From NCBI GenBank assembly GCA_023205875.1, contig CP060754.1, positions 558,001 through 622,000 of the forward strand: a stretch of DNA of 64,000 nt, in the 5' to 3' direction. A program made the position numbers and the translations under genes. The DNA is from Chloropicon primus (Eukaryota > Chlorophyta > Chloropicophyceae > Chloropicales > Chloropicaceae). Below are positions 1-64,000 of this stretch, in pieces (the stretch's first letter is position 1; each line of letters begins with the position of its first letter). Under the pieces are notes generated by a model. The model did not search any database. It had not been told where the DNA came from and saw nothing but the letters and a program-made list of their open reading frames with translations.

Positions 1-58
1 ACGGAAAGGTGTACGAGATCTCGATCGATCTGCTTCGGCGTGGGTTGGAGGAGAGACG

Positions 59-655
59 ATGGCGATGATGGCGACGACGAGCATGATGATGACGATGGCG
101 ACGACGAGCGCGAGCGGGGGGAAGGTCGGAGCGGGGCTGCCTTGCAGGGGTCTGGTGTCTACGCGGGCGAGGAGAACGCGCGGGGGCGGAAGGGTCGGAG
201 AGGCCAAGGCTTCGGTCGGGGGAAGGGGGGTCGAGAGGGCGCTGAGGCTCTCCGGGAGGCAGAACGAGGGCTCCTTGTTGGTGTGCCGCGCCACCACGGA
301 CGAGCCCGAAACTGAGCCCGAACAGGCGGAGTCCGGGGGCGAGAAAAGGAAGGTTCTGAAGAACGTGTTCTACGTCGCGGCCGCGATAGCTTTGCCCATC
401 GTTGGCTGGTCGGAGGTGGTGACCGCGACGACGGGGGAGGGCTTGCAAGGAGCCTTTCTCGGGGCCCTCGAGGGCGTGTCCTACCTGGTTCTGCTCGGCG
501 TGATCGGAAAGTCGATTGCGCTCAAGGTCAGGACGGGGACCGGGTTCCCCCCTGGGCCCTACGGCCTCCTGGGCGCGCTGGAGGGCCTCGCTTACCTGGA
601 GCTGGTGGGCCTGATCGTCTCACAGATCCTCAAAGCCAAGGCTGGAGGTGTCTGA
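59..655 (+). CDS. Conserved plastid membrane protein with duplicated hairpin
   Basis: The product is 198 residues. The first ~80 residues are rich in Met, Ala, Ser, Thr and Arg with few acids, like a plastid transit peptide. An acidic linker (about 82-98) follows, then three hydrophobic stretches. The last two share a motif, GALEGVSYLVLLGVI (about 136-150) and GALEGLAYLELVGLI (about 174-188), so the membrane part looks internally duplicated. This resembles conserved plant and cyanobacterial plastid membrane proteins of unknown function, but I cannot name a family. The start is the first ATG of a Met-rich run, so a few residues are uncertain. Its 3' end faces the acyltransferase gene across 143 bp, with one TGTAA per strand (718-722 and 770-774). 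No function is proposed. Confidence 0.7.
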   Translation: MAMMATTSMMMTMATTSASGGKVGAGLPCRGLVSTRARRTRGGGRVGEAKASVGGRGVERALRLSGRQNEGSLLVCRATTDEPETEPEQAESGGEKRKVLKNVFYVAAAIALPIVGWSEVVTATTGEGLQGAFLGALEGVSYLVLLGVIGKSIALKVRTGTGFPPGPYGLLGALEGLAYLELVGLIVSQILKAKAGGV

Positions 656-798
656 GGAGTCGGGTTGCCTCGTTTTTCTTGACGTTGGCTTATTTTTCTC
701 TCGAGAGACCGATCGTGTGTAATGCAGAATTGAATACTTGGTTTTGCCACGAAAGAAATGGTGGACTACATTACAGTCTTTGGCACGGGCGTCCTCGT

Positions 799-2491
799 TC
801 AGGCTGCAGGCTGGGAGGCGAACCGCACGGTGGGCCTCGCGTTCATGAGAGGCTTCTCCACGAGCAAATCTGTCTCGGGCAAAGAGGGAGGGCGTCAAAG
901 TCAGAGTCGCGCCAGCGCGTCCAAGAGCGAGAAGGGACTTACATGTGATGAGCGCCGAGAGAAAAGAGAAGAGAACGCAGACGGTGAAATCCCAGTTGAA
1001 GACGCTCCAACTGACCCAGATGCTCTTCAGGGGGCTGATCGCCCGGAAATCGTCCACTCCTTTGACAAAGGTAGTCCAGATCAGGTGGAGCAAGTAGGCG
1101 CCGTACGAGAGCACCGCGATTGGGTACCAGAAGCTCACCGACAGGATGGCGTTGAACGCACGGAGCCTTCCGCGGTTGCACATGAATATGAAATAGGCGA
1201 TGCCCCAGCCAAAGATCCACCTCCCGCCGAGGGCGAGGACTTGGGCCAGGGCCGGCGAGGTCTGGTACGTCAAGTAGTTCGTGCCCGCGCCCAAGAAGAG
1301 GAGGGACCCGAGCACAAGCAGGGTGAGGACGTCCAGGGTGCACAAGGCTGCCCTCGGGAGCCTGATCTCCACCTCCTCCCACTGCATGAGACTCACGGTC
1401 ACCCCGGAGACGTAGGGGCTGTACCTCGTCCACGTGGCCACGTAAGAAAGGGGAAGAATCCCGTTTCCGTCCACCTTCGTTTGGGGGATGAAGTGAAAGA
1501 GCTCCCCCTTCTGCGTGACGTAAAGCATGTAGGCGTTCGTCGCGATGTTGATGCCGGACAGGAAGAAGAGCGCGGCGTAGCAGAACCTTCTTGGCCTCCT
1601 GGCTTTGAAGGAGAACACGAGCCAGATGATCAGCGGCGAGACCAAGTACATTTGAACCTCCACCGCTACGCTCCAAGTCTGCACCAGGCACTGGAAGTCC
1701 CCCACGTAGTTGTTCACGAACAGGAGCATGGGCCAGACTTCGCCAAAGTCCGTGCATTTGTTCCCCGAGACAAAGTCGAACTGAGAAAAGTTTTTGCCCC
1801 CGTTGACCGCCAGGGAGATCTCGTTCGCCGCGATCGTGAGGACGATGGCCGTGACGAGCATCGGGAAGATCCTGAGCCACCTGCGGACGTAGAACGTGCA
1901 GAGCGAGGCGAGGGTCCCCCTGACGCCGCGCTGGAACCCCGCGACCATCTCCTTCAGCAGGATTCGCCCGATCAAGTACCCGGACAGGGTAAAGAACACG
2001 TCCACGCCCATGTCGCCGTTGAACGCGATCTGGGCCGGCCAGAACGAGACGAGTCGGGACACCAGCGGGGACAGCCCGTCGGTCACGACCATGACCATGA
2101 CGTGGAAAGCGATGACCCAAAGGACCGCGAGGGCGCGCAAGCCATCCAAGACAAACGACCGCGATATGCTGTGCGTTTTCGGGCTCCTCCTCCACACTGA
2201 GCCCCAATTTCGCGCCCAAGCCGAACCCAGCCTCCGCCGCAAGCTTGCCTGGCGACCAGACCCAGACCCAGACCCAGACCCCTTCCCGGGGTACGCCAGA
2301 ACGCTCCTCGGCGTCGACCGCTTCCGCAGCGGTTCCTCCTTCCCCGCGTCGTGGCCATCGATTTCCACGGCCTCCAGCCGCGGCAACTCGCGGGTGTCGC
2401 AACACGAGGTCGCCATCCCTTCGTCTCCTTCGTCGACGGCGGTCATGGCCCCGCCCGTAACCGCCGCTCGCCCAAAAGAGATGCAAATCAC
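799..2491 (-). CDS. Acyltransferase 3 family membrane protein (NRF-6/OafB-like), two exons
   Basis: Exon 1 is 2491-943 and exon 2 is 869-799, with a 73-nt GT-AG intron at 942-870 (donor GTAAGT). Splicing gives the C-terminal LLVEKPLMNARPTVRF, the usual end of this family; reading through the intron gives an unrelated basic tail. The core begins at RSFVLDGLRALAVLWVIAFH, where the Arg and His match the catalytic motif of acyltransferase-3 proteins, and VDVFFTLSGYLIGRILLKE follows. About ten membrane segments are visible. The family moves acyl groups, often acetyl, onto sugars or lipids across membranes; the substrate here is unknown. The first 100 residues are Arg/Ser/Gly-rich, including a GSGSGSGS run from a short repeat. 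ATGs at residues 1, 16 and 26 are all possible starts. The gene diverges from ATP synthase gamma. Confidence 0.85.
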
Positions 2492-2811
2492 GGTCTAGCA
2501 AGGAGTGTACGGTTTTTTGGATCAAACCCTAAGAAGAAAAGTCTTTGGGCGACCGCCCTATGTAGATTTCCCTTGTTGGCAGGTTTGGACCGAGGGGCGA
2601 GAGCGGCGTGCGGGCGGAGAAACGAGAGAGAACGCGAGAGAGGAGAGACGCCTTTCCTTTCCTTTCCTTTGTGTTTCAGTTGGCTCGGGGAGGCACTCGC
2701 GCTCGCTGGGGAGAGAATTGCGTCGGTGGGGTTGGACGCGGGGCCGGCAGACCACGGAGGAGAAGACTTGGTGAGCGCGCGCGAGCGTCGTCGAGAGGTT
2801 AGGAGAACAAC
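2492..2811. promoter_or_regulatory. Divergent promoter between acyltransferase and ATP synthase gamma
   Basis: This 320-bp stretch has no supportable gene. From about 2615 to 2650 it is rich in GAGA on the plus strand, the sense strand of the ATP synthase leader, followed by a short TTTCC repeat. It presumably holds both promoters and leaders. Confidence 0.5.
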
Positions 2812-3795
2812 ATGGCTTTGAGGAACTTTTCCAGCGTTCTTCGGGGGCCTTTGGGGCAGCAGCAAGGCCTCCTGGCCCCCGCGAGCGCTTGCTTGGGGCT
2901 TCAGGCCCAGCCGATAGCGGGGCCCCACCTCCAGAAGGGCGGCGAGGTCGCGACGCAGAAGAGGTTCGCGTCCCAGCTCGAGACCCAGCAGAAGATGAAG
3001 TCCGTGGGAAACATTATGAAAATTACAAAGGCCATGAAGATGGTTGCGGCCGCGCGTATGCGTGGCGCCCAGCAGAAGGTCGAGGCCTGCAGAGGCATGG
3101 TCGACCCCAGCATCAAGCTCTTCGGGGACAACCCAATGGTGGAGGGCAAGTCCGTCACGATTCCAGTCACGTCGGACAAGGGTCTTTGCGGTGGTGTGAA
3201 CTCCCAGGTGAACCGCGTGGTGAAGGTCATTCAGGAGTGCAAGGGCCCCGAGGCCGAGACGCCGAGGGTCTGCATCGTCGGAGACAAGGGTAGATCGGTG
3301 CTGTCGCGCGGAATGCCTGACGAGATCGACTTCATCGCCTCCGAGGCGACCAAGCAGGCCGTCACCTTTGCGACCGCTTCCGCCATTGCGGAGGAAGTCC
3401 TGAAGACCGACTCCGCGGCCTCGAGGATCGTTTTCAACAAGTTCAAGTCCGCCATCGCGTTCATGCCAACCGTCGCGACCGTGCCCTCTCCGGAGACCAT
3501 CGAGTCCCAGCCAGCCTTGGTGGAGAAGTTTGACGAGTACGAGCTCGAGGGCCCTGACCGCTCTGAGTTCTTGACCGACCTTCAGGAGTTCAACCTCGCC
3601 TCCACGCTGTACTGGGGAATGCTCGAGAACGGATGCAGCGAGCAGGCCTCCCGTGTGCAGGCCATGGAGAACTCCTCCAAGAACGCCGAGGAGATGCTTT
3701 CGGCGCTCACCATTAAGTACAACAAGACCCGCCAGGCTGGTATCACCACCGAGCTCATTGAGATTATTTCGGGAGCTGTTGCGCTCGAGGGTTAG
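2812..3795 (+). CDS. ATPC: Mitochondrial F1F0 ATP synthase gamma subunit
   Basis: The 327-residue protein is the rotor shaft of mitochondrial ATP synthase. Residues 1 to about 55 (MALRNFSSVLRG...) form an Arg-rich presequence without acids. The mature part starts QKRFASQLETQQKMKSVGNI, then KITKAMKMVAAARMR, the N-terminal helix that enters the alpha/beta hexamer. The end, EMLSALTIKYNKTRQAGITT with ELIEIISGA, is the conserved C-terminal helix. The cysteine-bearing regulatory loop of the plastid gamma subunit is absent, so this is the mitochondrial copy. The gene has no intron. It sits downstream of a purine-rich leader and faces CKS1 across a 376-bp gap. Confidence 0.95.
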   Translation: MALRNFSSVLRGPLGQQQGLLAPASACLGLQAQPIAGPHLQKGGEVATQKRFASQLETQQKMKSVGNIMKITKAMKMVAAARMRGAQQKVEACRGMVDPSIKLFGDNPMVEGKSVTIPVTSDKGLCGGVNSQVNRVVKVIQECKGPEAETPRVCIVGDKGRSVLSRGMPDEIDFIASEATKQAVTFATASAIAEEVLKTDSAASRIVFNKFKSAIAFMPTVATVPSPETIESQPALVEKFDEYELEGPDRSEFLTDLQEFNLASTLYWGMLENGCSEQASRVQAMENSSKNAEEMLSALTIKYNKTRQAGITTELIEIISGAVALEG

Positions 3796-4171
3796 CCATG
3801 TGCGGGAGCATTTAGACACACGCTAGTGGGAGCACAGGGAGAGGGAGCGGAGACGCGAGGCGGGGGACTCTTTCACACGAAAGCCTTCTTTTGTCGGGAG
3901 AGGCGCCCACCACGGGCTTTCGGGGATATATAAGGACACGCGAAGCGAAGTAACCGAAACTTTTAACTGAAGCTTCTTTTAGATATTTTATGCCACTTAT
4001 GTCCCACTCGAGAGCCTCCCCTCTTTCTAAGAGAGAGACACGGCGCCCAAGGCAAGCGGCGGCGGTGCGCGCACGACGCGGCCAAGTCCCACTAAAGTTA
4101 CAAATTTTGCTTTTCGCCCTGTGGAGCGAGAGAGCGGGCCGCCCCTCCTCCTGCAACTGAGCCTCCCCGCC
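3796..4171. other. Convergent 3' region between ATP synthase gamma and CKS1
   Basis: No gene is seen in these 376 bp. A minus-strand TGTAA at about 4098-4102 suits the CKS1 poly(A) signal. An AT-rich patch at 3955-3995 stands out from the GC-rich surroundings and may be the ATP synthase 3' UTR. Confidence 0.4.
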
Positions 4172-4578
4172 TTATCTGGCTGCCACGGAGGCTCTCTGGG
4201 CGGCCTGCTGCTGCTGCTGGTAGTTCAGTGGGCGCCTGAAGAGCATGATGTGGGGCTCAGGCTTGTGGATCGCGTAGTGGATCCAGCCGCGGGACTGCTG
4301 GACGCCGATCGCCCTCCACTCGATCTCAGAGAGAAGCCTCCCGTTCTTTGGGAGGGCCTTTGCGATGTCCTGTGGAAGCACGACGTGCCTGGGGTGTTGC
4401 AACAACGAGGGCGCCCAAACCAAAAAAAAAAAAGACAGACAAAGGAGAGGAGAAACGACAGTTGCGTCAGCACTCTTTTCTGGTCTCGGGCACGAGTGGA
4501 GGCAGCTGACCGGTCTTACCTGTACTCGTAGGTGTCGTCGTAGTACTTCTCGGAGTATTGGATTTGTGAAGAAGGCAT
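4172..4578 (-). CDS. CKS1: Cyclin-dependent kinase regulatory subunit CKS1, two exons
   Basis: Exon 1 (4578-4520) encodes [19 protein letters not shown] plus the first two bases of an Arg codon. A 131-nt intron (4519-4389, donor GTAAGA, acceptor CCCCAG) follows, and exon 2 (4388-4172) completes the protein. The 91-residue product has the CKS core almost intact: [36 protein letters not shown], then [14 protein letters not shown], and ends in the Gln-rich tail typical of plant CKS. It binds cyclin-dependent kinases and acts as a phosphate-docking adaptor in the cell cycle. Exon 1 is too short to stand out and was found by homology plus the splice site. Confidence 0.95.
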
Positions 4579-5076
4579 GGTTCCTCGTCTGGCTCTTTCC
4601 TCTGGCGTGTCTTGGGTGTGCCACAGGAAAAGCAAAAGAAAACCGACAAAAGAACGACGTGCGAGCGAAAACGGTGTTAGTCCGCCCGCACCGAGTGTGC
4701 CAAAAAGATCCCGGGGTGCGTGGACGCGGACTCCACCCCCCGTCTCGAGAACGAAAAGGAGAACGCCAAGCCCCTTCCCGTCCGTCGACCAAGGGACGCG
4801 AAAACGGGCGCGCGGCGACGATGGGGCGTAGGACAGCGAACGATGCTCTCGACACCAACCGCCTCCCGGTCCCCCCTTACCTCGACTCCTCTTTCCAACG
4901 TACAGTTGCGGTCCTCTTGCGTCGTGTTCCCTCCGCTTCTCTCTCTCTCTCCCCGAGAATTAGAATTCCTCGTCGTTCTCGACGAGATGGAATTTCTACA
5001 GGATGCTTGATCTCAATGGGGCGACTCGTTCTCAACGGCAGGGCAGGGAAGAAATGGCGCGCTCTGTCGGTTTTTG

Positions 5077-5113
<37 letters not shown>

Positions 5114-5292
5114 GACGAAAGCGAAAGGGAAAGGGGGACGAAAGGGAAAGGGGTCGAGGGGTCGAGCAGCGACCTTGGTCACGAACATGGACGGGTGACT
5201 GGCATTGATGGTGCTGACTTGATGAGGACGACGACGAGGAGGAGGAGGAGGAGGAGGAGAATCGGAATCGGAATCGTGGCGTCTTGGTCTTG
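4579..5292. promoter_or_regulatory. Long divergent spacer between CKS1 and the FANCE-like gene
   Basis: No supportable gene is seen in 714 bp. The stretch holds a CT tract at 4937-4957, a longer one at 5081-5111 (both GA in the CKS1 sense) and a GAGGAG run at about 5237-5260. Open frames here are low-complexity and lack domain-like content. It is likely the two promoters and leaders; an intron in the CKS1 leader cannot be excluded. Confidence 0.4.
5081..5111. repeat. (CT)n microsatellite
   Basis: This is an uninterrupted CT dinucleotide tract of about 31 bp in the CKS1/FANCE-like spacer. It reads GA on the CKS1 sense strand. Confidence 0.95.
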
Positions 5293-6501
5293 ATGAAGAG
5301 GGGGAGGGAGTGTCCCGCCGCGGCGGCCAGGGGGGCGAGGGAGATCGTGCGCAGGGTCGCGGCGGCGTGCTTCCTGGGCTCGGGGGCGGACCCCCTGGCG
5401 GTGGCGAGGGGGGAGAGCGACGCGCTCCGGAGCCCCCAAGTGCCCGTGGAGGTGGCCAAGCTCCTGATCGACCGGGACGACTTGCTGGGCGCGCTGTCCC
5501 ACGTGGGTCAGACCGCCCTGCTCCTCTTCCTGAACCTCCACAAGGCGAGCTTCTTCGAGGGGGAGTGGCTTAACCTGGTGGACCTGCTGGCGAGTCGCGC
5601 CAAGCGTCGGGGAGGCTGGAAGGGCGCCTTCAGGGACGGCTGCCTCCGAGGCTGCACGGAGGACGTGGCGCCCCTCCCGACCCCCAAACTCCTGCTGGAA
5701 CAGGAGGGGGCCGGGGAGACTGCCGAGGAGGAGGGCGACGATGCGGTCTCGCCGGTCTCGCCGGTCGACGCGGTCTCGGCGGCGACAGACCCGGAGGCCC
5801 TCCTGGCAGAGTTCGTGGCGTCCATCGAAGAGGGGGAATCGGGGGGCGTGGAGCTGGCGCGACTGAAAGAGCTACTGCGAGGCCTGGATCACGACACGTG
5901 TCCCGCCGTCGTTGGGGACGAGGCCCTGTCCCAGATCCTGGAGGCCCTCCTCAGCGACGAAGCGGGGCTGGAGGACCTGTCCCTGTTCTTCAGGTTTCTG
6001 CTCAAGGCGCGGGTCATGGCACTCGACAAGTCGCCCTCCCAGGCGATGACGGCCGTGATCAAAGCGGCCGCGAGCGCCCACCCCCGAGCTCTGAGCGAGG
6101 CCGTCCTCGTTCCACTGGCGACGTCAGGGACTCTGAACTTGGCTCAGGTGGAGCTCTTGAGGAAGGCGATTTCCGTGAAGGAGCTGGCCAGGCTCAACCC
6201 CACAGTCTTCCAGGAAATCGGGGAGAAGGGGGAGTGGAACGAGAACCACCTCGTGGTCATGCACCACCTCGTGCAGACCTGTGAGGAACTCCCCCCAAAG
6301 GCACTCGGAGCGGCCTGCGTCACTTTCAGGGCCAGGGGCAAGGCGTTCTCCTCCTCCCTTCACTTTGCCAAGCTGATCAACACGATCATTCAAAAGTTTC
6401 CCGAGGAAGCCCGCGGGGAGAAGGAGGGCCTGCTGGAGGCCCTCGAATGCAACACGACTTTTTTTGGCAAGATCGCGAGGTCGCACGCGCAAAAGCTTTG
6501 A
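5293..6501 (+). CDS. Probable Fanconi anaemia group E protein (FANCE-like)
   Basis: A single-exon gene for 402 residues, starting at the first ATG (5293). The protein is almost wholly helical and Leu/Ala-rich. Residues ~25-110 form one helical block, an acidic linker follows (about 130-175), then a C-terminal helical-repeat domain. The end, HFAKLINTIIQKFPE... ALECNTTFFGKIA, recalls the FANCE C-terminus, where helical repeats close with a TTF-type motif. FANCE bridges the Fanconi core complex to FANCD2 in interstrand crosslink repair. FANCE proteins diverge strongly and I have no alignment, so this is a reasoned guess; another HEAT-like protein is possible. It converges on the TAF1B gene. Confidence 0.45.
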   Translation: MKRGRECPAAAARGAREIVRRVAAACFLGSGADPLAVARGESDALRSPQVPVEVAKLLIDRDDLLGALSHVGQTALLLFLNLHKASFFEGEWLNLVDLLASRAKRRGGWKGAFRDGCLRGCTEDVAPLPTPKLLLEQEGAGETAEEEGDDAVSPVSPVDAVSAATDPEALLAEFVASIEEGESGGVELARLKELLRGLDHDTCPAVVGDEALSQILEALLSDEAGLEDLSLFFRFLLKARVMALDKSPSQAMTAVIKAAASAHPRALSEAVLVPLATSGTLNLAQVELLRKAISVKELARLNPTVFQEIGEKGEWNENHLVVMHHLVQTCEELPPKALGAACVTFRARGKAFSSSLHFAKLINTIIQKFPEEARGEKEGLLEALECNTTFFGKIARSHAQKL

Positions 6502-6560
6502 GGCGGAGCCGTGCGCCGAGCGTCCTCGATGTGTAAAACTACAAATTATTCAAGTGATGA

Positions 6561-6566
6561 TGTACA
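6561..6566. terminator. TGTACA palindrome at convergent junction
   Basis: TGTACA lies between the stop codons of the FANCE-like and TAF1B-like genes, so it reads the same towards either 3' end. A TGTAA for the plus gene is also present at about 6531. Role as a poly(A) signal is inferred from green algal UGUAA usage. Confidence 0.45.
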
Positions 6567-6646
6567 ATGGACCGATGAGTGTGATATACAAGTGTTTTTA
6601 CACGCGCGCGCGCGGGGGGGGGGGAGGGCATAGGAAGACGACCAAG

Positions 6647-8116
6647 CTAACCCGCCGCGTTCTCCCTCTTTGCGACCAGTTGCTCCAAGGACATGGCGGC
6701 GTGGTGAACGAATGCGGGCTTGATCCAGAACACATGGGACATCACAATCACAACTGCCTGGTAATCGATGTGAAGTGCCCGCGACCATTCCCCGTAGGCA
6801 GCGTATTGACCTCCTCCCGGAACACCCTTCCTCCCGGTGCTTGCCGGGGCCTCTGCAGCACGTTCGTGTTCACTCGCCTTTTGCCCCATATCGTCTGCCC
6901 ACATCTCCTGCCTGGCAAGCCCTTTCAACACTGCGTGAACTGACATGAATAGGTTGTGGACCTCCTCAGTTTTTACGTTGCCCCTGAGGAAATCCGCGTA
7001 CAAGGCGAGGTCTTCCTTGGGCATGGCCACGGTGTCCACCGCCAGCCAAGTTCTGTTCTCCGCCTCCTTCGCTTCCATGTTCCCTTTGGCCCAGCCCACC
7101 CAGGACTCCACAGGCGTTTTCTCGGCCTTCCTCCCGTCGAGGCCGTAGAGCAGCTTGAGGGTCACGAGGACGAGGCCTAAAACGAAGGGATAGGGGCTCC
7201 CCCGAAACGACGTCCCGCCGTGGGCATGCGTCTTGGTCTCGTGTTGGTACACCTGAAAGTACACGTCGGCTTCGGCCGGAAGATAAGAGTGGAGCCTGTG
7301 CACATGCAGCGCGATGTCCAGGGGCAGATTGAGCTCAAAAAGAATCCTCGTCACGAGGCCGCCGACATTTATGACGGGCTTTGGGAGGGACAGGGCCGCG
7401 GACACCTCCACGCACTCGTTCATCATCTTGGTCGCTATCGCTACGACGTTTACCCGGATCACGTGCGGGTTCTTGGGAAAGGGCAGTCTCATCGTCAAGA
7501 TAGCGATCACCAGGTCGATGGGCATGACTGGCTCCCTGAGAATCAGCAGCCCTAGCATCAGTATCGCCAGCGACTTCTCGGGCGGGAACTCCTCCTCCAT
7601 CTTGCTTGTCAACTCTCTGAACAGACTCTCCTTGTTGCCCGAAGAGTCCTCCACACTCGTTGCCTCGTTCAGTTTGGCCACGTTCTCGCTGAGGTCCAGG
7701 AGCCTCGTCCAAATCCTTCGGACGACGGGCGACAGCGCGTCCTGGCACTTGAACATCCGACCAGCGGCCTCGCTCTGCTTCACCAACAACGCCTGGAGCC
7801 TCTCCAGGTGACCGGTCGCGCCTCCACTGCTTGCGTCGAGATTTTCCTCCCACGCAGCTTCCCGCTCCGCCCCCTCCAATTCATACTTTGTCGGAGCCTT
7901 CGGTTGGCTCAGGTGCACCCTACGGACAGCACCGCGCTGCGGTCTAACGGTCTGGGACTCGGGGGCTTCCGTCTGAGTCTCCTGGAAGTCCTGGGCCTGG
8001 GTTCCGCAGTTGGTGCAGGCGAGGTAGCCCGCCACGACGTTGAAGTCCGAGCACCCACAAACGATACAGCTCTGCGTCCCATAGTCGTCCCCGGCCGCAT
8101 ACCCGCCCTGGTTCAT
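6647..8116 (-). CDS. RNA polymerase I factor TAF1B/Rrn7-like
   Basis: The first ATG is at 8116 and gives 489 residues; upstream in-frame codons have no ATG. Near the N-terminus is a zinc ribbon, C17-x2-C20-x13-C34-x2-C37 (CIVCGCSDF...ACTNCGTQ). A linker of about 60 residues follows, then a cyclin-fold-like region with PPEKSLAILMLGLLILREPV and PFVLGLVLVTLKLLYGLDG. This layout, zinc ribbon, reader, linker, then two cyclin folds, is that of TAF1B/Rrn7, the TFIIB-like factor that loads RNA polymerase I on rDNA promoters. The gene is intronless and lies head-to-tail downstream of Sec61 beta. A 10-bp tandem repeat sits just before the ATG. Confidence 0.75.
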   Translation of the reverse strand: MNQGGYAAGDDYGTQSCIVCGCSDFNVVAGYLACTNCGTQAQDFQETQTEAPESQTVRPQRGAVRRVHLSQPKAPTKYELEGAEREAAWEENLDASSGGATGHLERLQALLVKQSEAAGRMFKCQDALSPVVRRIWTRLLDLSENVAKLNEATSVEDSSGNKESLFRELTSKMEEEFPPEKSLAILMLGLLILREPVMPIDLVIAILTMRLPFPKNPHVIRVNVVAIATKMMNECVEVSAALSLPKPVINVGGLVTRILFELNLPLDIALHVHRLHSYLPAEADVYFQVYQHETKTHAHGGTSFRGSPYPFVLGLVLVTLKLLYGLDGRKAEKTPVESWVGWAKGNMEAKEAENRTWLAVDTVAMPKEDLALYADFLRGNVKTEEVHNLFMSVHAVLKGLARQEMWADDMGQKASEHERAAEAPASTGRKGVPGGGQYAAYGEWSRALHIDYQAVVIVMSHVFWIKPAFVHHAAMSLEQLVAKRENAAG

Positions 8117-8457
8117 TCGGAACCGAACGGAACCGAACGGAACCTCTCTCCCTCCCCCGCCCTTCCCCTTTGCTTTGCTCTCCGTCGAATTGAGGGGGGG
8201 CTCTTTCCCGGCGGGGCGTGCCAATGGTGGGAGGATCCCGGTGAAACGTCGTTGTCTTCAAAAGGTTAATGTAGACTACCTTGTCGATCGAAAAGAATGC
8301 TTGCTTTTTGCTTTTTATTGGTTTTATTGGAACGACCCGTGTGCGTCTGCTTGAGCACCCGCACGTCAAAGTTTGTTCGTGGTGCCTGCCGGCGAGCCCC
8401 GCTTCTGTCCTTCTCCGAAAGCAAAGTGGTTCAGAAAACGGTTCCCACAGTGGACGC
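8117..8457. promoter_or_regulatory. TAF1B upstream region and Sec61 beta 3' region
   Basis: No gene is seen in these 341 bp. The stretch contains three copies of a GAACCGAACG-type unit (8119-8147) adjoining the TAF1B start. It must hold the TAF1B promoter and the Sec61 beta 3' UTR. Confidence 0.4.
8119..8147. repeat. 10-bp tandem repeat at TAF1B leader
   Basis: About three head-to-tail copies of GGAACCGAAC, ending within 3 bp of the ATG at 8116. The GAA triplets fall every 5 bp but do not alternate with TTC, so this is not a classical heat-shock element. Confidence 0.8.
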
Positions 8458-9027
8458 TCACCCCATGATCTTTCCGACGATGTGCAAGAAAGTCACCACA
8501 CCGATGAGGCTCAAGCTCAAGCCCAGAACCACGAGCTGAGGAGGAGGAAAAGGACAGAGCGTTGTTGGAAAGTTAGAAATGGTTGGATCCTTTCGAGTGG
8601 AGCGGAAGAAAGGGTCGCCACTTTCGCGGGACTCGAACGGGGACTGGTTCACTCACCGGACTGATCTTGATTCCCTCCATGGACTGCTGGATCACCTGCC
8701 TCTGCCTCGTAGGGCCTGAGGAAGCCGAAAGAAAAACACGAAGAAGAAAGGAGAGGAAGAGGAACGCGTCAGAAGAAAGACCCGAGCGGAGCGAGAAAAA
8801 ATCCTGCGACCCGTGTCCGAAATGGGAGCGGACACGGCGGGGCTACGCAACCCTTTCGCCCCTCCCCCCGTTCGCCTCCCACTCCCCATTAGGTCACCTC
8901 ACTCACCCTGCCTCATTCCTCTTCTTCCCGCTGGCGCTGGCCTGGCCGCGCCCGTTCTCTGTCCCGCGGCGCCTCCGCCCCTCTGGATGTTCTGCGAAGC
9001 TTGCGAAGATGAACTTCCCTTTGGCAT
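8458..9027 (-). CDS. Sec61 translocon beta subunit, three exons
   Basis: Exons are 9027-8907, 8715-8657 and 8535-8458. The introns (191 nt and 121 nt) have GTGAGT donors and CTCAG acceptors. The joined 85-residue protein has a Ser/Gly/Ala/Arg-rich cytosolic N-terminus (MPKGSSSSQASQNIQRGGG...), the pre-membrane motif GIKISP and one C-terminal membrane span, LVVLGLSLSLIGVVTFLHIV, ending GKIMG. That matches Sec61 beta/Sbh1, the small tail-anchored subunit of the ER protein channel. No exon is long enough to stand out alone; all three junctions keep frame. A 39-bp GA tract (sense strand) lies 4 bp upstream of the ATG. Confidence 0.85.
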
Positions 9028-9030
9028 CGT

Positions 9031-9031
<1 letters not shown>

Positions 9032-9070
<39 letters not shown>
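9032..9070. repeat. (CT)n microsatellite upstream of Sec61 beta
   Basis: A 39-bp uninterrupted CT tract, reading GA in the Sec61 beta sense, within the 136-bp divergent spacer to the next gene. Confidence 0.95.
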
Positions 9071-9072
<2 letters not shown>

Positions 9073-9163
9073 CTCTCGTCGGTGCCGGTGCTCTTCTCTC
9101 GGATTTTTTTCTTTTCTAGCCGCAACGGGAGGAGAGGAGGAGGCTGGTGGTGTGACGTCGTAG

Positions 9164-9287
9164 ATGGTGGCAGGGATCCGGGTTGCGACGCCCCGTGGTG
9201 TGGGAGGGTGTTTGGTAGTGCCGGGGTCACGCGCTGCCATCACCAGGAGGAAGTGGACGGTGGCATCAACCCGATCATCTTCTTCAG

Positions 9288-9366
<79 letters not shown>

Positions 9367-9559
9367 GTCTAAGAAGTCGTCGGAGAAGCAGCGCGCCCCT
9401 CCGGATGGGGAGTACTTCAGAGGGATGATCACGTCCCCCTTAAAAGAGGAAGACCTCGAGAGGGACATGGTGACGCCGACTCTCAAGTTCGTCACGCGAG
9501 CTGGAGTCGTCTTGGTCCTGCTGGTTCTCGGGTTCATGAAGTCCAATAATCTTTTGTAA
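9164..9559 (+). CDS. Small single-span protein with poly-Ser tract, probably plastid
   Basis: The 131-residue product has an Arg/Ala/Val-rich N-terminus that could be a transit peptide, a run of more than 25 Ser encoded by an ATC trinucleotide array, then a conserved-looking tail: YFRGMITSPLKEEDL, then RDMVTPTLKFVTRAGVVLVLLV, ending GFMKSNNLL. The tail is one membrane span with a short polar end and resembles small plant plastid membrane proteins, but I cannot name it. Only the Ser frame of the repeat links to plausible coding sequence on both sides; the other frames give poly-Asp or poly-Ile. The stop is 32 bp from the CobS-CobT stop. Confidence 0.6.
9289..9366. repeat. (ATC)n microsatellite inside coding sequence
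   Basis: About 26 tandem ATC units inside the gene at 9164-9559, read there as TCA (Ser). Such arrays change length easily, so the Ser run is probably polymorphic. Confidence 0.95.
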
Positions 9560-9580
9560 ATATACTGCAAGTTGTTGTTG

Positions 9581-9586
9581 TGTACA
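9581..9586. terminator. TGTACA palindrome at convergent junction
   Basis: TGTACA sits inside the 32-bp gap between the poly-Ser gene and CobS-CobT, downstream of both. A TTGTAA overlaps the end of the poly-Ser gene. Confidence 0.45.
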
Positions 9587-9591
9587 ATTGC

Positions 9592-11895
9592 TTACTTCAA
9601 AAGCTCCTCCAGCGTTCCCATCTTCGTAATGCTGCACACGCTCTTCAGAAGGCCGCACGCAACAAGGGCTGCAGATCCCTCTCCCAAACGCATACCCATG
9701 GTCAGCGCAGGGAGGGGAGGGAGGGGAAGACCGCTGGCCTCGGCCACCTTTGCAATGGCGGTCAGAGCAATTTTATGACCGGGCTCCGAGGTCACCAGGT
9801 CGGGAAAGAAAAGCACGCGGATGCACAGGGGGCTGATGTGACTCGCGATGAGCGCTGCAACAGTGCAAATGTATCCGTCCACCAAAACTGGCACGCTCTT
9901 CTCTGATGCCTCCAAGATGCTTCCAACGAGTGCACACAGCTCGGCGCCACCGAAGCGTGCGAGGAGTGCTGTCGGACCCCCCGTTCGAACGCCGCCGCTT
10001 TGCGAGGACAGAGCTTTCCGAACAATGCCAACCTTCTTGGCAATGGCCTTCTTTGAGATTTCCCTTCCAACCGTTGCCCCCACTCCGCAGGCTTCCTTGG
10101 GGTCACAGCCTGTCAAAGCACAGAGGAGCAGGGAGGAGATCGTCGTGTTGCCTATTCCAATCTCGCCCAAGAGGATCAAGTCATGCTGCTGTGCTAACGC
10201 CTCTCTGACCTTGGTCCTTCCCACCTCCATCAGCTTGAACACTTCCCCGCTGGTCATGGCATGGCCCCTGCAGCAGTTTCGCGTGCCTTCCCTCAACTTG
10301 AACGAAACCTCTGCTTTCGCATCACTCGGCGGGTCTCCACGGCCCTCGCTGACCCCCACGTCCACGACCTTCAGGTCCACATTGTTTGCTTTGGCCAAGA
10401 CCGGAGCTGCTGTCAGCCCAGTGTTGAGACCTTTCAAAATGCTCCTGGTCACCTCCTGGGGGAAGCCAGAGCACCCCTCCCCGCCCCTCGCCTCGCTCTT
10501 CGCCACCCCATGGTCGGCGCAAAAGATGATGAGCACCGGAGAGCGTATGGAAGGGGTAGGTGATTTCTGCAAGGCTGCTAACCGCGCGCACCAGTCCTCA
10601 AGAGTGCCTAACGAACCCACGGGCTTGCATTTGCGATCCAGCTCTTCAGTCATTGCTTCATACATGTCCGCAAAGTCACCTTCCAATGCAAGGGCCTCGC
10701 CCCCTTTCGCGGAGACGCTGGTCCCCCCCCTCTTCTTCGAAGTGAGCTCCCTTTGGAACACATCGGGGGGGCCAACAGCAGCACACCAAAGGCACAAAAA
10801 CAGACTGGCGAGGGCGAGTCTATACACCGCCCCTTCGCTCTCCATGATGAGCCAAAGGCCCCGGTCACCCGTCACGAGGTCTCTGAGATCCCAGCGCCCC
10901 TCCAAAACCTTCATGGCGATCCCCTCCAGACTGGCCCTTGCCAGAATCGTCGTGAACGCCACAAGCTCCGCCACGCATATTGTTGCCCCGAGGTAGTCCC
11001 CCAAAACTCCTCCCAAGAGGTACCTCGCGTACCTGCCAGATAGCCACGCGGTCAGAAAGACGGCGGCGAGCAGGAGCCAAGTCCAGACCCCGCTCCCGTA
11101 ACAGAGGACGCCCACGGCCACCGTGTAGAGGCTGGCGAAGCTCACCCTTCCAAGAGTCACGAGCTCCTTGGCCCTGAGCATGAAGCCATAGAACCTGTGC
11201 TTCGGGCCACCTTCGTCGACGTAAGGGTTCGTGGCCAGAAGGTATGGGGCCGTCCATCTCGCGGCAGCGTGTGCCACGACAAGGGCCGGTCCAGCCCCGC
11301 TGCAGTCCATCCACGCCCAACGAGAATTTCCGAGAGAAGAGAGGAGCTCGAGCTTTGCCACCACGTAGAGCACGAGCGTGGCGCAGCCGTAAGTCCCGAG
11401 CCTCGTGTCGCTCATAATTTTGAGGATCTGGCTCTTGCTCCAACCACCTCCTATGCCATCGGCGGAGTCCGCGAGCCCATCCTCGTGAAAGCACCCTGTC
11501 ATCCAGAAGGAGAACCCGGTGGAGATCGCCGCTGAGACGGTGGCTGGAAGGGCCAAAAAGTCCACGGCGAAATCAAACCAAACGCTGACGAACAGGCCCA
11601 CTATGCTCCCGGCGAGGGGGAAGTACGCCATCCCCCGCATGAGGTAACCCGGGTGGTGGTCGACCCAAGTGGGGGCAGGCAGGCGAGTGATGAACGTCCA
11701 GACCGTGAAAAACGCCCTAATCTCCGCCCTGAGACCTGAGCTCCCCCCCTCCCCACGGAGGAAGTCGGAGATCTCCTTGTCCACATCGCTCGACCCGCGC
11801 GTGCCCTGGCCCCGTGCCTCAACTGTCCCCCTCTCCAGCACCGACGTGTCCTTCTCCTGGACCCCCTCCCTCCTGATCCCGTTGTTCACGGCCAT
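9592..11895 (-). CDS. CobS-CobT fusion: cobalamin nucleotide-loop assembly enzyme
   Basis: The first ATG (11895) gives 767 residues. Residues ~55-375 are CobS, adenosylcobinamide-GDP ribazoletransferase: a polytopic membrane protein with the acidic motif HEDGLADSADG (137-147) and MSDTRLGTYG (161-170). Residues ~410-767 are CobT, nicotinate-nucleotide:DMB phosphoribosyltransferase: ADHGVA (460-465), GEIGIGNTT (577-585), VDGYICTVAA (672-681), SEPGH (703-707) and MRLGEGSA with Glu739 as the expected catalytic base. CobT makes alpha-ribazole phosphate from dimethylbenzimidazole, and CobS joins it to cobinamide-GDP, so one chain could do both steps. In algae this would serve B12 salvage or conversion of pseudocobalamin, not full synthesis. 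The gene is intronless and host-like in base composition. Residues 1-54 are hydrophilic, with no clear targeting signal. CobU and CobC are not in the window. Confidence 0.93.
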   Translation of the reverse strand: MAVNNGIRREGVQEKDTSVLERGTVEARGQGTRGSSDVDKEISDFLRGEGGSSGLRAEIRAFFTVWTFITRLPAPTWVDHHPGYLMRGMAYFPLAGSIVGLFVSVWFDFAVDFLALPATVSAAISTGFSFWMTGCFHEDGLADSADGIGGGWSKSQILKIMSDTRLGTYGCATLVLYVVAKLELLSSLGNSRWAWMDCSGAGPALVVAHAAARWTAPYLLATNPYVDEGGPKHRFYGFMLRAKELVTLGRVSFASLYTVAVGVLCYGSGVWTWLLLAAVFLTAWLSGRYARYLLGGVLGDYLGATICVAELVAFTTILARASLEGIAMKVLEGRWDLRDLVTGDRGLWLIMESEGAVYRLALASLFLCLWCAAVGPPDVFQRELTSKKRGGTSVSAKGGEALALEGDFADMYEAMTEELDRKCKPVGSLGTLEDWCARLAALQKSPTPSIRSPVLIIFCADHGVAKSEARGGEGCSGFPQEVTRSILKGLNTGLTAAPVLAKANNVDLKVVDVGVSEGRGDPPSDAKAEVSFKLREGTRNCCRGHAMTSGEVFKLMEVGRTKVREALAQQHDLILLGEIGIGNTTISSLLLCALTGCDPKEACGVGATVGREISKKAIAKKVGIVRKALSSQSGGVRTGGPTALLARFGGAELCALVGSILEASEKSVPVLVDGYICTVAALIASHISPLCIRVLFFPDLVTSEPGHKIALTAIAKVAEASGLPLPPLPALTMGMRLGEGSAALVACGLLKSVCSITKMGTLEELLK

Positions 11896-12095
11896 CGCCT
11901 CGCCTCGCCCATGCCATGATCTCTCTGTCACATGAACAAACCAAACCACCAATGATCAGGAGAGGGAGGGAGGGGAGCCAGGGCAAGGACAGCTCCCAGG
12001 AGGGGCTCTTTGATCCCATGCCAACAACGGCTCGTCTGCTTGATGAAAACGACCTCCCGTGGCCCCCTCACACAACTAATGTGATATACGATAGA

Positions 12096-12837
12096 TTACA
12101 ACTTGGGCAGCAGGGGAACTCGGAACAGGAAGCAGGCACTGCTTATGGCGAGAGCAAAGTAGGAGATGCTGCCCAAGACATTGATGAGGAAGACGGTCAA
12201 ACCAAATGCAAGCGTCCTCTTCACTCTGAATTTCGCCTGCAGAAAGTTGACAAACTTCTCGAACAGGGGCGACGCCGCGACGGCAATCGAGGCTCTGATT
12301 GGCCTCAGCAGGTTTCCAAACGATAGGTAAAGGCCTCCGTAGATCCCCAAGAACGCTTTCCAGTTGCCAGCGGCGAGCGGACTGAGGCCCGTCGTTTGGC
12401 CGCAGATGACCCACGCAATTGTGATGAGCGTGCCTGGCGGGAAACAACAGGTTCGATTCGATTCGGTGAGTTGAAGAAAAAGGTGAGACGGGAAGGATGG
12501 TGTACTTACAAGCATTGACGTTCGACACGAATCCGTACGACAGGAGTACGCTTGCTCCGAGCGATGCGATCTTCTTGCGGTCCAGCCCCTTGCCCTTCTT
12601 GAAGAATGAAACCAGCTTCGCTCGAAATGAGCCCTCCTCTTCCCCTTGGTTGAACCGAAAGCTCACCCTCCCCACGCCGTTCCTAAAGGAAGCCGAGCCG
12701 CGACACGACACCTGCCTCGAACATCCGTGAGGTCGGGACCTCCCAAGTGCGACGACGCCCTGGCCTCCCTGAAACCCCGCTCGCGTCCACCAAGGGGTAG
12801 CCCTCCCCTTCGTCGTCGTCCCTGGCGAGAGCCTCAT
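12096..12837 (-). CDS. Conserved plastid membrane protein, two exons
   Basis: Exon 1 is 12837-12510, exon 2 is 12433-12096, with a 76-nt intron (donor GTAAGT, acceptor GCCAG). The 221-residue product has an Arg/Ser/Gly-rich, transit-like N-terminus, then KGKGLDRKKIASLGASVLLS with YGFVSNVNACTLITIAWVIC across the junction, GLSPLAAGNWKAFLGIYGGL, and a final membrane hairpin. The pattern, a Lys-rich stretch before a membrane domain with TGLSPLAxGxWK, matches conserved plant chloroplast proteins of unknown role. I chose the ATG at 12837; an in-frame ATG at 12927 would overlap the ATG of the divergent Deg1-like gene base for base. Confidence 0.7.
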
Positions 12838-12925
12838 CCTCTTCCTCTCTGGCAAGATCCAAAGACAAGATCCAGACAAGATCTCTTGTGGCCAGGGAGG
12901 CGAGTCGAGAGAGAGAGGGAGCAGC

Positions 12926-14453
12926 ATGGCACGGTGTGGGCGAGGAGGTGTTTGGGGGGGGAGGGGCACGACGGGAGGGACCCACGAGAGGGGTTCGACC
13001 CGACGAGTCGCGAGCGCTCGCGCGTGGTCGAAGGCGGAGGGCGAGAGGGGAGCCCCGAACCGGCATGGCGACAAGGCTATGACGGGCAGCCTGAGGGAGA
13101 GGCTGGGGAAGTTCGCGTGCTCGGTGGCGTGCGCGCTTGTGGTGGGTCAGGGTACCGTCGTCGCGCCAAGCCTGGCCGTGAGACTGACCCCGGAGGAGAA
13201 GAACACGGTCAGCGTCTTTCAGAAGGCGAAGGAGGGCGTGGTGTTCATCACCAACCTCACAAACAGGCAGGATCTGTTCACTCTCGACCTCAAGGAGATC
13301 CCGCAGGGAGCGGGGTCGGGGTTCGTTTGGGATGATCAGGGCCACATCGTGACGAACTTCCACGTGATCAAGGGGGCGAGCGACGTCCAGATCACGTTCC
13401 AGGACCAAAAAGTGAAGCACGGGCGGGTCGTGGGCTACGACGAGGACAGGGACATCGCTATCCTGCAGGTGGACGAGGAGGCCCTGGATGCCGGGTCAAG
13501 GAGCGTGGAAGCCGACACCGTTGGACTGGGGTTGGGGCCCCCCGCTTCGATCAAGGGCGACAAGGCGAGAGGCGGCACCAACAGCGGTGCGGAAGCGCAG
13601 AAGGGTGGGCTTGGGGGAAACGCGGACGGGATCGCCAAGCCTCTCCCCAGGGGCAGCTCGGAGCTGCTCGTGGTGGGCCAGAGGGTCTACGCGATAGGGA
13701 ACCCCTTCGGTCTGGACCACACCCTGACGCAAGGCATCGTGTCTGGTCTCGGGAGAGAGATCACAAGCGGCACGGGTCGGCCGATATACGACGTGATCCA
13801 GACTGACGCAGCGATCAACCCGGGAAACTCAGGTGGCCCACTGCTCGATTCTGAGGGGAACGTGGTCGGCATCAACACTGCGATCTACAGCAGCACCGGG
13901 ACGAGCGCGGGGGTGGGTTTCGCGATCCCCATCGACCCGATCAACTTGTTCGTGGATCAGATCCTGAAATACGGCAGAGTGACCCAGCCCATTTTGGGCA
14001 TCTCCTTTGCCCCTGACCAACTCGTGGATGAACTGGGCATCGAAGGGATCCTGGTCTTGAACGCCATTGAGGGCGGCCCCGCCTCGAAGGCAGGCATGCA
14101 GGCCACCACAAGGGACTCGTTTGGCCGATTGGTTCTCGGAGACATCGTCGTGGGAATCAATGGAACGGAGTGCAAAAACTCCTCCGATTTGTACAGAGTG
14201 TTAAACAAGTTAGCGGTGGGGGATGTCGTTTCGCTGAGCATTATCCGAGGCAACTCGAAGCAGGCGATTGACGTGACGCTGATGGACAGCAACACGGTGA
14301 TACCTCGAATCAGTTTACAGGTATGATGGCAAAATCGTGCGATCGCATTCTCTTCTGAACCTCCCACTGACAAGGATTCTTCTTTCTTTCTTTTCCGTTC
14401 AGAGCGCCCTCACCGCCGAGGACCTGGGGGACTTCGGCGACGACGAGCCCTAA
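12926..14453 (+). CDS. Deg1/HtrA-type serine protease, probably thylakoid lumen, two exons
   Basis: Exons are 12926-14320 and 14403-14453 (82-nt intron, donor GTATGA, acceptor TTCAG), giving 481 residues. Without splicing the last 16 residues (SALTAEDLGDFGDDEP) are lost. The N-terminus is bipartite: a basic transit region, then a hydrophobic stretch (about 62-84) ending PSLAVRL, as in lumenal proteins. The trypsin-like triad is His146 (TNFHVIKG), Asp176 (EDRDIAIL) and Ser302 (NPGNSGGPL), and one PDZ domain follows (about 345-455). Deg1 degrades damaged photosystem II proteins. A Gly/Lys-rich insert of about 50 residues (190-243) lies between Asp and Ser. A GA-rich leader precedes the ATG. Confidence 0.9.
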
Positions 14454-14496
14454 GCGCTCCCCTTCGTAATGTATCCTTTTTTCTTTCCTTTTGGCA

Positions 14497-15618
14497 TCAA
14501 CTCTTTACCGTGCGAGAGCCAATAATCATCTTTATCCGCTGCACCATGAAGAGGATCCAGGCGAGCGGGTTGGCGTAGCCCAAGATCGTCATCAAACTCT
14601 CGAGCGGAAGAAAGGACGTTTTGAGCTCCTTTGCCCGCCTCTGCGCCTTCGCTGCCCTCTGTTTCCTTCCCTGTATGCTTGGGAATCCGCTCCTTCTTGA
14701 CGTCAACGGCACCCGGCTACTTTGTTGTTGCGTGACGGGTGGCATCACCGGCTCGCTCTCGTCGATCACGATTGGCTTCGAGCTACTACTGCTTACGCTC
14801 GGGGTCGGTGACTGCTCGATTATCCCCTTCTTCTGAAGGTCTTGCACCAAGATCTTGGGAAGGTCGCTCGCCTTGCTCTCCGCTCTGCTGCTCTCCTTCG
14901 CCCCCGTGAGAGGATGGATGTCAGACACTTCCCCTGTGGTCCAGTCGTACGTGTAAAGCGCGCTCCCATCCGAGCGAATCAAGCGCATCTTCACCCCAGT
15001 GTCGCCACCCGTGTTCCCCGCGCGTATCAGAGACTTTTGGCTCAACTTCCTCCGCTCTGACACGACCAAGACCCTGAATATGTTGTCCAGGGGGTGCTCC
15101 CTCGAGGTGATTCCCGTCTCCTTGGAGTAGAAGTGCGCTCCCTGCGCCTCGTCGTCCCTCTCCTCCCAGCCGTAGGGCAGTGGGGCTATCACGCACTGCC
15201 TCGCAATCCACAGCAAGCTCTGCTCCTTCCTTGTGTCGATGCCGAGGTACCTGGCCATCTCCACAATCTCTTCTCGTGAGACGAGGTCCGCTATCACTGC
15301 CTTGAAGGCGTGGAAAAGTCCCTTGTACTCCACATCGCACGGATGGTCGTACTGGGCCTTTCCCGTGTCGTTGTTCAGGTACAAGACGTCGCCTTTGTGG
15401 TCCTCCACCTCTTTCCAACCATCTGGCAAGGGAGCCAAAAGGGCTTGCTCCGCTATCCAAAGAAGCTCCCCATCTTGCCCCGGCCGCAAGCCCAGGTACT
15501 CGGCGTAGTCCGAAACTTCCTGAACCGTGGGCTCTCCCTTTCCTTCCTCTACTTCCTCCTTCCCGCTCTCCTCCTCTCTTTTGTCCCCCTCCGTGGCCAT
15601 GACCTCCGTCCTTTCCAT
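14497..15618 (-). CDS. Double WW-domain protein, CEP164-like
   Basis: The 373-residue protein has two copies of one unit: a helix with AxYLG and LLWIAxQ, then a WW domain. Copy 1 runs about 38-93 (YAEYLGLRPG, LPDGWKEVED, AQYDHPCD); copy 2 runs about 120-177 (MARYLGIDTR, LPYGWEERDD, TSREHPLD). The WW domains keep the first Trp and the final Pro, but the second Trp is replaced (Tyr in copy 1, Ser/Arg region in copy 2). This helix-WW layout and the DHPCD motif are those of CEP164 and related centriole or cilium proteins. A Ser/Arg-rich middle and a hydrophobic C-terminal segment (about 330-362) follow. The ligand and location are unknown. The stop is 44 bp from the Deg1-like stop. Confidence 0.65.
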   Translation of the reverse strand: MERTEVMATEGDKREEESGKEEVEEGKGEPTVQEVSDYAEYLGLRPGQDGELLWIAEQALLAPLPDGWKEVEDHKGDVLYLNNDTGKAQYDHPCDVEYKGLFHAFKAVIADLVSREEIVEMARYLGIDTRKEQSLLWIARQCVIAPLPYGWEERDDEAQGAHFYSKETGITSREHPLDNIFRVLVVSERRKLSQKSLIRAGNTGGDTGVKMRLIRSDGSALYTYDWTTGEVSDIHPLTGAKESSRAESKASDLPKILVQDLQKKGIIEQSPTPSVSSSSSKPIVIDESEPVMPPVTQQQSSRVPLTSRRSGFPSIQGRKQRAAKAQRRAKELKTSFLPLESLMTILGYANPLAWILFMVQRIKMIIGSRTVKS

Positions 15619-15817
15619 CTCGCCCGCTCAACGACTTCTCCAGCCAAGGCCAAGGGGAACGAGAAAGTGGTCTCGCGAGAATGAGAAAGGCACTGGCGCG
15701 CGCGCGCAATAGATTTACAAGAAGTAATTTAGCGTATGTATTTTGATTCACGGCGGGCACGCAGGGGGTGCTGGAATTCTCTTTGCTCCTCCCTCCCCCC
15801 CCCTCATACCTCGCTGC

Positions 15818-17365
15818 TTAGAGGCTGAGGAGGTCTTCGATCCTCGAGGCTTGGGCGTTGGCGTCAGCGCGAGCCTCTGCGGTGGTCTGCTCCTCAACCA
15901 CGTTGACCTTGGCAGGATCCTTCGCCAGCTCCGTCGCTGGTTCTGCATCGAAGCTGATGAGATCGGGTTGGTCGTAACCGCTCGTTCTCTGCTGCGTCTC
16001 TGTCGAAATGCTGCTGCTGCTGCAACTGAAGACGTTGTCTTTCAACTCCACTGCCCCGTCGTCCATCTCTGCGGGGTAGCTTTGGGTGAGTGCGACACTG
16101 TCAACAAGCCCTTTTCCTGGCCTGCCAACGTTGCTGGTCGCGGCACCACCCCCGATCGCCTGATTCGGAGAGAAGATGCTTGTGTACAGGTCCTGGCCTC
16201 CTTCCAAGCCTCCTCCAGCGGCAATATTTTTACAAGGAGGTTTGGACCGGGCAGTCACCAGTGAGTCGTGGAGCATCGTGCAAAAGTCTATCTCGTCGTT
16301 CAGAGTCAGGGCCCTGTGCAAGACGGCTTCGTCGCTCAAGTGGTTGATCCACCGCGTTTTGATTTCCTTCTGGCCTTCCTTGCAGCTCTCCATGATGGAG
16401 ACTACCAACTCGTCCGAGAGGGCCGCGTCAATGGCGTCCCTGCAGTTGGCGTCCACGGCCTCCAGAATCTCTTTCAGCAGAGCACAACTGTTCCACAGAG
16501 TGTCAACCTTTCCCTTCACGTCCTCGTCCGTCGGGACTGAGGCGCTCTCCGCTTCTTCTTCGCTCCTTGTTGCCGTGGGGTAAGGATGGCGGTAAGCCAC
16601 CCTATCGCTGTTGGCCATGTTGTAAATCACGTTGGTCTGCAGTTGGCTGCTGGGGTGACTTCCTTGTTGATTGACGACGACGTAGTGACCCTGGTTCGCC
16701 AGAGGCTGCTCGCTGTAGCGGCTTTCGCTCTCGACCGTCTCCTGCGCTCGCAAGATTCTGGCTATCTCCGCCCTGTTGGCCTCCTCCTCCTTCTCCTCCT
16801 TGGTGGCATAACGCGCCGGTGGCGTGCTGATGGGGACGCACTTCGTTTCCGCCCTCGGAAAGCTCACGTTGTGCTTGAACTTGAGGGTGTTGAAAGCCTC
16901 CTCGAAGCACGGGGCCACGTTCTTCCAGTCCAATATCAAGGTGAGAATCTGGTTCTTCAACTCCTCGCTACAGCCAGCGGTGTCGTTGCTCGTCACGAGG
17001 CGGATCAGGGTCTCCGCGAAGCAGGTCGGGCGGTCCAGATACCCCTGAAAGTCCGACCCGCAGTTCTTGACGCACGTGTCAGTGAGCGTCAGAGTGAGGC
17101 TGGTGACGTGGGAGTCCCCGTAGTCCAAGCGGTTGGACAGTGCGCGCGCCACGCTCTCCTTCATCTTTGCGTCGCCCCTGTTCACGAAGTCCACCACCTC
17201 CATATTGAGAGCCCAGTCCGAAGTCATGAGCAAGTCATTCGTCGCCCTGTTGACCATCTCCCGGACGTAAGCGTTCTCATCGGTCTTCAGGTCACCCCCA
17301 CCTTTCGCCATAACGTTTGCGTCACTTATGGTCTTGTACCCGAAATACGAGCGCAAGCGTTCCAT
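15818..17365 (-). CDS. TOM1-like (TOL) VHS-GAT protein
   Basis: The 515-residue protein starts with a VHS domain (about 30-165: VNRATNDLLMTSDWALNMEV, SLTLTDTCVKNCG, ILDWKN). A linker with a charged helix leads to a GAT domain (about 285-370: LWNSCALLKEILEAVD, DELVVSIMESCKEGQKEI). The remainder is disordered and ends in DLISFD and RIEDLLSL, acidic-hydrophobic motifs of the clathrin- or adaptor-binding kind. In plants, which lack Hrs/STAM, TOL proteins act as ESCRT-0 and bind ubiquitylated membrane cargo for vacuolar sorting. AP-2 sigma, another endocytic gene, lies 3 kb away. The gene has no intron. Confidence 0.9.
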   Translation of the reverse strand: MERLRSYFGYKTISDANVMAKGGGDLKTDENAYVREMVNRATNDLLMTSDWALNMEVVDFVNRGDAKMKESVARALSNRLDYGDSHVTSLTLTLTDTCVKNCGSDFQGYLDRPTCFAETLIRLVTSNDTAGCSEELKNQILTLILDWKNVAPCFEEAFNTLKFKHNVSFPRAETKCVPISTPPARYATKEEKEEEANRAEIARILRAQETVESESRYSEQPLANQGHYVVVNQQGSHPSSQLQTNVIYNMANSDRVAYRHPYPTATRSEEEAESASVPTDEDVKGKVDTLWNSCALLKEILEAVDANCRDAIDAALSDELVVSIMESCKEGQKEIKTRWINHLSDEAVLHRALTLNDEIDFCTMLHDSLVTARSKPPCKNIAAGGGLEGGQDLYTSIFSPNQAIGGGAATSNVGRPGKGLVDSVALTQSYPAEMDDGAVELKDNVFSCSSSSISTETQQRTSGYDQPDLISFDAEPATELAKDPAKVNVVEEQTTAEARADANAQASRIEDLLSL

Positions 17366-17622
17366 CTTGGCTCACCTCTTCGCCAAGTTTTGGCAAGGCG
17401 TTCCTCCTTCCTCCTCCCCCCCTGGTTGGGGTCCCTCACCCCTCCTTCTCCTCCTCCCGAAAAGAGCACCGCCTTTTCCACCTTCTCCGCAATCCTTCTC
17501 CTCCCTCGTCCCGTCGTCGTCGTCGTACAGTTTTTTGAGTGATGAATCCGTCTTTTCCCTCAGGACAGAGGAGGAAAAAGGGGGGAATTTCATTCTCCGA
17601 GATGAAACAAAATGTTACGATG

Positions 17623-18862
17623 TCACGAGGTGGTATACCAATCTGTCCTCTCCACAGTGTGAAAGGAGTCGTTTCTCTTTTGAAGCCAAACGCTTTCGAC
17701 TTTCTCCACCTCCAAGGCGGTCGTGCTCAACGTTATCAGAACGTAGTTGTGCTGCAAGCCCCCCTCCGGGCCCCTCCGTATTCTCGGCACCACCGCACAG
17801 TTCACCTGCGAAGGAAAGGACCAAAGTGTGTGTCAGCCAGGGAACGTGTCGAGGAATTTGCTTTCTTTCATTCTGAAGCAGAAAAAGTGTCGACTTACGT
17901 AAGCCACCCCTGTGGTGTCGTCCTTGTGAAACATCTTCCGCTCCGTCTTCGGCAGCGCACACCTGTGAAGCTTATGGTGCATGTGCCCAAAAACCGCCAA
18001 GGGAATTCGCCTTCCCCTCTCCAGAACCGCCGCGATGGCGTCCTCCATGTCCTTGTCCCCGTAGTCACCCTCCTCGGGTCTCCAGTCTTTCCCGCAGGGG
18101 CTGTCTGTGCGCAACCAAGGAAGAAGAGCCATCTGTCAGTCCCATCGGCCCCGTCCCGCCCGGCTTCAACAACAACTCACCTGCTGTAGACCCCAAACCA
18201 GATGGGCCGTTGTGGCTAAGCAGAAGAAGGGGGTGGTGCTCCGGTTCGGCCAAGCACGCCCCCACGATCTGCGTCGTTGAGTCGTCAAATCCCCTGAGAC
18301 CATACAAATCCCTATAAAAATTGCTGAACCTGCTCCAGTCCCCACCGCCCGCCGAGAAGGGGCGGCAGCCAACTACGCTGAGCCCGAGATCAGGCAAGCA
18401 CTTCGCCGACAGGCCCACGTGGTCATCTCCCAGTAGATCCAGCTGCTCCTCCACGCCCTCCATGCTCCCGCCCCCCTTGGTGGAGTACCACCCATCGTGG
18501 TTTCCTAAAATTACAGCCTTCCTGGCGGAAAGCCGAGAGATCTGGGACACGAGGTCCACGTCCTCCTCCCCAAAATCCCCCACGAAGAGCGACAAATCCG
18601 GCTGCAGCCACGACAGCGCCTCCTCGCTCTCCTCGTTCCACAGGCCGTGGACGTCCCCCACGCACGCAATCTTCAACATCGAGTCGAAGTCCCCGCTCCC
18701 CCCCGCGTGGCACACCCCCTCGTCCCCCCTCGTCCCCCCGCCCCTCCCCTTGGCCCAACTCCACGGCCGCGGTGACCCCAGCCCTCGGCAACCCAACGCC
18801 CTCGCCTCTCCCGGCGACCAGGACCGCAGGAACCGACTCGCCGCGACCCCACCTAGCACCAT
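17623..18862 (-). CDS. Calcineurin-like metallophosphoesterase (TIGR04168 type), three exons
   Basis: Exons are 18862-18181, 18104-17899 and 17805-17623; introns of 76 and 93 nt have GTGAGT and GTAAGT donors. The 356-residue product has an N-terminal extension that may be a transit peptide, then KIACVGDVHGLWNEE, LFVGDFGEEDVD, VILGNHDGWYS and HNGPSGLG (exon 1), GKDWRPEEGDYGD and FGHMHHKL (exon 2), and VNCAVVPRIRR (exon 3). These are the metal-binding motifs D-x-H, GD-x2-D/E, GNHD and GHMHH of metallophosphoesterases. The PCGKDW and VVPR motifs point to the subfamily shared by cyanobacteria and plants. Substrate unknown. The ATG is 70 bp from that of the divergent epimerase. Confidence 0.85.
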
Positions 18863-18932
18863 CCCTCGGCGCCTCGCCCCAATTGATCTTGAAACGCTCC
18901 TGGAGGAGGGCAGCAGGGCGCGGGGGGGGGGT

Positions 18933-19976
18933 ATGAGGGCGGCGAGGGCCGGGGGAGTGCTGCGCGGGAGGAGGGGCGTTGTCGCTGCCTGTGCGAGGGC
19001 GAGGCCTAGCGGAAGCGGAGATACCGGGAAGAAGACTTTCTTTTGCTTCGGAGCGGGGTACACGGGTCTCGGGCTCGCGTGTGCTCTGCAGGGAGACTTC
19101 GTGGTGCACGCGACGACGAGGAGCCCAGCGAAGCAGGACCTCCTGCGATCTTGCGGCATCGTGCCGCACCTCTTCGATCCCTCCTCTGGGTTGAAGCTGA
19201 GCGAGGAGGGGGAGGAGGCTCTGCGCTCGAGCACAGCGGTGCTCTCCACCATCCCCCCCTCTACTGTCGTCGGTCCCCCCCACGGGGTCGACCCCACTGC
19301 GGAGTTGATCCGAGAGGTTTTCTCCGCGACTCGGGGGTCCTCCTTGTCGTCGTCGTCGCCGCCGCCGGAGGGATTGGACTGGGTAGGGTACGTGTCGACG
19401 ACCGGGGTCTACGGCGAGAGGCGGGGGGAGTGGGTCACTGAGGAGACTCCGGTCGGCAGCAACCCGGTGTCCGATCGGGCGTCCGCTCGAATAAGGGCGG
19501 AGGCTGAGTGGCTGGCGCTCCCGGGGGAGCTGCCCGTCCACATATTCAGGTGCGGGGGGATCTACGGCCCCCACCGAAACGTTCTGCGGACCGAGAGCAA
19601 GCCGGAGAACGTGAGGAGGAGGAGGAATCAGCAGCTTGTCTCGAGGTGTCACGTGCTCGACGTCGTTCAAGGCCTCCTGAAAAGCATGGAAGCCCCGAAC
19701 TCTGGTGGCATTTACAACATAGTGGACGATGACCCTGCCCCCAGGGACGCCGTCGAGGCGTTTGCGCTCGGCTTGGTGGGACGCCCGCGCCCCACCGAGG
19801 TGGTTCCGTCGTCGTCGCGGCAGGCAACCAAGCGCGTGAGCAATGCGAGGCTCAAGGGCGAGCTCGGCGTCGTTCTGAGACACCCCACATACAAGGAGGG
19901 GATGAGGGCAATCGTGGAGGGCGACATACGGCCGTTCACACGGGAAGTCTTGGACGAGCTCATAAAGATAAAGTAA
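18933..19976 (+). CDS. NAD(P)-dependent epimerase/dehydratase-like (atypical SDR), plastid-type
   Basis: The 347-residue protein begins with an Arg/Ala/Gly-rich, transit-like stretch, then KKTFFCFGAGYTGLGLACAL, a Rossmann Gly motif. Later come YVSTTGVYGER (with the SDR Tyr region), FRCGGIYGPHRN and GGIYNIVDDDPAPRDAV, hallmarks of the extended or atypical SDR family that includes bacterial YeeZ-like proteins. Substrate unknown. The neighbouring divergent metallophosphoesterase is also of a type shared with cyanobacteria, so both may be plastid proteins of endosymbiotic origin, which is inference. The start is the first ATG after the G run at 18920-18930. Confidence 0.75.
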   Translation: MRAARAGGVLRGRRGVVAACARARPSGSGDTGKKTFFCFGAGYTGLGLACALQGDFVVHATTRSPAKQDLLRSCGIVPHLFDPSSGLKLSEEGEEALRSSTAVLSTIPPSTVVGPPHGVDPTAELIREVFSATRGSSLSSSSPPPEGLDWVGYVSTTGVYGERRGEWVTEETPVGSNPVSDRASARIRAEAEWLALPGELPVHIFRCGGIYGPHRNVLRTESKPENVRRRRNQQLVSRCHVLDVVQGLLKSMEAPNSGGIYNIVDDDPAPRDAVEAFALGLVGRPRPTEVVPSSSRQATKRVSNARLKGELGVVLRHPTYKEGMRAIVEGDIRPFTREVLDELIKIK

Positions 19977-19982
19977 ATTTAT

Positions 19983-19988
19983 TGTACA
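19983..19988. terminator. TGTACA palindrome at convergent junction
   Basis: TGTACA lies 7 bp after the epimerase stop and about 100 bp from the AP-2 sigma stop on the other strand, so it could serve both 3' ends. Confidence 0.4.
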
Positions 19989-20085
19989 AACACGCAATCT
20001 TGCGCGTGTCCTTTGGTTTGTGCCTTTGCGTGCAAGGTAGCGCCGTAACCCCCAGCTGCTTCCCCGCCGCCCCGGCACCAACACG

Positions 20086-20776
20086 CTACTCCAGTCTCTC
20101 CAAAGATCGGAGCCTCTCCAGTATCACCTGTGGCCACCGGCACAGAGTTTTTTGGGTCAGTCCACAAGGGAACGTCCGGACAAGGAGGTCGAAAAGTCTG
20201 GCGCTTCCCTCCGTCCCTCCGACTCGGGAAGGGGTCTTGGGGGCGTCCTTCTTACCTTTTTGCTGCTCTCTTGAGGCTCTCCGCTGAGAATGAGCTCGTC
20301 CAAAATCACGAAAACCTTGTGGAAGTTGTACACCAAGTGGATCTCCTTGACGTAGTTGAAGTAGTGGTCGAGGACCTCCACGAACAAGTGGATCAGTTCC
20401 AGGTAGGCGAGCTCGTTCTCGTTCACATCGACGCAGAGCGTGAAGAAGAGCCCCGCGTACTTGCGATACACGAGCTTGTGCGTGCGAAACTGTCGGGCGA
20501 ACGGAAGCGCAAACAGTCCGAAGAGAGTCAATCAGCCGAAGGAAAAGGGCGTGGCCGTCAAGGCCAACTGCAGTGTAGGGTGGTGTGAGAGGGGATCATC
20601 TTGTCTTGGACACAACTCCTCACCTCCACTGTGTTGGCGAACTTGGTGCTCCTAGAAGACACGAGACGGTGGACCTCGTACTCGATCTTGTGCTTTTCCG
20701 AATCGTCGAGAGGCACGTAATACTTTGCTAGGCGAGTCTTTCCCAAGACGTTCTGTATGAATATGAATCGTATCAT
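20086..20776 (-). CDS. AP2S: AP-2 adaptor complex sigma subunit, three exons
   Basis: Exons are 20776-20624, 20489-20256 and 20127-20086; the introns (134 and 128 nt) are GT-AG and phase 0. The joined protein is 142 residues, the usual AP2S length. Exon 1 starts [20 protein letters not shown], exon 2 carries [20 protein letters not shown] and [14 protein letters not shown], and the 14-codon last exon encodes [13 protein letters not shown]. Sigma is the small core subunit of the clathrin adaptor at the plasma membrane; it binds dileucine cargo signals. The divergent neighbour is ARPC3, an actin gene also used in endocytosis. Confidence 0.95.
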
Positions 20777-20948
20777 GGTGACGCCACGCTGATGTTCGAA
20801 CGGACTCCACCCTCTCTCCCCCCCCGAACCCAATCACGCACTTCACTTCCTCTCTGCCCCCAGAAAGACACCGTCGCAAACCCTGAAATCGTCGTAAGGC
20901 TTTGGCTCGGGGGCGCGGACCAAGGAGGAGGAGGAGGATAGAGGAAGA

Positions 20949-21470
20949 ATGGTGTACCACTGCTCGATAAGCGTGGACGCGAGCACGAAGCTGGCCTGCG
21001 GGGCGGCCGTGCTTCCGTTGAAGACGCAGACGGCAGGGCCGGCGCCGCACGTGTTCGAGGGGCAGGACGTCGTGGACGAGGCCATCTACCTGTTTCGGTC
21101 GAACGTGCTGTTCCGGAAGTACGACGTGAAGGGTCCTGGGGACAGGACGCTGATCTACCTGACCCTCTACATCAACGCGTGCTTGAAGGCGACGGAGGAC
21201 GCGAAGACGAAGGACCAAGCGAAGAAGATCCTCGACGCGCTCGCGCAGGAGAACTTTAAGATACCCGGCGACGTGGGGTTCGCGCTTGGCGGGTTCATGG
21301 CCGCCCCGAAAACAGGGGCGGAGGGGGAGCTCTTCAGGGGATACATGAAGCAGTGCAGGGAGGAGGTCAGCATCAGGATCTTGGACTTTTGCTTCAAGAA
21401 GGACGGCACGCCAGACAAGTACTGGTACGCCTTCGCGAAGAAAACCTTCATGAACAAGAACTTAAGTTAA
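20949..21470 (+). CDS. ARPC3: Arp2/3 complex subunit 3 (p21-Arc)
   Basis: A single exon encodes 173 residues, the family's normal length. Diagnostic stretches are VYHCSISVD, DVVDEAIYLFRSNVLFRKYD, DRTLIYLTLYINACLK and DKYWYAFAKKTFMNKNL near the end. ARPC3 is one of seven subunits of the complex that nucleates branched actin. Its presence means branched actin is probably still used in this alga, perhaps at endocytic sites. It shares a 172-bp divergent spacer with AP-2 sigma and is preceded by GAGGAGGAGG. Confidence 0.95.
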   Translation: MVYHCSISVDASTKLACGAAVLPLKTQTAGPAPHVFEGQDVVDEAIYLFRSNVLFRKYDVKGPGDRTLIYLTLYINACLKATEDAKTKDQAKKILDALAQENFKIPGDVGFALGGFMAAPKTGAEGELFRGYMKQCREEVSIRILDFCFKKDGTPDKYWYAFAKKTFMNKNLS

Positions 21471-21526
21471 AGCTTATATTATTGCAGACAGAAGACAACC
21501 CCAAACGCATTGTGCGAAAGTGGCGC

Positions 21527-22447
21527 TCATTGCTGCCCAGCCAACCAGTCGATGACCACCCGCATGAACTTCTTCGGCCGCTCTATGTAGAGCCAGTGAG
21601 AGCAGTCCTCAAAAACTTCCAGCTTGTGTGGGCAGCGAGAACCCAGGAGCTCGTTGATCGCGGCAACGCCTTGGACGGGAAAGACGCCGCTCTTGCCCCC
21701 CGCGAGATTCAGAACCGGTATGCTGTACTTCTCCTTCAGGACTCCTCGCCAGTCCAGAGCCGTGTGGTCCGCCATGAGCTCGCCCAAAAAGTTGGGGTCA
21801 CACTTCAAGGTTTCCTTGGTGATCGTTTCGATGAGCTCCTTTTCCATCTTCTGGGGATCGACCAAGCAGCAGTCCGCGTTCCCTGCGGCGAACCCCGCCA
21901 TGTCCTCCTTCAAAGCTTTCCGCAAGCCCGCCAAGTCCTCGGGGGTTCTCAAACCTTTGCTCCCATCCCGCCAGTCGTCGCGCTCGTACTGTAACGGGGC
22001 CTGATCGATGAAAACGGCCGAGGCTATGCCCTCATTCTGGAACTGCTCGCAGTAAGACCACAGGATGGCCGCCCCCATCGAAGACCCCAGGCAGCACAAG
22101 CGGGCGCGACGGTCGGAGGTCACTTTGGTGATGAAGTCTTTGAGGTCCTGCGCAAGCCTCGCCACCGTGCACCTCTCCTTGTACAAGGACCTCCCATGCC
22201 CCCTGATGTCGAGGACGTACACTCTCCCCACTCCGGAGCGTCGCAAGAGCTCCCCGTCCTCCAAAAAAGCACAAACCGCTGGCGAATAGTACCGCGAAGA
22301 GCCCGACCACCCGTGCAGAAACACGAGGTCCCTCGACGTGCTGGTCTCTTCCAGATTCCCAGGCACCTCGTACGCATCAAAATAAAGCTGGACCCCGTCG
22401 CTCGCCTCGTAGCTGCAATCCCCACACTTTCGATACTCCTCTCTCAT
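21527..22447 (-). CDS. Alpha/beta hydrolase
   Basis: The 306-residue protein is a compact alpha/beta hydrolase with LVFLHGWSGSSRYY (oxyanion loop), VLDIRGHGRS, LGSSMGAAILWSY with the nucleophile Ser in GSSMG, and CSHWLYIERP carrying the catalytic His near the end. The acid is probably the Asp in the FPVQG-to-His region but I cannot fix it. No targeting peptide is apparent. The substrate cannot be inferred; the layout is like plant and bacterial esterases or MES-like enzymes. It diverges from the RPA34-like gene across 183 bp that contains a short tandem repeat. Confidence 0.8.
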   Translation of the reverse strand: MREEYRKCGDCSYEASDGVQLYFDAYEVPGNLEETSTSRDLVFLHGWSGSSRYYSPAVCAFLEDGELLRRSGVGRVYVLDIRGHGRSLYKERCTVARLAQDLKDFITKVTSDRRARLCCLGSSMGAAILWSYCEQFQNEGIASAVFIDQAPLQYERDDWRDGSKGLRTPEDLAGLRKALKEDMAGFAAGNADCCLVDPQKMEKELIETITKETLKCDPNFLGELMADHTALDWRGVLKEKYSIPVLNLAGGKSGVFPVQGVAAINELLGSRCPHKLEVFEDCSHWLYIERPKKFMRVVIDWLAGQQ

Positions 22448-22451
22448 CCTC

Positions 22452-22490
22452 GTCCCTCAGTCCCTCAAGTCCCTCAAGTCCCTCAAGTCG
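22452..22490. repeat. Tandem GTCCCTCAA repeat
   Basis: About four copies of a 9-10-bp unit (GTCCCTCAAG with small changes), 5 bp upstream of the hydrolase ATG. Confidence 0.8.
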
Positions 22491-22630
22491 CGCGCTCGTC
22501 GCCCGTTTTTTCCGTCTGCCGTCCCGTCCCTTTGGCCTTCTTCCCCCCACAACCCCCACAACCCAGAAAGCGAAGGCCTGACGGCGAGCAGTGCAGTGCT
22601 CCGTATTGTCTGTGTTTTGGTGTCAGTGTT

Positions 22631-23149
22631 ATGGGGAAGGGGGTGAAGTTCGCTGTGGGGGACAATGACTCGTCCAAGAGCCTGGACAAGTTCAAGCCCC
22701 CGGAGGGCTTTGTGAGGGTGAAGCCCAAGGCGTTGGACGGCGAGCTGAACCTGAATCTGAATTCTGGACACGGGGACAAGGAGCTGGTGGTGATCCAGGT
22801 GCCCGACAAGGACGTGGACCTGCTGCGGATAAACGGCAAGGTGCTGGAGCTGGAGAGCGCGAGCGTGGGGGGGCTCAGGGGGACCCTTGACGTGGGTGCA
22901 GGGGAGGAGTACGCGATACGCCAGGAGGACGAGGTGTACGCCAGCCAGTTCCACGCCCTGATGCCTGCGGGGGACAAGTACCTCAAGGTGGAGCCCGCCA
23001 AGCACATGCTGGTCCTGACGCGGGCGTTGAGGAAGCCAGCCGGAGCGTCCGCGCCGTCGAAGGGGGTCGTGAAGACCGAGGGCAAGGCGAAGAAGGAGGG
23101 GAAGAGCGGCACCAAAAAGAAGTCCAAGAAGAAGAAGCGGGACAAGTGA
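22631..23149 (+). CDS. Possible RNA polymerase I subunit RPA34-like, Lys-rich tail
   Basis: The 172-residue protein begins MGKGVKFAVGDND. Its centre is beta-rich: KELVVIQVPDKDVDLLRING, then GTLDVGAGEEYAIRQEDEV and KYLKVEPAKHMLVLTRAL. The tail is almost only Lys, Ser and Gly (KKKSKKKKRDK), a nucleolar type. A short acidic or beta 'ELWLIQVP' strand plus a Lys-rich tail is the pattern of the Pol I subunit RPA34/PAF49 (POLR1G), the partner of RPA49. The family diverges fast and the match is only by pattern, so other nucleolar proteins remain possible. TAF1B, another Pol I factor, lies 15 kb away. Confidence 0.4.
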   Translation: MGKGVKFAVGDNDSSKSLDKFKPPEGFVRVKPKALDGELNLNLNSGHGDKELVVIQVPDKDVDLLRINGKVLELESASVGGLRGTLDVGAGEEYAIRQEDEVYASQFHALMPAGDKYLKVEPAKHMLVLTRALRKPAGASAPSKGVVKTEGKAKKEGKSGTKKKSKKKKRDK

Positions 23150-23185
23150 ACCACGAAGGAAGGGAGGAACAACGAATGCAAACAG

Positions 23186-23191
23186 TGTACA
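23186..23191. terminator. TGTACA palindrome at convergent junction
   Basis: TGTACA lies between the stops of the RPA34-like gene (plus) and POP1 (minus) in an AT-rich 78-bp gap. Confidence 0.45.
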
Positions 23192-23227
23192 AATATATAC
23201 ATAATGATTCAAAACAATTTCATAGCA

Positions 23228-25267
23228 TTACAGCGTATCCACCAAAGTCGCGAACGCTGGCCTGATCACCCCGGGATTCCCTTTGCCGCTCTTGCACAGC
23301 AGCATGACCAGCACCCCCTTCCGACCCTTCCTGAACGACGTCCTCAGGTTCTGTTGCTCGCTGATCGATTCCCTCAGGCCCTCGGCGTGGCAAAAGGCCT
23401 CGGCGGCGAGGGTGAACCCCTTGCACTTCTTGGGCAGGACACCCAGAGTCACGCGACCCAGAAGGGGCCGGTCCTCCCCCAAGTCGTACTCCGCGCTTCC
23501 TCTGCGGGAAGACGACTGCTCGTCGCGGTAGGCCTCGATGTCCTTGGAGGTTGCCCTGTATATTCTCGAACCAGTTTCCATCGTGCCTTTCCTCGCGGGA
23601 AGCAGGAGAGCTCGGACGAAGCAGCGAGGGTCGTGCACTCTTGCGAGCTCGTCCCTCGCTGGATCCGTTCCAACCGGCCTTACCACGAACATCCCTTCCC
23701 CGCCCACCCCCTGGCCGCGCGAGGCCTCCCGTGAGATGGCCTCCCAGCTCACCTGCTCGCTTTGGTCGGCGTCCCTTAGCCTCGCGTTCGTCGCGTAATC
23801 CACGGAGTGCGACTTGTCAAGCCCCAGATCTGGATAGCTGTCGGGGAAAACGCAGCGCTCACATATCTGCGTGTACCATTTCCACTCCCGCAGCCCAACT
23901 CCTACCGCATTGGAGCGCACGAGAGACATCCAGAGAGCATGCGTCCAGCGCCTCGGAAGGAGAAACGAAAACCCCCCGGTGGCCTCCTTGCTCGTGCTCT
24001 TGTCGATCAGAACGACAGGGAAGCTCGTACCCACATTGCGCTCCGCCGCGGCGGCCGTCTCCGAGAGAGCCACGTGGACGTCGTGCATCAAGTTTGCTTT
24101 CCTGTGGAGCCTCCCCACGGCCTCCTCGTCCATCGGCTTCCGCTCAAACCTTTCGAGCTGAACTTTCCCCTCGTCCACGCGGAGTGTGTTGGCGAGACTC
24201 TCCATCCTGGACTTGAGGTGCTCCGGATGAGAAAACTTGTCCCCCTTCGTGAGAACCGCGCGAAGCCGAGGATCGAGGAGGTTCAAGCTTTCTGACTTGC
24301 CCCACCCGGACCGCTTCGGCAGGCAGGGATCCGCTTCGAGCAGCGAGTTCATCTTCTCGCGGGGCACGCCCAAGGACTCCTCGACGACTTTTCTGCTCTG
24401 GGAGCCCCTCACCTCAACCCTCTTGATGCGGCTCTCCAGGCACTCCATGCTCACCGTCCCTTTGCATTCGGGACCCGTGCACGCTCGTACCGCCTTCTCG
24501 AGCTCTGACTTGACTTGGTCGTACGTGTGGCAGTGCACCCACAGCAGGGGGGAGTACAGATCCTCCCCCTCCCTCGTGCTGCAAAACCAGGTGATCAGCA
24601 GGGGAGATAGCGCTCTTCCACCAGGCTTGCCACCCTCCGGAGCGCCGTGGAACGTCGTCTCCTGCTCGAAGGGCTTCGGCCCCTTCGCGAGGTCAGCGCC
24701 CGACGGTAGGACGCCTTCGCTGCACGACGCCCCGAGCACCCTGAGCAAGCAATCCCTCGTTCCCGTCAACCGAAAGGACCAAAAGTAAGAAAGGTCGTGG
24801 ACACAGACCCCGTCCGACAGCGTCTTGCAGAAGCTCGAAATCCCCAGTCCTTTGCCCCTGGCACCCTGCGGAAGGTGGTGTCCCCACAGATTGATCATCT
24901 TCTGGCGCTTGGCGTACCACTTGTGGGTCTCGAGGTAGCTCACCGTGTCGCTCACCCGGACGGAGTTTCTGATGTCCTGGAGCTTCCTCCTCCTCCTCGC
25001 CTCGCGACACAGCGGGATCGTGGCATCGCCAGGCGCGTCGCCCCCCGAAGAAGCCGCGCAAGTCCGTCGCATCTTCGCCCTCCTCTCGTTCGGGCGCCTC
25101 CTGTGCCGCTTTCCCATGTGGCTCGTCGTTCGCCTCTGGCCCGACCGACTGAGCGCATCGTGGCCGAACTTGAAGCCCTCAGTCCCCACCCCACCCCCCA
25201 AAGCTTCGCACAGGGACACCACCTCATTCGACCGCGACTCCCCGAACTCCAGCACGTCCACCTTCAT
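23228..25267 (-). CDS. POP1: Ribonuclease P/MRP protein subunit POP1
   Basis: From the first ATG (25267) the protein is 679 residues. The N-terminal POP1 domain shows KRHRRRPNERRAKMRRT, then ETHKWYAKRQKMINLWGHHL and HDLSYFWSFRLTG, where the basic cluster and W-YAKR are diagnostic. The middle POPLD-type region has GFSFLLPRRWTHALWMSLVR, and the C-terminus ends LGRVTLGVLPKKCKGFTLAA, also seen in POP1. It binds the RNA of RNase P and MRP in tRNA and rRNA maturation. No introns. A GA tract on the sense strand precedes the ATG. Length is a little below animal POP1 but in the range of algae. Confidence 0.9.
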   Translation of the reverse strand: MKVDVLEFGESRSNEVVSLCEALGGGVGTEGFKFGHDALSRSGQRRTTSHMGKRHRRRPNERRAKMRRTCAASSGGDAPGDATIPLCREARRRRKLQDIRNSVRVSDTVSYLETHKWYAKRQKMINLWGHHLPQGARGKGLGISSFCKTLSDGVCVHDLSYFWSFRLTGTRDCLLRVLGASCSEGVLPSGADLAKGPKPFEQETTFHGAPEGGKPGGRALSPLLITWFCSTREGEDLYSPLLWVHCHTYDQVKSELEKAVRACTGPECKGTVSMECLESRIKRVEVRGSQSRKVVEESLGVPREKMNSLLEADPCLPKRSGWGKSESLNLLDPRLRAVLTKGDKFSHPEHLKSRMESLANTLRVDEGKVQLERFERKPMDEEAVGRLHRKANLMHDVHVALSETAAAAERNVGTSFPVVLIDKSTSKEATGGFSFLLPRRWTHALWMSLVRSNAVGVGLREWKWYTQICERCVFPDSYPDLGLDKSHSVDYATNARLRDADQSEQVSWEAISREASRGQGVGGEGMFVVRPVGTDPARDELARVHDPRCFVRALLLPARKGTMETGSRIYRATSKDIEAYRDEQSSSRRGSAEYDLGEDRPLLGRVTLGVLPKKCKGFTLAAEAFCHAEGLRESISEQQNLRTSFRKGRKGVLVMLLCKSGKGNPGVIRPAFATLVDTL

Positions 25268-25286
25268 CACACGCCCCAAAACTCAA

Positions 25287-25305
25287 CTCTCTCTCTCTCC
25301 CTCTC
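25287..25305. repeat. CT-rich tract upstream of POP1
   Basis: A CT dinucleotide-rich tract about 20 bp before the POP1 ATG, reading GA on the POP1 sense strand. Confidence 0.85.
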
Positions 25306-25556
25306 GATCTGGCTGCACACACCCACACCCTTCGATCTGTTGCCCCGGCCCGTCTTCGTGGAGCGAGAGACGCACCAGCAGAAACAATTTGGGTTTGAAT
25401 CTCCGTTATCTCGGGCCCCGCAATTGACCCTCCCCTCCACTTCACGCACGCACACCAACCAACCCACCAAACCAGCACCAAGAGAGTCGTCCTTCCGCCC
25501 CGCCTGGCTGATTGAAGGGGAGGAAAAAGCGAAGCGAAGGGAGGGGAACGATAACG

Positions 25557-27035
25557 ATGAGCAGGACGCCGCTGGCCTCGGGGGTGGCGGAGAGGGGGAT
25601 GCGGAGGGAGATCCCATTCCACATGCCTGGGCACCAGAGGGGGAGAATCGTGCACCCCGTTATGAGGGAGTTGGCCAAGGATGTCTTGAGGTTTGACACG
25701 ACGGAGGTGAAGGGCCTCGACTACCTGTCGACCCCGAGCGGAATCATCCAGGAGGCCCAGAGCCTGGCGAGCGAGGCCTTTGGGGCGGACAGGAGCTGGT
25801 TCCTCGTGAACGGGACGACTGTGGGGATACACGCGGCTGTGATGTCCGTGGTGCGGGGAGAGGGGGACTCCATCGTGTTGTCGAGGGATTGCCACCAGAG
25901 CGCCTTCTCGGCTTTGGTCCTGTCCGGTGCGGTGCCGGTGTGGGCCAAGCCGGACTACAACGAGGGCTTTGGGTTCGCGACCGCTTCCGCTGGAGGTGTG
26001 AGGGAGGCCCTTGAGGGCTGCGATGAGCCGCCCGCGGGGGTTCTCCTGGTCTCTCCGAACTACTATGGCGTGTGCGCGGATGTCTCCGAGGTTGCCAGGG
26101 CCTGCCACCACGGGCAGCAAGTTCCCCTGCTCGTGGACGAGGCTCACGGCTCGCACTTTGCGTTCCACGAGAGGTTCCCACCGTCCTCACTGGAATCTGG
26201 CGCTGACTTGGTCGTGCAGTCGACCCACAAGACCCTTGGCGCGATGACCCAGGCGTCCATGCTGCACGTCAAGGGCGAGAGAGTGAGCAGCGACAGCATT
26301 TGCACGTCGCTGCAGGTCCTTCAGTCTTCCAGCCCGAGCTACATCCTCATGTCATCCTTGGACGCTGCGAGAGCCCAGGCCTCAATGGCCTCGGACTACT
26401 GCGACGGCGAGCCAGGCTCAGAGCAAAAGTTCTCGCGAGTCGTGGAGGACAGCTTGGGGGCGAAGGAGGAAATCAATCGCATCCCGGGGCTCCAGGTCTT
26501 GGGCGGAAGGGGCGTGGATCCCTTGCGCCTCACAGTGTGCGTAGCGCAGCTCGGGCACAACGGGTTCGACGTCTCCTCGATCTTGGAGGAGCGGCACGGC
26601 ATCGTCCCCGAGCTGGCAAATGAGAAGTGCGTCGTATTCATCCTCACCCTCAGCACCACCCTGCAGGATTTGGAGCAGCTCACTCGTGCCCTGCGAGACG
26701 TCGCGTCCAGCAGTCGCAGGGCGCAATCGGGCCGCGACGCGTGTTCAAGCGAAGATTCGTCTGGGTTGGCCTCGGTCTTCGACAGCCCGCAGGTCCTATC
26801 TCCGAGGGAAGCCTTCTTCTCCAACCAGAGGCGGGTTGACATAGGGAACGCGGTCGGGCAAATATCAGCGGAAACGGTTTGCCCTTACCCTCCGGGAATT
26901 CCAATCTTGTGTCCGGGAGAACGAATAACACGTGATGCACTGGAGTTCTTGCAAACTTTCAAGAGCAGCGGGGGGTATGTTACCGGGTGCAGCGACGCCA
27001 CCTTGTCATCGATTCTGATTGTTGTGAACCGGTAA
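25557..27035 (+). CDS. Orn/Lys/Arg decarboxylase family I, bacterial type
   Basis: From the first ATG (25557) the protein is 492 residues. It starts IPFHMPGHQRGR, the N-terminal motif of fold-type I Orn/Lys/Arg decarboxylases. Further motifs are DYLSTPSGIIQEAQ, FLVNGTTVGIHAAV, VDEAHGSHFAFHERFP (Asp for the PLP ring) and QSTHKTLGAMTQASMLH with the PLP-binding Lys. The C-terminal part holds CPYPPGIPILCPGERIT. It should decarboxylate arginine, lysine or ornithine for polyamine synthesis. The length fits the short bacterial group (YaaO/SpeA2-like), unlike the fold-III ornithine decarboxylase of most eukaryotes. No transit peptide is evident. Intronless; diverges from POP1. Confidence 0.88.
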   Translation: MSRTPLASGVAERGMRREIPFHMPGHQRGRIVHPVMRELAKDVLRFDTTEVKGLDYLSTPSGIIQEAQSLASEAFGADRSWFLVNGTTVGIHAAVMSVVRGEGDSIVLSRDCHQSAFSALVLSGAVPVWAKPDYNEGFGFATASAGGVREALEGCDEPPAGVLLVSPNYYGVCADVSEVARACHHGQQVPLLVDEAHGSHFAFHERFPPSSLESGADLVVQSTHKTLGAMTQASMLHVKGERVSSDSICTSLQVLQSSSPSYILMSSLDAARAQASMASDYCDGEPGSEQKFSRVVEDSLGAKEEINRIPGLQVLGGRGVDPLRLTVCVAQLGHNGFDVSSILEERHGIVPELANEKCVVFILTLSTTLQDLEQLTRALRDVASSSRRAQSGRDACSSEDSSGLASVFDSPQVLSPREAFFSNQRRVDIGNAVGQISAETVCPYPPGIPILCPGERITRDALEFLQTFKSSGGYVTGCSDATLSSILIVVNR

Positions 27036-27712
27036 AGGGTCGCGATGTAACTTGATTTTTTAAATCTGCTCTCTCCCTCCCTTCCTTTGGAGCGGGAGTG
27101 TCTTCAGGCCCAGGGGCCCCGCACCCACCCGAGGCGGGTCTCTCGTAACGGGTGGTGGTCTTGCCTTGTTCCTCCTCTCCTGCTGCCGGAAGGTCCGTCG
27201 CGTCGGAAATGTCTGTGTCCCTCTCTTTCAGGTCAAGGATCCCCCGAGACCGCGTTTTGCTCTCTCAAGTGCTTTTTCCTTCTTACTCGTTGACCCAACG
27301 GCCATCTTCTCCAGGAGAGGAGAGGAGAGGAGTTTTCCTTTTCTCTTTCTCTTTCTCTTTCTCTTTCTCTTAATCCTTTCCGAAGGAGAAATCGTAAAAC
27401 CCAAAGATTTCAAAAAAACGACGAAACCACTGGCACTGGGGGGAGGGGAGGGGGGAGAGAGACTGACCACCAGTGTGCGCCTTGAGAGGGGGGAGAGAGC
27501 AATGGAAGTCCGCGAGCCAAAGGACTGAGGGACGACGAGACCAGAAGTAAAGGGAACCCCCTCGAGAGTGGCGGTTGAAGAAAGTCTGTGCGTGCGTGGG
27601 GGGGTCGGAGAGCACCGCGCGCGTAACGTTGGTTTCGGTGACCTTCCTTGAGGGGAATTGAAGCGAGCCTCGGGTTCGGGAGGTTGAGCCTGCAGGGCAC
27701 GGGAGCTTCAAG
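27036..27712. promoter_or_regulatory. 677-bp spacer upstream of the anoctamin gene
   Basis: This stretch lies head-to-tail between the decarboxylase and the anoctamin gene. It begins with a TGTAA at about 27048 suited to the decarboxylase 3' end, has a TTTCTC hexamer array at 27340-27370, and a short upstream ATG frame at 27502. I see no gene or structured RNA in it. Confidence 0.4.
27340..27370. repeat. TTTCTC hexamer array
   Basis: About five tandem copies of TTTCTC upstream of the anoctamin gene. Confidence 0.85.
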
Positions 27713-30700
27713 ATGAGCTTCAAGAATGCGGCGGGGAAGGCTGCTGCCGAGAGAGCCATCAAGTCCTCGATCAAGGACACCTTCAGGGCCGTGAAGAAAC
27801 CTCCGAAGCAGCTCTACGAGGAGCTCTTGAAGCAGAACGACACCAAGTTCTCGCCGGAAGAGCTCGAGAGACTCTTCACGGCCTTCTCAATCCTGTCCAA
27901 GGACAGGCTTCAGAGGTCGCAGTTCACGGACCTGGTCACTCAAGAAATTGGTTGGTCGAGCGCCCTCCTGCGGGACCAGCTCTTCAAGGCCTTCGACCGA
28001 CACGGCGATGGAGAGCTCGATTTTGTTGACTTTTGCAGGGGATACTCGACTTTCTTGCGGGGTTCCGTCCTGGACTTGGTTGAGTTCGCGTGGAACCTTT
28101 ACCGCATCGGCGAGTCGGACACCCTGTCGGTGGAGGACATCACCAAGGTGCTGGAGCACGCGGTTGGATGCCTCGAGGAGGTCAGGCTGAAGCACGGTTC
28201 CCACATCGGGACCGTGGTGGACACAAGGTTTCCAGAAAAGACAGCTAGCGCGCTGGTCGAGAAGTGCATAGAGAAGAACACGGGGTACCTTAGCAAGCTG
28301 GAGTTCAAGCGCCTGATTCTCAGGGAGAGAGCTTTCATCGACTCCCTGATCCCTGCGTTTCAGTTTGTTCAGGTTGACCCGCTGCACCACGCAGCGGAGA
28401 TCGGGGACGCAGACGAGTGCAGCCACCTCATCAAGGTGGACGCCTTCGACCCAGACGGGAAGGACGCGTCCTTGTTCCCCGTCACGCCTTTGCACCTGGC
28501 GGCCCAGTACGGGCACATCAAGGTGTGCGAGGTCCTCATGGAGCTTGGTGCGAACCCAAGGCTTCACGACGGGGATGGAAACTGCCCTCTTCACCTCGCG
28601 GTGATCCACGACAGGCCAGATGTCGTGGACTTGTACATTGACAGAAAGCTCGAGCTCCAAGTTCCGACGTCCGAGAATCAGACCGCGTTTCACCTCTGCG
28701 CCATGTACCCACATAGCAGGGCGATGGCGACTCTGATCTCAAAGCTGAAGATCAACCTCGACACTTTCAGGGACGACCTTGGCAACTCGCCAGTCCACTC
28801 CGCTGCCGTGTCCAACAATTGGAAGATGCTGCAGCTGGCCTTGGACAACAACAAACTGGGAACCAGTGGCATCAACGCCCAGAACGAGCTCGGGGAGACT
28901 CCCTTCCTCATGGCTTGCCTTCACGGCTCCTCACAGACAGCGATGATGCTCCTGAAGCTCGGTGCGGACCCCACGCTGGCGAACAACCTCGGGAAGAACG
29001 CCCTCCATGTCGCCGTGGAGAGGAAGGGGAACGAGGAGGTCCTTGCGCTGTTGCTTAAAGATGGCAGGTGCCAAATCAACACGGCGGACAGCACTGGGTG
29101 CACTGCCCTGAATCTCTGTGTGAAGACGACTGACTTGAAGATGTTCAAAATCCTGATCGATGCTGGGGCATCAATCAATACGACGGAAATCGGCACGGGG
29201 TACACGCCCCTCCACAACGCCGTGCTTGCTGACTGGCTTCACGGTGTGGAGGTCCTCCTGTCGCAGCCTGACTGCAAGCTGCTGAAAGACGTGAAGGGGA
29301 GGTCTCCGCTGGATTATGCGAGGCACAGCAGAATTGCAGAGGTGCTGAGGGACTACATTGTGAGGTTGCACCCAAAGTACTCCCCCGATTACCCCGTTGA
29401 GTTCTTGTACGCCTTGATATTCTACGACGGCAACTGGGTGCTTCAGAACGACGGAGACTTGAGAAACAAGAGAGTTTTCAGCGGGACCACGGTGTCGAAA
29501 AGAATTTCTGATGGCAGGGCGAAGCATGGCTTGGTCGACAAGAAGTCTTTGAAGGCCAAGCTGCTTTCTGTGGGCCTCATCTTGTTGGAAGAGCTTGTTT
29601 ACAAGCAAGAGTACGTCGGCGGACTGGTGAAAGGGAACGTGAAGCAATTCACAGTAGTCAGGGTCGGGGCACCGCTTTACCGACTTCAGCAGCAAGCCAT
29701 GAAGATCAGGCATCCTTGCAAAAGGACTGACGTGAACATGGTTGAGGACTTTTTCGTGGACGATCTGTCCTATCCCAAGACCGGCTTCCACGATTTCACT
29801 CAAGCCGAGAAAGTCAAGCTGATTCTGAGTATCATTCAGGGCGTTCCGAACAGCCAGGAATACTCGCACGTGAAGGGCGCGACCATCGACCACGATGTGC
29901 CCGACAACTGCGGGGTATCTCTCCCTCTCTACCGGGACTTCAAGGTGATCCACGATTTCCAGCTGATGCACAACGAGAGGAGCATTTTGAACGTCATGAA
30001 GTACTGGAAGGTCTCCAAAGCATTCTCGTTCGGCTACGTCATCAGGCATCTGGCAGAGTTCATCCACGAGTCAAAGGACAACAAATTCCAGGGCTTGCAG
30101 GCTCTTCTCGAGTACTTTGGACACAAGATAGCCTTCTACTTTGGATTCTTCTCCTTTTACAACAGTTGGCTCGTGGCTCCTGCCGTTGTGGGCATAGCAG
30201 TGTTCGGCATGCAGTTCATTCCGTCTGAGTATGACTCCATGATCGACACCAGCAACGAGGTGGAGCAGGAATTCGATGACCAGTACGATCACCCACTGAT
30301 GTTTGCTTACGCCTTTTTCATCATCCTTTGGGCTCCAATCTTTTTGTGCAAGTGGGGAAGGAAGCAAGACGAGCTGTCTCACTTGTGGCATGTCGACAAG
30401 AAGGACAAGCCTGACCAGACCCCGAACCCCTACGCGAACACCCTGCCTCGACTAGTGTTCGCCGACGGGACTTGGCAGTACAGGAGCAACCCAACGAAGT
30501 CTCAAAAGAAATTCCGGTTCTATCACTTGATCGGCAGAACGATTCCCGCGTTTTTGCTTGCGTTTGGGGCAGTCTTCGGTTACCTTTATGGACTGACTTA
30601 CTTGGACGAGTTTTTGGACGAGGAGGAAAGCTTGCACACGAAGTTCAACACCCCCTTCCAGAAGAGAAACTGGTACGGGACCTTTGCGTACATGGGGTTG

Positions 30701-32596
30701 GGCGGAGTCCATGCGATCATGATCTTCGTCCTGAACACGCTGTTCAGAAAAGCTGCGATTGGACTCACTTGGGCGGAGAACCAAGCCACCCACGTCAAGT
30801 TCGAGAGGAGCTTGGCCATCAAGCTGGTCATCTTCATGTTCATCAACACGAATTTCGGGTTGTTCTACTTCGCGTTCTGGAAGAAAGACATCGATAAGAC
30901 CGCGATGCACCTGGCCTCTATTGTGGTCGTGACCCAGGTCTTGAAGTGCATGGGCGAGTTCGTTCTTCCGAAGTTCTCTTCTTCTTCCTCCAAGAAGATC
31001 AAGAAGAGCAGCAGCAAGGTGACCCCGTTGGAACCGGCCAAAGAGCTGGAGGACCCCGTGGCGTCCAACGAGGCGCAGAGGATCGCCCCAGGAAACATGC
31101 CCGAGACTTTCGGACAGAGCAGAATGGAGGTCGAGGCCAAGTTCTCTTCGACGGCTTGTGACTTCAGCGACATTGTCATCCAGTTTGGTCTGATCGTCTT
31201 CTGGGGAAGTGCCTGGCCTCTCGCCGCTTTCGTCATTTACCTGCTCAACCTAGTTCAGGTGAACATTGACGTCTGGAAGTACTGCACGTACTTGAAGAAG
31301 CCGTTCAGTGTCCGCATTGGTCACATCCCCCACTTCTGGCTGTACACCCTCGAGGGCCTCGCGGTCCTGGGTCTGGCAAACCAGTGCTTCATGCTGGGAA
31401 TCTCCACGAACACGATGGAAGAGTACTTCTTCCCTGGCATCTCGAGTTGGGAGCGCCTGCTCGCGGCCTTCTTGGCCGAGAACTTCTTTGCCCTTTGCTA
31501 CATCCTTCTGAGGCTCGTCATTCTGGGGAAGAAGCCCCTGTGGATCCAAAAGAAGAGGAGGGAGCCTCTCAGGTACGTCAGGGACGCCTACAGGGTAGGC
31601 TGCGAGCTGAGAGAGAGGATGCAGCAGAAGCTCCTGGTGAGCCCCGCCGCGAACCTCGAGGACATTTGCAGAATCAACGACATGGACGAGAGCACCGCAG
31701 AAAAGTATCTCATCATCGTGAGGTACCTTCAGTCCAGGAGTAGGGAGGAGAGGACCAAGCTCCTCTCCGACCCGACCCTGACGATCTCGTCGCTGCTGAT
31801 GAAGGTGACCTTCTCCACTAGGAGCGGAATGTGGGCCGACCCAGGCGAGCTCACCACGAGCATTGCCCTGCTGCAGCAAATCGTTCCGATCCGGGACCTG
31901 ACGCGGGCGTACAAGATGGGAAGGAGCCTGAGGGAGACCGCGTACGACATCTGGATCCAAAACGAGGACTCCATGTCCCCCCAGGAGGACTACAACGTCC
32001 TGATCGTCAGGCAGTTCTCCTGCATCAAGCACGACTGCACGTTTGAGCAGGCGCAGCGCTACTGCATGCTGGTGAGGTACATTGAGCAGTACCTGTCCGG
32101 CAACCCCTTCGAGGTGATCAGAAACCTCGAGGAGAAGTACCCCGAGGGGCTCCTGCAGGCTCTGACTGGCCTGGTCCAAGAGTACGGAAACGAGGACCGC
32201 GGGGAGCCTGTTCCTGGCAATTTGGGGACCGCCATCGAGCCGATCCCACTGGCTCGGGACGCGTTCCAGTTCGGCGACGTCATCCGAAGGAAGATGTTCG
32301 AGATCTGGATCACGAACAACTACCTGATACTGGAGGAGCTGATGGACAAGGCCGCTACCGAGCTAGGACTGGTGGTGCCGCAGGTGGAGAGGTACCTGAT
32401 GATCAAGAGGTACTGCGAGAGCTTGACGGAGGACGAGCGTCACGACGTCTTGAATGTAAAACAGATTGAAACGCTGCTCTTGACCAAGGAGATCTTGTCC
32501 AAGAGGTCGAGGGGATCCTGGAAGGACGAGGGAGAGAGGAGCTTCAAGGAGTACACACCTCCCGTTGTCACGAGCTCTTCCTTCTTGAGCCCATAG
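27713..32596 (+). CDS. EF-hand/ankyrin/anoctamin (TMEM16) protein with C-terminal triple repeat
   Basis: One 1,627-residue exon. Residues ~40-120 form an EF-hand region with a canonical loop, DRHGDGELDFVD (about 94-105). Residues ~225-545 hold about nine ankyrin repeats (TPLHLAAQYGHIKVCEVLM, NALHVAVERKGNEEVLALLL). The anoctamin domain follows: YFGHKIAFYFGFFSFYNSWL (about 801), WAPIFLCKWGRKQDELSHLW, and VIQFGLIVFWGSAWPLAAF (about 1152), with about ten spans. After 1285 come three related units of about 115 residues, marked by AYRVGCELRERM, AYKMGRSLRETA and AFQFGDVIRRKM. Anoctamins are Ca-activated lipid scramblases or chloride channels. Ankyrin plus EF-hand on an anoctamin suggests cytoskeletal tethering and extra Ca sensing, by inference. 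Ca-site residues are partly changed (see findings). Confidence 0.9.
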   Translation: MSFKNAAGKAAAERAIKSSIKDTFRAVKKPPKQLYEELLKQNDTKFSPEELERLFTAFSILSKDRLQRSQFTDLVTQEIGWSSALLRDQLFKAFDRHGDGELDFVDFCRGYSTFLRGSVLDLVEFAWNLYRIGESDTLSVEDITKVLEHAVGCLEEVRLKHGSHIGTVVDTRFPEKTASALVEKCIEKNTGYLSKLEFKRLILRERAFIDSLIPAFQFVQVDPLHHAAEIGDADECSHLIKVDAFDPDGKDASLFPVTPLHLAAQYGHIKVCEVLMELGANPRLHDGDGNCPLHLAVIHDRPDVVDLYIDRKLELQVPTSENQTAFHLCAMYPHSRAMATLISKLKINLDTFRDDLGNSPVHSAAVSNNWKMLQLALDNNKLGTSGINAQNELGETPFLMACLHGSSQTAMMLLKLGADPTLANNLGKNALHVAVERKGNEEVLALLLKDGRCQINTADSTGCTALNLCVKTTDLKMFKILIDAGASINTTEIGTGYTPLHNAVLADWLHGVEVLLSQPDCKLLKDVKGRSPLDYARHSRIAEVLRDYIVRLHPKYSPDYPVEFLYALIFYDGNWVLQNDGDLRNKRVFSGTTVSKRISDGRAKHGLVDKKSLKAKLLSVGLILLEELVYKQEYVGGLVKGNVKQFTVVRVGAPLYRLQQQAMKIRHPCKRTDVNMVEDFFVDDLSYPKTGFHDFTQAEKVKLILSIIQGVPNSQEYSHVKGATIDHDVPDNCGVSLPLYRDFKVIHDFQLMHNERSILNVMKYWKVSKAFSFGYVIRHLAEFIHESKDNKFQGLQALLEYFGHKIAFYFGFFSFYNSWLVAPAVVGIAVFGMQFIPSEYDSMIDTSNEVEQEFDDQYDHPLMFAYAFFIILWAPIFLCKWGRKQDELSHLWHVDKKDKPDQTPNPYANTLPRLVFADGTWQYRSNPTKSQKKFRFYHLIGRTIPAFLLAFGAVFGYLYGLTYLDEFLDEEESLHTKFNTPFQKRNWYGTFAYMGLGGVHAIMIFVLNTLFRKAAIGLTWAENQATHVKFERSLAIKLVIFMFINTNFGLFYFAFWKKDIDKTAMHLASIVVVTQVLKCMGEFVLPKFSSSSSKKIKKSSSKVTPLEPAKELEDPVASNEAQRIAPGNMPETFGQSRMEVEAKFSSTACDFSDIVIQFGLIVFWGSAWPLAAFVIYLLNLVQVNIDVWKYCTYLKKPFSVRIGHIPHFWLYTLEGLAVLGLANQCFMLGISTNTMEEYFFPGISSWERLLAAFLAENFFALCYILLRLVILGKKPLWIQKKRREPLRYVRDAYRVGCELRERMQQKLLVSPAANLEDICRINDMDESTAEKYLIIVRYLQSRSREERTKLLSDPTLTISSLLMKVTFSTRSGMWADPGELTTSIALLQQIVPIRDLTRAYKMGRSLRETAYDIWIQNEDSMSPQEDYNVLIVRQFSCIKHDCTFEQAQRYCMLVRYIEQYLSGNPFEVIRNLEEKYPEGLLQALTGLVQEYGNEDRGEPVPGNLGTAIEPIPLARDAFQFGDVIRRKMFEIWITNNYLILEELMDKAATELGLVVPQVERYLMIKRYCESLTEDERHDVLNVKQIETLLLTKEILSKRSRGSWKDEGERSFKEYTPPVVTSSSFLSP

Positions 32597-32808
32597 AATA
32601 ACAATTATATTGAAGAAGTTGTTCTTGTTGTATTTTTTCACATCGCGCAGAAGACACGGCGGTGCCTTCTTGTCCTCTCTTCCTTCCTCTTCCTTTGCGC
32701 GAAAGATCTGGCTGTCTACTTGCCTTTGGGGGAATCGGAATCGAGATCTCTCTAGTCTGACGTAGGGGGGCTGGGCTAGACACGGGGAGGCAACAACACC
32801 GAACGACG

Positions 32809-33724
32809 ATGAGAAACTTGACGCAGTTGACGAAGAAGCTGGTCAGCGGCCTTGGCGGGAGCCTCGTGACATCGCAGACCCAGGCGAGGGCCTTTAACAT
32901 GGTGCCCATGGTTTTGGAACGGTCCCAGGGCGGAGAAAGGGCTTTCGATTTGTACTCGAGGCTCCTCAAGGAGGGCATCGTCTTCGTCAACGGGCCCGTG
33001 AACGACCAGATGTCGTCCCTCGTTGTCGCGCAGCTCCTGTTCCTGGAGTCCGAGGGAACGAGCAAGCCGGTAGGTCACGAGCGCGCGCGCCGAACTTTTG
33101 CTCTTCCCCTCCCCGCGTGCCTGCCCTGTCGGAAGCCACAGTCCACTGACCCCGGAGTCCCTCGTTTTCTTTCTTTCCCCACGTGTCCGACGGGAAAACA
33201 GATCAACATGTACATTAACAGTCCCGGCGGCTCGGTCACGTCTGGCCTCGCTATCTATGACACCATGCAGTACATCGCGAACCCCATTCACACCTTGTGC
33301 GTCGGCCAAGCGTGCTCCATGGCTTCGGTATTGCTTTCCGCTGGCACCCCCGGGCAGAGGAGGGCGCTTCCGAACGCCAGGGTGATGATTCACCAGCCTT
33401 CCGGTGGGGCTCAGGGCCAGGCTACAGACATAGCGATCCGAGCGCAGGAGATACTTTCCCTGCGCGAACGCCTCAATCACATCTACGTGGAGCACACTCA
33501 TCAGGTGAGTGCACTCGAAAGTGCGGGGCGTGGTCCCAACCGACGATCGCAACGCGCCCTGACCTTGATTTGTTCTCTCGTACCCTTTCTTTTATCCTCT
33601 GCAGCCGCTTGCCGTGATTGAGGAGAGCGTGGAGCGAGACCACTTCATGAGCGCCGAGCAGGCCAGGGACTTTGGCATATTGGACGAGGTCATCCAAAAG
33701 AGACCCGAGCCGGTCGAGGAGTAG
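32809..33724 (+). CDS. CLPP: Mitochondrial ClpP protease, three exons
   Basis: Exons are 32809-33069, 33202-33504 and 33605-33724; introns of 132 and 100 nt are phase 0 with GTAGGT and GTGAGT donors. The 227-residue product has a short basic presequence, then [20 protein letters not shown], the N-terminal loop typical of mitochondrial ClpP. Catalytic residues are Ser126 (GQACSMAS), His151 (VMIHQP) and Asp200 (VERDHF). ClpP forms the 14-mer barrel that degrades proteins fed by ClpX. A plastid-genome-type ClpP would lack the presequence, and the plastid nuclear ClpR/P types differ in the loop, so mitochondrial is the better call. Confidence 0.93.
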
Positions 33725-33791
33725 CACACGTCTCTCCCCCCGTGGGGGAGGACGAGGAGGGGAGCATAAGATTTAAACCTGAAGTTGCTTT

Positions 33792-33797
33792 TGTACA
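33792..33797. terminator. TGTACA palindrome at convergent junction
   Basis: TGTACA lies between the ClpP stop (plus) and the stop of the 142-residue gene (minus), in an AT-rich patch TTTTGTACAAATTTTT. Confidence 0.45.
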
Positions 33798-33931
33798 AAT
33801 TTTTTCTCACCAAGACCCGGACCCGCTAAAGTCTCTCTGGCGCGCGCGTGGTGTGCATCCTGAACTGGTTAAATTGGTTCTAAATTACATAAGGAAGAGT
33901 TACAAAGGTCGACACCAGAACCGGGACGATC

Positions 33932-34484
33932 TCAGCGCGCCACGGGCGTGTTTGATCTCGTGCTCGAGGTTGACTGGTTGGAGCCTCGCCTCGCCTGGTT
34001 CATCCTAAAGCGACTCGCCGTGAAGTTCTGCTTGGTCGTGGCACCGAGGTACCCTCCGGTGAAGCCTGGAAGTTTCATAAATTGATTTTTGACCTGAGGA
34101 AACACGAAAGGGACGGAGTCTGTCAGTGTCAACGGAAGGGAGCACGACGGCCTGCAACACGGGCTCCGAAAAAGTGCTGAATCGAAGCCCACTTGGCCTG
34201 CTGCCCCGGAGACTCACCTCGTTCTCGACTTGCTTCATGGCAATCCCGCTGGTTCTATGGTGCCGCCCCCCGCTCTCGGTCGACGAATCCTTCTGGCTTA
34301 TGCCTTGAGAATGCATGAAGCCCACGGTGTTGGCGGACTCCCTCGGGTCCAAGCCCCGGCCGGAGTAGAACGAAGGGTACTTGGGGCTCTCCTCCAGGTG
34401 CGTGCCGTTGTACTCCTGCGGCCCAGCTCTCTTCGCGTCAGCCTTGTAGCGCGACAACACTTCGACCGTCTTCGCATCACTCAT
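33932..34484 (-). CDS. Unidentified 142-residue conserved-looking protein, two exons
   Basis: Exon 1 is 34484-34218, exon 2 is 34093-33932, joined across a 124-nt intron (GTGAGT donor, CCTCAG acceptor, phase 0). I do not recognise the family. The protein is soluble and Ser/Gly/Arg-rich, with [42 protein letters not shown] and [10 protein letters not shown], then a Ser/Thr/Arg tail. Short aromatic-Gly-Pro motifs such as PGFTGGYLG recall proteins bound to microtubule doublets in cilia, but that is only a resemblance. Both exons are open, and the join reads cleanly (KQVENE to VKNQFMKL). It diverges from DHFR-TS. Confidence 0.65.
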
Positions 34485-34824
34485 TCTCTGTCTCTATGCG
34501 GTATTCCTTTCCCTCGTTCGTCCTCGCAGTGTCCCTCTTCAGTTGGACATCAGCTACAACTCGCTTGCTGAATTCTATTCCGTCCCTTCACAGGTCTTCC
34601 CCCCTTCCAGAGAGTCCAACCCCCAGTGGCAACACGCAAGCACGCGCCTTCCTCCCCTCGCCCCAAAGTTCCCTACTTTCTCTCCTCAAACCCCTCAACT
34701 CGTTCGCACACGAGCACAAGTCTCTCTCTCTCTCTTCTGCCTTTTCTCCAGTGCGAGCTCCACCAAGGTCTTCCTGGCTGATAGTCAACTCTCTCTCTCT
34801 CTCCTCACACTTTCCCATACGGAA
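34485..34824. promoter_or_regulatory. Divergent spacer upstream of DHFR-TS
   Basis: About 340 bp with no supportable gene. It is pyrimidine-rich on the plus strand, with CT runs at about 34718-34733 and 34788-34802. The DHFR-TS frame is open through most of it, but the composition is not protein-like. Confidence 0.4.
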
Positions 34825-36486
34825 ATGTCATGGCCACTGAGGGGAGGGAAAAAAAGGCGGGAACGAACTCGGCCTCGAGGTCTCGAGGGAACTGAACTGA
34901 AGCCTGCCTCGCGGTTGTTGTTTGCTCGAGTGTGTCGCGCACGAGCGGGAGTGAAGATGGGACCAAGTGCGGAACAGATGAACGCGGCGAGAAGAGGGTT
35001 CCAGATTGTAGTGGCCGCGACGCGCCAGCTCGGCATAGGGAAGAAGGGGAACCTTCCTTGGAAGCTTTCCGGAGACATGTTGTACTTCAAGAGGCTGACG
35101 CAAGAGACGAGGGAGGCCGGGAAGAGGAACGCGGTGGTGATGGGCAGGAACACGTGGGAGTCCATCCCGAAGAAGTTCAGGCCTCTGCCGGGGAGGCTGA
35201 ACGTGGTCCTCTCGAGGAGCGCGCAGAACAACGAGAACGTGAACTCCTTCAACACCAGCGCGCAAGGCCTCTTCGACGGGGAGAAGGGGAGTTCTGACGT
35301 GGCCGTCCACGGGAGCCTCGAGAGCGCCCTGGAGATGCTCGCCTCCCCGGACTTCAGGGACAGCATCGAGACAGTGTTCGTGATCGGGGGCGGCCAGGTG
35401 TACAAGGAGGCCCTGGAGTCCCCTCTCTGCGAGGCGGTCCACCTGACCGAGATTGATTCCGACTTCGAGTGCGACACTTTCTTCCCTTCCATCGACCCGA
35501 CCAAGTTCAGGATCTGGTCGTCGAGCCCGGCCAAGAGAGACAAGGAGTCCCAGTACAGTTTCCTGTGCTACTCTCGCTCGGGAAAAGTTGACCCGCCCGC
35601 GCTTCCTTCGGCGACGTGCTCCAAGCACGAGGAGTACCAGTACCTCGACATGATTGAGGACATCATCGAGAACGGGATGTACAGGGGGGACAGGACTGGG
35701 ACAGGGACGTTCTCGAAGTTCGGGTGCCAGATGAGGTTCGACTTGAGGCGCTCCTTTCCCTTGCTGACGACCAAGAGAGTCTTCTGGAGGGGCGTCGTGG
35801 AGGAGCTGCTTTGGTTCATGAGAGGGTCCACCAACGCAAAGCTCCTGCAGGAGAAGAACGTGAGGATCTGGGACGGTAACGGCTCGAGGGAGTACCTCGA
35901 CAGCATCGGTCTCACGGACAGGGAGGAGGGGGACCTCGGGCCCGTCTATGGCTTCCAGTGGAGGCACTTTGGGGCGGAGTACACCGACATGCACGCAGAC
36001 TACTCCGGGCAGGGCATCGACCAGCTGGCGGAGGTCATTCACAAGATCAAGAACAACCCGAACGACAGGAGGATCATTCTCACGGCATGGAACCCAAGCG
36101 CGCTGAAAGACATGGCCCTGCCTCCTTGCCACATGATGTGCCAGTTTTACGTCGCCAACGGGGAGCTCTCTTGCCAAATGTACCAGAGGTCCTGCGACCT
36201 TGGTTTGGGCGTGCCCTTCAACATTGCCTCTTACTCTCTCCTGACTTGCATCATCGCCCACGTCTGCGGTCTCAAGCCAGGCGACTTTGTGCACACTCTT
36301 GGGGACGCTCACGTGTACAGCAACCACGTGGAGCCGCTCAAGGAGCAGCTCCAGAACGAGCCGAGGCCGTTCCCCACGCTCTCCATCAACACCGACAACA
36401 AGGACATCGAGGCCTTCTCCTTCGAGGACTTTGAGCTTTCCGGCTACGAGCCTCACAAGAAGGTGGCGATGAAGATGGCCGTGTGA
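34825..36486 (+). CDS. DHFR-TS: Bifunctional dihydrofolate reductase-thymidylate synthase
   Basis: The protein is 553 residues from the ATG at 34825, or 509 from the ATG at 34957. The longer form adds an Arg-rich, acid-poor leader that could target an organelle. DHFR (from about MGPSAEQ) shows [31 protein letters not shown] and [14 protein letters not shown] short linker leads to thymidylate synthase with [49 protein letters not shown] (catalytic Cys), [17 protein letters not shown] and [12 protein letters not shown]. It makes dTMP and recycles the dihydrofolate. The fusion is normal for plants and many protists. No intron. Confidence 0.95.
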
Positions 36487-36563
36487 AAGCCCCTTCCTTC
36501 GGGGAAACAACAACAAAAAAGTTAACGAACCTCCCGTGTTATATCTGCGTGTAACAAAAAGGC

Positions 36564-37105
36564 TTAGGCTTCCCCTTGTACCTTCACGGTCAGGCTTTCG
36601 CCGTACTCGACGTTGTAGTCGAACAGAGTCTTGTCTTCGTCGAGTTCAATGCAGCCGATGAACAGGCTCATGCTGCCAGGGTCGCCTTTGGTCCTGGGCG
36701 CCACCTCGACCTCCTTGATCGACGAGATCTTCCTGTGGAGCAGGTTCTCCCCCTCCACTCGAAACTCCTTCCCGTCAGGCCTGCGGAAGTGCAGGTGAGG
36801 GAAGATCGCCTCCCCCTCCGAGGTCACGGTGTCCCCGTCGCGGAGGCCGTTCTCCTCCACGCTCTTCTCGAGGTCGCAGGCTGTTCCGTCCTTGCGCGAA
36901 AGCCGACAGAAACGCAGCTGCCAAGGAGCGAGAGGTGAAACGAAGAAAACCTCGGTCAGCCACGGCGGGAACTGTCGGAGACTCGCGTCGAAAGCGGTGC
37001 AGCTCGTACCTTTGCGAGAGGAATGACCTCCTTCAGCGCATCTCCGGCGCCAACGTCCACGGGAACGAGCTTCCCGGTCCTCTTCTTCACCCGAAGAACC
37101 ACCAT
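36564..37105 (-). CDS. Tandem ubiquitin-like (beta-grasp) protein, two exons
   Basis: Exon 1 is 37105-37010 (MVVLRVKKRTGKLVPVDVGA...), exon 2 is 36917-36564, with a 92-nt intron (donor GTACGA, acceptor GGCAG). The 149-residue product seems to hold two ubiquitin-like folds. The first (1-70) has a hydrophobic strand pair, a helix with DALKEVIPLAK, and NGLRDGDTV, like ubiquitin's final strands. The second (71-149) runs from HLHFRRPDGKEFRV to DKTLFDYNVEYGESLTVKV. There is no terminal Gly-Gly, so it is not conjugated in the classic way. I cannot name the family; a splicing or autophagy modifier-like role is open. It converges on DHFR-TS. Confidence 0.6.
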
Positions 37106-37327
37106 TCTGGCCGTTTTTAACGGCGGTTAGAAAAATGTGAAAAGACCTCTGCTGGCTTGTCCTTGGGGGGTCGTCGACGACCGTCATCTTGTCCTTGCGT
37201 CGTTGTTGAGGCGTTCGGGCGAGAGGAGAGTTTATTCGATTGCTATCATTGATCCATTAAATTTATTTCTACTTTACAGTTGGAGCGCCGATCCTTTGCC
37301 CCGCGCGCGGTTCCCTCGGGCCGCCGC

Positions 37328-38371
37328 TCAGGCGAGTTTGAAGTCCCTCGGAAGCGCAACCACGTGCTGGAAGGCGACGCTCCTGTTGGTGGAGTAACCA
37401 GGGTTGGTGGGGTCCTCGTCGTCGTCGAATGCCAGGGAGTAGGGCCCCCAAGCTCCGTTCTTCCCCTGCCAACGGGCAGTCTGGACCACAAAAGCCCTGT
37501 ACAACATGGTCGTGTCTGGAAACATCGCGAGTACGTACGATCCCTCCGGGAAGGCCTTTGAGCTCTTCTTCTCCTTTGGCTTGGGAAGCCTGATGACCTG
37601 CTTGGGCGACAGGTGGTGGATGCTGCTCGTTCCCCCGGCGTCCGCATCCTCGTCAAGTATTGTGTACGTTAAATGGTCTCCGCTTATGTTCATGACACGG
37701 CCCAAGATCCACTCGTCCGGAGCTCCAGCCCTGGATATCTTTGCCGCAACCTGGTCACCCTGCTTGACGTGACTGTCCTCCCTGGCACTCTGGGCCACGA
37801 CGCTCGCACTGGGGCGAACGTTGTCCCTGAAGGACGAAAAGAAAAGAAAAGAAAAAAAAACAAGTCAGTCACTCCACCAAACCTCTTTGTCTTCGAATTA
37901 GCCTCCTGACCAAGCTTACCTCTGCGCCAGGGCATCCGCCTGCTGCTGGTGCAGCTTGTTCAGCTCCTGCTCCGCCAGGCTGAGGGTTATCTCGCTCTCG
38001 AACTTGACCAGCTCCTCGTCCAAAAGTTCGATGTGCCCCCCCAGGAGGTCGTGCGCCGTGTTCGTGAGCTCCACCTTCTCGTTACCCAGCATGAGGAGGT
38101 TCCCCTGGACCGCGTCGAGCTCCTCCCTCAGGGCAGCGAGCTCCTTCTTCTGCTCGTCCGTGGCATTCCGCGACGTTTGGGGCGTGAACTCGAGGCACCT
38201 CGCCGTCAACTTCTCCGAGGTCTCCAGGAGCTCCTGCTCCCTCGCCGAGATGTCTTTGATGGTATGGAATATTCTACATACTTCCGCCGGCAGGCCGGAA
38301 ACGCCGTCAAGGTAGCTGTCCAGATAGATCTTCCCCGGAGGAGCCTCCCTCGTCTCGCCGGCCGCGGTCAT
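37328..38371 (-). CDS. ING N-terminal domain fused to SGF29 tandem Tudor, two exons
   Basis: Exon 1 is 38371-37920 and exon 2 is 37826-37328; the 93-nt intron (GTAAGC donor, CTTCAG acceptor) splits an Arg codon. The product is 316 residues. Residues ~14-130 match the N-terminal helical domain of ING proteins: YLDSYLDGVSGLPAEVCRIF and EKVELTNTAHDLLGGHIELL with DEELVKFESEI. Residues ~172-316 match the SGF29 tandem Tudor: GDQVAAKI, EWILGRVMNISGDHLTYTIL, VLAMFPDTTMLYRAFVV, YSLAFDDDED and FQHVVALP. ING domains anchor histone acetyltransferase or deacetylase complexes; SGF29 reads H3K4me2/3 in SAGA. The ING PHD finger is absent. Exon 2 has no early ATG of its own, which supports the join. Confidence 0.8.
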
Positions 38372-38578
38372 TCCGCCTACCCTTCCCCTTCTCGCACGCG
38401 GGTCCACCTCCGCGCCAGAGTCAGAGTCAAAAAAGTGAGCGCGCGCGTTTGGATGCCTGGAAAATGAAATTAGATGAGAGCAAGGGAAGGGGGAGCTGGA
38501 GGTTCGGCAAGGGAAGGGGTATGATGAGTATAATACAAACAAGGGAAAGGGGGTGATATACCACGATTCCCCCACCTC

Positions 38579-39676
38579 CTACTTCTTCCTGTTGATTTTT
38601 CTCTGGATCTTCTTGGCTGCTCGCGAGGAAAGGAAAGAAGGAAAGTGAGTACAAAGGCCCGGGAACGTTCGAAGATTGGAGAGAGCAACCCTGTGACTTA
38701 CCTGTCCGCTCCTTGAGGTTGGTGGTCCTCTTCTTCTGCTTCTCGTCCCTCTTCGCCTTCTGATCCTCCTCGATGGTCTTCCACTTCTCGGACTTCTTCT
38801 CCTTCTGCTTCTTTTCTCTCTTGATGGCCTGTGAAACACGCGTTTTGGTGAGTCGACGGTGAGACAAAAGGTGACGCGGGAAAGGTTTTTCGCACCCCGT
38901 GGCCAAGGAGACAGCCAGGGGCGAGAGTGATTCCGTACCTTTTGGAGCTTCTTCGGGTCGTTGAAGACCTTCTTCCCCTCCGCCCTGTCGAAAGCGTCTC
39001 CCCAAGCCGCTTCGTTTCCCTTGTCCTCCGCAGCCTTCTCCTTCTTCTTCAAGGCTGCCTTGAGCAATGCCTGCTTGGTCTTCTTCCTCTGGCTCCTCTC
39101 GGCACCCGATGGCTCCTTGCCCCCCTGATACTTGACGTTGAACTCCACTTTCTGGAACTGAACGTCCTCCTCGTCGACGTCTGCTCCGCCTTTCCTGGCC
39201 TTGGCCCGCTTCGACTCCTTGAAGGCCTCCGCCTGCTTCTCTGTCGTAGACTTCGCATTCTCGGGGTCGAACTTATCGCGTTTTCGAAGCTTTCCCTCCC
39301 TAGCGGCCTGGGCGTTAAGCGGGGACCAGAGAGCGCAAGCAGGTGCGTCAGTACATGTCCCTCCAGCTCTTCGTCAAATCGAGACTTCCTCCTTACCTCC
39401 TGTTTCTTCTGAGCTTTCACGCTCTTGCTGTGCCAGAACTGGCTCCCCGTGTCTTGCACCTGCGAGAACCCAATCGAGTCGAAACGTCAGGACGAGGCGA
39501 GCGTCACAAAACAGGCCGCTAACCAAAGCGAGCCTTTCACAGACACCTCTCCGCATCGCAAGAGGCCTTACCTTTCCTGTATCGACGAAGTACTTTGCGG
39601 GAACCATCTCCGCGAGCCTGTCCAGGAATCGGCTGCAGTTCACGGTCTCCTCCCCCATCGACAACGACGTCGTCAT
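38579..39676 (-). CDS. SURF6/Rrp14 ribosome biogenesis protein, five exons
   Basis: Exons are 39676-39572, 39459-39397, 39307-38939, 38828-38702 and 38616-38579, all GT-AG. The 233-residue product is highly charged. Exon 3 carries KVEFNVKYQGGKEPSGAERS, then LLKAALKKKEKAAEDKG and WGDAFDRAEGKKVFNDPKKL; exon 4 carries AIKREKKQKEKKSEKWKTIE, and exon 5 ends KKIQRKINRKK. This is the conserved C-terminal SURF6 region with its Trp and 'GxKVxNDPKxLxK' core. SURF6/Rrp14 is nucleolar and acts in assembly of both ribosomal subunits. This is the most intron-rich gene in the window. A GA tract (sense) lies 8 bp before the ATG; a second ATG is at 39658. Confidence 0.85.
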
Positions 39677-39677
39677 C

Positions 39678-39683
<6 letters not shown>

Positions 39684-39712
<29 letters not shown>

Positions 39713-39713
39713 C
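39684..39713. repeat. (CT)n microsatellite upstream of SURF6
   Basis: About 30 bp of CT repeat, reading GA on the SURF6 sense strand, 8 bp before its ATG. Confidence 0.95.
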
Positions 39714-39973
39714 TCGGTCTCCTCGACCGGGCCGCCTCTTCTACCTCTGGAGGTGGGCGAGGCGACGAACGAGGAGGCTATGGGTTGGTTGGGAAACAAA
39801 ACAAAAGCAGAGGCCACGGTGCGTGGAGGAGTGGGAGGGTGTCTGATGCTTCGGGATGCCGCTTGAAGGATCGAGCCATTTCCTTCTCTTCTCGACGGGG
39901 AACAGGACGGATCTGCTGTGATGTTGGGAGGGACTTGATTGAGGGGCAAGAGAGTGCTTGTGATCTAGAGGCC

Positions 39974-41460
39974 ATGGACACCGTGGATGTGTCCGATAAT
40001 CGGCTGAAGCAGCCGGCGCAGAGGCATTTGTGAGTGACGAGGACCCGACGAGTTTTTCTTTTCTTCGCGCTCGCAACCCTTGTGACTGACGACTCTTGTC
40101 CACCTCCACCCCCGATGATGATGACGATGATGATGATGATGTTGTTGTTATTGTTGTTGTTATTGATGATGCTGATGACTTGCGACCTCCCAGGGAGAAC
40201 TACAGCACAGAGCCTCCAGCGTCTGCGTATCGGAGCGGCCCGACTTGCCGCGACCTGTACAGCATCGAGTTCAACAACGTGGACCCCAGGTATTCTAACG
40301 TCTTTGCGTGCGTCGGAGGCCAGAAGGTAAGTTCCCACCATCATGATCCGAGCGGCTTCTCTCCCCTCGAGAGCTGGCCTTTCGCGGCACGTATGGTCTT
40401 GGAGAGGGCATGCTGACGCGCGTGATGGAAACTGCAGGTCAAGATCTTCTTGGTGGAGGAGGCCTCCACTCGTGGCGGGGAGGCGGACGAGCCGCTCGCC
40501 AAGCTGGTCCAAGAGTACGTGGACCACCGGGGACTCGTTCACAAGGTTCACCACCAAAGTGGCCAGAGGCGAGACCCGGAGAGGGGCGAGGAGTACTACT
40601 GCTGCGCTTGGTCGGTCGCGAACAACGGGGACCCCCTGCTGTGCTTCGGTGGGAAGCTCGCCATCATCAAGGTCGTGAACTACAAGAGCCGGCGGGTGGT
40701 GAACGCTATGCAGGGGCATGGGAACGAGCTGTTCGAGCTCAAGGGGCACCCCACGAAGCTGGGGATCATCTGCAGCGCCAGCAAGGACCAGTCGGTCAGG
40801 CTCTGGAACGTGCAGACTGGCACGGTGATCATGATCCTGGCGGGCCTCGACGGCCACAAGGCGGACGTCATCACCGCGGACTTCCACCAGCTGAGTGGGG
40901 ACAGGCTCGCTTCCGGGGCGGAGGACCACACCGCGAAGATATGGGATCTGAAGCGGTACGAGGACCTCCTCGACAAGTCATTCAGCTGGGAGGGCCACCC
41001 CTCGACGTTCCCGACGGCCTACATGCAGACCCCCGCTTTCTCCACGAATCCCCACGACCACTACGTCGACTGCGTGTGCTGGTACGGGGACCTGCTGCTC
41101 ACGAAGAGCACGCAGGGGAGCATCATCCTGTGGAAGCCCGAGTACGGCGCCGACGGGACCTGCGACGGGGCCCTGCCCCTGAAGACCTTCAAGATCGACG
41201 ACATCAACATCTTCTTCGTGAGGTTCAGCGTGACGGTGGAGGGCAGCAGGTCCCTGCTGGCCCTCGGGAACTCCCTCGGCAAGGTGTTCATCTGGGACAT
41301 CGAGGCCAAAAGCGCCAACCCCAAGGAGATCGTGCGGCTCAGCGCGGCGACGAGGCAGCCGGGAGTGTCCAAGCTCGTCAGGAGGACCGCCTTCTCCTAC
41401 GGGGGCAGGTACCTGGGTTGCGTCACCGACAACCTCGTGTGCGTGTGGAAATTTCTCTGA
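39974..41460 (+). CDS. EED/FIE, WD40 subunit of Polycomb repressive complex 2, three exons
   Basis: Exons are 39974-40029, 40194-40326 and 40438-41460; introns are 164 and 111 nt. The 403-residue WD40 protein follows EED along its length: NVFACVGGQKVKIFLVEE, YYCCAWSVANNGDPLLCFGG, VVNAMQGHGNELFELKGHP, SASKDQSVRLWNVQTGTVI, GLDGHKADVITADFH, HYVDCVCWYGDLLLTKST, IILWKPEYGADG, and ALGNSLGKVFIWDIEAK. The Tyr of YYCCAW matches an aromatic-cage residue that binds H3K27me3. EED holds PRC2 together and boosts EZH2 activity, so this alga likely keeps H3K27 methylation. Intron 1 is filled by a GAT/GTT microsatellite. The exon 1 ATG is assigned by splice phase. Confidence 0.9.
40114..40179. repeat. GAT/GTT trinucleotide array in EED intron 1
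   Basis: GAT repeats followed by GTT/ATT and again GAT, ending just before the splice acceptor CTCCCAG at 40193. Confidence 0.9.
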
Positions 41461-41774
41461 ACACTCCAAAGACAAAGTTTCTGGAAACAACAACACGTCT
41501 CTGCAACTTACAATGTAAACGAAGGAAGCCTTATCGTTGTCCCCAAATCCTTGCTTGCTTGCCGAAAGAAACGCCCGCCTCTTGATCGCGCTCTTTTCTT
41601 TCCATCCCCTCTGTCGTGTTGTAGCACCAGAACGAGAACAACAACTCATGCTCCGTTGTACACATCCCCTCACCAGCCAACAAAAATCTTCACTTCTCAG
41701 AAGGGGAAAACCCACGACCGCCCCTCTAGGTCGGGACGCGACCTAAGAGAGGAGGCCTCCGTTCCGTTCGCGTG
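41461..41774. other. EED 3' region and plastid-protein upstream region
   Basis: 314 bp between two head-to-tail genes. A TGTAA at about 41514 fits the EED poly(A) signal. No further gene is seen. Confidence 0.45.
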
Positions 41775-42694
41775 ATGGCGAGGGCGAAGCTGTTCGGTTC
41801 CTGGGGAGCGGAGGCCGCGGCGGCTTCTCCGGAGGCCGCGGCGGCGCCTTTCAAGTGCCAGGCGTTCTTCATCCGGACGAAGGGGGCGGGTAACACGGAG
41901 AGCTGGCCGCAGCTGCTCACGTGGAGGAGCGCGGGGGGTGGGGTGGGCGGACGGAGCACGACGCTGAGGCGGGACAAGCCTTGCTGCTACATATCGACGG
42001 AGTCCTGGCTGATCGACGGGAGGACCGTCTTCGAGGTGTGCGACAAGGACGACGTGTGGCTCACGTGCGTCCTTTCTCCGGCCGGGAGGGCGTGGACGCT
42101 CGAGTGTAAAATCCGGGAGGACGGCCAGGCGAAGCAGGCCCCGCCGCGCTGGGAGCTGAACATCGAGGTCAGCTTGGTGGGGAAAATTGAGGACTGCCCG
42201 TGCTTCCTGCAGGAGGTGAGTTGGAGTTTTGGGGCGAGCGACGGTTCTGCGCGGTTCTTTTTTTTCGCCACAAAAACAGGGGCTGACCTTTCTTTCCGAA
42301 CTCTCTTTTCTTTGTGAACTCTTCTTTCCCTCCGCCGAACCAGAACGCCGTGACCTCGAGGAGGATCTGCAGGGACAAGGGCCCCGCCCTGTCCCCTCTC
42401 GGGGTCATCAACGAGGACGAGGACGCGAGCGAAAAGTCCACTGGGTTGACGAAGGAGGGTGCCTTCCTGCCGGACTTCTCCGACCGATTCATGGAGACGT
42501 ACAAGTCTCTCGGCGGCACCGGCAGCCTCTCGGAGGGGGAGACCGGAGACATCACGTGGTTCAACGCCGGCCTGAGGATAGGCGTTGGCGTCGGCCTCGG
42601 AATCTGCTTGGGAGCGGGTCTGGGCGCTGGCATCCTGGTGCGGTCGTACCAGGTCACGGCGAACTCTTTGAAGAAGAGGTTTTCTACGCTTTAG
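41775..42694 (+). CDS. Conserved membrane protein with C-terminal Gly-rich span, probably plastid, two exons
   Basis: Exons are 41775-42215 and 42344-42694 (128-nt intron, GTGAGT donor, ACCAG acceptor), giving 263 residues. The N-terminal half has mixed beta-like segments with several Cys and Trp (PCCYISTESWLIDGRTVFEV, WLTCVLSPAGRAWTLECKI). The C-terminus has WFNAGLRIGVGVGLGICLG then AGLGAGILVRSYQVTANSL, a Gly-zipper span that matches a conserved plant family reported in the chloroplast envelope, of unknown role. No typical long transit peptide is present, so outer-envelope or tail-anchored insertion is possible. Confidence 0.7.
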
Positions 42695-42930
42695 CTTGTT
42701 AGCGCTACTTTGTTTCTTTTTTGTAATTTCGATTTTGTTAGACCGTTGTTCTCCGTCCCGTCCTCTTCTTCTCTTCCTCCCCCCCTCGCGTTCCCCCACC
42801 CAGAACGCTTCGAGCGAGAGGCCGCCCCGCCACCAGAGAGAGGGCGAGCCGCGACCACCGAGGCCTACAAGAGCGCTCTCTTCTCACGAGGGGAAGGCGT
42901 CGGGTGCAGCGTCTGGTGCAGCGCTGCAGG

Positions 42931-43995
42931 ATGGGGCTCCAGGGTTACGTCGGGACCGGGACGGACGTCCAAAGGATCCGAAGGCAGGAGAAGGAGCGAG
43001 AGGAGGAGAGGCGGAAGTACGAGGAGGCGAGGACTAGGGTCGAGGAGGGGAGCGTGAAGGCGAACGCCTTCAAGGAGTTCGGCAAAGCGACGTCCGAGAC
43101 GCTCGAGCAGGCCTTCCGCAACGAGACCGTGGGGCTCGTGTCCCGCGCAGACTTCGCGTCCAAGCGGGCGGACCTGCAGGAGAGGTACGAGGAGGAGGAG
43201 AGGGAAAGGAAGCGGGCGAGGGAGGAGAAGGTCCTGAAGGAGCGCAGGAGGAAACGGTCGCAGCTGCAGGCCAAGGCCAACAAGCTCTCCTTCGTGGGGG
43301 CGGACGACGACGAGGAGGAGGACGACGAGGGCGGGGGGTCTGGCGGGTACGCGCTCGACCTGTTCCGGCGGTCTCGCGGTGGCGGTGGCGCCAAAGGGCA
43401 GTCGGAGCCGGCGACCACCAACGCGAAGAAGTACTCGAACTACGGGAAGAACCCGGACGCGGCGACGGAGTTCCTCCCGGACGTGGACAGGGACATCGCC
43501 GAGGCCAAGCGCAGGAAGGAGCTGGAGGAGGAGTTCCGGAAGGAGGAGGAGGAGGCGAAGTCCCAGCCCCTGAAGATCGTGTACAGCTACTGGGACGGCG
43601 GAGGCCACAGGAGGGAGGTGACGACGAAGCAGGGCGACACCATTGGAGCCTTTCTGAAGCTGGCCCTGGATCAGCTCGCGCCTGAGTTCCGCCAGGTTCA
43701 AAGCAGCTCGGTCGAGAACTTGATGTACATCAAGGAGGATCTCATCCTCCCGCAGCACATGACGTTCCACGAACTTATCGTGAACAAGGCCCGCGGGAAG
43801 AGCGGACCCTTGTTCGACTTTGGCGTGACCGAGGACGTGAGGCTGAAGCAGGACGCCAGGGTGGAGAAGACCGACTCGCACGCCGGGAAGGTCGTGGAGA
43901 GGCACTGGTACGAGAAGAATAAGCACATCTTCCCGGCTTCCAGGTGGGAGATGTACGACCCTCAGAAGACCTTTGACAAGTACACCATATCCTAA
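42931..43995 (+). CDS. XAP5/FAM50 protein (plant XCT homologue)
   Basis: The first ATG (42931) gives 354 residues in one exon. The N-terminal half is a charged coiled coil ([20 protein letters not shown]) with [11 protein letters not shown]. The C-terminal XAP5 domain is strong: [68 protein letters not shown] and [23 protein letters not shown]50/XAP5 is a nuclear protein tied to splicing and RNA polymerase II; the Arabidopsis homologue XCT affects circadian timing and small RNA production. A poly-acidic and Gly-rich loop separates the two halves. Confidence 0.93.
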
Positions 43996-44136
43996 TAACG
44001 AGGGGTGTTCGGACCTCGTGCCAATATTAGTATTGTATTATAACCGATTGTCCTCCACCTTGCTCAGTGTTACCGTGTTTGCACGCCGAGCCAAGGAAGA
44101 AGCGGGGCCGTGGATCTCGCGCCCAGTCTTCTCCTC

Positions 44137-44485
44137 TCACTGCCAGAACTCGGTTTTCTTTCCCGTCTTCGAAATGGCTTCCAGGACGGCCTGAGGGTCC
44201 AAGTTTCCCTTGACCACGACCTTCTGCGTCTCGAGAGACACCGAGTAATCCTCCACGCCCTCCATCTTCTTGATGATGCGCTCCACGGCGCCGGAGCACC
44301 CTCCGCAAGTCATCGCAACCCTAAGCGTAACCTGCACAAAGAGCACACACACACATACACAAACAAAGAAACGAAAAGCACGCGCGCAGGAAGAAGCGAA
44401 CGGAAGCGGACGCGGTCAGCACTCCGTAGAGACGACTCCCCTCCCATCGCATCACTCCCCTCCTCCCACTCACCTCTGTAGTCAT
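44137..44485 (-). CDS. ATX1-type copper chaperone, two exons (first is 12 nt)
   Basis: Exon 1 (44485-44474) encodes only MTTE; a 142-nt intron with a GTGAGT donor follows, and exon 2 (44331-44137) begins [20 protein letters not shown]. The 68-residue product is the size of Atx1/HAH1/CCH copper chaperones. The metal site is M-T-C-G-G-C, the usual MxCxxC, near the N-terminus, and Lys61-Thr-Gly-Lys matches the KTGK loop. It should carry Cu(I) to a P-type ATPase. The first ATG in exon 2 frame without splicing would add an unrelated leader. A GA tract lies just upstream on the sense strand. Confidence 0.88.
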
Positions 44486-44491
44486 CCTCTT

Positions 44492-44507
44492 TCTCTCTCT
44501 CTCTCTG
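44492..44507. repeat. (CT)n tract upstream of the copper chaperone
   Basis: About 16 bp of CT, reading GA in the copper-chaperone sense, 7 bp before its ATG. Confidence 0.9.
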
Positions 44508-44610
44508 TGTCGACTCCTCTCTGCTCTCTCTTTCGCTTTCGAGAGCTTTTTCGGAAATTTCCATGTGGCCGTTACGAAATCCCCGGCTGACAGAAGAGAG
44601 CTGAGGTGAG

Positions 44611-44632
44611 GGACTGGACTGGACTGGACTGA
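44611..44632. repeat. GGACT pentamer array
   Basis: Four tandem GGACT units in the divergent spacer between the copper chaperone and the kinase. Confidence 0.9.
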
Positions 44633-44698
44633 CTCTTTCTAGTCGTCGTCGCCGTGTCGTTGTGCAGCAGAGGGGAGAGAGAGGGCGAAGAGGACGCG

Positions 44699-46351
44699 AT
44701 GAACACACTGAGGATTGCGGACGCTCTGGAGAACTTCGGGTCGGGGGGGCACGGGAACGAGGGGGGGGGCGGGGAGTCTGGGGCGGTGCGAGGCACTGGC
44801 CGTGGGTCCGCGTTCCCGAGACAGGACTTCGAGTCGAGCCATGATGCGAAGACGAGGAAGAGGTCGAAATCCTCGGAGTCCTTTTACGCGAACAAGAGGC
44901 CCGAGGGCTTGAGGCCCCTGCAGGAGCGCCCGAACGCGTACCTCGGGCAGAAGCTCTTCACCGCCAAGGTTCAGGACGCGCACCAGAGGCTCGCCAACAG
45001 GAGGTGCGACGTCGTGCCGGGCAGGGCGAACTTTCAGAACTGCATCCCGAGATACCCGACGTCCCCGGACCAGCTCGGCCAGGGGGACGAGGAAATCGCG
45101 CTGCTGAGGAGCAGGGTGCACGTGAACCACACCGATTTCAACCTCGAGTACGACCTCGGCGGGACGATCGGGCAAGGAACCTTCGGCAAGGTGAAGAAGG
45201 CCACGGACAAGGAGAGGGGGGACGTGGTCGCGGTCAAGATGCTGGGTGGCAAGAGCTTCGGGACGAACGAGCTTCGGGCTTTCTTGAACGAGTGCGACAT
45301 CTTGTCCGAGATCGAGCACGCGAACGTGCCCATCCTGCACGGAGTTTACGAGTGCAGCAGGAAGTACACCATGATCATGGAGTACGCCTCGGGGGGCGAG
45401 CTCTTCGAGAGGATTCAGAGCCAGGGTTCCTTCAACGAGGAGGCGGCCGCGAACATTACCCGCCAGCTGCTGAGCGTCTTGCAGTACATTCACGACAAGA
45501 ACATCGCGCACCGCGACTTGAAGCCAGAAAACATTTTGTTCGCGGACTGCGAGAGGGACCTCGCGAAATCGACGGTGAAGCTGATCGACTTTGGCTTCGC
45601 CAAGAGGATGGCGCAGGGGTCCTCGGCATCCGAGGCTTCCAGACCCAAGCCCACCCAGAGCAGCTTTCAGACAAGGCTGGGGTCCCCGAACTACGTCGCG
45701 CCTGAGATTCTCACCTCAAAGATCGGATACGGGGTCGAGGTCGACGTCTGGTCCCTCGGGGTCATCCTGTACATCATGCTGTGCGGCTACTTTCCGTTCT
45801 ACCACGAGAACGAGAGGGAACTCTACCGCCAGATTCGGAAAGGGAGCTTCGACATGCCCTCGGAGGACTGGAGTCACGTGTCGGACGCGGCGAAAGATCT
45901 CGTGAACAGCATGCTGAAGACGGACCCGAGGCTCAGGGCTTCGGCGGCCGACTGCCTCCGCCACCCGTGGATCGCGAAGCCTGGCGTGGCCTCCAAGCAG
46001 CCCTTCCCACAGGCCAGCAGGGACAAGCTGGACGAGTTTCTCGACAGCCAGAAAAAGGTTCCGAAGCTGAAAAAGGTCATGGACAAGGTGCTCAACCCTT
46101 TTCGCCACTCCCCGAAGAAGGGGATCAGCCCTGGCCACCTCGCCGGCGAGGACGCCCGTGCCCGCGCGAGGGGCGGGGGCGAGGTGCTGATGACTGCCAC
46201 GACCGTCGGGGGAGCGTCGACTTCCACGAACGCCACAGAGACGCATAGCAAGGAGAGCATCAGTAGCCCTCTCCACGGTGGCGAGGACGGCTGGAGCACG
46301 CCCAAGTCCACGAGCAAGGGGGGCTGCGCGGGGGGCTGCTGCATACAGTGA
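44699..46351 (+). CDS. CAMK-type Ser/Thr kinase with CaaX-like C-terminus
   Basis: The 550-residue protein has a disordered N-terminus (1-140), a kinase domain (about 145-440) and a Ser/Gly-rich tail. Motifs are IGQGTFGKVKKA (ATP loop), VAVKML (Lys), HRDLKPENILFAD (catalytic loop), LIDFGFAKR (DFG) and GSPNYVAPEIL, with DVWSLGVILYIMLCGYFPF typical of CAMK/CDPK kinases. A 30-residue insert sits between DFG and APE. No EF-hands follow the domain, so it is not a CDPK; a basic helix (LDEFLDSQKKVPKLKKVMDK) could be a calmodulin or autoinhibitory segment. It ends GGCAGGCCIQ: CCIQ fits a farnesylation CaaX box with a second Cys for palmitoylation. Confidence 0.85.
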   Translation: MNTLRIADALENFGSGGHGNEGGGGESGAVRGTGRGSAFPRQDFESSHDAKTRKRSKSSESFYANKRPEGLRPLQERPNAYLGQKLFTAKVQDAHQRLANRRCDVVPGRANFQNCIPRYPTSPDQLGQGDEEIALLRSRVHVNHTDFNLEYDLGGTIGQGTFGKVKKATDKERGDVVAVKMLGGKSFGTNELRAFLNECDILSEIEHANVPILHGVYECSRKYTMIMEYASGGELFERIQSQGSFNEEAAANITRQLLSVLQYIHDKNIAHRDLKPENILFADCERDLAKSTVKLIDFGFAKRMAQGSSASEASRPKPTQSSFQTRLGSPNYVAPEILTSKIGYGVEVDVWSLGVILYIMLCGYFPFYHENERELYRQIRKGSFDMPSEDWSHVSDAAKDLVNSMLKTDPRLRASAADCLRHPWIAKPGVASKQPFPQASRDKLDEFLDSQKKVPKLKKVMDKVLNPFRHSPKKGISPGHLAGEDARARARGGGEVLMTATTVGGASTSTNATETHSKESISSPLHGGEDGWSTPKSTSKGGCAGGCCIQ

Positions 46352-46455
46352 CCGTATAAGAAACAGCGATTAAATTACAATCAGTATTTCAGGACTATTT
46401 CAACATGTTTCCCAACCTTAAAGTACATCTATTTGCTTGTTCTTGCCCGCTTCTC

Positions 46456-47526
46456 TCAGAAGATCCCGGCCAGCGTCGCCATTCCGATCATCAGGAACAG
46501 CACCCCTCCCGTCATCTTGAGCACCTTTTCGGACAGATGCTTCGAGAGCATCGCTCCTCCCGCGATAGCGATCAGCGTTGCCGCGAAGTGGCCGACGATG
46601 GAACCCACCGCCACCCCGATGGGGTTTTGCGAAGCCACCAGGGCTATGGTGGCGAACATGGACCTGTCTCCCCACTCTGCGACGAAGATGATGAAGAGCG
46701 TGGAAAGTATGACGCTCATGGCCGACTTGCTCTTCTCCATCACCTGGTCCTCGCCCTTCATGCGCAGGGTCTCCTTGGCGTCCTCGAGCTCCTCCTCGGA
46801 GGAGTCCTTCGCGTCTGACGAGAAGGCGTCTCTCAGGGACTGAACGCCGAACAAGAACAGCAGGACTATCGAGGCGTACTCCGTGATGGGAAAGCTGCTG
46901 TTGAAGAACCCCGGGAGCTTTTGGAACACGTACCCTATGGTCACGGATATCACGCTCATGAGCGACAAGGCGCCCATCGCGCCCGCGAAGACCAGGGCCT
47001 TGGAGTTCTGCGCCGCGAGCAGGGCTGCCAAGAAGAAAGTCTTGTCCCCGATTTCCGACACGAAGATCAGGCTGAAGGCGGAGGTGAACCCGCTGCGTGC
47101 TGCGACCGCGTTGAGGGCCGGAACCTTCCACACCGCGAGCGCAAGCGCGAGAATCAGCACGCCTACCTGCACCGTCCAACCCCCCCAAGCCGGAGGAGGA
47201 GGGGCCCTCTCCATCGAGCCCTCGACCGAGGGCTCGAAGACGTCCCCGCCCTCGACCGAGGTGCTGGTGCTGCCCGCGGACGTCGACGACGCGATCCAGG
47301 ACGACGCGCCCTCGCCGCTCGCCTCCCTGGGCTGCAAGGCCTTGAGGACGTACGCGTTCCAGCGTCTCCTCCAAGTCACGTGAGGCTCGTGATGGACCCC
47401 CGCGAGCCGCTCCCTCAGCGCCGGGCCCTCCGCCTTCCCCGCCACCCGAGCGGCCACCTCGGCCTTCCGCCCGGCCTGCGGAGCCTTTACTCTCCCCGCT
47501 CCCACGCTCAGCGTCGCGCCCTTCAT
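46456..47526 (-). CDS. GDT1/UPF0016 transporter, PAM71-type (plastid Mn/Ca)
   Basis: From the ATG at 47526 the protein is 356 residues. The N-terminal ~90 residues are Ala/Arg/Lys-rich, transit-like. A Ser/Pro linker follows, then six or seven membrane spans in two repeats, each with the GDT1 signature E-x-G-D-K/R-S/T: FVSEIGDKTFFLAALLAAQN and FVAEWGDRSMFATIALVASQ. In plants PAM71/CCHA1 loads Mn into the thylakoid lumen for photosystem II and CMT1 loads the stroma. Which of the two this resembles cannot be told here. A cytosolic linker with DSSEEELEDAKETLR parts the repeats. It converges on the kinase across 105 bp. Confidence 0.9.
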   Translation of the reverse strand: MKGATLSVGAGRVKAPQAGRKAEVAARVAGKAEGPALRERLAGVHHEPHVTWRRRWNAYVLKALQPREASGEGASSWIASSTSAGSTSTSVEGGDVFEPSVEGSMERAPPPPAWGGWTVQVGVLILALALAVWKVPALNAVAARSGFTSAFSLIFVSEIGDKTFFLAALLAAQNSKALVFAGAMGALSLMSVISVTIGYVFQKLPGFFNSSFPITEYASIVLLFLFGVQSLRDAFSSDAKDSSEEELEDAKETLRMKGEDQVMEKSKSAMSVILSTLFIIFVAEWGDRSMFATIALVASQNPIGVAVGSIVGHFAATLIAIAGGAMLSKHLSEKVLKMTGGVLFLMIGMATLAGIF

Positions 47527-47891
47527 CGCAACACAAAGGCAAAGGTCTCTGGGGCCCCAAACAAGGCGACACGGGACTTTTTCGATCCTCCCCGCGCTTT
47601 CGATTCTCGACCGAACGTTTTTGATAAGATTAGGATCATGCATGGATGAGGATGATTATTATTGAGGGGGGGAACCGGGGGCACCTTGGGACCCCCCCAA
47701 GACTGCAGTCTCGCAGGACCACCTCGAGCGTTTGCCCCTTGCGTCATGAGACAAAATGCAGCTCGCTATCCAAAGGAATAAAGGACAATTCGTATTATAC
47801 AACTTTCAGAGAGAGAACGTTTTTCCAATCATCGCTCTCTCAAGAGGGATCAAATCAATCGTATCGTACAAGGAAGGCCTGTTCCGCCCGG
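47527..47891. promoter_or_regulatory. PAM71-type upstream region and PH-like gene 3' region
   Basis: 365 bp between two head-to-tail minus-strand genes. A minus-strand TGTACG near 47870 suits the poly(A) signal of the PH-like gene. A small G/C inverted repeat (CCTTGGG...CCCCCAAG) lies near 47680-47700. No gene seen. Confidence 0.4.
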
Positions 47892-49643
47892 TCAGAAGGT
47901 GCACACCTTTTTCAGCTTGTGGCTCGCCATGATCCAGTTGTCGAGGGACTCGATGACGTACATGTTGCTGGGGTTTGCCTTCTTCTTGAGGGCCATTTTC
48001 ACCAGGTAGGCCTCCCCCATGAGCGACTTGAGCTGCTGCATGGGGTCCGACGGCCTCGTCGAGTACGGCGTTTCGTATCCCCCCAGGAACATCCCGCCCG
48101 AGTCTCCCGGCATGCTCTGCGCCACCGTGGCCTCGTAGTCCTGCAAGAGCCTCTCCTGGTCGCTCAGCTTCTTCAGGAGCCTCGAGTTCTCGTCCTCGAG
48201 CTCGGAGACCTTGGACCTGAGATGCCTGGCCTCCTCGTCCCCCGTGCCGAAGTTGTGCCCCCGGCTGTGCTGCTTCTTGTGCATCACCCTCCTCGGCTTC
48301 CCGGCTCCCGGCTCCCCGCCCTGCTCGGTCCTCAGGTGGTGGTTCTGCTCCCTCAGCATGCTGTTGGCCTTCCGCAGAGCTTCCGCCTCCTCCTTGAAGG
48401 TCTGGTACAGGGAGCCCTCCTCGTCCTCCCCGGGCCCCTTGGCGTACGGAACAAGCGCGGAACCTCCGCCGCTCGATTCCACGAGCTTGTTCCTCTTTAT
48501 GGACTCCACGTCCTGCAGGACGTTCTTCAGCTGCTCCTCGAGGGCCTTCACCTTGCTGGACGTGGCCTCTTCCCTCGAGCAGGCCTCCTCCACCTTCTTG
48601 TTCGCCTCGATGACCTGCTCGTCCCGCTGCATCAGGGCCTCCTTCATCTTGTGGGCGTACTCCCTCGTCTGGGAGAGGGTCCTCTGGAGCTCCGACTTGT
48701 CGGCCTCCGGGCTGAAGTTGTACTCCCCGCCGTACGCCGGCGGGGGGGGCCTGGGCTCCGTCCTTGGTGGCGCCGGGGCCGGCGTCCGAGGCGCCGGCTT
48801 GGGCTGGGCGGGAACGGACCGTGGCGCCGGCACGGGCGTCGGGGCAGCGGACTGCGGCGTGTACTCGGGCACGGGATCCAGCTGAGGCTTTGGCGTCAGC
48901 TGCTGCTGCTGCTGCTGCGGTGCCGGCGGGGGCGGAATCCCGACCCCCGCCGCCTGCTGGGGGTTCGGGGCCTGGATCTGCTGCTGCTGCTGCCCGGGGT
49001 ACTGCTGCTGCTGCTGGGGCGTGAACTGCGGGAAGATCTGCCCCGGAGGACCGGGCATTCCCGGCATTCCCGGCATTCCCGGCGGCATGCCTGGCATTCC
49101 CTGCGGGGTTGGCATGCCCGGGGGGAAGAAGCCGTTCTGGGGGGGCACGTTCGGCTGCTTCGACTTGGGCGAGAAAAGCTTGCTCAGGGCCTTGAAGGGC
49201 TTCTTGCCCTGGGGCTGCTGTTGCTGGGGCTGGGGCTGGTGCATGGGCATCTGCATCAGGGGCGTCCCCGCGGCGGGGTTCGGCGGACTCTTCAGGTCGT
49301 TGATGTCGAAGCCCTCCTTCTTGAGGACCATCAGCCTGGCCACCTTGGCGTCCACGGCGTCCGAGATGGCCTGGATGAGCTGCGGCGGCCCCCAAACCGT
49401 GATATCCTGCTTCGTCTTCTGCACCGTCTTCACCGTGAAGGTGAAGCACTTGTCGTCCGTGGTGGACCAGGACAGTATCCTGGTGAAGGCGAACTTCCCA
49501 AGCACGCCGTTCTGGTTCTCTATCGTGACCCCCTCCAACCCAATTCTCAGCCGAACCGTCCCCACGCACCTCGTCCCGGAGGGGTCCCGGAACTCGCAGT
49601 CGAAGAGGTCCTCCACGTCCTGCGGCAGAGGTTGGAACATCAT
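47892..49643 (-). CDS. PH-like domain, Pro/Gln/Gly-rich and coiled-coil protein
   Basis: The 583-residue protein begins with a ~100-residue beta-rich module: VGTVRLRIGLEGVTIENQNG, KFAFTRILSWSTTDDKCFTF, VWGPPQLIQAISDAVDAKVA, which ends in one helix as PH/PTB-like folds do. Residues ~120-305 are disordered: Gln runs, a collagen-like GMPGMPPGMPGMPG stretch and Pro-Ala-Thr runs. Residues ~310-510 are coiled coil (RDEQVIEANKKVEEACS, VSELEDENSRLLKKLSDQER). The C-terminus has SLMGEAYLVKMALKKKA, then VIESLDNWIMASHKL. I do not recognise the family. A PH-like N-terminus plus coiled coil would fit a membrane-associated scaffold, but this is inference. The gene diverges from Hsp90. Confidence 0.7.
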   Translation of the reverse strand: MMFQPLPQDVEDLFDCEFRDPSGTRCVGTVRLRIGLEGVTIENQNGVLGKFAFTRILSWSTTDDKCFTFTVKTVQKTKQDITVWGPPQLIQAISDAVDAKVARLMVLKKEGFDINDLKSPPNPAAGTPLMQMPMHQPQPQQQQPQGKKPFKALSKLFSPKSKQPNVPPQNGFFPPGMPTPQGMPGMPPGMPGMPGMPGPPGQIFPQFTPQQQQQYPGQQQQQIQAPNPQQAAGVGIPPPPAPQQQQQQLTPKPQLDPVPEYTPQSAAPTPVPAPRSVPAQPKPAPRTPAPAPPRTEPRPPPPAYGGEYNFSPEADKSELQRTLSQTREYAHKMKEALMQRDEQVIEANKKVEEACSREEATSSKVKALEEQLKNVLQDVESIKRNKLVESSGGGSALVPYAKGPGEDEEGSLYQTFKEEAEALRKANSMLREQNHHLRTEQGGEPGAGKPRRVMHKKQHSRGHNFGTGDEEARHLRSKVSELEDENSRLLKKLSDQERLLQDYEATVAQSMPGDSGGMFLGGYETPYSTRPSDPMQQLKSLMGEAYLVKMALKKKANPSNMYVIESLDNWIMASHKLKKVCTF

Positions 49644-49809
49644 CTTCGTTTCTGCTCTCTATCTATCTATCTGTCCGCCTGGGTCTCTTTCTTTCTGCTG
49701 AACGTTGTTGCTGGAACTCCGAGAGAGAGAGAGTGAAACAATGAGTGAGCGAGCGAGCGAGCGCGAGCACCCCTCCTCCTCGTCCTCCCCGCTTCCGTTC
49801 AATTCTCAG

Positions 49810-49895
49810 CAAAGCTTGGGTCCTCGTCCTGGGCGTTCGTCGCGAGTCGTCCCAAGTCTTCCTTCGTTCGCGGGGCGCGCAAAGCTTGGGTCCTC
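49810..49895. repeat. Direct repeat of 16 bp, 70 bp apart
   Basis: CAAAGCTTGGGTCCTC occurs at 49810-49825 and 49880-49895, possibly a local duplication in the promoter. Confidence 0.8.
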
Positions 49896-50006
49896 CTCCT
49901 CCTTGAAGACCCAAGACAAAGCAAAGTGTTGTCTTGTCTTGGTTTGGGCCTTCCCTGTCAGTTCCCTTGGGGACCAACGGTCCAATCGAATCGTACAGCT
50001 TTTTTT

Positions 50007-50073
50007 TTCCGGAAAACTTGCAGGGATTCCAGAACACCCGACGGCCTCGCCCACGCGCTCTCTCGAACTTTCC
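50007..50073. promoter_or_regulatory. Three perfect heat-shock element pairs
   Basis: TTCCGGAA (50007-50014), TTCCAGAA (50027-50034) and GAACTTTC (50065-50072) each match nTTCnnGAAn or nGAAnnTTCn. The first two are in the same 5-bp register, as HSF trimers prefer. They lie about 280-350 bp before the Hsp90 ATG. Confidence 0.7.
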
Positions 50074-50090
50074 ATGGGAGGAGGGCCCCC

Positions 50091-50153
50091 CGGAAATATC
50101 TGGAAATAGGGATGATTTTTTGGAAATATTTGGAAATATTTGGAAATGTGGAA
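50091..50153 (+). promoter_or_regulatory. Step-type heat-shock array of GGAAATAT units
   Basis: The unit TGGAAATAT(T/C) recurs at 50091, 50101, 50121, 50131 and 50141, so GAA triplets are exactly 10 bp apart (with one position missed at 50111). GAA every 10 bp in the same direction matches step-type heat-shock elements described in yeast. Confidence 0.6.
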
Positions 50154-50248
50154 GATTTGGAGAGATTTACGCCGCCAAAGGGGAAGAAGCCCGGGCGTTT
50201 CGTTCAGTTCAGTCACAACACACTGTGCGCGACCAAGAACGACAAGCA

Positions 50249-50275
50249 GAGAGAGAGAGAGAGAGAGAGAGAGAA
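50249..50275. repeat. (GA)n tract in the Hsp90 leader
   Basis: About 27 bp of GA on the Hsp90 sense strand, 80 bp before the ATG. Confidence 0.95.
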
Positions 50276-50354
50276 GGGAGTTTGCAGTTTATTGCACGCC
50301 CACAGCACGAGATACCTACCCACCGCACGAAAACCCCAAGAAAGAAGCAAGACC

Positions 50355-52478
50355 ATGTCGGGAGAGGACGGAGAGACCTTTGCCTTCCAGGCTGAGATCA
50401 ACCAGCTTTTGAGTCTGATCATCAACACGTTCTACAGCAACAAGGAGATCTTCCTGAGGGAGTTGATCTCGAACTCTTCGGACGCCTTGGACAAGATCAG
50501 GTTCGAGGGTCTGACGGACAAGACCAAGCTCGAGGCGGAGCCCGAGCTGTTCATCCACATCATCCCAGACAAGACGAACAACACCCTGACGATCATCGAC
50601 TCTGGTTTGGGCATGACCAAGGCCGACTTGGTGAACAACCTGGGAACGATCGCGAGGAGCGGGACCAAGGCCTTCATGGAGGCCTTGTCCGCGGGGGCCG
50701 ACATCAGCATGATCGGTCAGTTCGGAGTGGGTTTCTACTCCGCGTACCTCGTCGCCGACAAGGTGGTGGTTACCACCAAGCACAACGACGACGAGCAGTA
50801 CATCTGGGAGTCCCAGGCCGGGGGAACCTTCACCGTCAAGAGGGACGACAGCGGGGACATCAAGCGCGGGACCAAGATGGTCCTGCACCTGAAGGAGGAC
50901 CAGCTCGAGTACCTCGAGGAGAAGCGCGTCAAGGACCTCGTCAAGAAGCACAGCGAGTTCATCAGCTACCCGATCTCCCTGTGGACCGAGAAGACCACCG
51001 AGAAGGAGGTCAGCGACGACGAGGCCGAGGAGGAGGACTCCAAGAAGGACGGCGCGGAGGACGAGGAGGGAAAGATCGAGGAGATCGACGACAAGCCCAA
51101 GGAGAAGAAGACCAAGAAGGTCAAGGAGGTCAGCCACGAGTGGAACCTCATGAACAAGCAGAAGCCCATCTGGATGAGGAACCCGGAGGAGATCACCAAG
51201 GACGAGTACGCCGCCTTCTACAAGTCGCTGACCAACGACTGGGAGGAGCACCTCTCCGTCAAGCACTTTGCGGTCGAGGGTAACCTCGAGTTCAAGAGCG
51301 TCCTCTTCACCCCGAAGAGGGCCCCTTTTGACATGTTCGACAACAAGAAGAAGGCCAACAGCATCAAGCTGTACGTCAGGCGCGTCTTCATCATGGACAA
51401 CTGCGAGGACTTGATGCCAGAGTACTTGAACTTCGTCAAGGGAATCGTCGACTCGGAGGACCTTCCTCTCAACATCTCTCGTGAGATGTTGCAGCAGAAC
51501 AAGATCTTGAAGGTCATGAAGAAGAACCTTGTCAAGAAGTGCTTGGAGATGTTCAACGAGATCGCCGAGAACAAGGACGACTTCGCCAAGTTCTACGAGG
51601 CCTTCGGAAAGAACCTCAAGCTCGGAATCCACGAGGATAGCCAGAACCGCGCCAAGCTCGCCGAGCTCTTGAGGTACAACTCCACCAAGTCCGGGGACGA
51701 GCTCACCAGCCTCAAGGACTACGTCACCAGAATGAAGGAGAACCAGAAGGACATCTACTACATCACCGGAGAGAGCAAGATGGCCGTCGAGAACTCCCCA
51801 TTCTTGGAGAAGCTGAAGAAGCGCGGACTCGAGGTCCTCTTCATGGTCGACCCCATCGACGAGTACGCCGTCCAGCAGCTCAAGGAGTACGACGGGAAGA
51901 AGCTCGTGTGCTGCACCAAGGAGGGACTCGAGCTCGAGGACTCCGAGGAGGAGAAGAAGAAGAAGGAGGAGGTCAAGGCTCAGTTCGAGCCTCTGTGCCG
52001 CCTCATGAAGGACATCTTGGGAGACAAGGTCGAGAAGGTCATCGTCTCCGACAGGATCGTCGACTCTCCTTGCTGCCTCGTCACTGGCGAGTACGGCTGG
52101 AGCGCCAACATGGAGCGTATCATGAAGGCCCAGGCCCTCAGGGATAACTCCATGTCCAGCTACATGAGCTCGAAGAAGACCCTCGAGCTCAACCCAGACA
52201 ACTCCATCGTGAAGGAGCTCAGGAAGCGCAGCGACGCTGACAAGAGTGACATGACCGTCAAGGATCTTTCCCTCTTGCTCTTCGAGACCTCCCTTTTGAC
52301 GTCTGGATTCAGCCTCGACGAGCCAAACACCTTCGGAGGCAGAATCCACAGGATGATCAAGCTCGGCCTCGCCATCGACGACGATCTTGATGGCCTGAGC
52401 CTCGAGGAGGATGGCGATGACATGCCTGCCTTGGAGGAGGACGTTGACGAGGGCTCCAGAATGGAGGAGGTCGACTAA
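50355..52478 (+). CDS. HSP90: Cytosolic Hsp90
   Basis: The intronless gene encodes 707 residues, full length for cytosolic Hsp90. The N-domain shows [59 protein letters not shown] and [15 protein letters not shown] (ATP site). A charged linker (about 215-260) is rich in Asp/Glu/Lys. The middle domain has the catalytic-loop Arg in [20 protein letters not shown]. The end is MEEVD, the docking site for TPR co-chaperones, so it is cytosolic rather than ER or plastid. The codon choice is strongly C/G-ending, as in highly expressed genes. Heat-shock elements lie upstream. Confidence 0.97.
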
Positions 52479-52622
52479 ATTTTTCCCTCTTGCGAACGCG
52501 TTACACACGCACGGGATCTGTAAAACACACGTGAATTACTGGGGAGATTAAAAAATCTCTGAATAGATCAAGTTTAGAATGGAACTTTCATTCACGCTCT
52601 GAGATCTTGTTCTTGCTGTCTC

Positions 52623-55106
52623 TCACACTTTCCTCACTCCAGAGATTCCTCCCTCCTTCCTTGGGTGAGAGTTGGTTTTCGTGAAAGACAGCGGGTCGAT
52701 TCTCACGCCCGTCGTCGTCAGCACTTCTGGCCTCGTCAGGTCCCTGTGAGACTTATCAGAGTTGAAATCGCTTCCAAGGGGAGTCCGGATGCTTCGCTCA
52801 TAATCCGCCCTCGTCTTGAAGGGAAAGGGCACAGCCGTGGTCGTGTACTTTGAAGCTTTCTTGTCGTAACGCTCCGAAATCACAACGTGCTTCAGCTTTC
52901 TGTCTTGCCTCGAAGCGATGGCTTCCTTCCTCTGCGCTTCCGCATTTGCCCGTGCCTTCAAGATCCACTTTGGTGTCTTTCTGTCACCCTCCCACTTGCC
53001 CCAGCCAGGGAGGTCCGCAGGTTCGTCAAATGCGGGCAACTCGTCCACAACGTTCTGAAGCTTGTCTTGTTGAAAGTCCGTCTGCACGTCGTCGCCGAAA
53101 GCGCCAAAGGCTTGGGACACGATCTGCCTCTGCGACAGGTGAGGTCCTTCGTTTTCTTCGTCCTCCAAATACATCTTCTCGTCCTCCGTCATGTCCGCAG
53201 AGGCAGCCCCCTTCTTCTTGGTCCTCTTGGGCTTCGAGGCCTCGGCCGTCGAACCGTTTTTGGCTTGCCGTGCTTTCCCCTCCGGAACGTCCAACTGGCT
53301 GGCTTTGAATGACTCGTCCCTGGACCTCGCTCTCGTCACGATGGTGTGCCCGTAATTGAGCTTAACGCTGTCGTCGTCCCCACTCTTTTTGCCAGGTGCA
53401 CCCTCCTCCTCTCCCTCCTCTTCCCCCGAGGTCTCGCTGCCAGAATCATCGTCCCCCCCTCGACTTTGAACCTTGTTGCCCTTGCGCCCAAACGAAAGCT
53501 TGCCGCGATCCTGGTCCGCTTTGTCATCACCTGAATCTTCCTCCTCCTCAATGGAGTCTTCCAATTCCATGAGGAAATCCTCTGCGTTCTGCTTCGCTTC
53601 TTCTTTCTTCTTGTCCATCGCCCTCTTCATGAATGGGAGGCTGAAGAGGCCCTTTTTGGGCGCCTCGGCATCAGGATTCTCTTCAAGAAGCTTGAGCACC
53701 TCAGCCTTGGCCTTGTTATTGATCTTTTGCATGGCCTTCCCCTCGTCTTGGGAGTTGTCCGACTCCTCCTCCGAGGAGGAATAGTCCTCGCTCTCGTCCT
53801 GGTAATTGACTTTTCTCCTCAAGGCCTCGCTGATCCGGTTCTGCTCGCTCAGCGCGGTCTTGGTGCTGTCATCCAAACGGTGAAATCCTCTTTGAAGGGC
53901 ATGCTTCGCCCACTTCGAGGTGTTCTTGTGCTTCAGGGTCAGCCTCTCCCTTGCTCTGAGGTACTCGGCGTGCTCGACCTCCTTCCTCATCGCCTCAGGA
54001 TCCATGTCAATTCCTTCCTTTTCTATCCTTCTCTGCTCCACCTTCTTGAGGTACTTGTGGTGCCTCTTGCTCTTGATCGCCTTCAGCCTCTTGGCCTTCT
54101 GGTCCTGGTAGAACAGGACGCTCCTCATCTTCGCCAACTTCGCCTGCCGCTCCTTCAGTTCTTCCTTCGTCAGGGTGTTGCTCGGGAGGAGCTGGTCCTC
54201 CTCGGCGGCTTTGCCCATCTCTTCGCCAAGCATCTCCGCGATCTCCTTCTCCATCTCGCTCTCGGGCTTGACCTTGTCGGCGAGGCCCGCAGTAGTCGTC
54301 ACCACTTGAAGGTTTGCCGCCTGCCTGTTCGAGAACTCGAGGGTTCGCGCCTCTCTGTTCGCCTTGACGATGTTCTGCCACTTGCTCACGTCCTTGGAAG
54401 TTATGCTGTACGCCGCCTTGCGCTCGTTCCTTTCCTGAACAATCTTGGGAAGTGGAGCTGCTGTAGGGGTCATCCGTTTCAGGGACTTCTCCAGCTTCCT
54501 ACTCCTCGAAGTGGGCTTCTCCTCCGACTCCTTCCACGTCCCCACCAAGTCCGACAGAGTTAGAGCTTCCTGCTGGGACTCGTCGCCCAGCTTGGGCGCC
54601 ACCGCGCCACCGCTCCGCCCCTCGGCCCGCTCGCCGTCCTCCCTCATCTGGCGGAGGCTTGCGATCATCGCGCGGTGCCTCTCCTCGGACTCGCTGTCCT
54701 CCTCCTCCTCCTCCTCCGAGCTCAGCTCTCCGTCGTCGTCGTCGCTCTCGCTCTCGCTCTCCCCCCCGCCTCCGCGACCTTTGCCCCCGCTTCCATACTT
54801 CGCAAAGTCAAAGTCGCCGAACTTCTGCTCATCCTCCGAATCGAAGGCCTCGTCCGAGTCGATCTCCTCGTCGTCATCCTCCCCTATCTCGACGTCCGAG
54901 TCCTCCTCCCCCGTCCTTGTTCCTGCAATGTAGTTAATGTCCTCGTCCTCGAGAGCCCGGCGGTTTCGACTCTGCACCCTCGCGTCCTCCTCCGCGTCGC
55001 TGTCCACCTCGTAAAGGTCATTAGCCTCCCCTTCCTCCTCCCTCTTCGACACCTTCCCTCTCCTCTCCTTCCCCCTCCCAAGGGTCTTCCTCTTCGCCCC
55101 CCCCAT
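52623..55106 (-). CDS. UTP14: UTP14, small-subunit processome protein
   Basis: From the first ATG (55106) the protein is 827 residues. The N-terminal third is acidic and disordered. The conserved core runs from DLVGTWKESEEKPTSRSRKL, through RNERKAAYSITSKDVSKWQN, KANREARTLEFSN, and KAKRLKAIKSKRHHKYLKKV, to RLTLKHKNTSKWAKHALQRG. The C-terminal region has GWGKWEGDR and LTTTGVRIDPLSFTK, both typical. UTP14 activates the helicase Dhr1/DHX37 to release U3 snoRNA from pre-40S particles. Intronless; it diverges from DNMT2 with 68 bp between the ATGs and converges on Hsp90. Confidence 0.9.
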   Translation of the reverse strand: MGGAKRKTLGRGKERRGKVSKREEEGEANDLYEVDSDAEEDARVQSRNRRALEDEDINYIAGTRTGEEDSDVEIGEDDDEEIDSDEAFDSEDEQKFGDFDFAKYGSGGKGRGGGGESESESDDDDGELSSEEEEEEDSESEERHRAMIASLRQMREDGERAEGRSGGAVAPKLGDESQQEALTLSDLVGTWKESEEKPTSRSRKLEKSLKRMTPTAAPLPKIVQERNERKAAYSITSKDVSKWQNIVKANREARTLEFSNRQAANLQVVTTTAGLADKVKPESEMEKEIAEMLGEEMGKAAEEDQLLPSNTLTKEELKERQAKLAKMRSVLFYQDQKAKRLKAIKSKRHHKYLKKVEQRRIEKEGIDMDPEAMRKEVEHAEYLRARERLTLKHKNTSKWAKHALQRGFHRLDDSTKTALSEQNRISEALRRKVNYQDESEDYSSSEEESDNSQDEGKAMQKINNKAKAEVLKLLEENPDAEAPKKGLFSLPFMKRAMDKKKEEAKQNAEDFLMELEDSIEEEEDSGDDKADQDRGKLSFGRKGNKVQSRGGDDDSGSETSGEEEGEEEGAPGKKSGDDDSVKLNYGHTIVTRARSRDESFKASQLDVPEGKARQAKNGSTAEASKPKRTKKKGAASADMTEDEKMYLEDEENEGPHLSQRQIVSQAFGAFGDDVQTDFQQDKLQNVVDELPAFDEPADLPGWGKWEGDRKTPKWILKARANAEAQRKEAIASRQDRKLKHVVISERYDKKASKYTTTAVPFPFKTRADYERSIRTPLGSDFNSDKSHRDLTRPEVLTTTGVRIDPLSFTKTNSHPRKEGGISGVRKV

Positions 55107-55174
55107 CTCAGCCGCCGCTGCTTGCTGTTCGAAAAACCTGCAGGGGTCTGCACCTTTGGCCAAGGCACCCGGGG

Positions 55175-56296
55175 ATGGAGACGACGACGACGACGACGAC
55201 GACGTGCCTGGAGTTCTACAGCGGGGTTGGGGGGTTGCACTACTCGCTGCGCAAGGCGAGGAAAGGGGAGGATGTGAAAGTCATCGAGGCGTTCGACGTG
55301 AACGACTTGGCGAACGTCGTGTACGAGTTCAATCACGGCATCAAACCGACATCGAGGGACATCGGCAGCTTGGAAGCCAAGGATTTGGATGGGAAGGCGG
55401 ATGCGTGGCTTCTGTCGCCGCCGTGCCAACCTTACACTCGACAAGGTCTGCAGAGGGGCTCGGAGGACCCAAGGGCGCAGAGCTTCATCAAGCTGCTGGA
55501 CAAGCTCGGGGACCTCGAGTGCAAGCCCAGTTACCTGCTGATCGAGAACGTGGTCGGCTTCGAAGAATCTGAGACGAGGAACCACCTCGTGGACACGATG
55601 AAGAGAAACAATTACACGACGCAAGAGTTCCTCGTGAGTCCAATCGACCTTGGGGTTCCCTACTCGAGAGCGAGGTACTTTTGCTTGGCGAAGATTTCCC
55701 CCCTGAAGTTCCTCCGCGGGGAGAACGACTTCAAGATCTCGAAAGGCCCCCCAGAAGTCGGGAAGGTCCCGCAAGAGTGCCGGCCCCTCAAGGAGTACCT
55801 TTCGGAAGAGCTGGTCTTTGAGAACTACAGCGAGTCCAGCGACCTGTGGGCCCAGTGCTTGGTGAAGAGCGGGGTGAGGAAGTATCTGGGCGCCATCGAC
55901 ATCGTCTCCCCTCACTCGAGAAGGTGCTGCTGCTTTACCAAGAGCTATTACAAGTACTACAAAGGGACGGGGTCCCTGATTGCCGTGAACTCCGTGCCGT
56001 TGGAAGACGGGCAACGCAGCTTTGTGGAAGAGGATGGGACAGTTCACATTCAGTTCTCCACCGTATCCTCATCGGAGATGGACAACTTGGAAAAGGTGGA
56101 AGACTCGCTGCTGGACCAGCTCGTTCTGCGTTACTTCACGCCTCGGGAGGTGGCGAACCTACACTCTTTCCCCTCGGATTTCTCCTTCCCCGAGGGAATA
56201 ACAAGGAAGCAGAGGTACTCCCTCTTGGGCAACAGCTTGAGCGTTGCCGTCGTCGCCCACCTGCTCGAGTACCTTTTCCAGGAAGGGAGCGGGTGA
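55175..56296 (+). CDS. DNMT2/TRDMT1, tRNA-Asp cytosine-38 methyltransferase
   Basis: The 373-residue protein has the ordered motifs of a C5-cytosine methyltransferase: CLEFYSGVGGLHYSLRKA (I), LLSPPCQPYTRQGLQRGSED (IV, with the catalytic Cys and the DNMT2-type PCQP-x-TR), LLIENVVGFE (VI, ENV), LGVPYSRARYFCLAK (VIII) and RYSLLGNSLSVAVV (X). SRRCCCFTKSYYKYYKGTGS includes the CFT motif that marks DNMT2. It methylates C38 of tRNA-Asp rather than DNA. The first ten residues are METTTTTTTT, from an ACG repeat. Intronless, single domain. Confidence 0.93.
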   Translation: METTTTTTTTCLEFYSGVGGLHYSLRKARKGEDVKVIEAFDVNDLANVVYEFNHGIKPTSRDIGSLEAKDLDGKADAWLLSPPCQPYTRQGLQRGSEDPRAQSFIKLLDKLGDLECKPSYLLIENVVGFEESETRNHLVDTMKRNNYTTQEFLVSPIDLGVPYSRARYFCLAKISPLKFLRGENDFKISKGPPEVGKVPQECRPLKEYLSEELVFENYSESSDLWAQCLVKSGVRKYLGAIDIVSPHSRRCCCFTKSYYKYYKGTGSLIAVNSVPLEDGQRSFVEEDGTVHIQFSTVSSSEMDNLEKVEDSLLDQLVLRYFTPREVANLHSFPSDFSFPEGITRKQRYSLLGNSLSVAVVAHLLEYLFQEGSG

Positions 56297-56400
56297 CCCC
56301 TTTCAGTGCTCGGGAGTGCTTGGGGGTTTTGTACGATAGTGTTCAGGCGATCACCAGGGGTTTAGCTTGTACGAATAATGCAGTGTGTATGTTGTATGTC

Positions 56401-57270
56401 TCAGAAGTCGCCTTCGATGGTCGACCACGCGTGATTGATGGCCTGCGAAATCTCTTGGACCTTGGAGCGTATCCTCTCGGCGTCCTTGCCGCCCAAGGCC
56501 TTGCCAAAGCGGTGCATGAACTTGTCCGGGTGCCACCGCAAGTGCGCCCTTTTGAAGGCCCTCTTGTGCGCAACGAACGCTTCCTTCGAGTCGGGCGTGC
56601 CTTTCTCCCCGCCTTTCGCTCTCGTGATCTCGGCCGCGGCCATCGCGGACAGCAACCCCGAAGTGACCGGCGGCCAAGGCACCTCCTCGTAGCTCACCGG
56701 CGCTGCCTTCTCCCTGGCCTCGAACGCCTCCCACGCCCTCTCGTGCGATGTCCACAGCTCCGCTGCCTCGTCCGATCCGAAGAGATCGACCTTCGACATC
56801 GCTTCGAGGAGCTTCTCGGCGGCCGCCTCGGCTTGCTTGAACTTGACGTCCTCGGACCGCACCTCCGCCGCCCAGGCCTTCTCCTCCTCCGTCTGCATGC
56901 GAACTTTCGTCGCCTCCAGTCTGGTTTCACCCTCGTTCCACGCGTTCTGGTACCACTGATACTCCCTCAGCTCCTTCATGGTCTCCCTTCTCTCCCTATT
57001 CAGCCGCACCCTCTCCCGCTTTTGGAGCACGGCTCTCATTTTGCGGTAGAAAGCATCCGCCTCCCCTTGTTGGAGCTTCCCTTTCCTTTGCCTCAAAAAA
57101 GTCCGTAATCCCTCCACGTCCACCGCCTCTACCTTGCACACCTCCTCCCAAAACTCTCTTTCCCCCTCCCCCTCCTCCTCCTCCGACGTGCACACCTCCT
57201 CCTCCGACGTCTCCTGCTCCCACACGGGGACCCTCTCCCCCTCCCTCGGCAACCTTGGCCCGTACTCCAT
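56401..57270 (-). CDS. NFKBIL1-like J-domain protein
   Basis: The 289-residue protein is acidic at the N-terminus, then strongly helical and charged (about 60-160), with WPP at about 195 and a truncated J-domain at the end: HLRWHPDKFMHRFGKAL, IRSKVQEISQAINHAW. The 'RWHPDKF' loop is the J-domain HPD, and the layout with a preceding Glu/Arg coiled coil and PWPP matches NFKBIL1 and its plant and algal homologues, which act in pre-mRNA splicing. The start is the first ATG of an acidic run. It converges on DNMT2; TGTACG occurs twice between them (about 56330 and 56368). Confidence 0.75.
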   Translation of the reverse strand: MEYGPRLPREGERVPVWEQETSEEEVCTSEEEEGEGEREFWEEVCKVEAVDVEGLRTFLRQRKGKLQQGEADAFYRKMRAVLQKRERVRLNRERRETMKELREYQWYQNAWNEGETRLEATKVRMQTEEEKAWAAEVRSEDVKFKQAEAAAEKLLEAMSKVDLFGSDEAAELWTSHERAWEAFEAREKAAPVSYEEVPWPPVTSGLLSAMAAAEITRAKGGEKGTPDSKEAFVAHKRAFKRAHLRWHPDKFMHRFGKALGGKDAERIRSKVQEISQAINHAWSTIEGDF

Positions 57271-57653
57271 GCCCTCCCTCCCCCCTTCTCCCCAACGACG
57301 CTCGTACTTTGCTTGGCCCCGCCTTTCCCTCAGCCGTTTTCCTGGAAACGCTCAGGCAGGAAGCGCCAGCTCGAGCCCGCGCGCGTTTTCATCTCGCCGC
57401 GGTTCAAATGGTAACGGATCGCCAGCGAGGCAAGGAGGGACGAGGGCGTCAAGGAGCACGGGCGCGGAGAACAGGAGGCAGAGGAAGCAGACAGGTGGGG
57501 AGCATGGCCTCCTCGCTTTCGTTCGAGCGCTCGCTCGAAGGGAACGCTGGAGTATTGACGCGGGCGTGAGCCATGGTTCTCGAGGAGGGGAGCAGCGCGC
57601 GGGAACGAGAGGCCACGAAGGGGAGGTGACTGCGCGCGCGTGTGGCCGAGGGG
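57271..57653. promoter_or_regulatory. Divergent spacer upstream of the BLTP2-like gene
   Basis: 383 bp between two divergent ATGs. GC-rich with no clear element; short open frames are low-complexity. It must hold both promoters. Confidence 0.4.
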
Positions 57654-60600
57654 ATGTGGGTGCCGAGTAGCGGAGCGCAGTGGGCGTGGGTGTGCGTGGC
57701 GTACGTCGTCGTCGTTCTGTGCCTGAAAAGGCTCGGGGCGAAGCTGCTTGCCGGCTTGCTCACCAGGGACAACTTGGTGGTGAACATCAAAGTTGTGAGC
57801 CTGGCGAAGCTCAAGAGCGTGGATTTGAAGATACGCACGAAGGCCTTCAACGTCCGTGTGCTAGCGAGCGAGGTGGCGGTCGACAGGGTCAGGCTGATAC
57901 AGGCGGTGAGCGAGGTATTCGTCTGGGTCTTCAGAGGTTTTTCGTTCAATATTCCGATTCGGGTGAGCGGCCTGGTGGTGACGCTCGACAAGATCGACGC
58001 CGTACCGGATGACGCAGCCTCTGTCGTTGGAGGGAGGACCAAGGGCAAACAGCACGTGCTGTATCAGTACTTCAAACTGTACCTCAGCAGGGTCGCTGTC
58101 TTCGTGCTCTGCCTGTTCAGAGTCGACGTCGACAGCTTCAGAGTGAACTTGTCCCGCGGGGACGTCAAGATCGAGTTCAACATGGAGAACACCTGCATGA
58201 AAAGTCAGAAAAGGAGCCCCAGCTTGTCCATGAAGAGCTTATCTGCAAGGGCTTCGCTGCACCTGAAGGATTCAGGCGCAGCGGACCTCGTGCTGTGCGA
58301 GAGTCAGTTGGAGGACCTTTCCGTAAAAGCCTCCGGCCTGGAGATTTTGGATTCTGGGCTGAAGTACCACAGAGTCGACGTCGACATGAAGGAAGCCCTG
58401 GCCGCCCATACCTCACAGCTGGAGCTCTTAGTGCCCCTGGTTGAAACGAGTAGTGGCCCAGGCCAGAACGAGATGAGCACGCAAGCATCGACGCTCATGG
58501 CGTACGCGCCAAAGCGGGTGAATGTAACGGTGTCTAACATCAGGGTCCACACCCTCGAAGATAAGACGAGCCACCCTTGGTATGGTTTTGAGGTCAGCAC
58601 GCTGAGCATCGCCCTGACGCATCGGACAAGGCACGACCAGAGCTTTCCTTCCTTCAAAGCTTTCAGGTACACGTGGCAATTGCAGGTAAAGTCTGATCAG
58701 TTCGAAGGACGCTTGGTGCACAACGGGCACGAAATTGCGGAGGTTTTGTCGAAAGACATCAAGTCTGTCACCACGTCAACGAAGACAAAGAAGCTGGTTC
58801 AGAACGTGATTGTGAACGTGGAAAGCATCAAAACCAGAGTGAAGCCCGTCAGGGAGGATACGATTGCTTTTATCACTACGAGGGTTCAAGAGTATCAACT
58901 TGGCAGGGCTCAAGTCGCCAGGGCAAAGGGTGGCGACGCCATCCCTCGCACGGACGATCTCCTTGGGCTCCAGATTGCAATCAATAATGTGAGCAGCTAC
59001 TTTGACTCACAGGGCAAGGAGTCTCTTGTGACAAGCCTACCGAATCTGTCTGTCAACCTGCAGAAGAAACCCGAGGGATTCTTCTCGCACATCGACTGCA
59101 GAGATCTCGGCGTATCGCTTTCAAAGGAGGGCAAGAGATTCACGAACAGCAAGCTCAGCGCCATTCGAAACCAAGATATTGTGGTTTTGGGCAACCTCCG
59201 CATGTCCTCCGAGCTCACCCAAGGCGATAGCGGGTCTCCTGTTTTTGACCTGGACGCAAACATCGTCGGGTGCGAGGTACAACTTGCCTCTCAGTATCTG
59301 CTGGTTGCTGATATAATCAACCAACACGGGTCTCCGATAATAGCAGGGGGTGCTCTCAAAGTAAACGAGGGGGTGAAAGACCCCAAGAGTTCTGTCATTG
59401 CGAATGTCCGCGTGGAATGCTCCAAGATAGCCCTTCACTTCAGTCCCGTGGGGGGAGAGGAAAACGAAGTGGAGTTGTTTGAGACCAAGAGCACTGAGCA
59501 GGGCCTACTCTGCCGAGTAGACTTCTTCTCCTTCAGCTCAATGCAAGGAGAGACATCAAATCTGCATGTGAAGAAGTTGACTCTTTGCAAATCGGCAAAC
59601 TTTGAGAGCCTGGATGACAGCTCTGGAGTTTTCTTGTATTTGACTACAATAGAAGATCTGACCCTCACTATCAGCCGTGTTGTGAGGGGATCGGGCGACT
59701 TCCAGCATGTTTTGAAAGTGTGGTGCAGCAGGTTGAAGGTGGAATCCGATTGTGAATCCTCCATGTTTCTTCTTCAACTGTCTGAAAGGGCAAGCAAAGA
59801 TTTCGATCGCATGCGCAGATTGCCGTTAGTGGTGCAACTTCCTCGTGAATCAAGGGAACCTGTCAAGCCCCTCTTTGACATCCAAACGCATCGACTTGAT
59901 GTTGTCTTCAAAGAGTCGAGAAAAGACATCAGGGTCTCCGTGAGATCACTGGTTGTGAGGGACGAAAAGCATTTTGAGAGCAAGTACGTGTCATTGTTCG
60001 TGCTCGACAAGGAGGTGTTGAAGCTGAAAGGTGTACGACTAGGCGTGAAACCGACTGCAGAGGACACTTTACAAATCACATTACGGATAAACCTAGCGAG
60101 TGGGAGATTGCCGGACAAGTTGGAGGTAGGAGAGGTGTTCAATGGGCACATCTCGTCCTTCAGTGTCTTGGAGAAGGAAATCAAGAAAAGAGCTGGGGTG
60201 CATCTCGGTGGCAATGTCGAAATCGACCCAAAAGTCGAAAGGAACTACAATCTGATCGTCAACCTCAATGAGTGGGAGATCGAGGTCGAGCACTCACAGT
60301 TTGAGACGTGGCTCAGCTCCCACAAAAGCTTGCTTTACGAGTGCAACCTCGGAATGCACTTGGTCAAGGAGACATCTCAAGGAGACATCTCCGTTTTCGA
60401 CTATTTCAGTCCATCGAAGAACGAAGAGAGGCTGAGCGACGAGCCCAGCCAAAACAGAAGCAATGAATACTTGTGCAAGAAATTGATCAGGAGTTATGTG
60501 AAGGCTTGCGGGCAAATTGGCAGCAAGAGGAAATTCTTCAAAAACGCGCTTTCCTTGAGTGGCAAGGGAACGATGCTTAGGCTTCATGCCTGCCAAAGCG

Positions 60601-63600
60601 AAGATGCCTCAGTATCATCCATGGGAGAGATTGCCAGAAGAGGGATGGTGTTGAAGAAGGGGGATACATGTCTGATGGACCTCAGTGCCACATTTACGGA
60701 GATCTTTGCACACGTTACAAGCATGCCCGACCCGTTTGCACATGTCCGAATGCTGCAAATATCGTCCTCACCACCACCAAAGCCAAAGAGCAAGACTAGC
60801 ATGGGGACAATTGGAACACCAGAATCCAATTGCAGCATCTATGGAGACATTCATATTGGCATTGAAAGGTTGGAAGGAAAGTACGGTGTGGCAATGGAGC
60901 CTTACTTTGCTTATGCCGGCCGAGCCTTGAGGAGGCTCTCGCCATCAGGGGATTGCAGCGAGAAGAAGGAAAAGGGGCACGTTTTTGAGCATTTGCACGA
61001 CACCCTCTATGAGCACTTTCACTTGTCTGTGGCAAGTGTCAATGCCGTGCTTTTAGCAGAGACGGACCTCCCTGAAGACATGACAAATGCAGATCGCTAC
61101 AATGTCGCCTTTGATGATTTTGAGCTTGGGTTGGCACAAAGCACTTGCACTGTTGCGTGCAAGAACTTTGTGGTGGATTCAGCGTACAAGATTCACAGAG
61201 GAAATGCTCTGAGCTCCTCTGTCCAATACGAGTACATTCCGATACTCAAGTCCCCCGCGTTTGGATTTTCTATCACTCTTGACTTGAAAGATGACCGTGG
61301 TGCAATGGATGAGGCGCCGACAGGCATGATCTTTGTTTCGATCAATTTCATGAAGGGTGTCTCCACGACTTCTCCCGTAGTGTTCGCAGGGGAAAGACAA
61401 GTGAAGTGCTTAGCGCACATCATATGCTTGCTCAAGGATCCTCCAGACGCATTGAGAGATTCTTTTCAGCGAAAGCCTTACGGATGCACGGAGGAGACGG
61501 AAGCTCACAAATTTGTCAAGAAACTCAAAGGGCTCGAGTTCGAAGTCACAAGTGACCCCCTTCAAATACGATTTTGGGATCCCCTGCCCAATGCTGAGGA
61601 CCACGTCGCAACTCTGGACGTCCAGGATTACCTGCTGGCAATGAGCTTCGTTTACACAGACCTGAGGATGAAAGTGGCGAACGCCAAAGTGCGACGCGTG
61701 CCAAAGTTGAAGGAAATAGACATTAGAGGGAATGATCTTATATTCAACCTGAAGGAGAGCGCTGACGGAGGAGAGGAGAGGACCAGCGAAACTAGTGGAT
61801 TGGTTGAGAAGGAATTAGAAGACAAGATCGCAAAACTTTTGGGGAATGCAAAACATCTAGATTCCTTCAAAGACAAGGAGTCCCTTGTTCTGAGAATCGA
61901 AAGCATGACAGTCTCCCAAAGAAGGAAAGAGGGCAACTTACTTGAGAGAGCGCCTTTCAAGATTGAAATCCACAAGCCAAGAGGTCTGATCAATACTTTC
62001 AAAAGGGACGCTCTCTATACGTGTATACAGGCGGTCGCCAGCGGAATAAATGACGTGCTGAATGAACATGAAGGGGAAGACGAAAGAATGGAAGAAGCAT
62101 GTGTGGTGCCTAAACGGGTTACTTTGCCGGAGAAAGAAGTCGATGGCAAGTCGACCACTGGGGCTGAGGAGCAAGATCTCCTGAGTCTTCTCTTGGAGAA
62201 AGATGAAAAGCAGATCATCTCGTCAAGCAATGCCGGAACCGCTGACGATGGCAAAATGGATTTGAACTTTGTGATCGAAGCCATTCAGCCCCAGTTCAAC
62301 ATGGAATCGGAGGGTGCAAATGGTCGATTCCTCTTGTCTGCAGAGAAAGCGATCGTGAAAGGCTACAAGGGTTTTGTCGACGGGGTCTGCTTCCAGCAGA
62401 AGAGTGAGATTGCCTTGCAATCGATTCAGATGCACATCTGTCAATTGGATGTCGACCCCAATGCCAAGGTTCAATGGCTGGATGCAGGCCAAGTGAAGTC
62501 CGGGACTCTAGTGTCAGCCAACGAGTCTTTGCTGCACTCTGTCTTTGATCCGTGCTCGATTTCTTTGAATTTGTTTCAGAGAGGTCAGTATTTCGAGATC
62601 GACATTGATTTGGCCTCCCTAACCCTCGCGCTTGATTCCAGGGAGTTTCAAATTACTTCTGACGTGGTGAGCAGGATTGCCCTTTCCCCCTTCCCAAAGA
62701 TGTCGGAAAAGGTAAGCTTGTCCCTGCTTGGCTCCGACATGCTACAGATCACGAAACTGGGCATGTTCGCCTCACCAGAGCAACTGGATAGTTTCCAATC
62801 TTTGAATAGAGCAGCCTACGAGGATCTGCAGAACATCGTGTACGCCCAGCAAATCTCAAAACGAGCTGTGGAAGAAGTGATTGAAAAGCCGGGAATCCGG
62901 TGCCCAGATGCCTCGTACTTGAAGGAGAGGTTGGGCGAAAACATGAGGTACACTTTGCAGGAGAAGAAGGACCTTGTGAAGACATTGCTGCAGGCCGAGA
63001 AAAAGGCTAAAGCCTTGTCCAGCACAAACCACAAGCACACGAAGGTTTCTTTGAAGGTCAACGAGGTGAAGTGGTCTCTCTGCAAAGACAGAAAGGTCTT
63101 TATGGAGGCGACCTTGAAGAAGGTCAACTTCTCGAGGGTCCGTTACGAGGACTTTTCTGGAATAACAAGATTTCAGATCGGGGATGTCACCTGCGTCGCA
63201 AGCATTTTGGACGAGAAAGAAAACGTGAACACGTACGAGGTCCTCAGAAATTGGCAGATCAAGGAGTACGACTCTGTCCCTTTCATCCACATCTACATGG
63301 TCGCCAACGGGGAGAGCAATGGGTTGTCCTCCTTTGAGCTTTGTGACATCACCATGCATCCGATTGAAATATCCATGGCGCAAAAGACGGCCTCGGAGAT
63401 TCAAAAGTACTTTTTCCACAAGACCCTTAGCCCTGAGGAGAGGCAAAAGTTGTGGTCCCACGTCAGCAGCAGCTCTCCAGCGCCCCCAAGGAAAAGTGCG
63501 AACTTGGCCGAGAAGCCAGGGAAAGATGAATCGGGAGAGCAAAGCCCGGGGAGCTCTAGTCGGAGCCACCACAAGTCAACCCGCTCTCTGGATCTCAGTG

Positions 63601-64000
63601 CCCGCTCCATGGAGTCCGCGCTGTCTTCCCAATCCCAGGAGGTGTCCCACGTCCGAGCAAAATCGTTCGCGATGAGCGCGACGGACTACCTGCTCGAGGA
63701 CGAGGACATGGACGAGAACTTGTCTATGCTTGATCTCCTGAATGGGGGCTTCCCCCTGTCCCCATCGGACAGGAAGCTCATCCGCCAGGACAGCATGAAG
63801 CAGGAAAGGGGAATCCTCCTGAACAAAGTCAGGTTCAACGAGTTGGGCATCAAAGTCAGTTTCGAGAGCATCGTCCTGAACGTTTCGGACATGAAGGTGT
63901 ATCTGGACACCTTCAACTATCTTTACTACAAGGGGACGTGGAAGGACTTGCTGGACAAGGTGAAGTGGAACATCGTCAAATCGGTGGTCAAGAATGTAGC
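57654..64000 (+). CDS. SABRE/Hobbit/FMP27 (BLTP2) bridge-like lipid transfer protein, partial at right edge
   Basis: The frame is open from the ATG at 57654 to the window end (2,115 codons, no stop). It begins with a membrane anchor (WAWVCVAYVVVVLCLKRLGA), then many beta-rich units: KSVDLKIRTKAFNVRVLASE, RGFSFNIPIRVSGLVVTLDK. Later parts include GILLNKVRFNELGIKVSFES and LNVSDMKVYLDTFNYLYYKG with TWKDLLDKVKWNIVKSVVK, the conserved near-C-terminal motif of SABRE/Hobbit/FMP27/KIAA0100. Such proteins form long hydrophobic grooves that carry lipids between ER and plasma membrane. A membrane-anchored N-terminus plus repeating-beta-groove segments is the family layout. Codon use is more A/T-ending than in neighbours across about 59-63 kb. 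The last few hundred residues are probably missing. Confidence 0.85.
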   Translation, partial: MWVPSSGAQWAWVCVAYVVVVLCLKRLGAKLLAGLLTRDNLVVNIKVVSLAKLKSVDLKIRTKAFNVRVLASEVAVDRVRLIQAVSEVFVWVFRGFSFNIPIRVSGLVVTLDKIDAVPDDAASVVGGRTKGKQHVLYQYFKLYLSRVAVFVLCLFRVDVDSFRVNLSRGDVKIEFNMENTCMKSQKRSPSLSMKSLSARASLHLKDSGAADLVLCESQLEDLSVKASGLEILDSGLKYHRVDVDMKEALAAHTSQLELLVPLVETSSGPGQNEMSTQASTLMAYAPKRVNVTVSNIRVHTLEDKTSHPWYGFEVSTLSIALTHRTRHDQSFPSFKAFRYTWQLQVKSDQFEGRLVHNGHEIAEVLSKDIKSVTTSTKTKKLVQNVIVNVESIKTRVKPVREDTIAFITTRVQEYQLGRAQVARAKGGDAIPRTDDLLGLQIAINNVSSYFDSQGKESLVTSLPNLSVNLQKKPEGFFSHIDCRDLGVSLSKEGKRFTNSKLSAIRNQDIVVLGNLRMSSELTQGDSGSPVFDLDANIVGCEVQLASQYLLVADIINQHGSPIIAGGALKVNEGVKDPKSSVIANVRVECSKIALHFSPVGGEENEVELFETKSTEQGLLCRVDFFSFSSMQGETSNLHVKKLTLCKSANFESLDDSSGVFLYLTTIEDLTLTISRVVRGSGDFQHVLKVWCSRLKVESDCESSMFLLQLSERASKDFDRMRRLPLVVQLPRESREPVKPLFDIQTHRLDVVFKESRKDIRVSVRSLVVRDEKHFESKYVSLFVLDKEVLKLKGVRLGVKPTAEDTLQITLRINLASGRLPDKLEVGEVFNGHISSFSVLEKEIKKRAGVHLGGNVEIDPKVERNYNLIVNLNEWEIEVEHSQFETWLSSHKSLLYECNLGMHLVKETSQGDISVFDYFSPSKNEERLSDEPSQNRSNEYLCKKLIRSYVKACGQIGSKRKFFKNALSLSGKGTMLRLHACQSEDASVSSMGEIARRGMVLKKGDTCLMDLSATFTEIFAHVTSMPDPFAHVRMLQISSSPPPKPKSKTSMGTIGTPESNCSIYGDIHIGIERLEGKYGVAMEPYFAYAGRALRRLSPSGDCSEKKEKGHVFEHLHDTLYEHFHLSVASVNAVLLAETDLPEDMTNADRYNVAFDDFELGLAQSTCTVACKNFVVDSAYKIHRGNALSSSVQYEYIPILKSPAFGFSITLDLKDDRGAMDEAPTGMIFVSINFMKGVSTTSPVVFAGERQVKCLAHIICLLKDPPDALRDSFQRKPYGCTEETEAHKFVKKLKGLEFEVTSDPLQIRFWDPLPNAEDHVATLDVQDYLLAMSFVYTDLRMKVANAKVRRVPKLKEIDIRGNDLIFNLKESADGGEERTSETSGLVEKELEDKIAKLLGNAKHLDSFKDKESLVLRIESMTVSQRRKEGNLLERAPFKIEIHKPRGLINTFKRDALYTCIQAVASGINDVLNEHEGEDERMEEACVVPKRVTLPEKEVDGKSTTGAEEQDLLSLLLEKDEKQIISSSNAGTADDGKMDLNFVIEAIQPQFNMESEGANGRFLLSAEKAIVKGYKGFVDGVCFQQKSEIALQSIQMHICQLDVDPNAKVQWLDAGQVKSGTLVSANESLLHSVFDPCSISLNLFQRGQYFEIDIDLASLTLALDSREFQITSDVVSRIALSPFPKMSEKVSLSLLGSDMLQITKLGMFASPEQLDSFQSLNRAAYEDLQNIVYAQQISKRAVEEVIEKPGIRCPDASYLKERLGENMRYTLQEKKDLVKTLLQAEKKAKALSSTNHKHTKVSLKVNEVKWSLCKDRKVFMEATLKKVNFSRVRYEDFSGITRFQIGDVTCVASILDEKENVNTYEVLRNWQIKEYDSVPFIHIYMVANGESNGLSSFELCDITMHPIEISMAQKTASEIQKYFFHKTLSPEERQKLWSHVSSSSPAPPRKSANLAEKPGKDESGEQSPGSSSRSHHKSTRSLDLSARSMESALSSQSQEVSHVRAKSFAMSATDYLLEDEDMDENLSMLDLLNGGFPLSPSDRKLIRQDSMKQERGILLNKVRFNELGIKVSFESIVLNVSDMKVYLDTFNYLYYKGTWKDLLDKVKWNIVKSVVKNV

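Follow-up and report, generated by a model that had tools for sequence, protein, structure and literature searches.

A CobS–CobT fusion gene common to the green alga Chloropicon primus and diatoms, and its probable part in B12 lower-loop remodelling

Can a single eukaryotic gene encode both CobS and CobT of vitamin B12 assembly, and what would such a protein do in an alga? The locus that raises this question lies in a 64,000-nucleotide stretch of the Chloropicon primus genome (contig CP060754.1, positions 558,001 to 622,000; hereafter, the window), in which an earlier note had read a eukaryotic fusion that might be a distinct green-algal arrangement. We find that the fusion is real and eukaryotic but not special to the green alga. 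We put at roughly 70% the probability that its product is a membrane-embedded bifunctional enzyme that builds or rebuilds the lower (nucleotide) loop of B12 and thereby serves remodelling.

The stop-to-stop frame spans positions 9592–11955 of the minus strand, with the first ATG at 11895 and the TAA at 9594–9592, giving a product of 767 amino acids (Table 1); residue numbers are those of the 787-amino-acid stop-to-stop frame minus 20. The start codon at 11895 is supported by the recurrence of its N-terminal pattern in relatives: M-x-NN or M-xx-NN opens 29 of 64 full-length, Met-starting fused proteins, that of C. primus included, and algal relatives start similarly to MAVNN, in the form MA-P/V-NNAL. 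Each domain has one match in the genome, the fusion frame being the only match for CobS and the only match for CobT.

Table 1. Features of the fusion gene, in positions of the window
Feature	Residues	Coordinates	Strand	Remark
CobS–CobT fusion gene		9592..11895	(-)	uninterrupted 767-codon frame plus stop
N-terminal extension	1-55	11731..11895	(-)	low-confidence structure; begins MAVNN
CobS domain PF02654	66-313	10957..11700	(-)	142.7 bits (Pfam cut-off 23.2)
CobS motif HEDGLADSADG	137-147	11455..11487	(-)	matches Salmonella CobS HxDxxxDxxD motif
CobS motif GxxGDxxG	296-303	10987..11010	(-)	motif from PMC8092220 (excerpt)
Extra hydrophobic helix	355-374	10774..10833	(-)	helix in structure model
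Linker, extra helix to CobT	375-407	10675..10773	(-)	partly disordered
CobT domain PF02277 (DBI_PRT)	410-763	9607..10668	(-)	277.3 bits (Pfam cut-off 22.6)
CobT motif GEIGIGNTT	577-585	10141..10167	(-)	conserved in fused sequences
CobT motif RLGEGS	736-741	9673..9690	(-)	alignment to 1jh8

Both halves pass their Pfam models, and because the scores lie far above the cut-offs, the assignments are not due to chance. The motifs that the earlier note had seen in one uninterrupted frame were all located within complete domains, where they had been placed, including SEPGH at residues 703–707. In the CobT half, across 48 fused sequences, G577, G580, G582, N583 and T585 are invariant and E578 nearly so; R736, G738 and E739 are likewise invariant, E739 pairing in the alignment to 1jh8 with Glu317 of Salmonella CobT (RLGEG motif), which we take to be the catalytic glutamate. 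This half finds its best matches, by sequence and by fold, among solved CobT structures, the predicted structure reaching a target TM of up to 0.89 (1j33). In the CobS half, H137, D139, D143 and D146 of the first motif and G296, G299, D300 and G303 of the second are invariant in the same 48 sequences, and excerpts of PMC8092220 report mutant data by which the residues of both motifs matter in Salmonella CobS. Both active sites appear intact. Each half falls below the NCBIfam equivalog cut-offs (CobS: TIGR00317, 103.5 of 110 bits, and NF001277, 173.6 of 273; CobT: TIGR03160, 271 of 319.3, and NF000996, 270.4 of 306). Judged by sequence, the CobS half is a divergent superfamily member, a CobS by Pfam domain and motifs that stands outside the TIGR00317 and NF001277 equivalogs.

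An artefact of gene model or assembly, or bacterial contamination, is next to inconceivable and finds no supporting point: the two domains share a single frame; the gene lies in the interior of a chromosome-sized contig of 1.86 Mb, its GC content is within the range of the flanking DNA and its upstream neighbour carries a GT–AG intron (approximately 12434–12509, by eye), all of which makes contamination unlikely; and both domains are covered to at least 80% in 64 of the 120 relatives listed, which argues that the CobS/CobT join is not an assembly error. The same count answers the earlier note's proposal to look for the fusion in other algae and contradicts the join of two loci that it had raised as a possible undoing.

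What, then, holds the two enzymes together? The full-length structure model has a mean pLDDT of 85.8 and a pTM of only 0.54, so that the relative placing of the two domains is not predicted; in the linker, pLDDT drops below 50 at residues 390–400. The CobS half has approximately 8 putative membrane helices in this model, in which the helices were counted, a hydropathy scan alone not separating all of them. The last of these is an extra helix beyond the CobS domain, and the corresponding segment is hydrophobic in all 65 fused proteins of at least 740 residues (C. primus included). By alignment, the helix is also found in 80 of 86 CobS-only algal-type proteins, as against 0 of 31 bacterial CobS. 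The 86 are what remained of 113 CobS-only proteins after 27 that do not reach D300 were set aside, and some of the 113 are probably pieces of fused genes on short contigs; the six that do not have the helix are P0215, P0216, P0275, P0293, P0307 and P0317, some of them short. All 31 bacterial CobS end 2–13 residues past the column of residue 318, with tail length taken from the alignment (a motif-based measure fitted only 25 of the 31 and gave a false long tail in L073).

The extra helix bears on topology. Excerpts of PMC8092220 place CobS loops 2, 4 and 6 in the cytoplasm. A chain with a single helix past loop 6 would accordingly finish on the far side, and one more helix would reverse the C-terminus to the side of the active-site loops. 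The algal helix should therefore return the C-terminus, and hence CobT, to that side, and may keep the two active sites on one face. This predicted helix lends weight to the earlier note's idea of a membrane tether for CobT.

In the reading that we favour, the C-terminal CobT would turn dimethylbenzimidazole (DMB) and nicotinate mononucleotide into alpha-ribazole phosphate, and the N-terminal CobS would join alpha-ribazole phosphate to an activated corrinoid. With the last CobS helix bringing the C-terminus back to the active-site-loop face, the tethered CobT would release its product next to CobS; the two sites would then be close, and substrate might be handed over from one to the other. By this route, with dimethylbenzimidazole or alpha-ribazole that it has scavenged, C. 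primus could make cobalamin from cobamides that it cannot use, pseudocobalamin among them. According to excerpts of PMC4850488, pseudocobalamin is produced by cyanobacteria and is of no use to the majority of the algae tested; COBT, COBS and COBC are present in two efficient algal remodellers, and two non-remodellers are negative for CobT and CobS. The role of CobT and CobS in algal remodelling, assumed in the earlier note, is in these excerpts a correlation and not more, and one case counts against our reading: Aureococcus anophagefferens, with CobT and CobC and no CobS hit, uses pseudocobalamin at very high DMB (PMC4850488).

The remaining B12 genes were sought by a six-frame search of the genome, which could overlook genes that introns interrupt. 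This search, which the earlier note had suggested for METH, METE, CobU and CobC, found METH, which appears to be triplicated; METE gave no match over the cut-off, and by its genes C. primus thus appears to depend on B12. Methylmalonyl-CoA mutase likewise had no match over the cut-off, and a PduO-type adenosyltransferase is kept (199.1 bits), as would be expected were CobS supplied with adenosylated corrinoids; the adenosyltransferase could instead serve another AdoCbl enzyme, such as class II ribonucleotide reductase. CbiB and CbiZ had no match over their cut-offs, nor did CobC, whose best candidate, with tandem phosphatase domains, scored 97.4 of 162.9 bits. Three candidates were rejected: the sole CobU match (23.6 bits, cut-off 27) lies in a RecA-like frame and the sole CbiR match (21.6 against 105) in a ribokinase/sugar isomerase-like frame, both by eye, and the BluB candidate (30.4 of 150 bits) is nitroreductase-like. 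The canonical bacterial remodelling set (CbiZ or CbiR, with CbiB and CobU) thus gave no match over cut-off in this search. CobS works on cobinamide-GDP, yet no CobU, CbiB, CbiZ or CbiR match over cut-off accounts for a supply of it. This gap, like the CobC and NCBIfam scores under their cut-offs and the low pTM, weighs against the reading that we favour.

The most probable alternative takes this gap at face value: the fusion only completes loops on cobinamide-GDP supplied by bacteria or by algal enzymes so far unrecognised, namely a hydrolase and a guanylyltransferase, both of which would be new. It keeps to classical CobS chemistry and to the conserved catalytic residues, and the missing CobU and remodelling enzymes could have unrelated replacements, as archaea replace CobU by the unrelated CobY. 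The Aureococcus case also suggests that remodelling can start without CobS (PMC4850488, excerpt). Against it stands the need for at least two undiscovered enzymes, and we place this alternative a little short of even odds.

The relatives bear on where the fusion came from. Among the relatives listed, the fused proteins that bear organism names belong to genera that we take to be diatoms, and P0068, a 712-residue protein from the mmetsp transcriptome collection, also has both domains. By these sequences the fusion is not peculiar to C. primus but common to a picoplanktonic green alga and diatoms, so the earlier idea of a distinct green-algal arrangement did not hold. A bacterial fusion as source was rejected (0 of 80 loci, the best 80 of 399 confirmed relatives), and of 11 viral stretches that matched a pattern none was confirmed. 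Both domain trees put the fused sequences together, with separate diatom CobT nested inside; in the careful trees (CobS, without L059, L064, L073 and L077, 6 fused rows; a second tree of 43 chosen rows), the C. primus fusion groups with P0002 and P0003, then with diatoms. The quick trees were thinned (CobT, every fifth bacterial sequence and every second of P0177–P0214; CobS, every second bacterial sequence); in the quick CobS tree several long branches come together, and it sets the fused P0048 and P0058 at the base of the fused and diatom clade. This grouping could mean that a stramenopile alga passed its copy to C. primus, which would then not have inherited it within the green lineage, and excerpts of PMC4850488 describe Chlamydomonas with COBT and COBS named separately. 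P0002 and P0003 may, however, themselves be green algal, and no retrieved protein is named as green algal; we regard transfer, in a direction that these sequences do not fix, as less likely than not.

A bolder form of the favoured reading, which it does not exclude, has the CobS half start remodelling by direct exchange, making the fused enzyme, and algal CobS generally, the missing remodelling enzyme. CobS would run backwards on pseudocobalamin and GMP, yielding cobinamide-GDP and an adenine nucleoside (or exchanging the base directly), and then forwards with alpha-ribazole from its own CobT half, the extra helix putting both sites on one face; no CobU, CbiB, CbiZ or CbiR would be needed. Most of the data fit, including the absence of matches over cut-off for these four in C. 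primus. Excerpts of PMC7733943 describe Vibrio cholerae CobS, to which we liken the algal enzyme by description, as remodelling cobamides other than cobalamin, and the algal remodelling enzymes as unknown, two remodelling algae having no CbiR or CbiZ homologues. A Chlamydomonas metE mutant used pseudocobalamin with DMB and not cobinamide with DMB (PMC4850488, excerpt), in line with a route that bypasses free cobinamide, although missing uptake or a missing kinase alone could explain the cobinamide failure. NF001277 is the top NCBIfam CobS model for C. primus (173.6 bits, next 107.4) and for the relatives P0257 and P0277, and the CobS of Photobacterium (Vibrionaceae) passes it at 344.1 bits. 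These scores hint at a special kinship of algal and Vibrionaceae CobS, which we rejected: the same model gives 168.5 bits for E. coli CobS and 153.3 for that of Sinorhizobium, and the CobS tree does not resolve a bacterial sister of algal CobS. Aureococcus, moreover, uses pseudocobalamin at very high DMB with no CobS hit, and a CobS running backwards would have to overcome the GDP bond energy. We consider direct exchange unlikely.

Under the favoured reading, lower-loop assembly by a bifunctional membrane enzyme, the fusion links the CobT and CobS steps physically and, with a helix that may place both active sites on one face, makes algal B12 remodelling easier to test. Some algae convert pseudocobalamin, and the single-copy fusion offers a clear single target for expression and assay; fusion and extra helix together are a possible marker for predicting which phytoplankton remodel B12.

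A CobS–CobT fusion is not described among the open-licence PMC matches listed. With bacterial CobS (cobamide 5'-phosphate synthase), the algal form has in common the domain, both motifs and the helical core; it differs in approximately 55 extra N-terminal residues, one more hydrophobic helix and, here, the fused CobT. With bacterial CobT (NaMN:DMB phosphoribosyltransferase), the fusion has in common the whole domain, the catalytic glutamates and the fold, whereas Salmonella CobT is cytosolic and separate (PMC8092220, excerpt) and that of C. primus is tethered behind a membrane enzyme. The COBT and COBS of remodelling algae (Helliwell 2016, PMC4850488) belong to the same two families in B12-using algae but are named, in the excerpts of that paper, as two proteins with no fusion described. 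In the BluB/CobT2 fusion of Propionibacterium freudenreichii (PMC4657239, excerpt), CobT is likewise fused to a neighbouring pathway step, the partner there being the DMB-making BluB and here CobS. Finally, excerpts of PMC8092220 and PMC8749415 propose a bacterial multienzyme complex that CobS anchors in the membrane and that takes in CobT and further enzymes; that complex is a proposal of separate proteins, whereas the link in C. primus is covalent, and the fusion agrees with the proposal that CobS brings its partners together at the membrane.

The fusion gene encodes CobS and CobT in a single frame, as the earlier note had claimed, with both Pfam domains found (table below), and each of the two has its sole match in the C. 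primus genome (17,584,162 bases, 20 contigs) here. Both domains score below the NCBIfam equivalog cut-offs and are therefore divergent. Contig 1 of the assembly is 1,855,637 bases long, and contigs 2 and 3 start with CCTAAAA-type repeats.

Features of the fusion gene and of related loci (L-handles denote DNA stretches; domain residue numbers are stop-to-stop frame numbers shifted by 20)
Feature	Location	Strand	Description
Fusion gene	window 9592-11895	minus	uninterrupted reading frame, 767 residues
Start MAVNNGI	window 11875-11895		N-terminus of the fusion protein
CobS domain	residues 66-313	minus	Pfam, 142.7 bits
Extra hydrophobic stretch	residues 355-374		helix in the model
CobT domain	residues 410-763	minus	Pfam, 277.3 bits
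GAT/ATC trinucleotide run	window about 9291-9366		long, just downstream of the fusion gene
GA run	window about 9034-9070		beyond the GAT/ATC run
METH	L006:239-8647; chromosome 1, 1237238-1245646 (outside window)	+	sole match; open frame, about 2800 residues
METH hydrophobic start	L006:239-600		long stretch, residues about 35-80
CobC-like frame	L089/L090; chromosome 1, 378819-379985		545 residues; two CobC-like phosphatase domains in tandem, neither of which reaches the CobC cut-off
Adenosyltransferase	L098:1453-2154	-	PduO-type cob(I)alamin family, 199.1 bits
Ribokinase-like frame	L094:19-2352	+	one frame; by eye, joined to a sugar-isomerase-like domain

Across 48 aligned fused proteins, CobS residues H137, D139, D143, D146, G296, G299, D300 and G303 and CobT residues G577, G580, G582, N583, T585, R736, G738 and E739 are invariant. 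E739 lines up with Glu317, a catalytic residue in Salmonella CobT. According to the available parts of PMC8092220, alanine in place of D82, D86 or D89 in the HxDxxxDxxD motif of Salmonella CobS abolishes growth on cobinamide with dimethylbenzimidazole (DMB), and GxxGDxxG is another conserved CobS motif. In the AlphaFold model built from the 48-sequence alignment (mean pLDDT 85.8, pTM 0.54), the predicted domains are well modelled, unlike their position relative to each other. By Foldseek the CobT half matches solved structures of CobT (1j33, target TM 0.89), and none of the 50 matches listed is a convincing structural relative of the CobS half; a sequence search of solved structures likewise matched the CobT half only. 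The safe reading is that the fusion protein is a bifunctional loop-building enzyme.

The fusion is not confined to Chloropicon. Of 5.8 billion proteins searched, 7999 candidates were scored and 137 matched; both domains are present in 107 of the 120 listed, with at least 80% coverage of each in 64. The named both-domain proteins among the matches listed, Fragilaria crotonensis, Nitzschia inconspicua, Seminavis robusta, a Bacillariaceae MAG and Stephanocyclus meneghinianus (partial), are all diatoms, and one gene-model name, CCRYP, presumably denotes Cyclotella cryptica. P0068, another relative with both domains, comes from a transcriptome collection (mmetsp). Where names are visible among the matches listed, those of fused proteins give one activity of the two only, and none of the relatives retrieved is named as green algal. 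Algal-type CobS proteins that lack a CobT domain are listed for Diacronema lutheri, another pavlovophyte, Prorocentrum cordatum, Thalassiosira exigua and Skeletonema menzelii. Among the best 80 of 399 confirmed bacterial relatives, each a locus with CobT, none (0/80) has both in one frame, CobS lying on the fetched stretch in 31; no relative was confirmed among the viral contigs searched.

In a careful CobS tree (42 rows), the 12 algal rows form one clade against bacteria (support 100/100) and the 6 fused rows form one clade (100/99); a quick CobS tree puts two fused rows at the base of a clade of fused and diatom proteins. The careful CobT tree (43 rows) has a clade of 18 (97/93) made up of Chloropicon, two proteins that group with it (P0002 and P0003) and both the fused and the unfused diatom rows; the separate CobT of Skeletonema, Thalassiosira and Nitzschia are nested within this clade. 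From sequence, the simplest reading would be a single fusion that came apart again in some diatoms. A few of the separate entries may be gene models that were split: in Skeletonema menzelii, CobT and CobS are consecutively numbered entries of a single scaffold. Chloropicon itself may have either inherited the gene or acquired it. NF001277 is the NCBIfam model closest to algal CobS (173.6 bits; next 107.4), and a Vibrionaceae CobS passes it at 344.1 bits. These scores do not establish kinship with the Vibrio enzyme, as E. coli CobS reaches 168.5 bits with this model and the careful tree leaves the bacterial sister of algal CobS unresolved.

MAPNNAL or MAVNNAL starts are common to haptophyte, dinoflagellate and diatom CobS, and 29 of the 64 full-length fused proteins beginning with Met start M-x-NN or M-xx-NN; the shared MA-P/V-NN start is unlike a usual transit peptide. 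All 15 separate algal-type CobS examined (including P0257, P0268, P0277, P0276 and P0284) end in Glu-Cys or Asp-Cys, an ending absent from the fused proteins compared.

In the model the seventh membrane helix ends at residue 318, and bacterial CobS stops 2-13 residues past the alignment column of that residue (31/31). A further hydrophobic stretch is present in 65 of 65 fused proteins, in 80 of the 86 CobS-only algal-type proteins that reach the GD motif (27 others of the 113 do not) and in each of 15 separate CobS of haptophyte and dinoflagellate type that were inspected. Because the available parts of PMC8092220 call CobS loops 2, 4 and 6 cytoplasmic, loop 6 carrying GxxGDxxG, a helix after loop 6 would take the chain to the opposite face; with one helix more it would come back to the face that bears the catalytic loops, and CobT comes next there. 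Modelled helices and hydropathy suggest that the C-terminus is brought back in this way. As the extra helix is also present in stand-alone CobS, it is probably older than the fusion and made it workable.

Genome searches ran exon by exon, such that an intron-split gene could be missed; on that scope METH is present (396.7 bits), and METE (PF01717), methylmalonyl-CoA mutase, CbiB and CbiZ have no match. CobU has none over its cut-off of 27, the one candidate (23.6 bits) being rejected as a RecA-like frame, and neither CbiR (best 21.6 of 105 bits) nor BluB (30.4 of 150) has any over cut-off; the best CobC match reaches 97.4 of 162.9 bits. The METH frame has its homocysteine- and folate-binding half three times in tandem, then the B12 half once; Pfam places both N-terminal domains there in three stretches, and the units span 2100 bases, units 1 and 2 showing 3 differences. 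This apparent triplication may be either real or an assembly error, and the hydrophobic start could be a membrane anchor if translation begins there. An adenosyltransferase without a mutase match fits the need of CobS for adenosylated corrinoids, and a class II ribonucleotide reductase could be an alternative user of its product. QueG uses B12 in bacteria. It is reported in Chloropicon in the available parts of PMC12301720, whose main text lacks the words vitamin, cobal- and METE.

As far as PMC4850488 was available, pseudocobalamin with DMB supports growth of Pavlova lutheri and of a Chlamydomonas metE mutant, the mutant fails on cobinamide with DMB, and both species have COBT, COBS and COBC, two non-remodellers being CobT- and CobS-negative. 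The available part of PMC7733943 describes the genes for algal remodelling as not identified and reports remodelling activity for V. cholerae CobS. We give plain loop completion by the fusion protein a probability of roughly 40%. A bolder reading, that CobS, supplied by the attached CobT, swaps the base of pseudocobalamin directly, would account both for the lack of CobU, CbiB, CbiZ and CbiR and for the mutant's failure to grow on cobinamide. However, Aureococcus anophagefferens, without a CobS hit, could still use pseudocobalamin at very high DMB (PMC4850488, same parts), which counts against a role of CobS; because of this result we lower the odds of direct exchange, which we consider unlikely, and slightly raise those of plain loop completion.

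Our search of the open-licence PMC literature, as far as its texts were available, found neither a CobS-CobT fusion nor the extra helix of algal CobS described. Both halves are known families. The BluB/CobT2 fusion, in the sources available, joins CobT to another step, whereas Chloropicon joins it to CobS; a CobS-centred complex in bacteria is a proposal (available parts of PMC8092220 and PMC8749415), whereas Chloropicon has CobS and CobT in one frame. With the families and the fusion of CobT to another step known already, what appears to be new here is the joining of CobS to CobT.
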